From: Weeksellaceae bacterium
Lineage (GTDB): Bacteria; Bacteroidota; Bacteroidia; Flavobacteriales; Weeksellaceae
Assembly (NCBI GenBank): GCA_022013695.1
Contig: JAKLPS010000028.1
Coordinates: 1-42,538, forward strand
DNA: 42,538 nucleotides
Direction: 5' to 3'
The notes under the pieces are model-generated. The model had not been told where the DNA came from and made no database searches. It saw only the letters and a list, made by a program, of their open reading frames with translations. Every line of letters starts with the position of its first letter. Position 1 is the stretch's first letter. Both the position numbers and the translations under genes were made by a program. Below are positions 1 through 42,538 of this stretch, piece by piece.

Positions 1-288
1 TCTGCAAGACAAGAAATGAAAGCCCGTTGAACGGAAGCTCCGGTGGCTTTTCAGCAGTATGATGGTCCTCTTATGGGGATGTCGTTTTTAGAATTTAGAG
101 GTGCAAAGCAGTTTTTTCGGAAGGACTGCTTTTTTTGTGGCGTTGGGTATCCTTTGGAAGTGGTTTCTGCGGGGTTTTACTGGCTGTAGGGCACAGCTTC
201 CCTTACCCGCAAAGGTTATTCCGCAGAGAAAGGTTGGGTGAGATTACATTCGTAATTTACCTTTCCATTTTCCCTGTTTATTAGTGCT
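1..288. other. Accessory DNA, probable remnant of IS91-type element
   Basis: No intact gene is seen. The stretch directly continues, on the minus strand, the IS91-type transposase fragment at 289-324, so it may be a decayed continuation of that gene, but I could not follow a convincing reading frame: stops occur in all frames. The plus strand has a short open stretch around 55-180 that I do not recognise. Treat the assignment to the IS as inference from position only. Confidence 0.3.
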
Positions 289-324
289 TCCACCGGGAAC
301 AATGCAGTGCAGGTGCGGTTGAAG
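289..324 (-). pseudogene. IS91-type transposase fragment fused to integrase remnant
   Basis: Read on the minus strand, this segment encodes LQPHLHCIVPGG, closely matching the conserved H-x-H-x-C-I-V-P-G-G block of IS91-family (HUH/Y2-type) transposases. It is in frame with, and immediately follows, the core of a tyrosine-recombinase remnant (ending GLIYGCGL at 328). In Bacteroidota, IS91-like transposase genes are often found next to such integrases, so a deletion that joined the middle of one gene to the middle of the other would explain the junction. Only about a dozen residues are confidently recognisable; what follows at lower coordinates is degraded. Confidence 0.55.
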
Positions 325-327
325 GCT

Positions 328-800
328 CAGTCCGCAACCGTAGATCAGGCCGATGAGCAGTTTGTGTTTCAGGAGTTAAGCGCTTTCAAGCATTCGCCAG
401 ATTTCTTCACGGCTTAAAATAGTGGGAAGTTTTTTCACTTTTGGAATCGCGGGAAGATGGAGGTAGTTGTAAGGCAAACCTTCGGTTTTCAGCAAAAACC
501 GCAGTCCGTAAACGGTATGTTTAAAGTACGACTGAGAAGGGGTTTTTGATCGCTTTTGAAGTTCAAAAAGGTAATCTTTGATGTCTTCCGGGTTTAATTC
601 GGTAGGGACTTTACCGAAATGAAGCGCTAAGGCTGCAACGTGCCTGGAATAATTGTCGAAGGTACGTTTGCTTCTGCCCAGGATGGAAATATTTCTTTCA
701 AAGCGTTGCAGGAGTTCGGCAAAACCGTTAACTTCGCTCGAGGCACGATTCAGGAATTTGTTGGTCCTTAAATCCTCCGGAGATTTTTTTTTGTAGCCAT
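328..800 (-). pseudogene. Tyrosine recombinase / integrase pseudogene
   Basis: On the minus strand the sequence from about 775 to 328 translates to an N-terminal SAM-like (core-binding) domain of a phage-type integrase: readable blocks are RSKRTFDNYSRHVAALALHF, LNPEDIKDYLFELQKRSKTP and the linker LPTILSREEIWRMLESA, followed by the first catalytic-domain strand LLIGLIYGCGL. The catalytic R-H-R-Y residues lie beyond the break and are absent. It is broken three ways: an ATG at 800-798 is out of frame because a poly-A run (784-792, nine bases) needs one more base; an in-frame TAA sits at 378-376; and the 3' end is replaced by an IS91 transposase fragment. Inactive. Confidence 0.8.
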
Positions 801-867
801 TTGATGAGTTTTTAAAAGGTTAATAAAAACAAAGTTACTAAAACGGCGAATGGGAAAAGCTACCGGA

Positions 868-1020
868 GGTTTAGTTCAACAAGGGTTTGGCAATAGCGGA
901 GCGAAACTGCAAAGTTCAACGGTAGTTCTTCGATTGAACTTTTGAGAAAAATTGAAGATTTGAGCTTAGAAATACCGCCCAAACGCAAAGCCCCGAACCG
1001 TTATCAGCAATATTTTAACC
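868..1020. repeat. Imperfect inverted-repeat module upstream of lone lipoprotein gene
   Basis: The segment begins with GGGTTTGGCAATAGCGG and ends with a roughly complementary stretch (CCGCCCAAACGCAAAGCCCC at about 977-996), enclosing an inner inverted repeat GTTCAA...TTGAAC (about 921-945). A similarly organised module follows the next gene at 1490-1625. From memory, repeats of this general look surround single accessory genes in flavobacterial genomes; that recollection is unverified. It may be a recombination site or the remnant of one; it holds no gene. Confidence 0.4.
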
Positions 1021-1032
1021 AAACCACTAAAC

Positions 1033-1482
1033 ATGAAAAAATCAATTTTACTATTATCAATTTTATTTCTATTGTCTTGTGGCGACAATAATAAAAAAAC
1101 AAGCGTTGAAACTTCTGAAAAGCCTACAACATCTAAAATCCAAAAAATTGAAGCCAAAAAAGAAGATAGAAACGATGGCACATTTAATCAAATGATTTTG
1201 TTTTCGGTCGACAGTACTGCTACGATTGGAGAACTAAAACGGTTTTGTTCGGAAAATAAGTCAGAATACTCTACTGGATATTTTGAGATACTTGTGTTCT
1301 TTACAGACAAAAGTTCGGCAAAATTCCCAGAAAATCCTGTGACTGGAGGCTTTATGGAAGATAGCGATTTGAAAAAAATTAAAGCAATTTATACCATCAA
1401 TAATACTAACGGTTATAGTAAACTTGATTTTTATGAAAAGAATGCTTTTGAAAGTAGACCAAATTCAATTGACATAGACTAA
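1033..1482 (+). CDS. Hypothetical lipoprotein
   Basis: I do not recognise a family for this 149-residue protein. The N terminus is a clear lipoprotein signal: a Lys-Lys start, a hydrophobic helix and the lipobox LLSC with the modified Cys at residue 16, followed by a Lys/Ser/Thr-rich linker (about 17-52). The rest is a single small soluble domain that ends in SIDID at the stop. The gene stands alone, in AT-rich DNA, between two inverted-repeat modules (868-1020 and 1490-1625) and next to a dead integrase, so it is probably an acquired gene. An envelope-anchored protein of unknown role is all the sequence supports. Confidence 0.7.
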   Translation: MKKSILLLSILFLLSCGDNNKKTSVETSEKPTTSKIQKIEAKKEDRNDGTFNQMILFSVDSTATIGELKRFCSENKSEYSTGYFEILVFFTDKSSAKFPENPVTGGFMEDSDLKKIKAIYTINNTNGYSKLDFYEKNAFESRPNSIDID

Positions 1483-1489
1483 TAAGGCT

Positions 1490-1625
1490 GGTAATAGCGC
1501 ATTCACGCAATTGAGGGTTTTTTCTAAGTTGAACTAGTTTTTCATTAACTTCGTTTTGCGCTAATTGAAACATCTCGCACGTCAAGCCGCAACTGCGCAA
1601 CTTTGTGCTTCGATTTCCGCCACTT
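1490..1625. repeat. Imperfect inverted-repeat module downstream of lone lipoprotein gene
   Basis: Starts with GGTAATAGCGCATTCACGCAATTG and ends with CCGCAACTGCGCAAC; CGCAATTG near the start and CAACTGCG near the end are inverted copies with one mismatch. The middle carries AAGTTGAACTAG. The arrangement (GC-rich outer arms, GTTGAAC-like centre, TAATAGCG near the left end) parallels the module at 868-1020 on the other side of the gene. Possibly a recombination site of a single-gene cassette; inference only. Confidence 0.4.
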
Positions 1626-1639
1626 CTCCCCCGGTGTCG

Positions 1640-1653
1640 CGGGCTAAAGCCCG
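1640..1653. repeat. Short GC-rich palindrome CGGGCTAAAGCCCG
   Basis: Six-base arms CGGGCT / AGCCCG separated by AA. It lies in the otherwise gene-free stretch 1483-1950. No T-run follows directly, so it is not a good intrinsic terminator. Nothing else recognisable was found between it and the longer inverted repeat at 1729-1802. Confidence 0.5.
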
Positions 1654-1728
1654 TTCCTATTGATCCACCTTTTAATTCATTAATAATTCCAAATAAGAGA
1701 TTGGTTTTTTCTCTTTTTCTTCTAGGTT

Positions 1729-1802
1729 TCTTCGACTCTTGTTGCAGGTTTCTTCGAGAGCGCTTCGAAAAAAGTACCGTTTTTCCGAACAAGAGTCGAA
1801 GA
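1729..1802. repeat. Perfect 15-bp inverted repeat
   Basis: TCTTCGACTCTTGTT at 1729-1743 is exactly repeated, inverted, at 1788-1802 with 44 bases between. A second small palindrome-like segment (TTCGAGAGCGCTTCGAA, about 1753-1769) sits inside the loop. The arms could form a stable cruciform or RNA hairpin. No ORF or T-run explains it. Confidence 0.7.
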
Positions 1803-1911
1803 GTTCTCGAACAGTTCTGAAAGAAAAGGCTTTTTTTGGTCGGAATAATCGTTACCCGATTTTTAAATGTTACAAAGCCTTTGTCAGGCAGGCGGACTAA
1901 AAACTATTCCT

Positions 1912-1919
1912 TATATTTG
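1912..1919 (+). promoter_or_regulatory. Bacteroidota -7 promoter element
   Basis: TATATTTG matches the TAnnTTTG core and lies 31 bases before the ATG at 1951. It argues that the phosphorylase homologue starts at 1951 and not at the earlier in-frame ATG (1867), which would precede the transcription start. The -33 element is not clear. Confidence 0.55.
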
Positions 1920-1950
1920 CAGCTATTATAGACTACTTAAAAAAATAAAA

Positions 1951-3603
1951 ATGGATTTCAAAAACTACCAGATGCCCTACAGCATCAATCCAAATTACAC
2001 AAAAAAAACCGCCTATTTTTCAATGGAATTTGCCATAGACCAAGCCCTGAAAATCTACAGCGGCGGCCTGGGATTCCTCGCCGGTTCTCACATGCGAAGC
2101 GCCTACAACCTAAAGCAAGACTTAGTTGGCATAGGCATTCTCTGGAAATATGGCTACTACGACCAAAGCCGAAATATAGATCAAACCCTGAACCCCATCT
2201 GGACCAAGAAGATGTACAGCTTTCTGGAAGATACGGGCATCAAATTCCAAATCGAGATCCACAACGCTCCCGTGTGGGTGAAAGTCTGGTATCTGGATCC
2301 GGAAACCTTCAAGACCTGTCCGATGTTCTTCCTGAGTACCGACGTCCCCGAAAACGATCACATCTCGAAAACCATCTGCCACAAACTGTATGACGCCAAC
2401 GAATCTACCAAAATTGCACAATACATTCTCCTGGGCAAAGGCGGCGCAAAACTGCTGGACGAGATGAACTTCGAGAGAGAAGTCTATCACCTCAACGAAG
2501 CACACGGGCTGCCTGCTGCTTTCTATCTGCTAAAAAAATATGGCGGCGACCTTGCCAAAGTGAAGGAAAAATTGGTCTTCACAACGCATACGCCCGAAGA
2601 GGCAGGAAACGAAAAACACAACATCTACCTTTGCCACGAGATGTCGTACTTCTCCGGTTTGTCCATAGAGGAAGTTAATAATATTGAGGGCGTTCGGGAC
2701 GACATATTCAACCATTCGCTGTGTGCTTTGAAGATGGCAAGAGTAGCCAATGGCGTTTCGAAGCTTCACGGCGTGGTCTCCAGGGAAATGTGGACCAAAT
2801 ATGAAGGCATCTGCGAAATTAAATCCATTACCAATGCTCAGGAATTCAAATATTGGGCAGATAAACCCCTCTACGATTCTAAGGACGAGAGCGACGACTC
2901 CACCTTTAATTACAGAAAACATCACCTCAAAAAAAGAACCTTCAAAATAGTTGCAGATCAAACGGGGAAATTATTTGATCCTAAAGTCTTGACCATCGTG
3001 TGGGCCAGACGTTTCGCGGGTTACAAACGGCCGGACCTACTCTTGGCAGACAAAGAACGTTTCAGAAAATTGCTGGAAAACAAGGAGCATCCGGTGCAGA
3101 TCATCTGGGCAGGCAAGCCCTATCCAATGGACTACGGCGCCATCTCTACTTTCAATAATCTGGTGGAAGAAAGCAAGCATTACAAAAATATGGCCGTGCT
3201 GACGGGATATGAACTGGCACTCAGCAAATCTTTGAAACAAGGGTCCGACATCTGGCTCAACAATCCGCGGGTTCCGAGAGAAGCCTCAGGCACCAGCGGG
3301 ATGTCTGCGGCAATGAACGGATCTGTCAACCTCTCGACAGACGACGGCTGGATACCGGAATTTGCAAGACATGGCGAAAACTCGTTCATTGTCCCTATGG
3401 CCGATTATGCGCACTGGCCCATCGTAGAACAGGATCATTTTGATCTCAACAACCTCTATGACGTGCTGGAAAAAGAAATCATCCCGACCTATTACGACGA
3501 TCCCAATAAATGGAGAAAAATCGTCCAAACCGCGATGGATGACGTAAAATTACAATTCAACAGCGATAGACTGGCCGACGAATATTATAAGTTGATGTAT
3601 TAG
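1951..3603 (+). CDS. Short alpha-glucan phosphorylase-like glycosyltransferase (GT35) lacking the PLP lysine
   Basis: A 550-residue protein of the short alpha-glucan phosphorylase family (GT35/GT-B fold), expected to act in the cytoplasm on glycogen-type or malto-oligosaccharides. Family blocks seen: TAYFSMEFAIDQALKIYSGG near the N terminus, VYHLNEAHG, ARRFAGYKRPDLL in the second domain, and EASGTSGM near 445-451. In true phosphorylases of this type the last block reads EASGTSGMKAA, and that Lys holds pyridoxal phosphate; here it is Ser452 (codon 3304-3306). The surrounding residues are otherwise intact, so this is a family variant and not decay. Start chosen at 1951, downstream of a promoter core; a longer in-frame ORF from 1867 is unlikely. 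A terminator follows at 3626. Phosphorylase activity cannot be assumed. Confidence 0.8.
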   Translation: MDFKNYQMPYSINPNYTKKTAYFSMEFAIDQALKIYSGGLGFLAGSHMRSAYNLKQDLVGIGILWKYGYYDQSRNIDQTLNPIWTKKMYSFLEDTGIKFQIEIHNAPVWVKVWYLDPETFKTCPMFFLSTDVPENDHISKTICHKLYDANESTKIAQYILLGKGGAKLLDEMNFEREVYHLNEAHGLPAAFYLLKKYGGDLAKVKEKLVFTTHTPEEAGNEKHNIYLCHEMSYFSGLSIEEVNNIEGVRDDIFNHSLCALKMARVANGVSKLHGVVSREMWTKYEGICEIKSITNAQEFKYWADKPLYDSKDESDDSTFNYRKHHLKKRTFKIVADQTGKLFDPKVLTIVWARRFAGYKRPDLLLADKERFRKLLENKEHPVQIIWAGKPYPMDYGAISTFNNLVEESKHYKNMAVLTGYELALSKSLKQGSDIWLNNPRVPREASGTSGMSAAMNGSVNLSTDDGWIPEFARHGENSFIVPMADYAHWPIVEQDHFDLNNLYDVLEKEIIPTYYDDPNKWRKIVQTAMDDVKLQFNSDRLADEYYKLMY

Positions 3604-3625
3604 CCACCGGCTACTTTCCAAAAAA

Positions 3626-3663
3626 GCAACCCCTCCAGAGGAAACTCCGAAGGGGTTTTTTGT
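3626..3663 (+). terminator. Intrinsic terminator of the phosphorylase-like gene
   Basis: AACCCCT (3628-3634) pairs with AGGGGTT (3651-3657), followed by a run of T to 3662. It lies 23 bases after the stop codon at 3603 and just before the convergent isocitrate lyase gene. Confidence 0.75.
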
Positions 3664-3713
3664 TGACATATTTCGAAAAGTCCAACAAATTATAATTTAA
3701 GGAATGAATATTT

Positions 3714-4994
3714 TTAATGAAATTGCGCCGACTCGGTAGAATCCTTCATCGCGACCGTTGCAGAGGTGCCGCTCATCACCACGTTTTGGATCTCGTCGAA
3801 ATAACCGGTCCCTACAAAACTCTGATGTTTCACCGCCCGGAATCCCTTGTTTTGCAAAGCAAATTCGCGCTCCTGCAATTCCGAATAGCCGGCCATTCCG
3901 CGCTCTTTGTAGGCTAAAGCCAACTCGAACATCGCCGTATTCAAGGCGTGGAAACCTGCCAAAGTGATGAATTGAAATTTGTAGCCCATCTTCGCCAATT
4001 CTTCGCGGAAGTTTTCCATTTCTCCGACACTTAGTTTTGCAGCCCAGTTGAAAGAAGGCGAACAGTTGTAAGCCAGCATTTTTCCCGGATATTTGGCGTG
4101 GATACCTTCCGCAAATCGTCTGGCATAGTCCAGGTCGGGGTTCGAGGTTTCCATCCAGAGCATATCGGCGTACGGCGCATAAGACAAGCCCCTATCGATC
4201 CCCTGCTCTACGCCGTTTCGCACGGCAAAGAAACCTTCGGAAGTTCGTTCTCCGGTGATGAATTTGCGATCTCTTTCGTCGATATCCGAGGTCAAAAGAT
4301 CTGCCGCATCGGCATCGGTTCTCGCCACGATTAAGGTTGGCACGCCACAAACATCTGCCGCCAATCTGGCTGCAATCAGTTTATTGATCGCTTCCTGAGT
4401 CGGCACCAAAACTTTTCCGCCCAGGTGGCCACATTTCTTGGCCGAGGACAATTGATCTTCGAAGTGAACGCCAGCAGCGCCTGCTTCGATCATTTGTTTC
4501 ATCAGTTCATACGCATTCAGATTTCCGCCGAAGCCGGCTTCTGCATCGGCAACGATGGGAACGAGATATTCTTTTTCGCCGCCACCACTGACCGATTGGA
4601 TCTGATCTGCTCTCAGCAAGGCGTTATTGATTTTCTTGACCACAGTCGGAACCGAATTGGCAGGATACAGCGACTGGTCGGGATACATTTCCCCGGAAAG
4701 ATTGGCATCGGCCGCCACCTGCCAGCCGGAAAGATAGATGGCTTCCAAGCCTGCATCCACTTCCTGAACGGCTTGATTGCCCGTCAAAGCGCCCAAAGCG
4801 GCGATCCAATCCTGATTGTTGAGTTTGTCCCAAAGTTTTTTGGACATTTCTGTCGCGATGGTGTAATCCAATTTGTAGGAACCCCTCAGTTTCAGCACTT
4901 CTTCTGCGGAGTAAGGTCTTTGCACGCCGATCCATCTCGGATTTGTGATCCAGTCTTGCTCCAAAGCTTGGATCTCTTCTTGTTTTGATTTCAT
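3714..4994 (-). CDS. aceA: Isocitrate lyase
   Basis: Cleaves isocitrate to succinate and glyoxylate, the first step of the glyoxylate shunt, which lets cells grow on acetate or fatty acids. The 426-residue length fits the bacterial enzyme. The signature KKCGH at residues 186-190 contains the catalytic Cys188; upstream blocks include [18 protein letters not shown] (91-108) and the metal-binding region [11 protein letters not shown] (147-157). It lies 87 bases downstream of malate synthase on the same strand, so the two form an aceBA operon. Expression is probably controlled by the divergent RamB-like regulator at 6782. Confidence 0.96.
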
Positions 4995-5081
4995 AATGAT
5001 ATAATTTGTGATTGGTTGTAATTAATTTGAATGTTTTTGCAAAAAAGCTTTCACTACTTCCCGCTTTTGTCTATTATATTT

Positions 5082-6656
5082 TCAAATAAAAGGATAAGCT
5101 TTTAAGGTAAGGAATTCCTCGAATTTTTCGGAGAAAACCAACTCGTTGAAAAGTTCTTTGGCCAGATTGAATCGTCCTTTTTTATACCGCTCTTCTCCTA
5201 CATATTTTTGGATTTTGATGAGTTCTTCCTGTTCCCATTGCAAGAGCAATGCTCTGGTCAAAGTTCTTTCGTCATCCAAAACGGCTTCATTTCGCAGCCA
5301 TTGCCACACTTGCGACCTAGAGATCTCGGCCGTTGCGGCATCTTCCATCAAGTTGTACAGTGCTGCTGCGCCCACGCCCATCAGCCAAGATTCGATATAG
5401 AGGATTCCGACGTTGATGTTTTTTCGGACGCCGATTTCGGTAATCGTTCCGTGAGGAACTTCCAGCAATTGCGATTCTTTGATTTTGTAATCGAATTTCT
5501 TATCGATTTGATTGGCTTCGGGCATATATTGATCGAAGATTTCTTTTGCAACCGCCACCAGACCGGGATGCGCCACCCAAGTGCCATCGTGTCCGTTTCT
5601 CACCTCTCGCTCTTTGTCATTTCGCACCTTTTCGAAGGCGGCTTCATTGGCTTCATCATCATTTTTCACGGGAATCTGTGCGGCCATACCGCCCATTGCG
5701 TGGACATTTCTTTTGTGACAAATCTCTATGACCCGTTTGGAGTATGCACTCATAAAAGGCGAGCTCATCGTTACCTGATCTCTGTCCGGCACTAAAAAGT
5801 GCGGTAGATTCCTGAATTTTTTGATGTACGAGAAGATGTAATCCCAGCGGCCACAGTTGAGACCTGCGCTGTGATCTTTCAGTTCAAATAGAATCTCATC
5901 CAATTGGAAGGAAGCGGTAATCGTCTCTATCAGCACAGTCGCTTTAATCGTTCCGTGCGGAATTCCCAGATAATCCTGAGCGAATAGAAAAACATCGTTC
6001 CACCAGCGCGCTTCCTTGTAATGTTCCAATTTAGGAAGATAAAAATAGGGACCGCTTCCGTTTTCGATTAGTTTTTTAGCATTTCTGAAGAAGTACATTC
6101 CAAAATCTACGAGCGATCCGGAGGCTAATTCAGCATTGATTTCAATATATTTCTCAGGCAGATGCAGACCTCGGGGTCTCACGATCAGCGTTGCAGTTTT
6201 ATCATTAAGCTGATAAGATTTCCCTTCTTCATTTACGAAATCAATATTTCTACTGATGGCATCGGTCAAATTAATTTGCCCGAGAATGCAGTTGTCCCAA
6301 GTTGGCGAATTGCTGTCTTCAAAATCTGCCATAAAGGTACTAGCGCCGGAATTTAGAGCATTGATAATCATCTTGCGATCCACAGGTCCGGTGATTTCTA
6401 CACGCCTATCCAAAAGATCTTCCGGAAGTTTTGCACAAGTCCAACTGCTATTTCTTACAGTTTCGGTTTCTTCCGGAAAAGTGGGCAAGATGCCCCTGTC
6501 AAATTTCTTTTGTGTTTGCTTCCTTTGCTCTAAAAGGTCTATTCTCCTTTGATTAAATTTCTGATGAAGCGCTATCAAAAAAGCTGTCAAATCCGGAGTG
6601 AAAACATTCCTATAACTCTTGTTTGCAGTGATTTTCAAACGATTTATGGTTTCCAT
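5082..6656 (-). CDS. aceB: Malate synthase A
   Basis: Condenses glyoxylate with acetyl-CoA to malate, the second enzyme of the glyoxylate shunt. The 524-residue length fits isoform A. Recognisable blocks: FMADFEDSNSPTWDN near 110-124, the central signature IETITASFQLDEILFELKDH followed by GLNCGRWDYIF, and RNVHAMGGMAAQIP. It is the first gene of the operon with aceA. A TATATTTG promoter core reads towards it at 6692-6685, and a perfect palindrome (6713-6726) lies in that promoter's -33 region, where a divergent regulator could bind. Confidence 0.96.
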   Translation of the reverse strand: METINRLKITANKSYRNVFTPDLTAFLIALHQKFNQRRIDLLEQRKQTQKKFDRGILPTFPEETETVRNSSWTCAKLPEDLLDRRVEITGPVDRKMIINALNSGASTFMADFEDSNSPTWDNCILGQINLTDAISRNIDFVNEEGKSYQLNDKTATLIVRPRGLHLPEKYIEINAELASGSLVDFGMYFFRNAKKLIENGSGPYFYLPKLEHYKEARWWNDVFLFAQDYLGIPHGTIKATVLIETITASFQLDEILFELKDHSAGLNCGRWDYIFSYIKKFRNLPHFLVPDRDQVTMSSPFMSAYSKRVIEICHKRNVHAMGGMAAQIPVKNDDEANEAAFEKVRNDKEREVRNGHDGTWVAHPGLVAVAKEIFDQYMPEANQIDKKFDYKIKESQLLEVPHGTITEIGVRKNINVGILYIESWLMGVGAAALYNLMEDAATAEISRSQVWQWLRNEAVLDDERTLTRALLLQWEQEELIKIQKYVGEERYKKGRFNLAKELFNELVFSEKFEEFLTLKAYPFI

Positions 6657-6684
6657 AGTGATGATATTTTGTGATTTGGTTGGA

Positions 6685-6692
6685 CAAATATA
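6685..6692 (-). promoter_or_regulatory. -7 element of the aceBA promoter
   Basis: Minus strand TATATTTG, a perfect TAnnTTTG core, 29 bases upstream of the aceB start codon. No TTG is found at the expected -33 distance; that position is occupied by the palindrome at 6713-6726. Confidence 0.6.
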
Positions 6693-6712
6693 TAAAAAAT
6701 ATTTTCACATAC

Positions 6713-6726
6713 AGCGAACGTTCGCT
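6713..6726. promoter_or_regulatory. Palindromic operator candidate 1, aceBA side
   Basis: AGCGAACGTTCGCT is a perfect 14-bp palindrome. It lies 20-34 bases upstream of the aceBA -7 element and shares the pattern GCGAAnnnTCGC with a second site at 6749-6760. Position and symmetry fit an operator for the divergently encoded regulator. Confidence 0.6.
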
Positions 6727-6747
6727 AATGTTTTATAAAAATTATTA

Positions 6748-6761
6748 TGCGAATACTCGCT
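6748..6761. promoter_or_regulatory. Palindromic operator candidate 2, regulator side
   Basis: TGCGAATACTCGCT contains GCGAAtaCTCGC, an imperfect copy of the palindrome at 6713-6726, centres 35 bases apart. It falls in the spacer just upstream of the regulator's own TATCTTTG promoter core, which suggests autoregulation. Confidence 0.5.
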
Positions 6762-6768
6762 TTTTTTA

Positions 6769-6776
6769 TATCTTTG
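6769..6776 (+). promoter_or_regulatory. -7 element of the regulator promoter
   Basis: TATCTTTG fits TAnnTTTG and ends 5 bases before the ATG at 6782. Transcription would begin at or very near the start codon, so the mRNA may be leaderless. This also argues against the longer ORF that begins at 6671. Confidence 0.5.
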
Positions 6777-6781
6777 ATTTT

Positions 6782-8266
6782 ATGATAGCAGAAAGCGACT
6801 ACATCCGCGTGGTTTTCGGACTGAAACTGAAACAGCAGCGGCAGAAGAGAAATTGGTCCTTGCAAGATCTGGCAAGCAAAACCGGACTGTCCAAATCCTA
6901 CCTGAACGAAATAGAAAACGGGAAAAAATATCCGAAGCACGACAAGATCATCCAGCTTTCCAATGCGCTGGGTTGCACTTTTGACGATTTGGTTTCTTCG
7001 AAACTGGACAAAACTCTCACGCCCATCAGCGAGATCCTGCAGTCGGATTTTTTCAAAGAAGTGCCGTTGGATCTTTTTGGCATTAATAAAAACAATCTCA
7101 TCAGCATCATCAGCGATGCGCCGAAAAAAGTCACGGCTTTTATTAATGCTTTGATAGAAATTTCGAAGAATTACAATTTGGGAAAAGAGCGATTTTATTT
7201 CGCGGTGATGCGCTCCTTCCAAGAACTGTACGACAATTACTTCCCTGAAATCGAAGAGAAATCTGCTGAATTTGCAGACGAAAATGGTCTTGAACTCAAC
7301 AAAAATCTCAAAACAGAAACGCTTGCAAGCTTACTGCAAGAGAAATTCGGATACGAAATAAGGTCAGAAAAATTTGCCGAAAATGAAGCCCTCAACAAAT
7401 TGCGGTCCCTCTACGTTCCTGAAAAAAAACTGCTTTTATTAAATGAAAGATTGAATAGCAATCAGGAAATATTCATCTTGGCAAAGGAAATCGGCTTCAA
7501 CGTCCTGAATCTCAATCCACGCCCCAATACTTACTCGTGGCTGGATTTCGGAAGTTTTGAAGAAATATTGAATAATTTCTATGCCTCCTATTTTGCCGGC
7601 TGCCTTTTGATTTCCAAGAAAGATCTCATCGAGCAAATGTCGGATTTTTTTTATAAGAAAGAATGGAGTCCCAAAGATTTTGAAGCGTTGATCCATCATT
7701 TTACAGACTCGCCTGAAACGTTCTATTACAGATTGACCAATATTTTGTCTTCGGAATTTGGCATCAAAGATCTCTTCTACCTTTGTTTTGTGAAAAAAGA
7801 CAGCTCCGAAAAAATCAATATCTTAAAGGAATTGCACCTCAATCATCAGCAAGCGCCACACGCCAACGCGACCAACGAACACTACTGCAGGCGGTGGATT
7901 GCGGTGAAAAATATTTATCATCTGAAGGAAAATGAATCGTTGACGGATGCGCAGATTTCTCATTACAAAGATCTGGGACTGAGCTATCTGGTGGTTTCTA
8001 CTTCGCAGAAAAATCCCTTTTCCGACGGCAGCAATCGAAGCTATTGCCTGGGAATCTTGCTCAATAATCAAACGATTAAGAAGATCAATTTTGCAAGATC
8101 ATCCTCCTTGAAAACCATCGACGTCGGCGTGACCTGCGAAAGCTGCAGCATAAAAGATTGCGAAGTACGACAGGCGCCGCCGGTACGGCTGGAAAAAGAG
8201 CAGTTCAATCTGGAAATGAAAAAATCGATTGAGAAGATCAGAAAAAATGTAATTTTAGGCAAGTGA
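6782..8266 (+). CDS. XRE-family regulator of the ScfR/RamB type, probable glyoxylate-shunt regulator
   Basis: A 494-residue transcription factor. Residues about 10-65 form an XRE/Cro-type helix-turn-helix (WSLQDLASKTGLSKSYLNEI). The long C-terminal part has the layout of short-chain fatty acyl regulators (RamB, MccR and kin): an IrrE-like middle and a terminal DUF2083-like region ending in a Cys cluster, CESCSIKDC. RamB controls acetate and glyoxylate genes in actinobacteria. Here the gene is divergent from aceBA, with paired palindromes between them, so the same role is likely; acyl-CoA sensing is inferred from the family. I chose 6782 and not 6671 because the helix-turn-helix starts a few residues after it and a promoter core lies just upstream. 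Its stop overlaps the comF start. Confidence 0.82.
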   Translation: MIAESDYIRVVFGLKLKQQRQKRNWSLQDLASKTGLSKSYLNEIENGKKYPKHDKIIQLSNALGCTFDDLVSSKLDKTLTPISEILQSDFFKEVPLDLFGINKNNLISIISDAPKKVTAFINALIEISKNYNLGKERFYFAVMRSFQELYDNYFPEIEEKSAEFADENGLELNKNLKTETLASLLQEKFGYEIRSEKFAENEALNKLRSLYVPEKKLLLLNERLNSNQEIFILAKEIGFNVLNLNPRPNTYSWLDFGSFEEILNNFYASYFAGCLLISKKDLIEQMSDFFYKKEWSPKDFEALIHHFTDSPETFYYRLTNILSSEFGIKDLFYLCFVKKDSSEKINILKELHLNHQQAPHANATNEHYCRRWIAVKNIYHLKENESLTDAQISHYKDLGLSYLVVSTSQKNPFSDGSNRSYCLGILLNNQTIKKINFARSSSLKTIDVGVTCESCSIKDCEVRQAPPVRLEKEQFNLEMKKSIEKIRKNVILGK

Positions 8267-8919
8267 TTCTCGATTTCCTTTTCCCCAACCGTTGCTTAGG
8301 TTGCAATCAGTTGATTGACAACAGCGAGATTGTCTGCGAAATTTGCCAAGACAAAATCCACTTTACCCACCACCGGTTTTCGGAAAACAACAGCTTGAAA
8401 GAAAGAGCGGCGCTCCTGTTTCCGGTAGAAAATGCTTTTTCGCTGATGTTTTATGAAAAGGAAAGCTTGAGTCAGAAAATTATCCACCAATTAAAATACA
8501 ATCATCGGGAAAAGATTGGGAAAAATTTGGCACAATGGACGATCGAAAAACTAAACTTCGAAGACCGAAAACCGGATCTGATCGCCACCGTCCCACTCCA
8601 CCCCAAAAAGCTGAAAAAGCGTGGCTACAACCAGCTTCATATTTTCGGAAACATCCTTTCCCAACATTATCAAATTCCAATTAATCATCATCTGCTTCTG
8701 CGCACCCGGCATTCTAAAGCGCAAGCCAAAAAAGGACAAAGCGAGCGCTTGAAAACAAAAAATACTTTCCGACTGAATGAAAAAATCCGCGATAAGCATA
8801 TTTTATTGATCGATGACGTCTTCACGACGGGCAATACGAGCGCAAATATCGCTTGGGAAATCCTAAAAAACGCTGAAAATGTGAAGGTTAGTTTGCTGGT
8901 GATGGCGATGGACGCTTGA
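8263..8919 (+). CDS. comF: ComF-family phosphoribosyltransferase-like protein
   Basis: A 218-residue ComF homologue, a family linked to DNA uptake and recombination but not always to competence. The N terminus has a zinc-finger pair of Cys-x2-Cys motifs (Cys11, Cys14, Cys25, Cys28). The C terminus has a type I phosphoribosyltransferase loop, HILLIDDVFTTGNTS, at about 179-193, and the linker PLHPKKLKKRGYNQ typical of the family. The start is GTG at 8263, overlapping the regulator's stop (GTGA), which implies translational coupling. The biochemical activity of ComF proteins is unsettled. Confidence 0.88.
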   Translation: MILDFLFPNRCLGCNQLIDNSEIVCEICQDKIHFTHHRFSENNSLKERAALLFPVENAFSLMFYEKESLSQKIIHQLKYNHREKIGKNLAQWTIEKLNFEDRKPDLIATVPLHPKKLKKRGYNQLHIFGNILSQHYQIPINHHLLLRTRHSKAQAKKGQSERLKTKNTFRLNEKIRDKHILLIDDVFTTGNTSANIAWEILKNAENVKVSLLVMAMDA

Positions 8920-8920
8920 T

Positions 8921-8961
8921 AATGGTTAATTGGTAATGGTTAATTGTTAATTGTTAATTGT
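8921..8961. repeat. Short tandem repeat of TTAATTG type
   Basis: The whole gap between the convergent comF and upp genes consists of GGTTAATTG / TTAATTG units (at least four, imperfect). No hairpin terminator is seen between these two genes, so this simple repeat is the only non-coding sequence separating them. Confidence 0.7.
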
Positions 8962-9612
8962 TTAGCGTTGTAATTTTTCGCCGTAGCTCAGATCGCCGGC
9001 GTCGCCTAATCCCGGCGTGATGTAGCCTTTGGAAGTCAGATTTTGATCTAATGCTCCAATCCATAATTTGGCGTTTGGATAAGCATTTTGGATGGTTTCT
9101 ACCCCTTGGCGGCTGGCGATGGCTGCAACGATATGAATGTCAGTCGGTTTCCCGTTGGTCAATAGATCTTTGATGGCCTCGATGAGCGAGGCGCCCGTTG
9201 CAAGCATTGGATCTGCAACGATGAGTGGGCGATGGTCGAGATTGGGGCAGGTCAAGTAATCTTGTTTGATGGAGAAATAGTCGTTGGCATCGTGCTTCCT
9301 GTAAGCGGCGACGAAACCACAATCGGCTTTGTCAAAATAATTAATAATTCCCTGAAAAAGAGGAACTCCCGCCCGGAGAATGGTCGTAATAACGGGTTGG
9401 GTTTGGATTTCTTTGACCACGATTTTGTCGAGCGGCGTGGTGATTTCTATTGCTTTGTATTCCAAAGTTTTACTGATTTCGAAAGCAGCAATCTCGCCGA
9501 TGCGTTCCATATTCCTGCGGAATCTGAGGCGGTCAGTTTGCACGTCCACATTTCGAAGTTCATTGATCCAGACATTTACCAATGAAAATTCTTCTGATAA
9601 AACTTTTAGCAT
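8962..9612 (-). CDS. upp: Uracil phosphoribosyltransferase
   Basis: Pyrimidine salvage: converts uracil and PRPP to UMP in the cytoplasm. The 216-residue length fits. The PRPP-binding loop VADPMLATGASLIEAI spans residues 132-147, and the uracil-binding C terminus carries GYITPGLGDAGDLSYG. A preceding block LRAGVPLFQG (79-88) is typical of Upp. It is monocistronic, convergent with comF, and followed upstream by a 422-base intergenic region. A promoter could not be placed with confidence. Confidence 0.95.
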   Translation of the reverse strand: MLKVLSEEFSLVNVWINELRNVDVQTDRLRFRRNMERIGEIAAFEISKTLEYKAIEITTPLDKIVVKEIQTQPVITTILRAGVPLFQGIINYFDKADCGFVAAYRKHDANDYFSIKQDYLTCPNLDHRPLIVADPMLATGASLIEAIKDLLTNGKPTDIHIVAAIASRQGVETIQNAYPNAKLWIGALDQNLTSKGYITPGLGDAGDLSYGEKLQR

Positions 9613-9850
9613 TTGGTTTATTTTGGCGTAAATATCGTAAAAATTTGGAAACTGTTTAAATTTGCTTCTTATTTATTTTAAACGAAATTCCCTATTTCAA
9701 GGATATTTTGATTTTTACAAGTCGCTTTTATGGAGCTTTTTCGATGCTGTTTAATTTTATTAATAATAATTTTTCTGTAGGCCAATTTCTCTCAGCTTAA
9801 ATGTGCTCTAAAACGTTTTTTCCGACGTTGAAAGATGGTTGTCGCCACAA

Positions 9851-9995
9851 CATAGCCCCGATAGGAACGGCATCCTTTTTCTTTTTTGTTGAGGAACTGC
9901 GATGGCGGACAGACGCGTTCTAAAAAAAGAAAAAGATATAGTGGATAGCGGGTTGGACCGGTGAAAAGAAATGAAAACGTGATGCTCCTAAAAAA
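9851..9995. repeat. Intergenic repeat element, copy A
   Basis: Begins CATAGCCCCGATAGG and ends with GCTCCTAAAAA. Internally CTTTTTCTTTTTT (9875-9887) is exactly complementary to AAAAAAGAAAAAG (9923-9935), flanked by CCCCGAT / AGCGGG-type outer arms. The second copy (35291-35409) has the same plan and the same orientation. Copy A has about 26 extra bases between AGCGGG and GCTCCTAAAAA. It occupies part of the gap between upp and der (9613-10034); the rest of that gap, 9613-9850, shows no gene. Confidence 0.8.
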
Positions 9996-10028
9996 TAAAC
10001 CCTCCCAAAGCACGAACTAAGGAAGGGT
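9990..10028 (-). terminator. Intrinsic terminator of der
   Basis: On the minus strand ACCCTTCC pairs with GGGAGGGT (8 pairs, one G-U; plus-strand positions 10021-10028 and 9999-10006), followed by TTATTTTTT. It starts seven bases after the der stop codon and abuts the repeat element copy A. Confidence 0.85.
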
Positions 10029-10034
10029 CGATTG

Positions 10035-11345
10035 TTATTTTTGCCGGAAGTAAACCTCGATGGGAACGCCGGTGAAACCGAAGTTTTTGCGAAGCTGATT
10101 CTCCGTAAAACGCTTGTAGGGTTCCTTGACATATTGCGGAAGATTGCAGAAAAAGACGAACTGCGGCGACGGCGTTGGCAACTGCACACAATATTTGATT
10201 TTGATGTATTTTCCTTTGTTTGACGGGGGCGGCATCGCTTCGAAGATCGGTAACATCACTTCATTCAGTTTCGAGGTTTTGATTTTTTTCTTGCGATCTT
10301 CGTAGACCGTCATCGCCATTTCTACAGCTTTCAGAATTCTCTGTTTGGTCAAAGCTGAAACGAAAAGAATCGGAATGTCATTGAACTGCCCGATTTTGTC
10401 CCGGATGGATTGTTCGAAATCACGGATCGTGTTGGTTTGTTTGTCCTCGATCAAATCCCATTTGTTGACCAAGATCACGATGCCTTTTCTGTTTTTCTGC
10501 GCCAGCCCGAAGATGTTCATATCCTGCGATTCCCAACCTTGTGTGGCATCCACCATCAAGATTACAACATCACAATACTCGATGGAGCGGATGGATCGCA
10601 TCACGGAGTAGAACTCCAGATCTTCGGAGACTTTCGCTTTGCGCCGCATTCCGGCCGTATCTACCAGCACAAACTCGTGTCCGAATTTGTTGTACAAAGT
10701 CTGGATACTGTCTCTGGTGGTTCCGGCAACATCGGTGACGATATTTCTTTCGACATCCAGAAGCGCGTTGGTCAATGTAGATTTACCAACATTTGGGCGG
10801 CCCGCGATGGTGATTTTTGGCAAGCCTTCGAACGGGTCTTTATATTCGGTTGTCGGGAAATCCCGCACCACGGCATCCAGCAATTCTCCCGTTCCGGAGC
10901 CTGTTGCGGACGATAGTGTGTAATATTTTTCCACGCCCAATTGGTAAAACTCGGTGGCAGGAAGTTCTTCCTTGGAAGAATCCACTTTGTTTACGACCAG
11001 ATATATGGGTTTGTTGGATTTTCGTAATAGTTCAAAGATTTCCTGATCGGTGTCCGTCAGCCCTTCTTCCACGTTGACCATAAAGATGATAGAAGTGGCC
11101 TCGTCCACAGCCAATTGTACTTGCTTGCGGATCTCGACTTCAAAAACATCATCTGTGCCCACGTCGTAGCCGCCGGTATCGATGACGGTAAACTCGACGC
11201 CGTTCCAGTCAGATTTGCCGTAATGGCGGTCTCTGGTGACGCCGGCTGTAGAATCTACGATGGCTTCTCTTCTTTCTAATAATCGGTTGAATAAGGTGGA
11301 TTTTCCGACGTTGGGACGCCCAACGATGGCAACAATATTTGACAT
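10035..11345 (-). CDS. der: Ribosome-assembly GTPase Der (EngA)
   Basis: An essential GTPase for 50S ribosomal subunit assembly. The 436 residues show the diagnostic tandem G domains: the first P-loop GRPNVGKSTLFN begins near residue 8, the second GRPNVGKSTLTN near residue 182, each followed by a DTGG or DTAG switch-II motif and an NKVD/NKWD base-specificity motif. The C-terminal part is the KH-like domain. It appears monocistronic, with a terminator right behind it and a TACATTTG promoter core about 97 bases upstream of the start. Confidence 0.97.
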   Translation of the reverse strand: MSNIVAIVGRPNVGKSTLFNRLLERREAIVDSTAGVTRDRHYGKSDWNGVEFTVIDTGGYDVGTDDVFEVEIRKQVQLAVDEATSIIFMVNVEEGLTDTDQEIFELLRKSNKPIYLVVNKVDSSKEELPATEFYQLGVEKYYTLSSATGSGTGELLDAVVRDFPTTEYKDPFEGLPKITIAGRPNVGKSTLTNALLDVERNIVTDVAGTTRDSIQTLYNKFGHEFVLVDTAGMRRKAKVSEDLEFYSVMRSIRSIEYCDVVILMVDATQGWESQDMNIFGLAQKNRKGIVILVNKWDLIEDKQTNTIRDFEQSIRDKIGQFNDIPILFVSALTKQRILKAVEMAMTVYEDRKKKIKTSKLNEVMLPIFEAMPPPSNKGKYIKIKYCVQLPTPSPQFVFFCNLPQYVKEPYKRFTENQLRKNFGFTGVPIEVYFRQK

Positions 11346-11441
11346 AAATTTGTTTCTTGGTCTCAGCTCCAGCCTAAGAATACCGAGCGTAAGACTTGAT
11401 TAAGAATGGGTAACTCCGACTTTCGAAGCCCAAAATTTTTG

Positions 11442-11449
11442 CAAATGTA
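11442..11449 (-). promoter_or_regulatory. Probable -7 promoter element of der
   Basis: Minus strand TACATTTG matches TAnnTTTG. It lies about 97 bases upstream of the der start codon; no convincing -33 TTG was found, so confidence is moderate. Confidence 0.4.
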
Positions 11450-11594
11450 CGAAATTTGTTTTGGGTTCGTTGGGCTGATTTTTACGCGTCTTTTAACATA
11501 TCTATCTTTTTTGTTTAGACTTTGGGATCAAACATTTGTTCGCTTAAGATTTTCTGGACCAAGAAAATGTTTATCTTAGTTCAAAATTTCAACA

Positions 11595-12056
11595 ATGAAA
11601 AAAATATTGATTGTCTTCTTGGTTGCTTTTATTCTGATTCAATTTTTTCCGATCGATAAAAACAATCCCACCACCAATGTTGGGATGGATTTTCTTAAAA
11701 TCAAAAACACGCCAGAACCCCTTGCAAAACTCATCCGAACCTCGTGCTACGACTGCCATTCCAACGAAAGCAAATATCCTTTCTATAGCAATATTCAGCC
11801 GTTTGGATGGTGGCTGAAAAATCATATTGACGAAGGCAGAATGGAAGTAAACTTTTCTACTTTCGCCACCTACGAGCCGAAAAAACAAGCGCGTAAACTG
11901 GAAGAAGCGGCGGAACAACTGGAGCAGCAGGAAATGCCTCTGGAAAGCTACACCATTGCACACGCCGACGCAAAACTGACCGATGAACAACGCAAACAGT
12001 TGGCAGACTATTTCAGAAAGGTGCAAAAACAGATCAAACAAGCCAACGCATTATGA
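11595..12056 (+). CDS. Haem-binding domain protein, membrane-anchored
   Basis: A 153-residue protein with an N-terminal hydrophobic segment (about 4-19) that serves as signal anchor, then a soluble domain with a c-type haem attachment motif CYDCH (Cys51, Cys54, His55). The layout fits the small haem-binding domain family (PF14376-like) of Bacteroidota. The protein would face the periplasm, where haem is attached. The last third is a charged, probably helical segment. It overlaps the next gene by ATGA, so they are likely coupled. The electron-transfer partner is unknown. Confidence 0.8.
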   Translation: MKKILIVFLVAFILIQFFPIDKNNPTTNVGMDFLKIKNTPEPLAKLIRTSCYDCHSNESKYPFYSNIQPFGWWLKNHIDEGRMEVNFSTFATYEPKKQARKLEEAAEQLEQQEMPLESYTIAHADAKLTDEQRKQLADYFRKVQKQIKQANAL

Positions 12057-12475
12057 AAACGGAGAGTTCCGATGATTTCAAAAACAAATACATCGTCTTC
12101 TACGATGGCGAATGTGGATTTTGCAATCATTGGGTGCAGTGGATCCTGACCAAAGATCACGATGAGAAGTTCTTATTTTCATCATTACAATCGGAATATG
12201 GACAGAATTTTTTGAAGGAAAGAAATCTTCCCAATCAGCTACTGGACACGATTTATATCTGGAAACCAGGCAGTTATTTTTTAACAAAATATCAGGCGAT
12301 TTTGAAAATCGCGACTGAACTTGGTGGCCTTTATTCTTTGGCGAATGTGGGCAAACTTGTTCCTGATGCAATTGGAAATCCATTTTACAATTTGATTGCC
12401 CACAACCGAAAAAAGCTGGCGCCAAACGAATGTTTTCTTCCAAATGCTGAACAGCGAAAAAAATTTATTGATTGA
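12053..12475 (+). CDS. DCC-family thiol-disulfide oxidoreductase-like protein (DUF393)
   Basis: A 140-residue protein of the DCC family, named for its Asp-x-x-Cys-x-x-Cys motif, here DGECGFC with Cys21 and Cys24 after a beta strand (YIVFYDGE). The family has a thioredoxin-like fold and is predicted, not shown, to carry out thiol-disulfide exchange. No signal peptide is visible, so it is probably cytoplasmic. It starts inside the stop of the haem-binding protein gene (ATGA overlap), which suggests the pair works together in haem or redox handling; that is inference from context. Confidence 0.85.
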   Translation: MKTESSDDFKNKYIVFYDGECGFCNHWVQWILTKDHDEKFLFSSLQSEYGQNFLKERNLPNQLLDTIYIWKPGSYFLTKYQAILKIATELGGLYSLANVGKLVPDAIGNPFYNLIAHNRKKLAPNECFLPNAEQRKKFID

Positions 12476-12606
12476 CGTGTAGAATGGCTTCGAGAGCCTG
12501 AGTTGGAGCATTTTATATTAACTTTTGAGAATCATAGCACGGGTAGCTAAAAATGTGCTTCGAATTATCGAAATTTAAATTAAAAAAGTCAGTTTTCAGT
12601 AAAAAA

Positions 12607-12643
12607 AATCACTGCTGATAAAGAAAAAAGTCAGCAGTTGATT
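12607..12643 (+). terminator. Possible weak terminator hairpin
   Basis: AATCACTGCTGA (12607-12618) pairs with TCAGCAGTTGATT (12631-12643) with one bulge, loop of A-rich sequence. Only a short T-rich tail (TTGAATTT) follows. It could end the haem-binding/DCC operon; the rest of the 215-base gap shows nothing else apart from the promoter core at 12676. Confidence 0.4.
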
Positions 12644-12675
12644 TTGAATTTAAAACTTGGAAGCCTAAATGTTTT

Positions 12676-12683
12676 TATATTTG
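12676..12683 (+). promoter_or_regulatory. -7 promoter element of the DUF4290-murA operon
   Basis: TATATTTG, perfect match to TAnnTTTG, eight bases before the ATG at 12691. A TTG at 12657-12659 is 16 bases upstream, slightly short of the usual spacing. The 5' leader would be only a few bases. Confidence 0.55.
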
Positions 12684-12690
12684 CAAAATT

Positions 12691-13353
12691 ATGGATTATA
12701 ATACCGACCGAACACCGCTACTGATGCCTGAATATGGGCGCAACATACAGCAACTTGTAGAACATTGCAAAACACTGGAAACCAAGGAAGAACGCAACGA
12801 AATGGCGCTAGCCATCATCGAGTTTATGGGACAGAGAAATCCGCATCTCCGCGACGAAGAAAACTATAAACACAAACTTTGGGATCATCTTTTTATCCTT
12901 GCAGATCATCACCTGGACGTAGATTCCCCCTACCCGGTGCTTTCCGCAGAGGATCTAATCACGAAACCCCGAAAAATGGATTACCCGTCTTTGGATAACG
13001 CATACAAATTCTACGGTAAAAGTATTCTGCAACTCATCGAAAAAGCAATTGCGCTGCAAGAAGGCGATGAAAAAGAAGCCCTGACACACGTGATTGCCAA
13101 TAATATGAAAAAGTCTTACAACGTTTACAACAAAGAGCACGTGCAAGACGATGTCATCTTCCGCCATCTGAAGGAACTCTCTGACAATCAATTGGATCTC
13201 ACCAGTTTGGAATCTCTGGAAAGAAGCAAAATCTATTACGCTGCCAACAGAAATAACAACAATAGGAACACCAATAACAACCGAAATCCAAATCAAAACA
13301 GCAACAACAACAGACGGAACAACTTCCAAAACCCTAAAAACAAGAGAAAATAA
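12691..13353 (+). CDS. DUF4290 protein with Asn-rich basic tail
   Basis: A 220-residue protein of the Bacteroidota-specific DUF4290 family, recognised by its N-terminal block YNTDRTPLLMPEYGRNIQQL and IEFMGQRNPHLRDEENYKHKLWDHL-like continuation. Its function is not known. The last ~35 residues are a low-complexity tail of Asn and Arg ending in KNKRK, likely disordered and nucleic-acid friendly by charge. The gene overlaps murA by one base (TAATG), so the two are translated together, a hint of a link to cell-wall synthesis; that link is only inferred from synteny. Confidence 0.85.
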   Translation: MDYNTDRTPLLMPEYGRNIQQLVEHCKTLETKEERNEMALAIIEFMGQRNPHLRDEENYKHKLWDHLFILADHHLDVDSPYPVLSAEDLITKPRKMDYPSLDNAYKFYGKSILQLIEKAIALQEGDEKEALTHVIANNMKKSYNVYNKEHVQDDVIFRHLKELSDNQLDLTSLESLERSKIYYAANRNNNNRNTNNNRNPNQNSNNNRRNNFQNPKNKRK

Positions 13354-14660
13354 TGAGTGAGGCGTTCGAAATTAGAGGTGGGAAAAGATTGAGCGGAGAA
13401 ATCACACCTCAAGGGGCAAAAAATGAAGCTTTACAAATCCTTTGCGCTGTTTTGCTAACCGAAGACGAAGTTCGGGTTACCAATATTCCGGATATCAAAG
13501 ATGTCAACAAGTTGATCGAAATCCTGCAAGACTTCGATGTCAAAGTCACTAAAAACGGAAAGGGCGATTACACCTTCAAAGCAGACGAAGTCAATTTTGA
13601 CTATATAAAATCCAAAGAATTCAAGAAAGACGGCGCCAAGCTAAGAGGTTCCGTCATGATTTTGGGTCCGATGCTGGCGCGCTTTGGTGAAGCGTATTTA
13701 CCAACGCCTGGTGGCGACAAAATCGGAAGAAGACGTCTGGATACGCACTTCCAAGGTTTTGTAGAACTGGGAGCGGAATTTTCCTATGACGACAACGAAT
13801 CGTTCTACACCCTAAAAGCAAAAGAACTCGTCGGGAAATTTATTCTGTTGGAAGAGGCATCCGTGACTGGAACGGCAAACATCGTGATGGCCGCGGTTTT
13901 GGCAAAAGGAAAAACCAGAATCTACAACGCAGCCTGCGAACCCTATCTGCAGCAACTATGCAAAATGCTAAACAGAATGGGCGCCAACATTTCCGGAATC
14001 GGATCCAATCTTCTGACTGTGGAAGGCGTTGATAAACTGCACGGAACCGAGCACACGATGCTCCCAGATATGGTGGAAATCGGTTCCTGGATAGGAATGG
14101 CAGCAATGACAAAATCTGAGATTACCATCAAAAATGTAAAGTGGAATGAGCTGGGCGTCATCCCCAATACCTTCCGAAAATTGGGAATCGAAGTGGAACA
14201 AAGAGGAGACGATATTTATATTCCAGCCCAAGAAAACTATAAAATTCAGAAGTTCATAGATAAATCCATTTTGACGGTTTCCGACGCGCCTTGGCCGGGA
14301 TTCACGCCAGATTTGCTGTCCATTATTTTAGTGGTGGCTACGCAAGCAAAAGGATCCGTCTTGATTCACCAGAAAATGTTCGAAAGTCGATTGTTTTTTG
14401 TTGATAAACTGATTGACATGGGAGCGCAAATCATCCTTTGCGATCCGCACAGAGCAACCGTCATCGGAATGAATCAGGAAACGCCTTTGCGCGGAACAAC
14501 GATGGTTTCCCCAGACATCCGAGCAGGAAATGCCTTGTTAATCGCAGCGCTGTCTGCCGAAGGAAAATCTGTCATCCAAAATATCGAACAGATCGATCGT
14601 GGTTACGAGAATATCGATGAAAGATTGAGAGCGCTTGGTGCGGATATCAAAAGAATATAA
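13353..14660 (+). CDS. murA: UDP-N-acetylglucosamine 1-carboxyvinyltransferase, Asp-type
   Basis: First committed step of peptidoglycan synthesis: transfers enolpyruvate from phosphoenolpyruvate to UDP-GlcNAc in the cytoplasm. The 435-residue length and the two-domain EPT fold blocks are present: GAKNEAL with the conserved Lys23, LRGSVMILGPMLARFG (97-112), and DIRAGNALLIAAL near the C terminus. The active-site loop, where E. coli has Cys115 in PGGCAIG, reads PGGDKIG with Asp122 (codon 13716-13718). Cys-to-Asp at this place keeps activity but abolishes covalent attack by fosfomycin in known enzymes, so intrinsic resistance at target level is expected. Overlaps the DUF4290 gene. Confidence 0.96.
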   Translation: MSEAFEIRGGKRLSGEITPQGAKNEALQILCAVLLTEDEVRVTNIPDIKDVNKLIEILQDFDVKVTKNGKGDYTFKADEVNFDYIKSKEFKKDGAKLRGSVMILGPMLARFGEAYLPTPGGDKIGRRRLDTHFQGFVELGAEFSYDDNESFYTLKAKELVGKFILLEEASVTGTANIVMAAVLAKGKTRIYNAACEPYLQQLCKMLNRMGANISGIGSNLLTVEGVDKLHGTEHTMLPDMVEIGSWIGMAAMTKSEITIKNVKWNELGVIPNTFRKLGIEVEQRGDDIYIPAQENYKIQKFIDKSILTVSDAPWPGFTPDLLSIILVVATQAKGSVLIHQKMFESRLFFVDKLIDMGAQIILCDPHRATVIGMNQETPLRGTTMVSPDIRAGNALLIAALSAEGKSVIQNIEQIDRGYENIDERLRALGADIKRI

Positions 14661-14716
14661 ATAGGTAGTCGGTTTTCTAATTTATGGGTTGACGTTATAA
14701 AAATTAAAGGAAATCC

Positions 14717-15028
14717 TTAAGAAGCTTCCTTATTTTGTTGTAGAACGGGTATTTTGCAACTCAGGAGCTTGTATTCGCCGAGATAGTTTTCAATCTTGCC
14801 GATTTCATCATCTGTTATTTTCAGAAGAAGTTTTACATTTCCAAAGTTGTTGCCATTCAGATACTCGATATGCGCATTGACGATTTTGTAATTGATTTTG
14901 TAATGATTGTAAATCGTGTACAACAAAATATCGAAACGGATTTTGCCGTTCAGTTCTATTTCCAAGATGACTTCTCGTGCTCCATTTTCCACAGGAACAT
15001 TGCCGTAAGTTTGCTTTTTCTCCTCCAT
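14717..15028 (-). CDS. NIL-domain-like small protein
   Basis: A 103-residue protein whose core (about 18-90) resembles the NIL domain, the ACT-like ligand-binding module at the C terminus of methionine ABC-transporter ATPases: block KIVNAHIEYLNGNNFGNV followed by LLLKI and a helix. Stand-alone NIL proteins occur in Bacteroidota near methionine genes, as I recall, so an amino-acid sensing role is possible but unproven. I use the ATG at 15028; the longer ORF from 15073 would start inside a terminator stem. A promoter at 15191-15221 implies a leader of about 155 bases containing a structured element and an intrinsic terminator. Confidence 0.7.
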   Translation of the reverse strand: MEEKKQTYGNVPVENGAREVILEIELNGKIRFDILLYTIYNHYKINYKIVNAHIEYLNGNNFGNVKLLLKITDDEIGKIENYLGEYKLLSCKIPVLQQNKEAS

Positions 15029-15070
15029 AATTCTATATATTTTGATGAATTTTACCTTTAATCTTGAAAT

Positions 15071-15100
15071 CAAAAAAGCTTTACCGGAAAAGTAAAGCTT
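15071..15100 (-). terminator. Intrinsic terminator inside the leader of the NIL-domain gene
   Basis: On the minus strand AAGCTTTAC and GTAAAGCTT (plus 15092-15100 and 15076-15084) form a perfect 9-bp stem with a 7-base loop, followed by a T-run (plus A 15072-15077). It lies between the promoter (15191-15221) and the start codon (15028), as in attenuators and transcriptional riboswitches. An alternative is that it ends the upstream C92-type gene whose stop is at 15247. Confidence 0.85.
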
Positions 15101-15165
15101 GTGACATATTCTCTCCTATCCAATGATCTACTTGGGATTACACATTTTGATCTGAGAGAATAAGT
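15100..15165 (-). promoter_or_regulatory. Candidate structured RNA leader, possible riboswitch aptamer
   Basis: A 9-bp perfect stem closes the element: TATTCTCTC (15107-15115) with GAGAGAATA (15154-15162). Inside is a smaller hairpin, CAA/TTG plus ATC/GAT with a bulge (15118-15123 with 15132-15138), and a 15-base unpaired segment on one side. A four-base complement (CACA 15141-15144, TGTG 15100-15103) could form a pseudoknot that touches the first pair of the adjacent terminator. I could not match it to SAM-I (no GGCAACC core), SAM-II, TPP or other aptamers I know. Confidence 0.5.
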
Positions 15166-15190
15166 GATACATTTAATTCTAATTCTATTG

Positions 15191-15221
15191 CAAATATAGA
15201 AATTAATTATTTCCTACCAAA
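15191..15221 (-). promoter_or_regulatory. Consensus promoter of the NIL-domain gene
   Basis: Minus strand TTTG (plus CAAA 15218-15221), 19 bases, then TATATTTG (plus CAAATATA 15191-15198): a complete -33/-7 Bacteroidota promoter, the best in the window. Transcription should start near 15184, giving a leader of about 155 bases before the ATG at 15028. Confidence 0.8.
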
Positions 15222-15246
15222 TAAGTATGAATTAAATTCAAAAAAA

Positions 15247-15873
15247 TTATTTAAGTTCCCCGATTTTGCTTAATTTCTCCGATGCCGCCAAGCCATTCGG
15301 ATTGCAGCCTGGTGCACCTTCCGGAACTTTCAGGTTTTTTGTCTGATAAAATCTTTCCCAAAACGCATTGGTTTGTTTGGTTTTTGGGTCGATGAAAGTC
15401 ATTGGTTCTAATCTGAAGATCTGATATTCCCGGAATGCTCTTTCCACAAAATCCGAACAGTAATAGGAATTCTCATCCAAGATGTAATTGAAATTGTACG
15501 GTTTACCAACCAAAGTTTCGGCCTTAGAAATCGCATTGGCAATCGCCGATTGGTATTCGAATTTCAAACGGTAAATATCAATTGTCTGACCCTTTTTCGT
15601 CTGTTCTCTCAAAAACCGATTTAATTTTTGTTTCTGAGAACCGCCTTTGGGAGCGGCGTGCAGAACGTATAAATGGTCTTCTTCTTTTTTCACGATTCCG
15701 ATATGGTCATAAGATGTTTTCTTTTCCGTTTGCGTCACATTGTTGATGGCGCCGGACAGTCCCGTTTCCACAGCCGACACAAAAAGCAAATCGCCGTTTT
15801 CCAAAATTGAGGTATTGTAAGTTCTACAACTTAATGTCAACAAGAACAAAAAAAGTAAGAACGATTTTTTCAT
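15247..15873 (-). CDS. YiiX/C92-type permuted papain-like lipoprotein
   Basis: A 208-residue lipoprotein with lipobox LTLSC (Cys16). The mature part matches the YiiX/YebB group of NlpC/P60-like enzymes (PF05708, peptidase family C92), which have a circularly permuted papain fold: GDLLFV near 27-32, the catalytic His in YDHIGIV (His57) and the catalytic Cys in YYCSDFVERAF (Cys139). These enzymes cut amide bonds in peptidoglycan-type or lipid substrates; the exact substrate is not known. It seems monocistronic. A TATCTTTG promoter core reads towards it at 15958-15951. Confidence 0.85.
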   Translation of the reverse strand: MKKSFLLFLFLLTLSCRTYNTSILENGDLLFVSAVETGLSGAINNVTQTEKKTSYDHIGIVKKEEDHLYVLHAAPKGGSQKQKLNRFLREQTKKGQTIDIYRLKFEYQSAIANAISKAETLVGKPYNFNYILDENSYYCSDFVERAFREYQIFRLEPMTFIDPKTKQTNAFWERFYQTKNLKVPEGAPGCNPNGLAASEKLSKIGELK

Positions 15874-15950
15874 TTTAGATATTTATTTTAAAATCCAATG
15901 CAATCGCTCGATCTTCAAAAATGTTACAATTCGAGGCGATTTCATAATTG

Positions 15951-15958
15951 CAAAGATA
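15951..15958 (-). promoter_or_regulatory. Probable -7 element of the C92-type lipoprotein gene
   Basis: Minus strand TATCTTTG fits TAnnTTTG, about 78 bases before the start codon at 15873. No clear -33 element. Confidence 0.4.
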
Positions 15959-16106
15959 ACTGAAGATTAAAATTTTAGACAGCATTAATTGTTATTTTTT
16001 TGAGTCGCTATTTTTGCCTGTACTTTATCGATTCGTCCTCCAGTCACATTCTTTCGAATTTTAAAAACGATCAACGGCAACCATCAACCGACAACCAAAA
16101 AATCAC

Positions 16107-16114
16107 TATTTTTG
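16107..16114 (+). promoter_or_regulatory. Probable -7 element of the aminotransferase gene
   Basis: TATTTTTG fits TAnnTTTG, 21 bases before the ATG at 16135. It supports the shorter start: the longer ORF beginning at 16000 would start upstream of transcription. Confidence 0.45.
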
Positions 16115-16134
16115 TACCCAAAAGTCAATCCATA

Positions 16135-17337
16135 ATGCCGAAAATATCCCAGCGTGCGCAAAATATGCCCGCTTCTCCCGTTAGAAAATTAGTTCCCTTT
16201 GCAACTGCAGCCAAACAAAAAGGCATCAAAGTGTATCACCTCAACATTGGTCAGCCCGATATTGAAACGCCGGAAACTGCTCGGGAAGCGGTCAAAAACA
16301 ACCATCTGAAAATCTATGAATATGCACTTTCCGAAGGCAATTTGGAGTACAGAACGGCGCTGAAAGATTATTATCATTCATTAGGATTTACGGACCTAAC
16401 TACAAATAATTTCATCGTGACAAACGGCGGTTCCGAAGCTTTGAATTTTGCCATTTCCACGCTTTGTGACGACGGCGACGAAATAATTATTCCGGAACCT
16501 TATTATGCCAATTATAACGGATTCGCAGGAACCTTCAACATCAAGGTCGTTGCAGTTCCATCCACCATTGATACAGGTTTTGCCTTGCCATCTATCGCCG
16601 AATTTGAGAAGAAAATTACAGAAAAAACCAGAGCTATTATTATTTGTAATCCAGGAAATCCAACGGGCTATCTGTATTCCAGAGGAGAGCTGGAACAGCT
16701 GGCTCAAATTGCAAAAAAACACGACATCGTGATTATTTCCGACGAAGTTTACCGAGAATACGTTTATGATGGCGAGAAGCAAATTTCGATGTTAGAATTT
16801 TCGGAAGTTTCAGATAATGTGATCGTTATCGATTCAGAATCCAAAAGATATTCGATGTGTGGTGCAAGAATTGGTTGTTTGATCACACGTTCGAAAAAAA
16901 TCCACGATGCGGCGATTCTTTTTGCTCAGGCAAGATTGAGTCCGGTTCTTTTGGGACAAATTGCCGCAACTGCTGCTCATAAAAATGATGCGGAGTACAT
17001 CCAAAATGTGCGAGAAGAATATACAAAACGAAGAAATCTTTTGGTCGGATTATTGAATGAGATACCGGGCGTGATCTGTCCGACTCCGAAAGGCGCTTTC
17101 TATTGCGGCGTTGAACTGCCTGTGGACGATACCGAGAAATTTGCGCAATGGCTGCTGGAAAGTTATTCCAACAACAACGAAACCGTGATGGTGGCGCCGA
17201 TGGGTGGTTTTTATAGCAATCCAGAATTGGGAAAAAAACAAGTTCGAATTGCCTACGTTTTGAAACAAGAAGATCTGATAAGAAGCGTCGTAATCTTGAA
17301 AGATGCCATTCAAAAATATAATTCCCAATCCAATTAA
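16135..17337 (+). CDS. Class I/II PLP-dependent aminotransferase
   Basis: A 400-residue cytoplasmic fold-type I aminotransferase, aspartate-aminotransferase-like. Visible residues: substrate loop LNIGQPDIETP (36-46), GG in VTNGGSEA, NPTG at 175-178 with the Asn that contacts the PLP phenol, SDEVY (202-206) with the Asp that binds the pyridine nitrogen, and the Schiff-base Lys237 in SESKRYSMCGARIG. The exact amino-acid substrate cannot be read from the sequence. I start at MPKISQRAQNMPASPVRK, where family similarity begins, not at 16000. Followed by a lipoprotein gene after 12 bases, probably one transcript through to proC. Confidence 0.9.
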   Translation: MPKISQRAQNMPASPVRKLVPFATAAKQKGIKVYHLNIGQPDIETPETAREAVKNNHLKIYEYALSEGNLEYRTALKDYYHSLGFTDLTTNNFIVTNGGSEALNFAISTLCDDGDEIIIPEPYYANYNGFAGTFNIKVVAVPSTIDTGFALPSIAEFEKKITEKTRAIIICNPGNPTGYLYSRGELEQLAQIAKKHDIVIISDEVYREYVYDGEKQISMLEFSEVSDNVIVIDSESKRYSMCGARIGCLITRSKKIHDAAILFAQARLSPVLLGQIAATAAHKNDAEYIQNVREEYTKRRNLLVGLLNEIPGVICPTPKGAFYCGVELPVDDTEKFAQWLLESYSNNNETVMVAPMGGFYSNPELGKKQVRIAYVLKQEDLIRSVVILKDAIQKYNSQSN

Positions 17338-17349
17338 AATAAAAATATT

Positions 17350-17799
17350 ATGATGAAAATACTAAAAACAGGATTGATACTTTCTGCCTTGTCGATCTTC
17401 ATGTTGAGTTGCAAAACATCGGCTCAGAGCAGCACAATCAAATCTGTAACGTACAGCGAAACTTTCGGAAGAGGCGGAGCCACTTCGGTGACGGCTACCA
17501 AAGACAGCTTGGAAGCTTCGGCTAGAGGTGGTAAAATGAGTGAGTTTCCAAGTTTTAAAAAGAAAATGAGTTCACAAGACTGGCAAAAACTGATTTCCGG
17601 ACTTGATATTTCATTGTTGGAGGCAACGAAAAGTGGTGAAAGACGTGGTCTGTACGACGGATCCGACGAAATTTTCCTGATCAAAACGTCTGAAAAAGAA
17701 TACGAATTCTACAATGTTCCGGCTGAATCTGCCGGTTATAAACAATTGGAACAATTGAAAAAAGCGCTGAATAATTTGGTCTCGCAAAACAAGCAATGA
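17350..17799 (+). CDS. Hypothetical lipoprotein
   Basis: A 149-residue protein with a lipoprotein signal peptide and lipobox FMLSC (Cys21). The mature part has a strand-rich start (VTYSETFGRGGATSVTAT) and a helical end. I do not recognise a named family. It sits between the aminotransferase and murB and overlaps murB by ATGA, so it is translated with murB, which suggests an envelope role. The ATG at 17353 is an equally good start. Confidence 0.75.
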   Translation: MMKILKTGLILSALSIFMLSCKTSAQSSTIKSVTYSETFGRGGATSVTATKDSLEASARGGKMSEFPSFKKKMSSQDWQKLISGLDISLLEATKSGERRGLYDGSDEIFLIKTSEKEYEFYNVPAESAGYKQLEQLKKALNNLVSQNKQ

Positions 17800-18809
17800 T
17801 TCAGGAAAACGTTTCTTTAAAACCTTTCAATACATTTGGTGTGGATGTTTCTGCAAGATATTTCGCAGAAGTTAGTTCCGTAGAAGAACTCACGGAAATT
17901 CTCAACCTTTCAAACGATAAAAAGCCTGTACTTTTTTTAGGCGGCGGAAGTAACATTCTCTTTACCAAAGATTTTGAGGGTCGGGTATTGAAATTAAATT
18001 TAAGAGGAATCCGCGAAGAAATCATCGATGAAAACGAAATTCTAATCACTGCAAAAGCCGGAGAAAACTGGCATCAATTTGTGACGTATTGCTTGGAAAA
18101 AAATTATGGCGGATTAGAAAATCTATCATTAATTCCCGGAAATGTCGGCACGTCGCCGATGCAGAATATCGGTGCTTACGGAACTGAAATCAAAGATGTT
18201 TTTGAATCTTGTAAAGTTCTGAATCTTGAAACTTTAAAAACAGAAATTTTCGATTTGGAACGATGCAGATTTGGTTATCGGGATTCGATTTTCAAACAAG
18301 CAGCTAAAGGAAAATATGTGATTCTGGAGGTTACTTTTAGATTAACGCGGAAAAATCATAATATTAATGTTGAATATGGCGCTATTAAAACCGAACTTGA
18401 AAATATGGGAATTTCAAATCCTACAATTCAGGAAGTCTCAAAAGCGGTGATCAACATCCGACAAAGCAAACTGCCCGATCCAAAAGTGGTGGGCAACGCT
18501 GGAAGTTTTTTTAAAAATCCAACAATTCCTTTAGTTCAATTCGAAGATTTAAAACAAAAATTCGAGACTATTCCCGGTTATCCAAATGGCGATTTTGTGA
18601 AAGTTGCTGCTGGCTGGCTGATTGAACAAACTGGCTGGAAAGGAAAACAAATCGGAAATGTAGCTTCGCACAAATTACAGGCTTTGGTCATCATCAATGC
18701 CACCGGAAATGCCACTGGCAAAGAGATTTTTGATTTTTCGGCAATAATTATTGATTCTGTGAAAGAAAAATTTGGGATCGAGCTGGAACGTGAAGTGAAT
18801 ATTATTTAA
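17796..18809 (+). CDS. murB: UDP-N-acetylenolpyruvoylglucosamine reductase
   Basis: Second step of peptidoglycan precursor synthesis: reduces the enolpyruvyl group made by MurA to UDP-N-acetylmuramate, using NADPH and FAD. The 337 residues show the FAD-binding block FLGGGSNILF (47-56), the PGNVGTSPMQNIGAYG segment (114-129) and the catalytic Ser237 in GNAGSFFKNP. Length and the presence of the third-domain insertion (about 205-225) fit a type I MurB. It overlaps the preceding lipoprotein gene and is 34 bases upstream of proC. Confidence 0.95.
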   Translation: MIQENVSLKPFNTFGVDVSARYFAEVSSVEELTEILNLSNDKKPVLFLGGGSNILFTKDFEGRVLKLNLRGIREEIIDENEILITAKAGENWHQFVTYCLEKNYGGLENLSLIPGNVGTSPMQNIGAYGTEIKDVFESCKVLNLETLKTEIFDLERCRFGYRDSIFKQAAKGKYVILEVTFRLTRKNHNINVEYGAIKTELENMGISNPTIQEVSKAVINIRQSKLPDPKVVGNAGSFFKNPTIPLVQFEDLKQKFETIPGYPNGDFVKVAAGWLIEQTGWKGKQIGNVASHKLQALVIINATGNATGKEIFDFSAIIIDSVKEKFGIELEREVNII

Positions 18810-18843
18810 ACATCAAACTCTAAAAATTCAACATGCAAAAAAA

Positions 18844-19647
18844 ATGAAAATCGCAGTTCTAGGAGCCGGAAATATGGGAATTTCGTTTTCAAGATCATTC
18901 TTGAAATATGAATTGCTAAAACCAAAAAATCTTCACCTCATCACAAGAAATGAAAACAAAAAAGACAAATTAAAAGAATCTTTCCCTGATTCGGAAATAT
19001 CAACTTTTGAAGAAACAAAAAGTTTAAATGCTGATCTAATAATCATCGCCGTGAAACCTCAGGATTTTGGATTTGTTGCTGAGAATTTACCTTTTAAAAT
19101 CGCCGAAAAATCTTTGGTTTTATCGATAATGGCAGGGATTTCTATTGAGAAAATCCAAAAATTTTTGGATCATAAATTTGTTGTCCGCGCAATGCCGAAT
19201 TCCCCTGCTCTCTTGGGAATGGGAATTACGGGTTACACGGCTGCTGAAGGAATTTCTTTTTCCGAATTGATGAATGTTGAAAGATTATTAAATTCCACTG
19301 GACGCGCCGTTTATCTGGAAGACGAAAGTCTGCTGGACGGTGTCACGGCACTTTCCGGCAGCGGACCTGCGTACTTCTATTACATCGTCGATGCGATGAT
19401 AAAAGCTGGAACAGAAATGGGAATCGATGAGAATCTGTCTAAATTGTTCGTAAAACAAACGATGTTGGGCGCTTATCACCTCATCAATAATTCGGATAAA
19501 TCTTTGGAAGAACTCATAAAAGATGTAGCATCAAAAGGCGGAACAACCGAAGCTGCACTTGAAACGTTTGACGAAAACGGACTAAAATCCATATTACAAA
19601 AAGGAATCTTGGCCGCGGAAAATCGTGCTAAGGAACTGAATAAGTAA
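18844..19647 (+). CDS. proC: Pyrroline-5-carboxylate reductase
   Basis: Last step of proline synthesis: reduces 1-pyrroline-5-carboxylate with NAD(P)H. The 267-residue protein starts with a Rossmann motif VLGAGNMGIS (4-13) and carries the C-terminal family signature LSGSGPAYFYYIVDAM (about 170-185) and the helical dimerisation domain with VASKGGTTEAALE. It ends 14 bases from the convergent VanZ gene. No terminator hairpin is seen in this small gap. Confidence 0.95.
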   Translation: MKIAVLGAGNMGISFSRSFLKYELLKPKNLHLITRNENKKDKLKESFPDSEISTFEETKSLNADLIIIAVKPQDFGFVAENLPFKIAEKSLVLSIMAGISIEKIQKFLDHKFVVRAMPNSPALLGMGITGYTAAEGISFSELMNVERLLNSTGRAVYLEDESLLDGVTALSGSGPAYFYYIVDAMIKAGTEMGIDENLSKLFVKQTMLGAYHLINNSDKSLEELIKDVASKGGTTEAALETFDENGLKSILQKGILAAENRAKELNK

Positions 19648-19660
19648 TAGTTGGAGATTG

Positions 19661-20083
19661 TCAATTGTTAGTGGATGGAGTATAAAACTTAAAGAATTTG
19701 TAGATCCAAAAGCCAATGGCGACGCCAAGTGTATTCAAAATAACATCGTCAATGTCGAACACGCCGAGTCTTGTGAAATATTGCAAACTTTCGATCATTA
19801 TAATTGCAGAAAGGAAGTTGATTATTAAAAGTTTGAAATTGTTGAGTTTTGGAAAGACGATGCCAAGAAATCCAAAAGGCATAAACAATAGAATATTCCC
19901 GAAAATATTGATGACAATTGTTTTCCAAAGAATGGTTTCCTTAGCAAAACTAAAGGTGGAAATCATGGGTAATAGTCGGACAATATTGGCCTCATACTGG
20001 GTTCTCCCGAATCCGAAAAACATGAGATACAGCAGAAAAATCGCATAGAAAGGCATCGTAATTTTATAAAACTTCTGGAACAC
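19661..20083 (-). CDS. VanZ-family membrane protein
   Basis: A 140-residue integral membrane protein of the VanZ-like family, with four probable transmembrane helices (about 10-26, 54-77, 85-102, 116-132). Family features include the NIFGNILLFMPFGFLG block and ESLQYFTRLGVFDIDDVILNT-like segment. VanZ proteins have been linked to teicoplanin resistance, but most family members have no known role. It lies 33 bases downstream of the transglutaminase gene and may be cotranscribed with it. Confidence 0.85.
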   Translation of the reverse strand: MFQKFYKITMPFYAIFLLYLMFFGFGRTQYEANIVRLLPMISTFSFAKETILWKTIVINIFGNILLFMPFGFLGIVFPKLNNFKLLIINFLSAIIMIESLQYFTRLGVFDIDDVILNTLGVAIGFWIYKFFKFYTPSTNN

Positions 20084-20115
20084 GTCTGCAAAAATACAGA
20101 TTTTTGCACTGCAAA

Positions 20116-21096
20116 TTATTGTTGCTGTTGCTGCTGTTGTTGGATTTCCAAAAACCTTCGGTAAGAATTGTTTTCGAGAGTTTCGTCCGCCACCTTTGGA
20201 TTTTCTCGCATGTACATTGGGAATTCGGGTTCGGTGGTCTTTTCCTTAGTTTTTTCGTTGGTAATGATGACGGAAACACTCAATATGTGATTGGAAGGGC
20301 CTTTGTAAGTGCCTTTTACCGGTGTGCAGTCTTTGAAATCCCGCCCGATTGCGATCTTGATATGCCGGTCGCTCACCCAACAGTTGTTCGTAGGATCGTT
20401 GCCCAGCCAGCCGTACCCCGGAATGTAAACCTCGACCCAAGCGTGCGTGGCGCCTTCGCCGCGAAGTTCCTGGTTGCTGGGACTGATGTAACCGCTCACG
20501 TATCTCGCTGGAACGCCTAATATCCTCAACATCGCCAAAAGCAGATGGGCAAAATCTTGGCAAACGCCGGCTTTCAGTTTCCAGATTTCATCGATTTCGG
20601 TTTCGTAGTCGGTAACACCTTGCTGGTAGGCAAAATTTTCAAAAATATAAGTCGATAGTTCGGTTGTAGTTTCCATGACCGAGAGCTCTGGCTTTGCGAG
20701 ATTCTCGATGATTTCCAGGATCTCGGGCTTGCTTTTGATCACTTCTTCACGAACAAAGTCCACGTAGGGAAATTGCTGTCTTTGTTGCGTCATAATGCGC
20801 CACTGTTCGGCAGCACCGATGTCCACCACAGGCAGTTCTATCGGAAATGTTTCCACTGTGACTTCGGATCTTATTTCGAGGAAATGATGAGGCTCCACAA
20901 TGGTAAAAACGCCTACTCTATTGGTAAAAAAATCGTAGTAAAAATCAATACTGGCGTTTGGAAACAGAAAAATCTTCTGGCTGATAACCTCCTGAAAATC
21001 GTTGCTAAGCGGCGATAGGATAATCTGATTGGCGCTATCTGTGACGGCCGATGGATATTGATACTTTGTAATATGTAAAATTTTGAAGACGGGCAT
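20116..21096 (-). CDS. Transglutaminase-like protein with polyglutamine tail
   Basis: A 326-residue protein with an N-terminal beta-rich bacterial transglutaminase-like domain (about 1-90) and a papain-fold transglutaminase core. The catalytic triad is visible: Cys179 in AGVCQDFAH, His218 in ATHAWVEVY and Asp234 in GNDPTNN. No signal peptide, so probably cytoplasmic. The C terminus ends in a run of eight glutamines made of CAA/CAG codons. It is the last gene of a conserved cluster with alpha-E and circularly permuted ATP-grasp genes, predicted to make or cleave amide-linked peptides; the product is unknown. Confidence 0.9.
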   Translation of the reverse strand: MPVFKILHITKYQYPSAVTDSANQIILSPLSNDFQEVISQKIFLFPNASIDFYYDFFTNRVGVFTIVEPHHFLEIRSEVTVETFPIELPVVDIGAAEQWRIMTQQRQQFPYVDFVREEVIKSKPEILEIIENLAKPELSVMETTTELSTYIFENFAYQQGVTDYETEIDEIWKLKAGVCQDFAHLLLAMLRILGVPARYVSGYISPSNQELRGEGATHAWVEVYIPGYGWLGNDPTNNCWVSDRHIKIAIGRDFKDCTPVKGTYKGPSNHILSVSVIITNEKTKEKTTEPEFPMYMRENPKVADETLENNSYRRFLEIQQQQQQQQ

Positions 21097-21186
21097 AGTA
21101 TGGATTTTGTTAGCGGTAGGAGTTGGTTAAAATCGGATCATTTGCGAGATTTATTTTTTCATTTTTAAGGGATTAGAAGCGATTTT

Positions 21187-22104
21187 TTATAAAACCAAAC
21201 CAAAAAAACTTTGGTTGAAGGTGTTGACGATTTCATACACATCGGATTCTATTTTTGACAGAAACTGCATTTTTTCTTCCCGGCTTTTGGGATGTCTTGT
21301 AAATTGCACGGTAGCGATGCATTTGCCGATGCAAAACTCCACAGTATCATCCGAATCCTCGGCATTCCCCGCTTGCAAATGCTTTGCAAATGTTTCGATT
21401 TCGTGCAGGCAGTACGTGATAGAATTGGGAAAGAGCGGTTCATAAATCGTCTGATAAAAGATCCGTTCTTTCTCCATCATTCCAAGATTATTGCGGAGGT
21501 AAAAATCATAACCGCTCACCGAGCTGAGGAAATAACGCCAGCTGGAATAGTCGTTATCCAATAGGTCTTCGCCGTACAGAAGCCATTGTTTGCGTGTCAG
21601 GTTGATGACATTCAGAATCCTTTCTACATACTTGCCCAACTCCAAAAAGCAGTAACCCGAATCTCTTGCCACCGAGTTGTCTATGACGCCGTAATAAACC
21701 ATTGCCTGATTGATCAAGGTATCAAAAACGCTGATCGGATCGCCGAATTTCGCCTGATGAGTGAGATGCGGATTTTTCATTTGGTGGTGAAAGTCGTTGA
21801 GACATTGCCAGACATCTTTGTTGATATGATCCTGTGCACTTCTGGCATTTTCCCTTGCCCGGAAGATGTTGTTGGCGATTGAAGAATCATTATTAACATC
21901 AAAAAGTGCCTTGGAAAGCAGATTTCCAAAACTGAAATCCGATTTTTCCACGATCTGGTACTCATCACAAAAATTCTCCCAACTTTCCGTGGACGCGCCA
22001 TCCTGATAAGCAATATATCGGGTATGAAAAACTTTGATCTGGAAGTGAGACCGCTCCATATAGCGACTCATCCAGAAGATATTCTCGGCAACTCTACTCA
22101 GCAT
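21187..22104 (-). CDS. Alpha-E domain protein
   Basis: A 305-residue, mainly helical protein of the alpha-E family, starting with the characteristic MLSRVAENIFWMSRYMERS-like block and containing YCFLELGKYVERILNV. Its biochemical function is unknown. The gene lies between the circularly permuted ATP-grasp gene (35 bases upstream) and the transglutaminase gene (82 to 90 bases downstream), the standard order for this cluster in many bacteria. Comparative genomics suggests it assists the ATP-grasp enzyme. Confidence 0.92.
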   Translation of the reverse strand: MLSRVAENIFWMSRYMERSHFQIKVFHTRYIAYQDGASTESWENFCDEYQIVEKSDFSFGNLLSKALFDVNNDSSIANNIFRARENARSAQDHINKDVWQCLNDFHHQMKNPHLTHQAKFGDPISVFDTLINQAMVYYGVIDNSVARDSGYCFLELGKYVERILNVINLTRKQWLLYGEDLLDNDYSSWRYFLSSVSGYDFYLRNNLGMMEKERIFYQTIYEPLFPNSITYCLHEIETFAKHLQAGNAEDSDDTVEFCIGKCIATVQFTRHPKSREEKMQFLSKIESDVYEIVNTFNQSFFGLVL

Positions 22105-22139
22105 TTATTATAAAGTATTATGTTGAAATTTTGACTTTG

Positions 22140-23582
22140 CTAATCTACAACCCAAGTATCTTTGCTGCCGCCGCCCTGTGAAGAATTGACGACGATCGAT
22201 CCTTCTTTCATCGCGACTCTCGTCAATCCCCCAGGAACTATATCGATGCCGTTTGGCCCGTACAAAGCAAAAGGGCGCAAATCGACGCGCCTGGGCTGCA
22301 AAACACCATTGATGTAGCAAGGTGCCGCCGATAGTTTGATAATCGGTTGCGCAATATAGCTTCTGGGATTCCTATTGATCTGCTTTACGAATTCTGCTAT
22401 TTCTTCGTCTGAGGCCACATCGCCAATAAGCATGCCATAACCACCGCTTTCATTTGTTTTTTTCACGACCATTTTATGCATATTTTCAATCGTCCATTTC
22501 CTTTCGTCCATATTTTCCATTCGGTACGTGGGAACGCTCTTCAGAATCGGCTCTTCTGCCAGATAATAGCGGATCATATCGGGAACGTAGGAATAAATGG
22601 CTTTGTCGTCTGCCACCCCGTTTCCCATTGCATTTACGATGATCACATTGCCTTTTCTGTAGGCGTGGTACAGGCCGGGAACACCCAAGACGCTTGTTTT
22701 TTGGAAGACCAATGGATCTAGGAATTCGTCATCAACGCGGCGGTAAATAACATCTACTTTTTTCAGCCCTTTGGTGGTTTTCATATAAACCATATGATTC
22801 TGGATCACAAGATCCCGGCCTTCTACCAGTTCTATGCCCATTAATCTGGCCAATGTAGTATGTTCAAAATAGGCAGAATTGTAGATGCCCGGCGTCAGCA
22901 GCACCACATTGGGTTTGGAACTGATTTGCCTGCCGAGCGACAGCAGATTTTTGATCAGAAGGTCGGGATAATGATTCACTTGTTTTACCTTAATATTAGG
23001 GATAATATTGGGGAAAAGTCGGTAACTCATCTTTCGATTTTCCAGCATATAACTTACGCCAGACGGCGTCCTGAGATTGTCCTCCAAAACGTAATAGCTT
23101 CCATCGTGATCTCGGATCAGATCTATCCCGCTGATGTGCGTATAAATATCATAAGGAACATCGACGTTGATCATTTCCCGAAGATAGTTTGGGCAGCTAT
23201 AAATCAAAGAAGAAGGGATAATTTCATCTTTTAAAATGAATTGCTGGTGATAGACATCTTTCAGAAAAATATTAAGTGCTTTCAGCCTTTGCTTGATGCC
23301 TTTCTCGATAAAATCCCATTCTGCAGCTTGGATGATGCGCGGAATGATATCAAAAGGAAAAATTTTCTCGATGCCTTCGCCATCACTGTACACGGTAAAA
23401 GTGATGCCTTGGGTCAAAAAAAGTTTCTTGGCCAGCTCGCTTTTCTGATCCATCTCTGCAACATTCAGTTTTTCAAACGAATGCATGAAATCCTGATAAT
23501 GATTCCTGATGGACTGGCCAAACATCATTTCATCAAAAACACTTTCCATCGCGCAATAATGGTTAAGAAAATCTCCGGCCAT
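22140..23582 (-). CDS. Circularly permuted type 2 ATP-grasp protein
   Basis: A 480-residue member of the circularly permuted ATP-grasp family, predicted to ligate a carboxylate to an amine using ATP. Blocks seen: DIIPRIIQAAEWDFIEKGIK, DNLRTPSGVSYMLENRKM, KESGGYGMLIG-like KTNESGGYGM, and the C-terminal RRVDLRPFALYG and SSQGGGSKDTWV. First gene of the cluster with alpha-E and transglutaminase. The substrate is not known; formation of a peptide-like tag or cell-associated peptide has been proposed for these clusters by others. The proteasome-like protease sometimes linked to such clusters is not present here. Confidence 0.92.
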   Translation of the reverse strand: MAGDFLNHYCAMESVFDEMMFGQSIRNHYQDFMHSFEKLNVAEMDQKSELAKKLFLTQGITFTVYSDGEGIEKIFPFDIIPRIIQAAEWDFIEKGIKQRLKALNIFLKDVYHQQFILKDEIIPSSLIYSCPNYLREMINVDVPYDIYTHISGIDLIRDHDGSYYVLEDNLRTPSGVSYMLENRKMSYRLFPNIIPNIKVKQVNHYPDLLIKNLLSLGRQISSKPNVVLLTPGIYNSAYFEHTTLARLMGIELVEGRDLVIQNHMVYMKTTKGLKKVDVIYRRVDDEFLDPLVFQKTSVLGVPGLYHAYRKGNVIIVNAMGNGVADDKAIYSYVPDMIRYYLAEEPILKSVPTYRMENMDERKWTIENMHKMVVKKTNESGGYGMLIGDVASDEEIAEFVKQINRNPRSYIAQPIIKLSAAPCYINGVLQPRRVDLRPFALYGPNGIDIVPGGLTRVAMKEGSIVVNSSQGGGSKDTWVVD

Positions 23583-23825
23583 AGATTAATTTTATATTTT
23601 CCTGACTAATATATAAATTTAAAGGGGTATGATCATCATTAATTATAAAAAAATTACCAAGACCCCCATATTTTATCAACCTCATTTAAAAATATTGAAA
23701 CGTTTGTATATTTTAAATTATGATTTTTTAACACCGAAATGTGACAACTTTAACCTCAACTATTCACATTATCTATTGACAGGCCGTGTAATTTTTCATA
23801 TATTCGTTAAAAGATAAAAGATCCG

Positions 23826-26024
23826 ATGATCTACGACTTAGAAAAAGAAAATAAGGAAATCCTTGCCCGCTATAAAGACCTGATAACCAATACGTACCGT
23901 ACTTTGGACGAGGAGCAGAACAAGCTGATCAGAAAAGCCTTTGACATCGCTTTGGACGCGCATAAGGATCAAAGGAGAAAAACCGGCGAGCCGTACATCT
24001 ATCATCCGATAGAGGTCGCTAAGATCGTGGCGAATGAAGTGGGATTGGGCGCAACCAGTATTGCCTGCGCCTTGCTGCACGACGTTGTCGAGGATTCGGA
24101 ATATACGTACGAAGATCTTCTTAAAATCTTTGGCAAAACCATCGCAGATATCGTCAGCGGTCTGACGAAGATCTCTGCAATGAATCAGCAGAACATCTCC
24201 GTCCAGTCCGAAAATTACAGAAAACTGCTCCTCACGCTATCCGAAGATTTCCGAGTCATTCTCATTAAAATTGCAGACAGGCTGCACAACATGAGAACGC
24301 TGGAGAGCATGCATCCGGCGAAGCAGAAGAAAATTGCGTCCGAAACCGCTTATATCTACGCACCGCTTGCGCACCGATTTGGACTCTACTCTATCAAATC
24401 TGAATTAGAAGATCTATCCCTGAAATACAACAACCCAGAGGTTTACAACGAAATTTTAACTAAATTGGAAACCGCCAAAGAAGTTCGGGAGAAATATGTA
24501 GAGGAGTTCACAAAAGAGGTTTCCGAACAGTTGAAGGAGGAAAATCTAAACTTTACGATCAAAGGCCGTGCGAAGGCCATCAGCTCCATTTATCGGAAAA
24601 TGCAGAAGCAAAACGTAAGTTTTGAGGAAGTTTATGACAATTACGCCATCCGAATCATCTACAAATCGGATCCGAGGAACGAAAAATTTCTTGCTTGGAA
24701 AATCTATTCTATTGTCACGGATCTCTATCAAAGTAATCCTTCGAGAATGCGCGACTGGATCTCACAACCAAGATCGACGGGCTACGAAAGTCTCCATCTC
24801 ACCGTGATGGGTCCGGATAAAAAATGGATCGAAGTGCAGATCCGCTCGGAAAGGATGAACGAGATTGCCGAAAAAGGGGTCGCTGCCCATTACAAATATA
24901 AGGAAGGGTACCGCAAAAACAACGATGATCAGCGATTCGAAAGCTGGGTTTCTGAGATTCGGGATGTGCTGGATCAACAGCAAAACCTGAGTACGTCTGA
25001 ACTGCTGGACAATATCAAATTAAATCTATATTCCAAAGAGGTTTTCGTCTTCACGCCGAAAGGTGAGATCAAAATCCTGCCAACGGGTGCAACGGCGCTG
25101 GATTTTGCTTTTTCTGTTCACTCCGATCTCGGCACCAAATGTCTGGGCGCTAAAATCAACGGAAAATTGGTACCCATCAGCTATGTGCTTCAGAATGGCG
25201 ATCAGATCGACATTCTTTCTTCTCAGAATCAGAAACCGAAATCGGACTGGCTGGAGTTTGTGGTGACTTCCAAAGCCAAATCTAAGATTAAAAACATCCT
25301 GAATTCTGAAAAAAATCAACATACGACCGAAGGAAAAGAAATTCTGCAAAGAAAAATGCGCCACGCCAAACTCAACTTTTCTGATGAGGAAATCAATGGT
25401 CTGCAAAAATTCCTGAATTTGAAAACCTCGCAGGATCTTTACCTTGGTTTCCAAAATGGAAGTTTCGATATTGGTGACATCAAAAGGTATGCAGACGGCA
25501 AGAGCATTCTGAGCAATATCTTTCAGAGATTCCGGAAAAGCAACAAAGAGGAATACGTAGAAAAAGTAGATTCTAACCTAGATATGATTGTCTTTGGGAA
25601 AGATGAGGAAAGACTAAATTATTCTTTTGCAAAATGCTGCACCGTGATCCCAGGCGACAAGATTTTTGGATTTATCACCATTTCTGACGGCATCAAAATC
25701 CACAATGACAGTTGCCCGAATGCCATCAATCTGCGTGCGAATTACGATTACCGCGTGCTTCAGGCCAAATGGGTGAATGCGGAAAGTTTCAAAAACCGGG
25801 TCAAAATCGAGATCGAAGGGCTAGACAGGATTGGAATGATCAACGATATTACAGCGGTGATCAGCGGTTCTATGAATATGGATATGAAGAGCATGAGCAT
25901 CTCGTCCAACGATGGCATTTTCACAGGGAATATCAATCTGGAGGTGAAGAACAAAAGCCAGCTGGAGGAAACTTTCAAACAGTTGAAGAGTATCAATGGC
26001 GTTTCTAAAGTGAAGCGTTTGTAG
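23826..26024 (+). CDS. Bifunctional (p)ppGpp synthetase/hydrolase
   Basis: A 732-residue RelA/SpoT homologue controlling the stringent response by making and degrading (p)ppGpp. The N-terminal HD hydrolase is intact: His46, His60-containing YIYHPIEVA, and HDVVED at 85-90. The synthetase domain follows, with RSTGYESLH and WIEVQIRSERM. The charged loop before it reads RMRD, similar to the RxKD form of bifunctional enzymes and unlike the acidic ExDD of synthetase-only RelA. Then come TGS (about 400-460) and a C-terminal ACT domain (about 655-732). Most Bacteroidota in this group would use it as their main long RSH enzyme. Monocistronic. Confidence 0.95.
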   Translation: MIYDLEKENKEILARYKDLITNTYRTLDEEQNKLIRKAFDIALDAHKDQRRKTGEPYIYHPIEVAKIVANEVGLGATSIACALLHDVVEDSEYTYEDLLKIFGKTIADIVSGLTKISAMNQQNISVQSENYRKLLLTLSEDFRVILIKIADRLHNMRTLESMHPAKQKKIASETAYIYAPLAHRFGLYSIKSELEDLSLKYNNPEVYNEILTKLETAKEVREKYVEEFTKEVSEQLKEENLNFTIKGRAKAISSIYRKMQKQNVSFEEVYDNYAIRIIYKSDPRNEKFLAWKIYSIVTDLYQSNPSRMRDWISQPRSTGYESLHLTVMGPDKKWIEVQIRSERMNEIAEKGVAAHYKYKEGYRKNNDDQRFESWVSEIRDVLDQQQNLSTSELLDNIKLNLYSKEVFVFTPKGEIKILPTGATALDFAFSVHSDLGTKCLGAKINGKLVPISYVLQNGDQIDILSSQNQKPKSDWLEFVVTSKAKSKIKNILNSEKNQHTTEGKEILQRKMRHAKLNFSDEEINGLQKFLNLKTSQDLYLGFQNGSFDIGDIKRYADGKSILSNIFQRFRKSNKEEYVEKVDSNLDMIVFGKDEERLNYSFAKCCTVIPGDKIFGFITISDGIKIHNDSCPNAINLRANYDYRVLQAKWVNAESFKNRVKIEIEGLDRIGMINDITAVISGSMNMDMKSMSISSNDGIFTGNINLEVKNKSQLEETFKQLKSINGVSKVKRL

Positions 26025-26060
26025 CGATCGGTTTTGCCGAAAAATCTACAAAATTGAGTT

Positions 26061-26100
26061 AAAAAAAACAAAAACCTCTCAGCATTTTCCCGAAAGGTTT
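26061..26100 (-). terminator. Intrinsic terminator of the small basic protein gene
   Basis: On the minus strand AAACCTTTC pairs with GAGAGGTTT (plus 26092-26100 and 26072-26080; nine pairs with one G-U), then a T-rich run (plus 26061-26071). It lies seven bases behind the stop of the 36-residue ORF and supports that ORF as a real transcription unit. It might also serve the convergent RSH gene less efficiently. Confidence 0.8.
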
Positions 26101-26106
26101 ATGGTT

Positions 26107-26217
26107 TTAATCTCTTTTAGAAGCGTTTTTCTTTTCTCGTTTGGCTTCTTTTTTTTCTTTTGCCGTCTTCAGAGGTTCCTTTTTCACAGCCTTTTTGACG
26201 TCTTGACCTTTTGCCAT
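26107..26217 (-). CDS. Small, highly basic 36-residue protein
   Basis: The ORF begins MAKGQDVKKAVKKEPLKTAK and ends NASKRD, 36 residues, about 15 of them Lys or Arg with interspersed Glu and Ala. It has a strong terminator directly after it, lies in a gene-free gap between convergent RSH and yihY transcription, and its codons make a clean ORF despite A-rich sequence. Short Lys/Ala/Glu-rich proteins of this type occur in other Bacteroidota as unnamed hypotheticals (from memory). A nucleic-acid- or ribosome-binding role fits the charge but is inference. Confidence 0.7.
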   Translation of the reverse strand: MAKGQDVKKAVKKEPLKTAKEKKEAKREKKNASKRD

Positions 26218-26298
26218 ATTCTTATAATTTTTATGTTAATTGCTTTTTGTATTGTAAATATAAGAATTTTCGAAAGTAAAATTACATTTTGATCAGCA

Positions 26299-27234
26299 TT
26301 AATATTCATTAATCGTGCTCATCTCATCCCGAACGATCTTCTCAAGCTTCACTTTTTTGATAGCAAGGTTGAGTTCATTACCCATTAATACCAAAAACAC
26401 ATTCACATTGACCCAAACCATCACCAGAATAATGGAACCGATGGAGCCATAGAGCACATTATATTTTGCAATATTGGCAACGTAAATCGCAAAGAAATAA
26501 GTGAGCAAAACAAACAAGACGGTCGTCAAAACTGCTCCTGGAAAGGCTTCTCTTATTCTTGTAATTTTCAAACAGCCTACCCAGTAGAAGAGAGTCAACA
26601 AAATAAGATAGAAGAACGGGAACGAAACAAAACTAATAATTTTGGTCAGATTCTTTGTAAACCAGCCAAGATTATACGTCGGCGTATAAAGTTTCAGGAC
26701 GACCTCGCTGTAGTAGATGCCGAAAATCGAAAGGCAAACGAAGGTGAGGAAACAAATGGTGACCAGCATCGCCAAGAGATATTCCTTTACAAAAGTCCTC
26801 TGAATTTCGGTATTTCTATTGAAACCATTGATGAGGTTAAAACACCCGTTGGTTGCAAATACGAAGGACAAAAGTATCGTGAGATTACTGATGGATTTCA
26901 TATTGGGGATGATGTTTTCTTGGATATAAGTCGTCACATCGCTTTGCATATGAGATGGAAAAATCCTCGGCATCAGAACTTCGAAAATGTAAAACTGGAG
27001 TTTGTCGTAATGCGGCATAAAAGGCAACACAGACAGAAAGAAAAGAATCATCGGGAAAAGACTGAGGAAGAAGTTCCACGAAATGCTGGCAGCCTGTCTT
27101 CCCAAAGGGTGTTTGAAGACGGCATCGGAATAGATAGAGAACATCTTCCAAAGGGAAATTCCCAAAACCGGAATCTGAATGCCATCGAAAAAGTTTTTGA
27201 TTTTCAGAAAAAAACGCCGAATTTTTTTTGCCAT
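26299..27234 (-). CDS. YihY/BrkB-family membrane protein
   Basis: A 311-residue inner-membrane protein of the YihY/virulence factor BrkB family with six predicted transmembrane helices. Family features: GRQAASISWNFFLSLFPMILFFL near 45-67, a conserved FVFATNGCFNLINGFN block and GSIGSIILVMVWVNVNVFLV near the C terminus. Its function is not established, though family members were once wrongly named ribonuclease BN. I start at the Met at 27234 (MAKKIRRFF); the longer ORF to 27402 would run into the divergent rlmH gene. A TATATTTG core at 27260-27253 is its probable promoter. Confidence 0.85.
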   Translation of the reverse strand: MAKKIRRFFLKIKNFFDGIQIPVLGISLWKMFSIYSDAVFKHPLGRQAASISWNFFLSLFPMILFFLSVLPFMPHYDKLQFYIFEVLMPRIFPSHMQSDVTTYIQENIIPNMKSISNLTILLSFVFATNGCFNLINGFNRNTEIQRTFVKEYLLAMLVTICFLTFVCLSIFGIYYSEVVLKLYTPTYNLGWFTKNLTKIISFVSFPFFYLILLTLFYWVGCLKITRIREAFPGAVLTTVLFVLLTYFFAIYVANIAKYNVLYGSIGSIILVMVWVNVNVFLVLMGNELNLAIKKVKLEKIVRDEMSTINEY

Positions 27235-27239
27235 TCGTT

Positions 27240-27247
27240 TATCTTTG
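27240..27247 (+). promoter_or_regulatory. Probable -7 element of rlmH
   Basis: TATCTTTG fits TAnnTTTG, 17 bases before the rlmH ATG. It lies face to face with the yihY core at 27253-27260, so the two divergent promoters overlap. No clear -33 element for either. Confidence 0.4.
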
Positions 27248-27252
27248 CTGCA

Positions 27253-27260
27253 CAAATATA
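27253..27260 (-). promoter_or_regulatory. Probable -7 element of yihY
   Basis: Minus strand TATATTTG, perfect core match, 18 bases before the chosen start codon at 27234. Confidence 0.45.
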
Positions 27261-27264
27261 GTAA

Positions 27265-27738
27265 ATGCGTATTAATTTGATCTGCATTGGGAAAACAGAT
27301 GACCAAGAAATCATCGCTCTCATCAAATACTACCTTCCTCGCATTCCAAAACATTGGAATTTTGAACTTTTGGAATTGCCAGATATCAAGAACGCAAAGC
27401 ACTTAGCATCGGATCTGCTTAAAAAAGAAGAAGCCAAATTATTCTTGAACCAAATCGAGACTTCGGACCTTGTAATCCTTCTAGACGAGAAAGGAATACA
27501 GTTTTCGAGTCGCGAATTCTCTGCGAAAGTCGATTTCTGGATGGGAAGTTCTGTGAAGAAAGTCAATATTCTGATTGGTGGCGCTTATGGATTTTCGGAA
27601 GAAATCTATCAGAGATCAAATGAAAAAATCTCTCTATCGAAAATGACTTTCACGCATCAGATGATCCGCCTTTTTTTCGTGGAACAGATTTATAGAGCCG
27701 CAAGCATCCTGCAGGGAAAACCTTATCACAATGACTAG
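27265..27738 (+). CDS. rlmH: 23S rRNA pseudouridine-1915 N3-methyltransferase
   Basis: Methylates pseudouridine 1915 in helix 69 of 23S rRNA with S-adenosylmethionine. The 157-residue SPOUT enzyme has the knotted C-terminal half: LIGGAYGFS (about 105-113), SLSKMTFTHQMIRLFFVEQI and the terminal PYHND, matching the conserved PYHxx end. The length is complete. Monocistronic, divergent from yihY; no terminator hairpin is seen after it. Confidence 0.95.
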   Translation: MRINLICIGKTDDQEIIALIKYYLPRIPKHWNFELLELPDIKNAKHLASDLLKKEEAKLFLNQIETSDLVILLDEKGIQFSSREFSAKVDFWMGSSVKKVNILIGGAYGFSEEIYQRSNEKISLSKMTFTHQMIRLFFVEQIYRAASILQGKPYHND

Positions 27739-27803
27739 TGCATGGTTTCCCACGAAAATAATTCTTAACTAAGTTCCCTAATAAGACTTAAAAAAATCCA
27801 GAA

Positions 27804-28364
27804 TCAAATCGATTGTTTGTTTACAACTTTCTTTGCCAGCTCGGCCAAAAGACCACCTAAAAGAAATCCCACTGCGGCTCCAAAAGCAATATCCAAGGGA
27901 AAATGAACGCCGAGATAAATGCGGCTGTAAGAAACAATACTCGCCCAAACGAATAAAATATAAGGCAGATATTTGTATTTCTTTCCGACGAGAATCGTGA
28001 GAAAACTGAATATAAAAAAGGAATTCGAAGCATGGGAAGAATAAAAACCATAGTTTCCACCGCACAGAACCAGCCGCATGTGATGAATCAAAGACTCGGT
28101 GTGGCAAGGTCGCAATCTTTGGATGCCGTGCTTGAAAATGCCCGCCAACTGATCGGATATCGTGATTCCAATGGCGACAAAAAGAAGGATGAATATTAGC
28201 TTTCTGAGCGGAAAACTTTTGTACAGCAAATATAATAATATAGCATAAAACGGTATCCAAATCCATTTTTCGCTCACAGTGATCCAAAAATGATCAAAGG
28301 TAGCACTGCCCAATCCATTGAGAAAGAGCAAGAGTTGCTGGTCTTTGTCAATCAGTCCGTTCAT
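27804..28364 (-). CDS. PAP2-family phosphatase
   Basis: A 186-residue membrane phosphatase with five or six transmembrane helices. The three catalytic motifs are visible: K79-x5-R85-P86 in KHGIQRLRP, SSHAS with the catalytic His111, and SRIYLGVHFPLD with Arg148, His154 and Asp158. Such enzymes remove phosphate from lipid substrates such as undecaprenyl diphosphate or phosphatidic acid at the outer face of the inner membrane. It begins four bases downstream of tatA on the same strand. Confidence 0.9.
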   Translation of the reverse strand: MNGLIDKDQQLLLFLNGLGSATFDHFWITVSEKWIWIPFYAILLYLLYKSFPLRKLIFILLFVAIGITISDQLAGIFKHGIQRLRPCHTESLIHHMRLVLCGGNYGFYSSHASNSFFIFSFLTILVGKKYKYLPYILFVWASIVSYSRIYLGVHFPLDIAFGAAVGFLLGGLLAELAKKVVNKQSI

Positions 28365-28367
28365 AGA

Positions 28368-28685
28368 TTATCGGCTTACAGGTCCTTGGTGCGACTCGTC
28401 CTCAGAAAGATCAATTTTTGGCGTTTCGTCTGTGGTTGGAAGCGGATTATTTGCCATCGGATTATAATCTTGTACCGACTTTTTGACGTTATCAATTTCT
28501 TTTTTGATTTCAGAAAGGGGATTGTCGCCTTCTTTCATGATTTCGGTTTTGATATCATCTACCGCGCCGCGCATTTTGCGCACGCCTTGTCCGAGACCTC
28601 TTGCGATCTCGGGCAATTTATCGGGGCCAAACAAAACAACGATTGCCAAAGCAATCATTAGCATTTCTCCAATACTCAATTCCAT
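28368..28685 (-). CDS. tatA: Sec-independent translocase subunit TatA/E
   Basis: A 105-residue Tat translocase pore component: short N-terminal membrane helix (about 4-20, MLMIALAIVVLFGPDKLPEI), hinge with FG, then an amphipathic helix (ARGLGQGVRKMRGAVDDI) and an acidic tail. The FGPDKLPE motif is diagnostic of TatA/E over TatB. tatC is not in this window. The PAP2 phosphatase gene follows directly. Confidence 0.93.
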   Translation of the reverse strand: MELSIGEMLMIALAIVVLFGPDKLPEIARGLGQGVRKMRGAVDDIKTEIMKEGDNPLSEIKKEIDNVKKSVQDYNPMANNPLPTTDETPKIDLSEDESHQGPVSR

Positions 28686-28910
28686 TTGACAAAATTAAGA
28701 AAGTTTATAAATCTAACCGACATTTGCGGGTCATAATTTTATCATAAAAGAGATTAGCACAATAACGTCCAATTTTGGGATTGGCAAATACTTTGGTTCT
28801 TAGCTAATCTTTGCAACTTCATCTTATATTTTAATCAAACAAAATAAGCTGGCTTTTAAAATTACGACCAAACCCTGAACTCAAATATATTATTTATCGT
28901 AGGACTGTCA

Positions 28911-28940
28911 AAAAAAGCTCCCAACTGAATTGAGAGCTTT
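28911..28940 (-). terminator. Intrinsic terminator of secDF
   Basis: On the minus strand AAAGCTCTCAA pairs with TTGGGAGCTTT (11 pairs, one G-U; plus 28930-28940 and 28914-28924), loop TTCAG, followed by a T-run. It lies 18 bases past the secDF stop codon. The remaining gap to tatA (28686-28910) shows no gene, only a separated inverted repeat AGATTAGC / GCTAATCT. Confidence 0.88.
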
Positions 28941-28958
28941 GGATGAAATCTTAAAGTT

Positions 28959-31868
28959 TTATTTGGTGGCAACCAGCTGATCGGAAGACGATTTCCCGGT
29001 GACTTTATCTTCTTTTTTCTTTCCTCTCAGGAAGTCATATGCCGTAGCTGATGCAATAAAAATAGATGAATAGGTTCCAAATCCGATCCCAAGAAGCAAG
29101 CAGAACATAAATCCTCTCAGATTGTCGCCGCCGAAAATGAAAATCGCAAGGATGACCAAAATCGTGGTGAAAGACGTGTTGAAGGTTCTGCCAATCGTGC
29201 TGGAGATGGAATCATCAAACAGTCCGGCAAGCGTCAATGCTTTCTTCTCACGCAGATATTCTCTGATTCTGTCGAAAATGATCACAGTATCGTTGATGGA
29301 ATATCCAATGACGGTAAGAATCGCCGCAATGAAATCCTGATTGATCTCCATATTGAACGGCATCACTTTATACAATAATGAGTACACACCCAAGATCACC
29401 ACCGTATCGTGGAACAAGGCAGCAACTGCTCCAAGAGAGAACTGCCATTTGTCAAATCTCATTAAGATGTAAATGAATATTCCTAACAATGAGGCCGCCA
29501 CTGCCAACATCCCGTGCGTCTTGATATCGTCCGCCACCGTGGGTCCAACTTTGGTGGACGACACAATGCCCGCATGCCCTTTTTCTGCGGACTTGAAGTC
29601 GGCAAGACTCATCCCCGCGGGTAACTCGGACTTGAGACCCTGATAAATTTTTTGTTCTACCGTTTGATCTGCGGCAAGAGATTCGTCATCGATTAAGTAA
29701 TCGGTTGTGATTTTCAATTGAGAAGAATTTCCGAAAGTCTTAGCTTCGATAGAATTATTTTTGCCATCTGTAGTCTGCATTAGTTTTGCAATATTCTCTT
29801 CAATCTGAGTGGCATCTACGGATTTTTCGAAGCGCACAACATAGTTGCGGCCGCCTGTAAAATCGATACCGTATTTGAACCCGTTGACCGCTATGGAGGC
29901 AATCGAAATGACCATTAATATTCCAGAAAAATAATAGGCATATTTTCTTTTTCCAATAAAATCGATCCAAGTATTTCGGAAAAGGTTTTTAGTCGGCGCA
30001 GTCCAAACAGAGAGGGATTTACCTTTGTTCAATCTACTGAAAATCATTGCTCTGGATAATAGCACCGAAGTGAAAAGGGTCATTATCAAACCAATCATCA
30101 ACGTCACCGCAAATCCTTTGATAGGACCTGTACCGAAAATGTAAAGGATCAAAGCGGTAATGAAAGTCGTTGCGTGACCATCGATGATGGCAGAAATTGC
30201 ATGTTTGAAACCATCTTTATAGGCTTCCAAAATATTTTTTCCGCGGAAGAGCTCTTCTTTGGTTCTTTCATAGATGATGACGTTCGCATCTACGGCAAGT
30301 GCCATCGATAGTACGATACCTGCGATACCGGGAAGCGTTAAGGTCGCATCCAGAGAATCCATAATCCCGAAAATATAGAACAAGTTGATGACCATCGCAA
30401 TGACGGCATAGATCCCAGCACCGCCATAATAGAAAACGATATAAACGATGATGATGGCAAAAGCGATCAGAAAAGAAGTAACTCCAGCATTGATGGATTC
30501 TGCTCCTAATGAAGGACCAACCACGTCTGCCTGCACGATTTTCGCACCGGCCGGCAGTTTGCCAGCACCTAGAACATCAACCAAATCTTTCGCTTCCTCT
30601 TGACTGAAGTTGCCGGAAATCTGAGTTCTTCCGTTTGGAATTACATCATTTACGGAAGGCGCTGTATAAACTCTGCCATCCAAAGTTACAGCGACAACTT
30701 TCCCTTTATTTTTCTCGGTCATTGCTTTCCAGTCGCGTGCGCCTTGGGAATCCATCTGCATATCTACAACGATACGGCTGAGCTGGTCATAATTGATGTT
30801 GGCAGATTCTACCGCACCATCCACAGGCGCCTTTTGGGTTATGTTTCCGCGAATTGCGTAGAGGACCAGGCTATTCGGAGAAGTAGATTCTGGCTTGTAA
30901 CCCCACATAAACTGGGTATATTTTAAATTAATAGGTCTTGCTTTGATGGCAATTTCACTATTAAGCAACTTATTCACAACGGCGGTGTCAGACAATTTTA
31001 CATTGGCAACGGCATTTCCGGGTGTGGAATTCAGCTGAATCAAGTTCATCAGATTCGTCGATTTTGCGACGCCGATAGAATCTCCTTTTGTTTTCACCAA
31101 CTGATCCAACTGAGAGAAGTATGGAACCACTTCCTGACCCAGTTGCACTTCCCAAAACTGCAGTTTTGCGGATGTCTGAAGCATTTTTTTGACTCTGTCG
31201 ATATCTTTGATGCCTGGCATTTCCACCAAGATTCTTCCTGTTCCTGGAACTCTCTGAACGTTGGGCTGCGTGACGCCCATTTTGTCAATACGGGTTCGGA
31301 GTACTTCGTAAGCCGTTCCTACAGATGCATCGATCTTTTTTCTGATGATATTTTTGACCTGATCGTCTGGTGTATTAAATTTGATCTCGGACAGATTGGT
31401 GTTTCCAAAGATTTCTGGATCGGCAAGTTTCAGATCGGTCGCTTTTTCTTTGTTAACCGCTTCAAACTGCGAAAAGAAATCCTCGATGTATTGTTTACTT
31501 GAGTTTTTCTGCGCTTTGTCTGTTCTGTTTAGCACTTCTATCAGCGTAGCATTTGTTGAGTAATTGCTAAGATCATTTACCAAATCTCTTTGGTTGATCT
31601 CCAATAATACGTTGATACCGCCTTTAAGATCCAGTCCGAGTTTCATCTCTTTCTGTTTTGCAGACGTGTAATCCAGTTTTGTAAAACCGAGATTGAGGGT
31701 GTCTTTAGAAAGTCTTGCGATCTCTGCGTTGTATTTCACTAGATTTTCTCCTGCGACTGCTTTTGCTTCTTTCTCTATTTTATTGGCATAGAACGATGGC
31801 AGAAGCTCATTTAGGCAGATCAATCCAAGAACGATGGCAACTATTGTAACGAGTCCTTTTCCTTGCAT
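28959..31868 (-). CDS. secDF: Fused protein translocase subunit SecDF
   Basis: A 969-residue fusion of SecD and SecF, the accessory complex that uses the proton gradient to help pull exported proteins through SecYEG. SecD half: GLDLKGGINVLLEI (about 77-90), the large periplasmic P1 domain, and the membrane motif MALAVDANVIIYERTKEEL. SecF half: GIDFTGGRNYVVRFEKS and GYSINDTVIIFDRIRE. Twelve transmembrane helices are expected. Fusion is usual in Bacteroidota. A promoter core lies 30 bases upstream and a strong terminator behind it. Confidence 0.97.
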   Translation of the reverse strand: MQGKGLVTIVAIVLGLICLNELLPSFYANKIEKEAKAVAGENLVKYNAEIARLSKDTLNLGFTKLDYTSAKQKEMKLGLDLKGGINVLLEINQRDLVNDLSNYSTNATLIEVLNRTDKAQKNSSKQYIEDFFSQFEAVNKEKATDLKLADPEIFGNTNLSEIKFNTPDDQVKNIIRKKIDASVGTAYEVLRTRIDKMGVTQPNVQRVPGTGRILVEMPGIKDIDRVKKMLQTSAKLQFWEVQLGQEVVPYFSQLDQLVKTKGDSIGVAKSTNLMNLIQLNSTPGNAVANVKLSDTAVVNKLLNSEIAIKARPINLKYTQFMWGYKPESTSPNSLVLYAIRGNITQKAPVDGAVESANINYDQLSRIVVDMQMDSQGARDWKAMTEKNKGKVVAVTLDGRVYTAPSVNDVIPNGRTQISGNFSQEEAKDLVDVLGAGKLPAGAKIVQADVVGPSLGAESINAGVTSFLIAFAIIIVYIVFYYGGAGIYAVIAMVINLFYIFGIMDSLDATLTLPGIAGIVLSMALAVDANVIIYERTKEELFRGKNILEAYKDGFKHAISAIIDGHATTFITALILYIFGTGPIKGFAVTLMIGLIMTLFTSVLLSRAMIFSRLNKGKSLSVWTAPTKNLFRNTWIDFIGKRKYAYYFSGILMVISIASIAVNGFKYGIDFTGGRNYVVRFEKSVDATQIEENIAKLMQTTDGKNNSIEAKTFGNSSQLKITTDYLIDDESLAADQTVEQKIYQGLKSELPAGMSLADFKSAEKGHAGIVSSTKVGPTVADDIKTHGMLAVAASLLGIFIYILMRFDKWQFSLGAVAALFHDTVVILGVYSLLYKVMPFNMEINQDFIAAILTVIGYSINDTVIIFDRIREYLREKKALTLAGLFDDSISSTIGRTFNTSFTTILVILAIFIFGGDNLRGFMFCLLLGIGFGTYSSIFIASATAYDFLRGKKKEDKVTGKSSSDQLVATK

Positions 31869-31897
31869 TTTCTTACGATATAATTAAATTAAGTCGG

Positions 31898-31905
31898 CAA
31901 ATATA
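31898..31905 (-). promoter_or_regulatory. -7 promoter element of secDF
   Basis: Minus strand TATATTTG, perfect core match, 30 bases before the secDF start codon. The rest of the 229-base gap to bglX contains only the bglX terminator. Confidence 0.55.
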
Positions 31906-32036
31906 ATGATTTATAGCGGAAATAAGAATTTGAAAATGAGAAAAGTGATTTATAGTTTTAGGATTAATTTTAAAAGCTTTTTTTTGATAAAAAATATGGC
32001 AAAAATGTTCGTCATTAGCAATATAATGACACAGCT

Positions 32037-32073
32037 CAAAAAAAGCCTTTCAGTAATTAACTTTGAAAGGCTT
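32037..32073 (-). terminator. Intrinsic terminator at the end of the polysaccharide utilisation locus
   Basis: On the minus strand AAGCCTTTCA pairs perfectly with TGAAAGGCTT (plus 32064-32073 and 32043-32052), 11-base loop, then TTTTTT. It follows the bglX stop codon by 24 bases and so marks the 3' end of the locus. Confidence 0.9.
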
Positions 32074-32097
32074 GTTGATTTTTATTTAATGAATTTT

Positions 32098-34425
32098 TTA
32101 TTTACTCCAATTAACTCTCGACGTTTTCACATCGTGAGAATTAGTTCCGATCATTATGTCGAAATCGCCGGCTTCCCAGTCATATTTCAAAACATTATTA
32201 TAAAATTTAAGATCTTCGGGCGAAATTTTGAAAGTTACTTTTTTGCTTTCGCCTGCTTTCAAATATACTTTTTGGAAACCTTTCAGCTCTTTGACAGGTC
32301 TTGTAATGCTGCCAACCAAATCTCGGATGTATAGCTGAACCACCTCAGCGCCGTCGTATTTTCCATTATTCGTCAACGTGACACTGGCCTCAATCGCGGT
32401 GTTCCCTGTCGGTTTTGCATTGCTGACCGAAACATCAGAATATCCAAAGGTTGTATAACTCAATCCAAATCCGAAAGCATAAAGCGGTGTGTTGCACTCG
32501 TCGAGATAGTTGGAACGAAATTTTTCAAACTTGCATTTTTCTGTATTTTCTAAGCTCAGAGGGCGACCGCTATTTTTCGCATTGTAATAAAGCGGAACTT
32601 GTCCGACGCTTCTTGGGAAGGTCATTGGCAACTTGGCAGAAGGATTTACTTTTCCGTACAGCACATCCGAAACAGCGTAGCCCGCCATACTTCCCGGGAA
32701 CCAAACATTGAGAATAGCGTCTGCCAGCTGGGATTCTTCCGTCAAAACCAACGGACGACCTGTGAATAAAACAATAACAATTGGCTTGCCCGTCTTTTTT
32801 AGTTCTCTCAACAATTCTTTTTGAGTTTCCGGAATTCCGATATCGGTTCTGGAACTTGACTCGCCACTCATTTCGGCACTTTCTCCTATGGCGAGAAGGA
32901 TGACATCTGCTTGGTTGGCGATGTCAACCGCTTCTTTCCTAATCTCAGCTGCTGGCCGACTATCTCTGCCTGCTGATTTGCCGAACATAGAGACTTTTTC
33001 TTCCATTTCTGCAGATTCGTAGATGTTGCTTCCTTTTGCATAGAGAAAGTTCACATCTTTTCCCACGGTTTCTTTCAGACCTCTCAGCAATGAAATGGAA
33101 TTGGCGTGCTTCGCGGCAACGCTCCAAGTACCGGGCATATTCACGGCATTGTCGCCCAAAGGTCCGATGACGGCCACGGTTCCGGATTTCTGCAACGGAA
33201 GAACCTGCTTGTCATTTTTAAGAAGAACCATAGATTGAGAAGAAATTGTTCTGGCAGCCTCCAGATTTTTTGGACTGAAGACTTCTTTCTGTGCTCTTTT
33301 GGAGTCTGTATATTTATAAGGATCATCAAAAAGCCCAAGGTCGTATTTGGCCTCCAGGATTCTTCTTGCGGCATCGGTCACTGTTTGTTCCGTTACTTTT
33401 CCTTCGGAAATCGATTTTTTCAAAGTTTTCAAAAATCCCTCGCCCACCATATCCATATCGACTCCCGCATTAATAGCTAAAGCAGACACTTCTTGCAAAT
33501 CGCCCATTCCGTGATCCATCATCTCGTTGATTCCGGTGTAATCTGTCACCACAAAACCTTTGAAATTCCATTGTTTTCTTAAAACATCCGTCAGCAGCCA
33601 TTTGTTTCCCGTTGCTGGAATGCCGTCTATCTCATTGAAGGAAGCCATCACCGAGCCCGCGCCAGCTTCAACAGCCGCTTTGTAAGGTGGAAAATAGGTG
33701 TTGTACATTTGCAAATGACTCATATCCACCGTATTATAATCTCTACCACCTTCCGCAGCACCATAAAGCGCAAAATGTTTTACGCAAGCGAGCATAGTGT
33801 TTTTCTTGGCAAGATCGGCCCCTTGATACCCATAAACCATCGCTTTTGCGATCTGACTTCCCAAATAAGGATCTTCCCCCGAACCCTCGGAAACCCTGCC
33901 CCACCGAGGATCTCTGGCGATATCGACCATCGGCGAGAAGGTCCAGTTGATGCCATCCGCTGTGGCTTCCTGAGCAGCAATCTGAGCGGAGCGCTGGATC
34001 AAATCTGTGTCCCAAGATGAGGCTAAGCCCAATGGAATCGGAAATGAGGTTTCATAGCCGTGAATCACATCCATTCCGAACATCATTGGAATCTTCAAGC
34101 GGCTCTTTTCTACCGCCACTTTCTGAACCTCGCGGATCTTATCAACCCCTTTGATATTGAATAATCCTCCAACTAGGCCTTGTTCCACTTTTTTACCGAT
34201 GTCGGAGCTCTGTGCCTGCCCCGTTGTAAAATCGCCTGAAGAAGGCAGATTGAGCTGTCCGATTTTCTCATCCAAAGTCATTTTGGAAATCAGATTGTCA
34301 ATAAAAGCCTTTTTCTTGGATTGATATTGAGCCGACTGGTAGGACTGGACAGGTTTGGATATAATGTTCTGCGCCAAAAAGAATGGCGAAAGTGCCAATG
34401 CAGCCAGGATTGCAAATTTTTTCAT
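32098..34425 (-). CDS. bglX: Periplasmic GH3 beta-glucosidase
   Basis: A 775-residue glycoside hydrolase family 3 enzyme with a Sec signal peptide (MKKFAILAALALSPFFLAQ). The (beta/alpha)8 domain carries KHFALYGAAEGGRDYN (216-231) and the catalytic nucleophile Asp295 in GFVVTDYTGI. It continues with the alpha/beta sandwich and a C-terminal fibronectin-III-like domain (about 690-770), the full BglX layout. It releases glucose from the non-reducing end of beta-gluco-oligosaccharides. Last gene of the PUL; with two GH144-like enzymes upstream a sophoro-oligosaccharide (beta-1,2) substrate is likely, by inference. Confidence 0.93.
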   Translation of the reverse strand: MKKFAILAALALSPFFLAQNIISKPVQSYQSAQYQSKKKAFIDNLISKMTLDEKIGQLNLPSSGDFTTGQAQSSDIGKKVEQGLVGGLFNIKGVDKIREVQKVAVEKSRLKIPMMFGMDVIHGYETSFPIPLGLASSWDTDLIQRSAQIAAQEATADGINWTFSPMVDIARDPRWGRVSEGSGEDPYLGSQIAKAMVYGYQGADLAKKNTMLACVKHFALYGAAEGGRDYNTVDMSHLQMYNTYFPPYKAAVEAGAGSVMASFNEIDGIPATGNKWLLTDVLRKQWNFKGFVVTDYTGINEMMDHGMGDLQEVSALAINAGVDMDMVGEGFLKTLKKSISEGKVTEQTVTDAARRILEAKYDLGLFDDPYKYTDSKRAQKEVFSPKNLEAARTISSQSMVLLKNDKQVLPLQKSGTVAVIGPLGDNAVNMPGTWSVAAKHANSISLLRGLKETVGKDVNFLYAKGSNIYESAEMEEKVSMFGKSAGRDSRPAAEIRKEAVDIANQADVILLAIGESAEMSGESSSRTDIGIPETQKELLRELKKTGKPIVIVLFTGRPLVLTEESQLADAILNVWFPGSMAGYAVSDVLYGKVNPSAKLPMTFPRSVGQVPLYYNAKNSGRPLSLENTEKCKFEKFRSNYLDECNTPLYAFGFGLSYTTFGYSDVSVSNAKPTGNTAIEASVTLTNNGKYDGAEVVQLYIRDLVGSITRPVKELKGFQKVYLKAGESKKVTFKISPEDLKFYNNVLKYDWEAGDFDIMIGTNSHDVKTSRVNWSK

Positions 34426-34439
34426 ATAAATTATATATT

Positions 34440-35159
34440 TTAATTTTTAACTTCAATGATCGATTGAGACAGCATCCATTGCCACAATTTGGGATCCGAG
34501 TAAGTGGAATCCCAAGAATTGTGATTATCGTTCGGGAAGATGGTGAGTTCTGCTTTTGGATTGATGGGGTGCAGTTTTTGATAAAAAATAAATGCGTTCT
34601 CCGGAAGCACGACATCGTCCATCCCGCCATGGAATAATTTGATATTGAGAGCTTTGTAATTCTGAATAGTGGCCAGCATCACACGATCTGTTGGGGCGCA
34701 AATGGCTGCAACTGCGGCAAACATTTCCGGATGCTCGCCTGCCAGTTTCAAAGTTCCCCAGCCGCCCATCGACAGACCTGTTAGGTAGATTCTTGCTTTA
34801 TCGATTTTGTACTTTTCCGAGATTTCCTTGATCAGAAAATAGATTTGAGTGGTATCCCACCAGGTATTTTCCGGACATTGAGGCGCCAATATGGCAACGG
34901 GTTCCGGGATCAAACTTTTGTAAGTAAAAGGACTGTGAACTTTTATCATTTCCAAATTAGTGCCTCTTTCTCCCGAACCGTGAAGAAATACAATTAACGG
35001 TATTTTGGATTTAACATTCGGCGGCATATCCAAGATATAGGATAGTTTGGCTTGAATCTTTACTTCCTTGTTGAACTCGGATTTGATTTCCTGCGCTGTG
35101 GCAAAAGGAAAAATGCACATTAAAAGTAAAAAAGCAAGTAATTTCTGTCTTAAATTCAT
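34440..35159 (-). CDS. Secreted alpha/beta-hydrolase, esterase of the prolyl-oligopeptidase/PHB-depolymerase type
   Basis: A 239-residue exported hydrolase: signal peptide with cleavage near residues 22-23 (FATAQ), oxyanion-hole region FLHGSGERG (58-66), nucleophile Ser130 in GLSMGGWG, and Asp181 or Asp182 (HGGMDDVV) and His213 (NDNHNSWD) complete the triad. Such enzymes in PULs usually take off acyl groups from glycans; the natural ester here is unknown. It sits 14 bases upstream of bglX and is likely cotranscribed, with repeat copy B separating it from the GH144-like genes. Confidence 0.85.
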   Translation of the reverse strand: MNLRQKLLAFLLLMCIFPFATAQEIKSEFNKEVKIQAKLSYILDMPPNVKSKIPLIVFLHGSGERGTNLEMIKVHSPFTYKSLIPEPVAILAPQCPENTWWDTTQIYFLIKEISEKYKIDKARIYLTGLSMGGWGTLKLAGEHPEMFAAVAAICAPTDRVMLATIQNYKALNIKLFHGGMDDVVLPENAFIFYQKLHPINPKAELTIFPNDNHNSWDSTYSDPKLWQWMLSQSIIEVKN

Positions 35160-35290
35160 TTGATTGGATTTGATTTTTTCAAATTCGCTTTTATGCAGTC
35201 TAATTTTTTATCAACGCGGGAACTTAAGCCTCGCTTATTGCGTACACGCGCTACTTCTTCGGAGGTGAGATTTCATTCTGTGACTCAACC

Positions 35291-35409
35291 CATAGCCCCG
35301 ATGGCAGCGGCATCCTTTTTTGTTTTTTGGTGTTAAACTTTTAATCAAACTGAGAAACGTTCTAAAAACAAAAAAGATATAGCGGACAGCGGGATCAAGC
35401 TCCTAAAAA
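35291..35409. repeat. Intergenic repeat element, copy B
   Basis: Begins CATAGCCCCGATGGC and ends GCTCCTAAAAA. Internally CTTTTTTGTTTTT (35315-35327) is exactly complementary to AAAAACAAAAAAG (35364-35376). It shares its ends and plan with copy A at 9851-9995, in the same orientation, but its stem sequence differs by paired changes. It fills most of the 307-base gap (35160-35466) inside the PUL between the esterase and GH144-like gene; the flanking bases show no gene. Confidence 0.8.
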
Positions 35410-35466
35410 TCTTAAAGTCTCCGAAAGAAATAATAAAATTTAGTGTTTAAAGATAATACTTTTTGT

Positions 35467-36858
35467 TTATTGAATCTGATGTTCTGTGGACTTAAACCCG
35501 ATTTTTTTGAGTCCGTTTCTCACTTCGGGCGCATTCATGAAGAGATTCCAGAGCAGTCCGGTGCGATAATTCTCGATCATCGGCGCGATAGTTCCCTGAT
35601 CGATTGCGAGATAGCGCGGCGTAAACCAGTCGCCAAAGTGGATAGATGTTGCATCATAAGGGCCTGCACTCCCGACAAATTTTGGTTTTTCTTCGTACAA
35701 AAATCTCAGGAAAGCCATCGATTCTTTTGGCGTATAGGGCATAGAACTCAGTGCGCCAGTTGGCACAATCACGCCCAAGTCTTCTTTCATTGGTTGATGA
35801 GCGGCATACCCGACGGAGCCATCTTTGTTCCTCGTGTAGCCGGCTGTAAGACCCCAATATTTTTCTGAATATCCTTTGTATTTGAAGGGATTTTCCAGAC
35901 AATATTTGTAATCTATCAGGACTTGATTCCGGTTGAGATCCCAATAATTTTTCACGTACTGATCTGAAAGTCCACGCGGATCTAAACCTAAATATGAGTA
36001 TTGGGACCAGAATAATGGACCGCCAAATTCTTCTGCATAATTGTGTTTGACGTAAAGAGGCAATCCGTATTTGGTTTTGTCTGTGGTATAGGTTCCGTTT
36101 CGTGTCCAACCTTTGTTATAGGTTTCGGAATCGATGGAATAATCGGGGGATGAGGCTGCCAGAACGTAGGTGATCAGGCATTCGTTGTAGCCTTCGAGCG
36201 GGAAATTCATTTCCCAGCCATAGGTTGGCGACCAATGCCAGTAGAGCACTTTTTGTCCGCCTTTGGTGTACCAATTCCATTCGACATCTTTCCAAAGTTG
36301 ATCCATTTTGGCAGCGAGTGCTTTTTCTTCGGCATTTCCGTTTTTGAAATATTCTCGAACGCAGATGATTCCTTGGGTAAGGAAGGCAGTTTCTACGAGG
36401 TCTCCGCCATTATCTTTCTTGCCAAAGGGAACTACTTTGCCTGTTTCGCCATTCATCCAGTGTGGCCACGCACCGTGGAAACGGTCTGCTTTGCTAAGAA
36501 AATCGGCGATGTGATTTAATCTTTTCACTGCTTCGGCACGGGGGATAAATTTCCTATCGACCCCCACTAAAATCGTCAATAATCCAAAGCCCGATCCGCC
36601 CGTGGTAACCACGTGCTTATCGTTCTGCGGATAAATATTATCTTCGTGATAGCGCTCTCTTCCCAGCATTGAATGGGGTTCTGCAAAGTCCCAAAAATAT
36701 TTGAGGGCGTCGCTTTGGACTTTGTCCATCAGTTGATTGTCTGTGAACTGTTGTTTTATTGATTTTGCTTCTTTCTGGGTTTGTGCTGACAGCAAATTAT
36801 GGCAAGAAATTGTCAAGGCAAAAGAAAGTATTGATAATTTAAAAGCAATATTTTTCAT
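35467..36858 (-). CDS. PF10091 (GH144-like) beta-glucanase, periplasmic form
   Basis: A 463-residue 'glucoamylase family' protein of PF10091, a group that includes the GH144 endo-beta-1,2-glucanases. It has an (alpha/alpha)6-type sequence with conserved blocks ALKYFWDFAEPHSMLGRERY, TTGGSGFGLLTILVG, RFHGAWPHWMNG and DNGGDLVETAFLTQG. The N terminus is a Sec signal ending LLSAQ; the Cys in LTISC is a poor lipobox, so a soluble periplasmic enzyme is likelier. It is a close paralogue of the next gene (36876). Predicted to cut linear beta-1,2-glucan or its oligomers; the substrate is inferred from family. Confidence 0.88.
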   Translation of the reverse strand: MKNIAFKLSILSFALTISCHNLLSAQTQKEAKSIKQQFTDNQLMDKVQSDALKYFWDFAEPHSMLGRERYHEDNIYPQNDKHVVTTGGSGFGLLTILVGVDRKFIPRAEAVKRLNHIADFLSKADRFHGAWPHWMNGETGKVVPFGKKDNGGDLVETAFLTQGIICVREYFKNGNAEEKALAAKMDQLWKDVEWNWYTKGGQKVLYWHWSPTYGWEMNFPLEGYNECLITYVLAASSPDYSIDSETYNKGWTRNGTYTTDKTKYGLPLYVKHNYAEEFGGPLFWSQYSYLGLDPRGLSDQYVKNYWDLNRNQVLIDYKYCLENPFKYKGYSEKYWGLTAGYTRNKDGSVGYAAHQPMKEDLGVIVPTGALSSMPYTPKESMAFLRFLYEEKPKFVGSAGPYDATSIHFGDWFTPRYLAIDQGTIAPMIENYRTGLLWNLFMNAPEVRNGLKKIGFKSTEHQIQ

Positions 36859-36875
36859 AGAAAATTTGTAACAAA

Positions 36876-38273
36876 TTAAAAGCCGTAAGTCGAAGAATGA
36901 AAACCTAATTTTAATAAACCCTGTCTAACGTCGGGCGCATTCATAAAGAGATTCCAGAGAAACTGATTTTTGCTGTTTTCTATCATCGGTGCTATGGTGC
37001 CTTGATCTATGGCCAAATATCTGGGCGTCACCCAATTGTATTGAATGGAATAGGCATCGTAAGGACCGGCCACACCGATATACTTGGAATAATTTTCATT
37101 GTAAAGGAATCTCAGAAAATTCATACTTTCCGTTGGTGTGTAGGGCATGTCGGATATCGCTGCCGTGGGCGAAATTACGCCCAAATCGTTATTGGGCTGA
37201 TGGGCAGCATAACCCGTGGTTCCATCTGCATTTCTGGAGTAGCTGGCTGTGAGACCCCAACTTTTGGCATTATAGCCGGAGAATCCTTTTGGATTGGTGA
37301 CACAGTATTGATACATAATTTTGGCGTGATTGGCAGTAACGTCGCCATAATTGACATAGTCGTCATAAAGACCTTTCGGATTGAGACCAAGAAATGAATA
37401 ATGCGACCAAAACATGGGACCGACCGTTCCTGATGCACCGTTATGGTTGACGATGAGCGGAATACCATATTGCGTACCCGATGATTTGATGCCTCCGTTT
37501 CTTGCCCATCCATTTTGGTAAACCGATTTGGGAATTGAATAATTAGGAGAGGCTGCTGCCAGTACATAAGTGATTAAGGTTTCGTCGAAGCCTTGCAATT
37601 TCATATTCATCTCAAAATTGTAGGTGGGAGACCAGTGCCAGTACAACACATTCTGGCCTTGTGTGTACCAATTCCACTCGATTCCCTTCCACAAGTTATC
37701 GGCTTTTTGAGACAATGCTAATTCTGCAGCATTTGTAGAACTTTTGAAATATTCTCTCACGCAGATTAGTCCTTGTGCCAGAAAAGCAGTTTCTACCAGA
37801 TCTCCGCCGTTATCTTTGGTACTGAATGGGATGACGCTTCCGTTGACACCATTCATCCAATGTGGCCAGGCACCGTGAAATCGGTTGGCATTTTGTAAAA
37901 AATTAAGAGCGGTTGTCAATCTGGAAACGGCTTCTGGCTGGGCAACATAACCGTTCTTGATTCCCACCAAAATGGTCATCAATCCGAAGCCTGAGCCGCC
38001 CGTGGTGACGGTACTGGCGTCATTACTTGGATCATCGGTGTGGTATCTTTCTCGGGCAAGTTTGGAATCGGTTTGTGCGAAGTCCCAAAAGTATTTGAGG
38101 GCATCTTTCTGTACCATTTCTGTGATCTGGGCGTCTGTGTAAACGGTTGCGGGCTGCTGAGGATTGTTAATCAAGGTATCATTTGGATCCCAATTGCTGT
38201 CATTTGAGCAGTTGTATGACAAGCAGACAAGAGCTATTAAAATTATATTTTTCAAAAAACTTGTTTGGTGCAT
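36876..38273 (-). CDS. PF10091 (GH144-like) beta-glucanase, probable surface lipoprotein
   Basis: A 465-residue paralogue of the product of 35467-36858, with the same blocks (ALKYFWDFAQ, TTGGSGFGLMTILVG, RFHGAWPHWMNG, DNGGDLVETAFLAQG). Its signal peptide ends LSYNC with Cys22, followed by SNDSNWDPND, an acidic stretch of the kind that directs lipoproteins to the cell surface in Bacteroidota; the lipobox is not classical. So this copy may make the first cut at the surface while the other works in the periplasm. It lies 17 bases upstream of its paralogue, and 79 bases with a strong hairpin separate it from the LamG gene. Confidence 0.88.
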   Translation of the reverse strand: MHQTSFLKNIILIALVCLSYNCSNDSNWDPNDTLINNPQQPATVYTDAQITEMVQKDALKYFWDFAQTDSKLARERYHTDDPSNDASTVTTGGSGFGLMTILVGIKNGYVAQPEAVSRLTTALNFLQNANRFHGAWPHWMNGVNGSVIPFSTKDNGGDLVETAFLAQGLICVREYFKSSTNAAELALSQKADNLWKGIEWNWYTQGQNVLYWHWSPTYNFEMNMKLQGFDETLITYVLAAASPNYSIPKSVYQNGWARNGGIKSSGTQYGIPLIVNHNGASGTVGPMFWSHYSFLGLNPKGLYDDYVNYGDVTANHAKIMYQYCVTNPKGFSGYNAKSWGLTASYSRNADGTTGYAAHQPNNDLGVISPTAAISDMPYTPTESMNFLRFLYNENYSKYIGVAGPYDAYSIQYNWVTPRYLAIDQGTIAPMIENSKNQFLWNLFMNAPDVRQGLLKLGFHSSTYGF

Positions 38274-38289
38274 TAATTTGAATTTTTAT

Positions 38290-38321
38290 GAAAAACACTT
38301 TATGAACAAGTCATAAAGTGT
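38290..38321 (-). terminator. Intra-operon terminator or processing hairpin
   Basis: ACACTTTATGA (38295-38305) and TCATAAAGTGT (38311-38321) form a perfect 11-bp stem with a 5-base loop; on the minus strand it is followed by TTTTT. It lies between the LamG gene (stop 38353) and the GH144-like gene (start 38273), so it should reduce or stabilise transcripts at the boundary between binding and enzyme genes. Confidence 0.85.
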
Positions 38322-38352
38322 CTTCATTATTAACTGAAATTTTTAGAATGGT

Positions 38353-39420
38353 TTATTGCATAGTGGCGCTAATTTCTGCGGCGTCCAGAGCTTTATCGTA
38401 AATCCTCAATTCATCGATTAGGCTAAGGTCTGACAAGTGACTCCAGTATGTAAATGAAGGCGCTCCAGAACCGATCGTGATTGTAGAACTTGAAGAAAAA
38501 TCAAACGATGTATAAGTTGCAGTTTTCTGAAGAACACCATTGAAATAGATTTTTGATTCTGTTGGCGAAACGGTAACACCCACGTGCACCCAATTGCCAT
38601 TAACAGCTACGTTACCGCCGTCGTTCCAAGACTCTCCATCGCCGGTACCAACATTCATTTTGATGGTTTGCGAAGTTGCACTGCCTTCTCTGAACAATCG
38701 AAGACCCCCATTTCGGTTCTCATCGGTATTGTCTGAGTTATCATTGATGGTTATTATACCAGCACGATCTGGCACTGCGTTGACTTTATACCAGAAAGTA
38801 AAACTCATACCATTTGAACTATAAAGTCCATTTAGAGGAAATGTGAGATATGAATCTGTTGCACCTTGGTAAGCTGCGCCAGACTTACCTCCAGCAACGG
38901 TCTTTGGACTACCTACGATTGTTGGATTGGTTCCGCTTAACAAATCTGTAAACACGTTACCTGTAAAAAAAGGAAGATAAAATTTCTCACCGTCGTACAG
39001 CGCATTATATTTATTGTCAATGTTGAATGTTACAGTTTTCGTAGAAGTCTTACCGGTAAGATCTTTAGCGTTGACAGTAAATGTGTGATTTCCTAAACCT
39101 AAGTTTTTAGTATATATATCAGAATAAATTCTATAATCTAAAAAACTGCTGTATGATTTCTGCACTACCCCATCTACTAAAAGATCAATCTTGGCAATTT
39201 CGATATCATCAGACACTTTGAAGTCAAACTTAAAATCTGTAGTGACATCGGTGAAGGGAATCGTGACATTGCCTGTTGGGCTATTGATTGTAATAATTGG
39301 CGCAGCCTTATCTTCTCCTGCTGCTACTTGACTGATATCATCAATATATCCGTCTGAGCACGCCGTTGACAATGATAGCAAAGCAACAGCGGTGAAAGTT
39401 AATTTTATTATATTTTTCAT
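38353..39420 (-). CDS. LamG-domain surface glycan-binding lipoprotein
   Basis: A 355-residue lipoprotein with signal peptide ending STAC (Cys21) and an acidic stretch after it (SDGYIDD), consistent with surface export. Residues about 40-135 form an Ig-like beta domain; about 145-355 form a LamG/concanavalin-type lectin domain (GMSFTFWYKV, GNWVHVGVTV, LIDELRIYDKAL). It takes the place held by SusE/SusF or SGBP genes directly after susD, so it likely helps bind the polysaccharide at the cell surface. No catalytic residues are evident. Confidence 0.85.
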   Translation of the reverse strand: MKNIIKLTFTAVALLSLSTACSDGYIDDISQVAAGEDKAAPIITINSPTGNVTIPFTDVTTDFKFDFKVSDDIEIAKIDLLVDGVVQKSYSSFLDYRIYSDIYTKNLGLGNHTFTVNAKDLTGKTSTKTVTFNIDNKYNALYDGEKFYLPFFTGNVFTDLLSGTNPTIVGSPKTVAGGKSGAAYQGATDSYLTFPLNGLYSSNGMSFTFWYKVNAVPDRAGIITINDNSDNTDENRNGGLRLFREGSATSQTIKMNVGTGDGESWNDGGNVAVNGNWVHVGVTVSPTESKIYFNGVLQKTATYTSFDFSSSSTITIGSGAPSFTYWSHLSDLSLIDELRIYDKALDAAEISATMQ

Positions 39421-39436
39421 TGTATTTTATGTCTAA

Positions 39437-40981
39437 TTATTTACCTTCTAAGGCTTGAATTTTTTCTAATTGAGCTAATGGATAAGGCAAGAATTGTTTA
39501 TCCATAGAAAATGTTCTTCCGTCGTAGCTCAACGCAGCAGTATTGCCTAATCTCACCATATCAAAATAACGGATTCCCCATTCCATTCCTAATTCTGCAT
39601 ATTTTTCGTCCATTACTTGGTCCGCTGTTACGGATGCTAAGCTCGATAGACCCGCTCTGCTTCTTACTGTGTTGACAGCTGATGTAGCAGTTCCTGCAGA
39701 TGGATTAGCTCCTCTTGCAACGGCTTCGGCGTACATCAACAGAACTTCTGAATATCTGATAACGGTGTAATTTTTATTAGAACCATAATCATTTCGGCCC
39801 GGAATTAATTGATTGGAAGGCAAATAATGCTTACCACTAAAGAATAATGCTCTTGCAGAATTGTCGATAACATCGTTACTTGGTGTGACGTTGGACACCC
39901 AAGATGGAAGCGTTGCAAAGTTGGGATCTTCCTTAATCTTTGCAATACCATCTGGCGTAAACAAAACGCTGGTTACCAATCTTTTTTGTTCGCCCCTGGC
40001 AAGCATAAATTTGATATATTTCAAACTTGGTTCATAGAATCCCCATCCTGCGTTGGCTCCGGTAACAGACGGCGTCCAGCTGGTAGGACCATAAAACGCC
40101 CAAAGGTGACTGACGTTATTTCCTGTAGCCACTCCGAAGTCAGAATACTGAATTTCGAACAAATTTTCATCTGCTAATTTGCCCGGTATTTTGAACAAAT
40201 TATAATAATCATCGGTGAGCGAGAATTTGCCAGAATTGATAATAATGCCGGTCGCATCTGCAACAGCTTGATAATTTTTAAGTTCCAGATTTGCCATAGC
40301 TTTTATAGCGAGCGCTGTATATTTGGTAACACCGCCTCTGATATCTGTCCTCTGGTTTGGTCGCATATCGGGTAGATTTGGTATTGCCTGATCCATCTGT
40401 CCCGATACCCACGACATGACATCGTCTTTGGATCTGAGAGTCAATTGACTTTGATCTAAAACTTCCATCACAATGACTTTACCCCAAACTCTGGAAATTT
40501 CTAAGGTGTAGAAAGCTCTCAATGTTTTGCATTCTGATATATACTGGTCTATCAATTGAGAATTGACCCCGCCAGCTCTGAATTTTTCCAATTCGTTCAT
40601 CTGAGAAGTTACTTGTACTATTTTCTGATACCAGTTTTCCCACAATGAATTGTACATCCAATAGCTGCGATCATAAGAATAATTGTCGGTATCGGTAAAA
40701 GGGGCTTGATCTCCTTTTCCACCAGCATTTACATCATCTCCTCTTACAGAGACCAACGGAATCTGTTCCCATCCAATGCCTGTATCACCATTATTAGCTG
40801 CTGTTTTACCAGATAAGGTGGCGTAAGCCCCCATCACAGCACCTTTCGCACCTTCTGCACTGGTGTAATCGTAACTGTTACCAGCATCAAGTTCCATTGG
40901 CTCATCAAGCTTGCTGTCACAACTTGTCAATCCTAAGGCACCGACAAGAAAAATTGCATTTATATATATTAATTTTTTCAT
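39437..40981 (-). CDS. SusD/RagB-family nutrient-binding outer-membrane lipoprotein
   Basis: A 514-residue lipoprotein (lipobox GLTSC, Cys21) of the SusD family. It has the TPR-rich fold with typical blocks SECKTLRAFYTLEISRVWG and RYSEVLLMYAEAVARGANPSAG, and the C-terminal GMEWGIRYFDMVRLGN. It acts as the surface lid of the SusC transporter and captures oligosaccharides for uptake. It follows susC by 19 bases. The intact susD contrasts with the broken susC, which should impair uptake through this pair. Confidence 0.95.
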   Translation of the reverse strand: MKKLIYINAIFLVGALGLTSCDSKLDEPMELDAGNSYDYTSAEGAKGAVMGAYATLSGKTAANNGDTGIGWEQIPLVSVRGDDVNAGGKGDQAPFTDTDNYSYDRSYWMYNSLWENWYQKIVQVTSQMNELEKFRAGGVNSQLIDQYISECKTLRAFYTLEISRVWGKVIVMEVLDQSQLTLRSKDDVMSWVSGQMDQAIPNLPDMRPNQRTDIRGGVTKYTALAIKAMANLELKNYQAVADATGIIINSGKFSLTDDYYNLFKIPGKLADENLFEIQYSDFGVATGNNVSHLWAFYGPTSWTPSVTGANAGWGFYEPSLKYIKFMLARGEQKRLVTSVLFTPDGIAKIKEDPNFATLPSWVSNVTPSNDVIDNSARALFFSGKHYLPSNQLIPGRNDYGSNKNYTVIRYSEVLLMYAEAVARGANPSAGTATSAVNTVRSRAGLSSLASVTADQVMDEKYAELGMEWGIRYFDMVRLGNTAALSYDGRTFSMDKQFLPYPLAQLEKIQALEGK

Positions 40982-41000
40982 TTTGTTGAAATTTTATCTG

Positions 41001-42410
41001 TTAAAATTTTATACTGTAACCTATAGACACTACCGAAGGTGTTGGATAGAGATCCAAATTAACGCCATCATTATTAACCTCTGGGTTCATCAAGTTTTTA
41101 CTTCTTGTCCACATATACGGTCTATCCGCTGTGAGCGAAAATCTCATTTCTGGAACGCCGTCAGTTTTCAAGGTATAACCTACCTGGATATTTTGGACCC
41201 TGAAGAAATCACCTTTTTGCAACCAGAAGTCGGAAAGTTTTTGATTGTTCCAACTTTGACGGTAACCTTCGGAAGAAACATACTCATTGGTAGTTCCCTC
41301 TCCGTGCCAACGGTTGATTGCAAAATCTGCGTCCACGTTTCTTCCTGTGGTTCTGATAACCTCTGCACGGGCTCTATTAAGAATTACGTTACCTCCTTGC
41401 CCGTAAAATGCTACTGAAAGGTCCCAAGTTTTGTAATTCACTGCAATGGATCCTCCATAATAATAAGTTGGAACCGGAGCACCAAGATATGTTCTGTCAC
41501 TATCATCAATCTTCCCATCTCCATTCAAATCTTTATATTTGAAATAGCCAGGTTTTACAGTTCCGGCACCCTGATTCGTATTGGCATAGACTGCGGTTGG
41601 ATCTGCATTGACTTCTGCTTGATTTTGATAAACACCATCGAGTACGTAACCGTAGAACACATCAATTGGTTGACCAACAACTAAGCGTTGAGGAAAATCT
41701 CCCGATCCTCTTGCGATAAATGCCTGATTGTATAGATCGGTGATTTCATTTTTGACTTGGCTAAAATTGCCGCTGATGCTGTAGCCCCAATTTTCGCCTA
41801 TTTTGTCTCTCCAGCCAGCAGAAATTTCGTAACCTCTATTTCTCATCGTGCCAACATTTTTGTAGCTTACTTCGCTGCCTATGTTTGGAAATACTGGAAT
41901 TACCAAACTTTTTGTATCTTTTATAAAGTAATCAGCTTCTAAAGTAAGGCGTCTATTTAAAAATTCTGATGACAAGCCGACGTTGGTCTCTTCAGTATAT
42001 TCCCTTTGTACATCATCCTGATAAGTCGTAAACTGAAAAGCGGGAACAAAAGTGTCTGCAAATACAGAATTAACCGGGAATGCCGTGCTTGGTCTGCTGT
42101 TATTAATACCGTCATTAGCTAATCGTCCCCATCCACCTCTGAATTTCAAAAGATTAATCCAGCTTACATTCTTTAAAAAAGATTCTTCTGAGACCACCCA
42201 GCTTAAACCCACAGCTGGAAGGTTGAATGTTTTTTGATTGGGGTATTTATTGGAACCTTCATTTCTAAGTGTTCCATAAACAATGTATCGGTCTTTAAAT
42301 TTGTATGATAGTCTTCCGAAGTAAGATGTTCTGTAATATCTATAAGGAGCACCTTCCGAGGTAAACCTTCCGGCCTCAGCAGTATTATTGATATACCACC
42401 TGTTGTGCAT
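41001..42410 (-). pseudogene. SusC/RagA TonB-dependent transporter, 3' part, disrupted by IS
   Basis: The remaining 469 residues are the C-terminal half of a SusC-family beta-barrel: blocks RTSYFGRLSYKFKDRYIVYG, WGYSISGNFSQVKNEITDLY, GYFKYKDLNGDGKIDDSDRTYLG and a C-terminal aromatic strand ending SIGYSIKF. Full SusC proteins are about 1000 residues with an N-terminal plug and carboxypeptidase-like domain, absent here. The frame is open up to the Met codon at 42410, but the codon directly before it is TAA, and transposase sequence starts within 80 bases. So an insertion has cut the gene; the missing 5' part presumably lies beyond the element. Start at 42410 is internal, not genuine. Confidence 0.85.
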
Positions 42411-42538
42411 TTAGGAATTAAATAAAAAAGAGATTGTTCAATTGGATAAAAATCCGTATATTTAATTGATTATCAAGTAATTAAATAAATGAACAATCTT
42501 ACTCAAAACTACAAAATTATTTTAAAAGAATTGACAAA
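42411..42538 (+). mobile_element. Left end of an insertion sequence in susC
   Basis: From just after the susC break to the window edge the sequence is AT-rich and leads into a transposase gene on the opposite strand to susC. A TTG (42435-42437), 20 bases, TATATTTA (42458-42465) resembles a promoter for that gene. A perfect inverted repeat (42432-42441 with 42490-42499) spans the region. The exact terminal repeat and target duplication cannot be set because the right end is outside the window. Confidence 0.6.
42489..42538 (+). CDS. Transposase, N-terminal 16 residues (partial), possibly IS982 family
   Basis: The ORF begins MNNLTQNYKIILKELT and runs off the window. The start with MNNL and a following short amphipathic helix resembles IS982-family transposases of flavobacteria such as Riemerella, from memory; with 16 residues the family is only a suggestion. 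The ATG falls in the second arm of a 10-bp inverted repeat. Confidence 0.5.
   Translation, partial: MNNLTQNYKIILKELT

Follow-up and report, generated by a model that had tools for sequence, protein, structure and literature searches.

A probable leader-peptide attenuator, most likely sensing cysteinyl-tRNA charging, upstream of a stand-alone NIL-domain gene in Weeksellaceae

Background

Ribosome-mediated attenuators of the trp and his type are built from a leader peptide and alternative 1:2, 2:3 and 3:4 pairings of the transcript, and known attenuators usually contain runs of the codon that is sensed. Flavobacterium psychrophilum presumably belongs to the same order as the organism studied here. 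Leader-peptide attenuation has been reported for its amino-acid operons, the same kind of mechanism as the one proposed below, and the sections of that report used here do not name cysteine, NIL or DUF4395 (PMC9723704). According to the sections of the sources used, the uORFC-8-2 motif lies upstream of cysS in Rhodobacterales with cysteinyl-tRNA proposed as the signal (PMC8632094), and cys/cbs operons of Mycobacterium, Propionibacterium and Bifidobacterium have Cys leader peptides (PMC1262725). NIL/ferredoxin proteins of Desulfovibrio are described, in the excerpt used, as participating in homocysteine synthesis (PMC5764234).

The element described here precedes a gene for a stand-alone NIL-domain protein in the window, that is, the whole stretch of 42,538 nucleotides analysed from a Weeksellaceae genome. 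In common with trp- and his-type systems it has an AUG frame that includes the putative sensed codon, a stem overlapping this frame, a predicted alternative pairing with the terminator arm, and an intrinsic terminator with a U-run. Unlike them, the leader in the window has a single Cys codon, its antiterminator is modestly supported and the genes are of uncertain function. As far as the excerpted description allows the comparison, the uORFC-8-2 motif is similar in that it combines a short frame, in which Cys codons are conserved, with a pair of stems and a terminator-like 3' end, but differs in phylum, gene and the tandem Cys codons usually found at positions 14-15 (PMC8632094). The cys/cbs leaders likewise have Cys codons in a frame before sulfur genes, although those of Mycobacterium are described in the sections used as having no conserved terminator, with Rho suggested, and their Cys runs lie near the stop codon (PMC1262725). 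Leader-peptide attenuation is thus a known kind of mechanism; for this gene, lineage and single-codon design, as for Cys-codon attenuators of Bacteroidota or green sulfur bacteria, no earlier report was found among the matches listed, from a collection that lacks most subscription papers.

Results and discussion

The NIL gene, its promoter and its terminator

An earlier sequence-only reading of this DNA had proposed a riboswitch or attenuator, with methionine or S-adenosylmethionine (SAM) as ligand, from a promoter, a perfect 9-bp closing stem and an intrinsic terminator placed before the ATG at 15028, and all three were recovered (Table 1). The gene product had been said to resemble a NIL domain, and it matched Pfam NIL (PF09383) at E 2.7e-7 with 30.8 bits (cut-off 24); an NCBIfam search of it returned no match. 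The terminator was the sole terminator-like site in 14960-15300 (mean of 0.1 in shuffles). The promoter was assigned from what we take to be the Bacteroidota promoter consensus; a looser pattern (spacer 17-21) had 9 matches in the window, one of them the leader promoter, against 1.74 expected. The upstream gene on the same strand encodes a C92 peptidase and ends at 15247, and since the leader promoter lies after this end, the hairpin is not merely the terminator of the peptidase gene.

Table 1 Features of the leader and the regulated gene in the window
Feature	Position	Strand	Remark
Possible regulator palindrome	15207..15235	(-)	overlaps the -33 TTTG; right arm imperfect in the window; seen by eye
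Promoter TTTG-N19-TATATTTG	15191..15221	(-)	Bacteroidota-type; similar sequence before other leaders (by eye)
Leader-peptide frame MYHLFSQIKMCNPK*	15128..15172	(-)	homologous frame in 22/22 leaders of the genus
Stem P1 5' arm (region 1), TATTCTCTC	15154..15162	(-)	inside the frame, codons 3-7
Invariant Met-Cys codons (ATG TGT)	15140..15145	(-)	predicted ribosome stall site
Predicted antiterminator 5' strand (region 2)	15111..15122	(-)	inferred from folding
Stem P1 3' arm (part of region 2), GAGAGAATA	15107..15115	(-)	after the stop codon
Intrinsic terminator AAGCTTTAC-loop-GTAAAGCTT with U-run	15072..15100	(-)	terminator scan
Predicted antiterminator 3' strand (region 3, terminator 5' arm and loop)	15085..15097	(-)	inferred from folding
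Regulated gene, stand-alone NIL-domain protein, 103 aa	14720..15028	(-)	Pfam match

The leader had been put forward as a candidate new element, and Rfam gave no gathering-score match there and, at relaxed thresholds, three chance-level matches below that score. A SAM-I core had been described as not apparent, and the RF00162 covariance model had no match at the leader. SAM-I riboswitches were present elsewhere in 23/23 genomes of the window's genus. Two Flavo-1 RNAs (RF01705) scored above the gathering threshold at 35290-35400 (+) and 9850-9959 (+) of the window.

A possible palindrome for a regulator was seen by eye across the promoter. Its form in relatives was TTAATTCATAC-TTATTTG-GTGGGAATTAA and in genus g6, probably Chryseobacterium, ATTAGTCTAC-TAATTTG-GTRGACTAAT (both by eye). 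The motif at one mismatch or fewer had 2 matches in the window's own genome, one of them the leader promoter site, so no regulon could be drawn. At the promoters of the stand-alone NIL genes of g6 (L055-L075), TTTGGTRGA was present at the -33 element in 21/21 and the full palindrome TTAGTCYAC-NAATTTG-GTRGACTAA in 9/21, which looks like a putative repressor site; a diverged form is retained in the window's genus.

Conservation of the leader and its operon

The window's genus is probably Epilithonimonas. When its 23 genomes were searched at the protein level, 22 had the NIL gene, G012 being the one without it, and the leader was conserved upstream of the NIL homologues in 22/23. In 20 of the 22 loci the leader and NIL were separated by a DUF4395 gene, located by tblastn using the protein of L003, which itself matches PF14340; in the window and in L017 this gene was missing and the leader directly preceded NIL. 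A covariance model (R1) derived from 16 of the leaders was used with stricter filters on 320 genomes of the family. Twenty-four genomes had a match with an E value of at most 0.01, of which 22 were of the window's genus with one leader each, and no credible leader was found outside the genus in this search. The remaining two matches were rejected by eye: L053 (E 0.008) is flanked by two other genes and has mainly the terminator in common with the leaders, and L054 (E 0.0098) is inside a coding frame.

Among 391 genomes of the order, stand-alone NIL genes, as judged by frame length, were seen only in g1, g6 and g8. NIL domains also occurred in long frames of about 343 aa, which we take to be MetN. 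The window's own genome had a single NIL match, the window gene, and 18 of the 21 other NIL-bearing genomes of the genus had two; the MetN-type frame may therefore be absent from the window's genome.

A probably translated short frame within the leader

A reading frame at 15172-15128, overlooked in the sequence-only reading, lies within the element. All 22 leaders of the genus contained an AUG frame, 14 or 15 codons long, and an in-frame 3-nt indel occurred among them; versions elsewhere in the genus read MKRIFSHIIMCNPK*, MKQIFSQMAMMCNTN* and MIKSYSHIMMCKTN*. Seventeen distinct frames were compared by codon, leaving out the extra codon of the 15-codon frames. Codon 10 was ATG in 17/17 and codon 11 encoded Cys in 17/17 (TGT 15, TGC 2), this being the one invariant Cys codon of the frames; extra Met codons occurred in some. 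Peptide conservation extended to F5 and S6 (16/17 each), I8 (15/17) and K14 (14/17), and the stop codons varied (TAA 9, TAG 4, TGA 4). Pairwise differences at codon positions 1, 2 and 3 numbered 283, 246 and 781, a third-position bias matched in about 0.03% of random column reassignments (p about 0.0003, to be taken as a guide only since the leader sequences are related and not independent). The conserved part of the leader thus behaves as a translated short frame.

Structure of the leader

The 161-nt stretch 15190-15030 had a folding energy of -31.3 kcal/mol, where its shuffles averaged -23.1 with an sd of 3.1 (z -2.67; 3/200 as good). The ten pairs of the terminator were kept in 16/16 aligned leaders, three of them changed on both sides, and RNAalifold on the MAFFT alignment of these 16 leaders returned the terminator and no other structure. 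The closing stem, P1, was pairable at 9-12 of 12 positions in each of the 22 leaders, a count that favours pairing as the 3' arm was picked as the best match, with mismatches in several; a CTC/GAG to CAC/GTG exchange separated clades. The P1 probability in the window was 0.99 against 0.44 in shuffles (0/60 as high) and the mean over leaders was 0.64 against 0.33.

In the unmasked RNA, P1 had a probability of 0.61-1.00 in 14 of 20 distinct leaders and of at most 0.21 in the other six (L012-L017), where P1 was below its own shuffles and the free RNA prefers the antiterminator. Masking a ribosome footprint at the Cys codon reduced P1 to 0-0.08 and left 7.9-13.0 antiterminator pairs in 20/20 distinct leaders (mean 11.6 against 8.7 in shuffles). 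Moving the mask to the stop codon in L012-L017 lowered the antiterminator pairs from 7.9-13.0 to 3.4-6.6. With the whole terminator loop included, the antiterminator in 20 leaders had a duplex mean z of -1.51 and a nascent-fold mean z of -1.21; with only the first loop bases it was no better than chance (mean z -0.18). In the window the antiterminator was marginal, with 7% of shuffles doing as well and a nascent-fold z of -0.01; L003 and L021 were no better than shuffles and L013 and L022 were weak. The statistics for the predicted antiterminator are modest and mixed between clades.

Cys-codon leaders in other lineages

Two NIL genes of genus g8, which belongs to the same family, had an unrelated leader frame ending in ...QNCA.NMQQCINYGIG[GS]*, whose last codons were pairable with a terminator arm (-12.2 and -11.3 kcal/mol). 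A DUF4395 gene of g8 had a leader MKTTLSTFTKIQKMNCCCSF... (MNCCC) with a similar pairing of -14.6, all three values being given with no shuffle control. These Cys leaders of NIL and DUF4395 genes come with terminators. No Cys frame was seen by eye in two further g8 DUF4395 leaders (L094, L095), and none of the 21 NIL loci of g6 had an ATG frame with Cys starting after the promoter.

DUF4395 was present in 18 of 395 genomes of the order sample. Nine of the 18 loci were read, omitting six copies of the window's genus and three weak matches (L109-L111), and by eye only L099 clearly had a frame with a Cys run and a terminator. In the phylum sample DUF4395 was present in 95/296 genomes; among 28 loci, L153, L164, L165 and L171 had a Cys-rich frame with a nearby terminator and several others had chance-like frames only.

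Family f31 was taken as Chlorobiaceae, presumably correctly, because the FMO bacteriochlorophyll protein (PF02327) was encoded in 6/6 of its genomes tested. It contained 65 DUF4395 matches in 60 genomes, of which 59 upstream regions from 56 genomes were sampled, two of them shortened by contig ends; L164, L165 and L171, already covered in the phylum sample, two matches at contig ends in G834 and a weak one in G746 were omitted. An AUG frame with at least three consecutive Cys codons (CCC) was found in 34 of the 59 regions, whereas the reverse strand had 2 and shuffles averaged 0; 27 regions had four Cys codons in a row. A terminator followed within 150 nt of the CCC frame in 34/34. Twenty-five regions had no CCC frame and 20 not even two consecutive Cys codons (CC). 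The weaker CC criterion was satisfied by 39/59 regions, but it was common on the reverse strand (13/59) and in shuffles (4.85), so only the CCC count was used; a cruder count (at least two Cys codons, M or V start, terminator near) gave 46/59. The frames in L172-L230 start roughly 150 nt before a strong terminator and have up to seven consecutive Cys codons (L187), often with Met just before.

An Rfam scan of 16 loci of other lineages had no match in any leader; the matches elsewhere in these loci were a SAM riboswitch in L185 and a tRNA in L143. The former (444-531, (+)) is close upstream of the Chlorobiaceae DUF4395 gene and points away from it.

Sulfur-metabolism context

The single SAM-I copy of the window's own genome was upstream of two genes, a MetX-like one, of which a 200-residue piece scored below the cut-off against TIGR01392 (E 1.2e-26), and one recognised by eye as homoserine-dehydrogenase-like. 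In L171 of the Chlorobiaceae, DUF4395 was followed by an O-acetylhomoserine sulfhydrylase gene (TIGR01326, 590.5 bits against a cut-off of 495.1). In one genome (G275, locus L100), DUF4395 was directly before a MetN-like gene with a NIL domain and a MetI-like gene (named by eye), an arrangement that links DUF4395 to methionine-type uptake. Gene context assigns both NIL and DUF4395 to the metabolism of sulfur amino acids in general, and the NIL gene may serve cysteine supply.

Proposed mechanism and alternatives

We propose that the element controls transcription by leader-peptide attenuation mediated by the ribosome, and that the charging of cysteinyl-tRNA is most likely what it senses, a reading we hold to be probable. 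Genome comparison supplies the frame, the conservation of Met-Cys, the terminator, the operon context and the recurrent Cys-codon leaders, and folding predicts P1 and the antiterminator. Transcription would start about 12 nt before the 14-codon frame. With ample Cys-tRNA, the ribosome would pass the Met-Cys codons and leave at the stop codon; P1 could then form between frame codons and the stretch after the stop, followed by the terminator, and transcription would end before NIL. With Cys-tRNA scarce, the ribosome would wait at codon 11 and cover the 5' arm of P1, and the freed 3' stretch would pair with the terminator instead, at its 5' arm and loop, and so form an antiterminator. The polymerase would then read into NIL, or into DUF4395-NIL in most relatives.

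The single Cys codon counts against this reading, since known attenuators usually have runs. So do the modest antiterminator statistics, the preference of L012-L017 for the antiterminator over P1, the RNAalifold result, and the loci of g6, g8 and the Chlorobiaceae that have no Cys frame or Cys run. Met is also as conserved as Cys, and the same attenuator could instead sense Met, or Met and Cys together, with methionyl-tRNA charging as the signal. This is unlikely but the best of the alternatives: further Met codons accompany the invariant codon 10 in some frames, Met is found within three residues before CC in 22 of 39 Chlorobiaceae CC frames (chance frames included), and NIL domains are shared with the presumed MetN frames. 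Against it, leaders of the same gene families elsewhere have runs of at least three Cys codons and no Met runs, methionine starvation would lower initiation on the leader as well, and the genome's own SAM-I riboswitch stands upstream of the MetX-like gene. Because the leaders of other lineages have two Cys codons or a run of them before the same gene families, they point to cysteine, and provided that the mechanism is attenuation we consider cysteine the likelier signal with fair confidence.

It is improbable that the peptide F-S-x-I-x-M-C itself arrests the ribosome on a sulfur metabolite, independently of tRNA charging. Conservation beyond Met-Cys (F5, S6, I8, K14) and the presence of only one Cys codon would suit such a nascent-chain sensor, but the F5 and S6 codons belong to the P1 arm, where pairing may be what conserves them, and by eye no such peptide was common to the other Cys leaders.

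A riboswitch that binds methionine, SAM or some other sulfur metabolite is very improbable, although a compact folded leader with a terminator before a sulfur-related gene would be in keeping with one. The frame is conserved with third-position bias and variable stop codons, and Rfam has no match. In the alignment of 16 leaders no extensive unpaired core with conserved sequence was seen by eye beyond the frame; a ligand-binding core outside the coding sequence was looked for and not found, the conservation being that of the frame and stems. Of the original proposal of a riboswitch or attenuator, a conserved cis-regulatory leader stands and an attenuator fits, and a ligand-binding riboswitch is unsupported. 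Evidence against its methionine or SAM version comes from the conserved part, which behaves as a translated short frame, from the Cys codons in leaders of other lineages, and from the SAM-I riboswitches elsewhere in the genus, with the genome's own copy upstream of the MetX-like gene. Equally improbable is a gene for a small functional protein, for which 14-15 codons are short, or a relic leader of a lost DUF4395 gene with no present role on NIL, as the missing DUF4395 in the window and L017 could suggest, since both still have an apparently intact frame, terminator and promoter.

Conclusions

The riboswitch claim is replaced by a leader-peptide mechanism, probably cysteinyl-tRNA attenuation, that can be tested. 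For DUF4395 and the stand-alone NIL protein, both functionally uncharacterised, it suggests cysteine supply as the likely physiological signal, and it draws attention to probable Cys-codon attenuators of both Bacteroidota and the green sulfur bacteria. More tentatively, and with the balance slightly against it, DUF4395 and stand-alone NIL might form a phylum-wide cysteine-starvation regulon, from the window's family to the Chlorobiaceae, in which leader-peptide attenuators have arisen or been rebuilt repeatedly with unrelated sequences. If so, sulfur uptake or sulfide assimilation would include DUF4395 and NIL as components so far overlooked, and a single conserved Met-Cys pair would be sufficient as a sensor.
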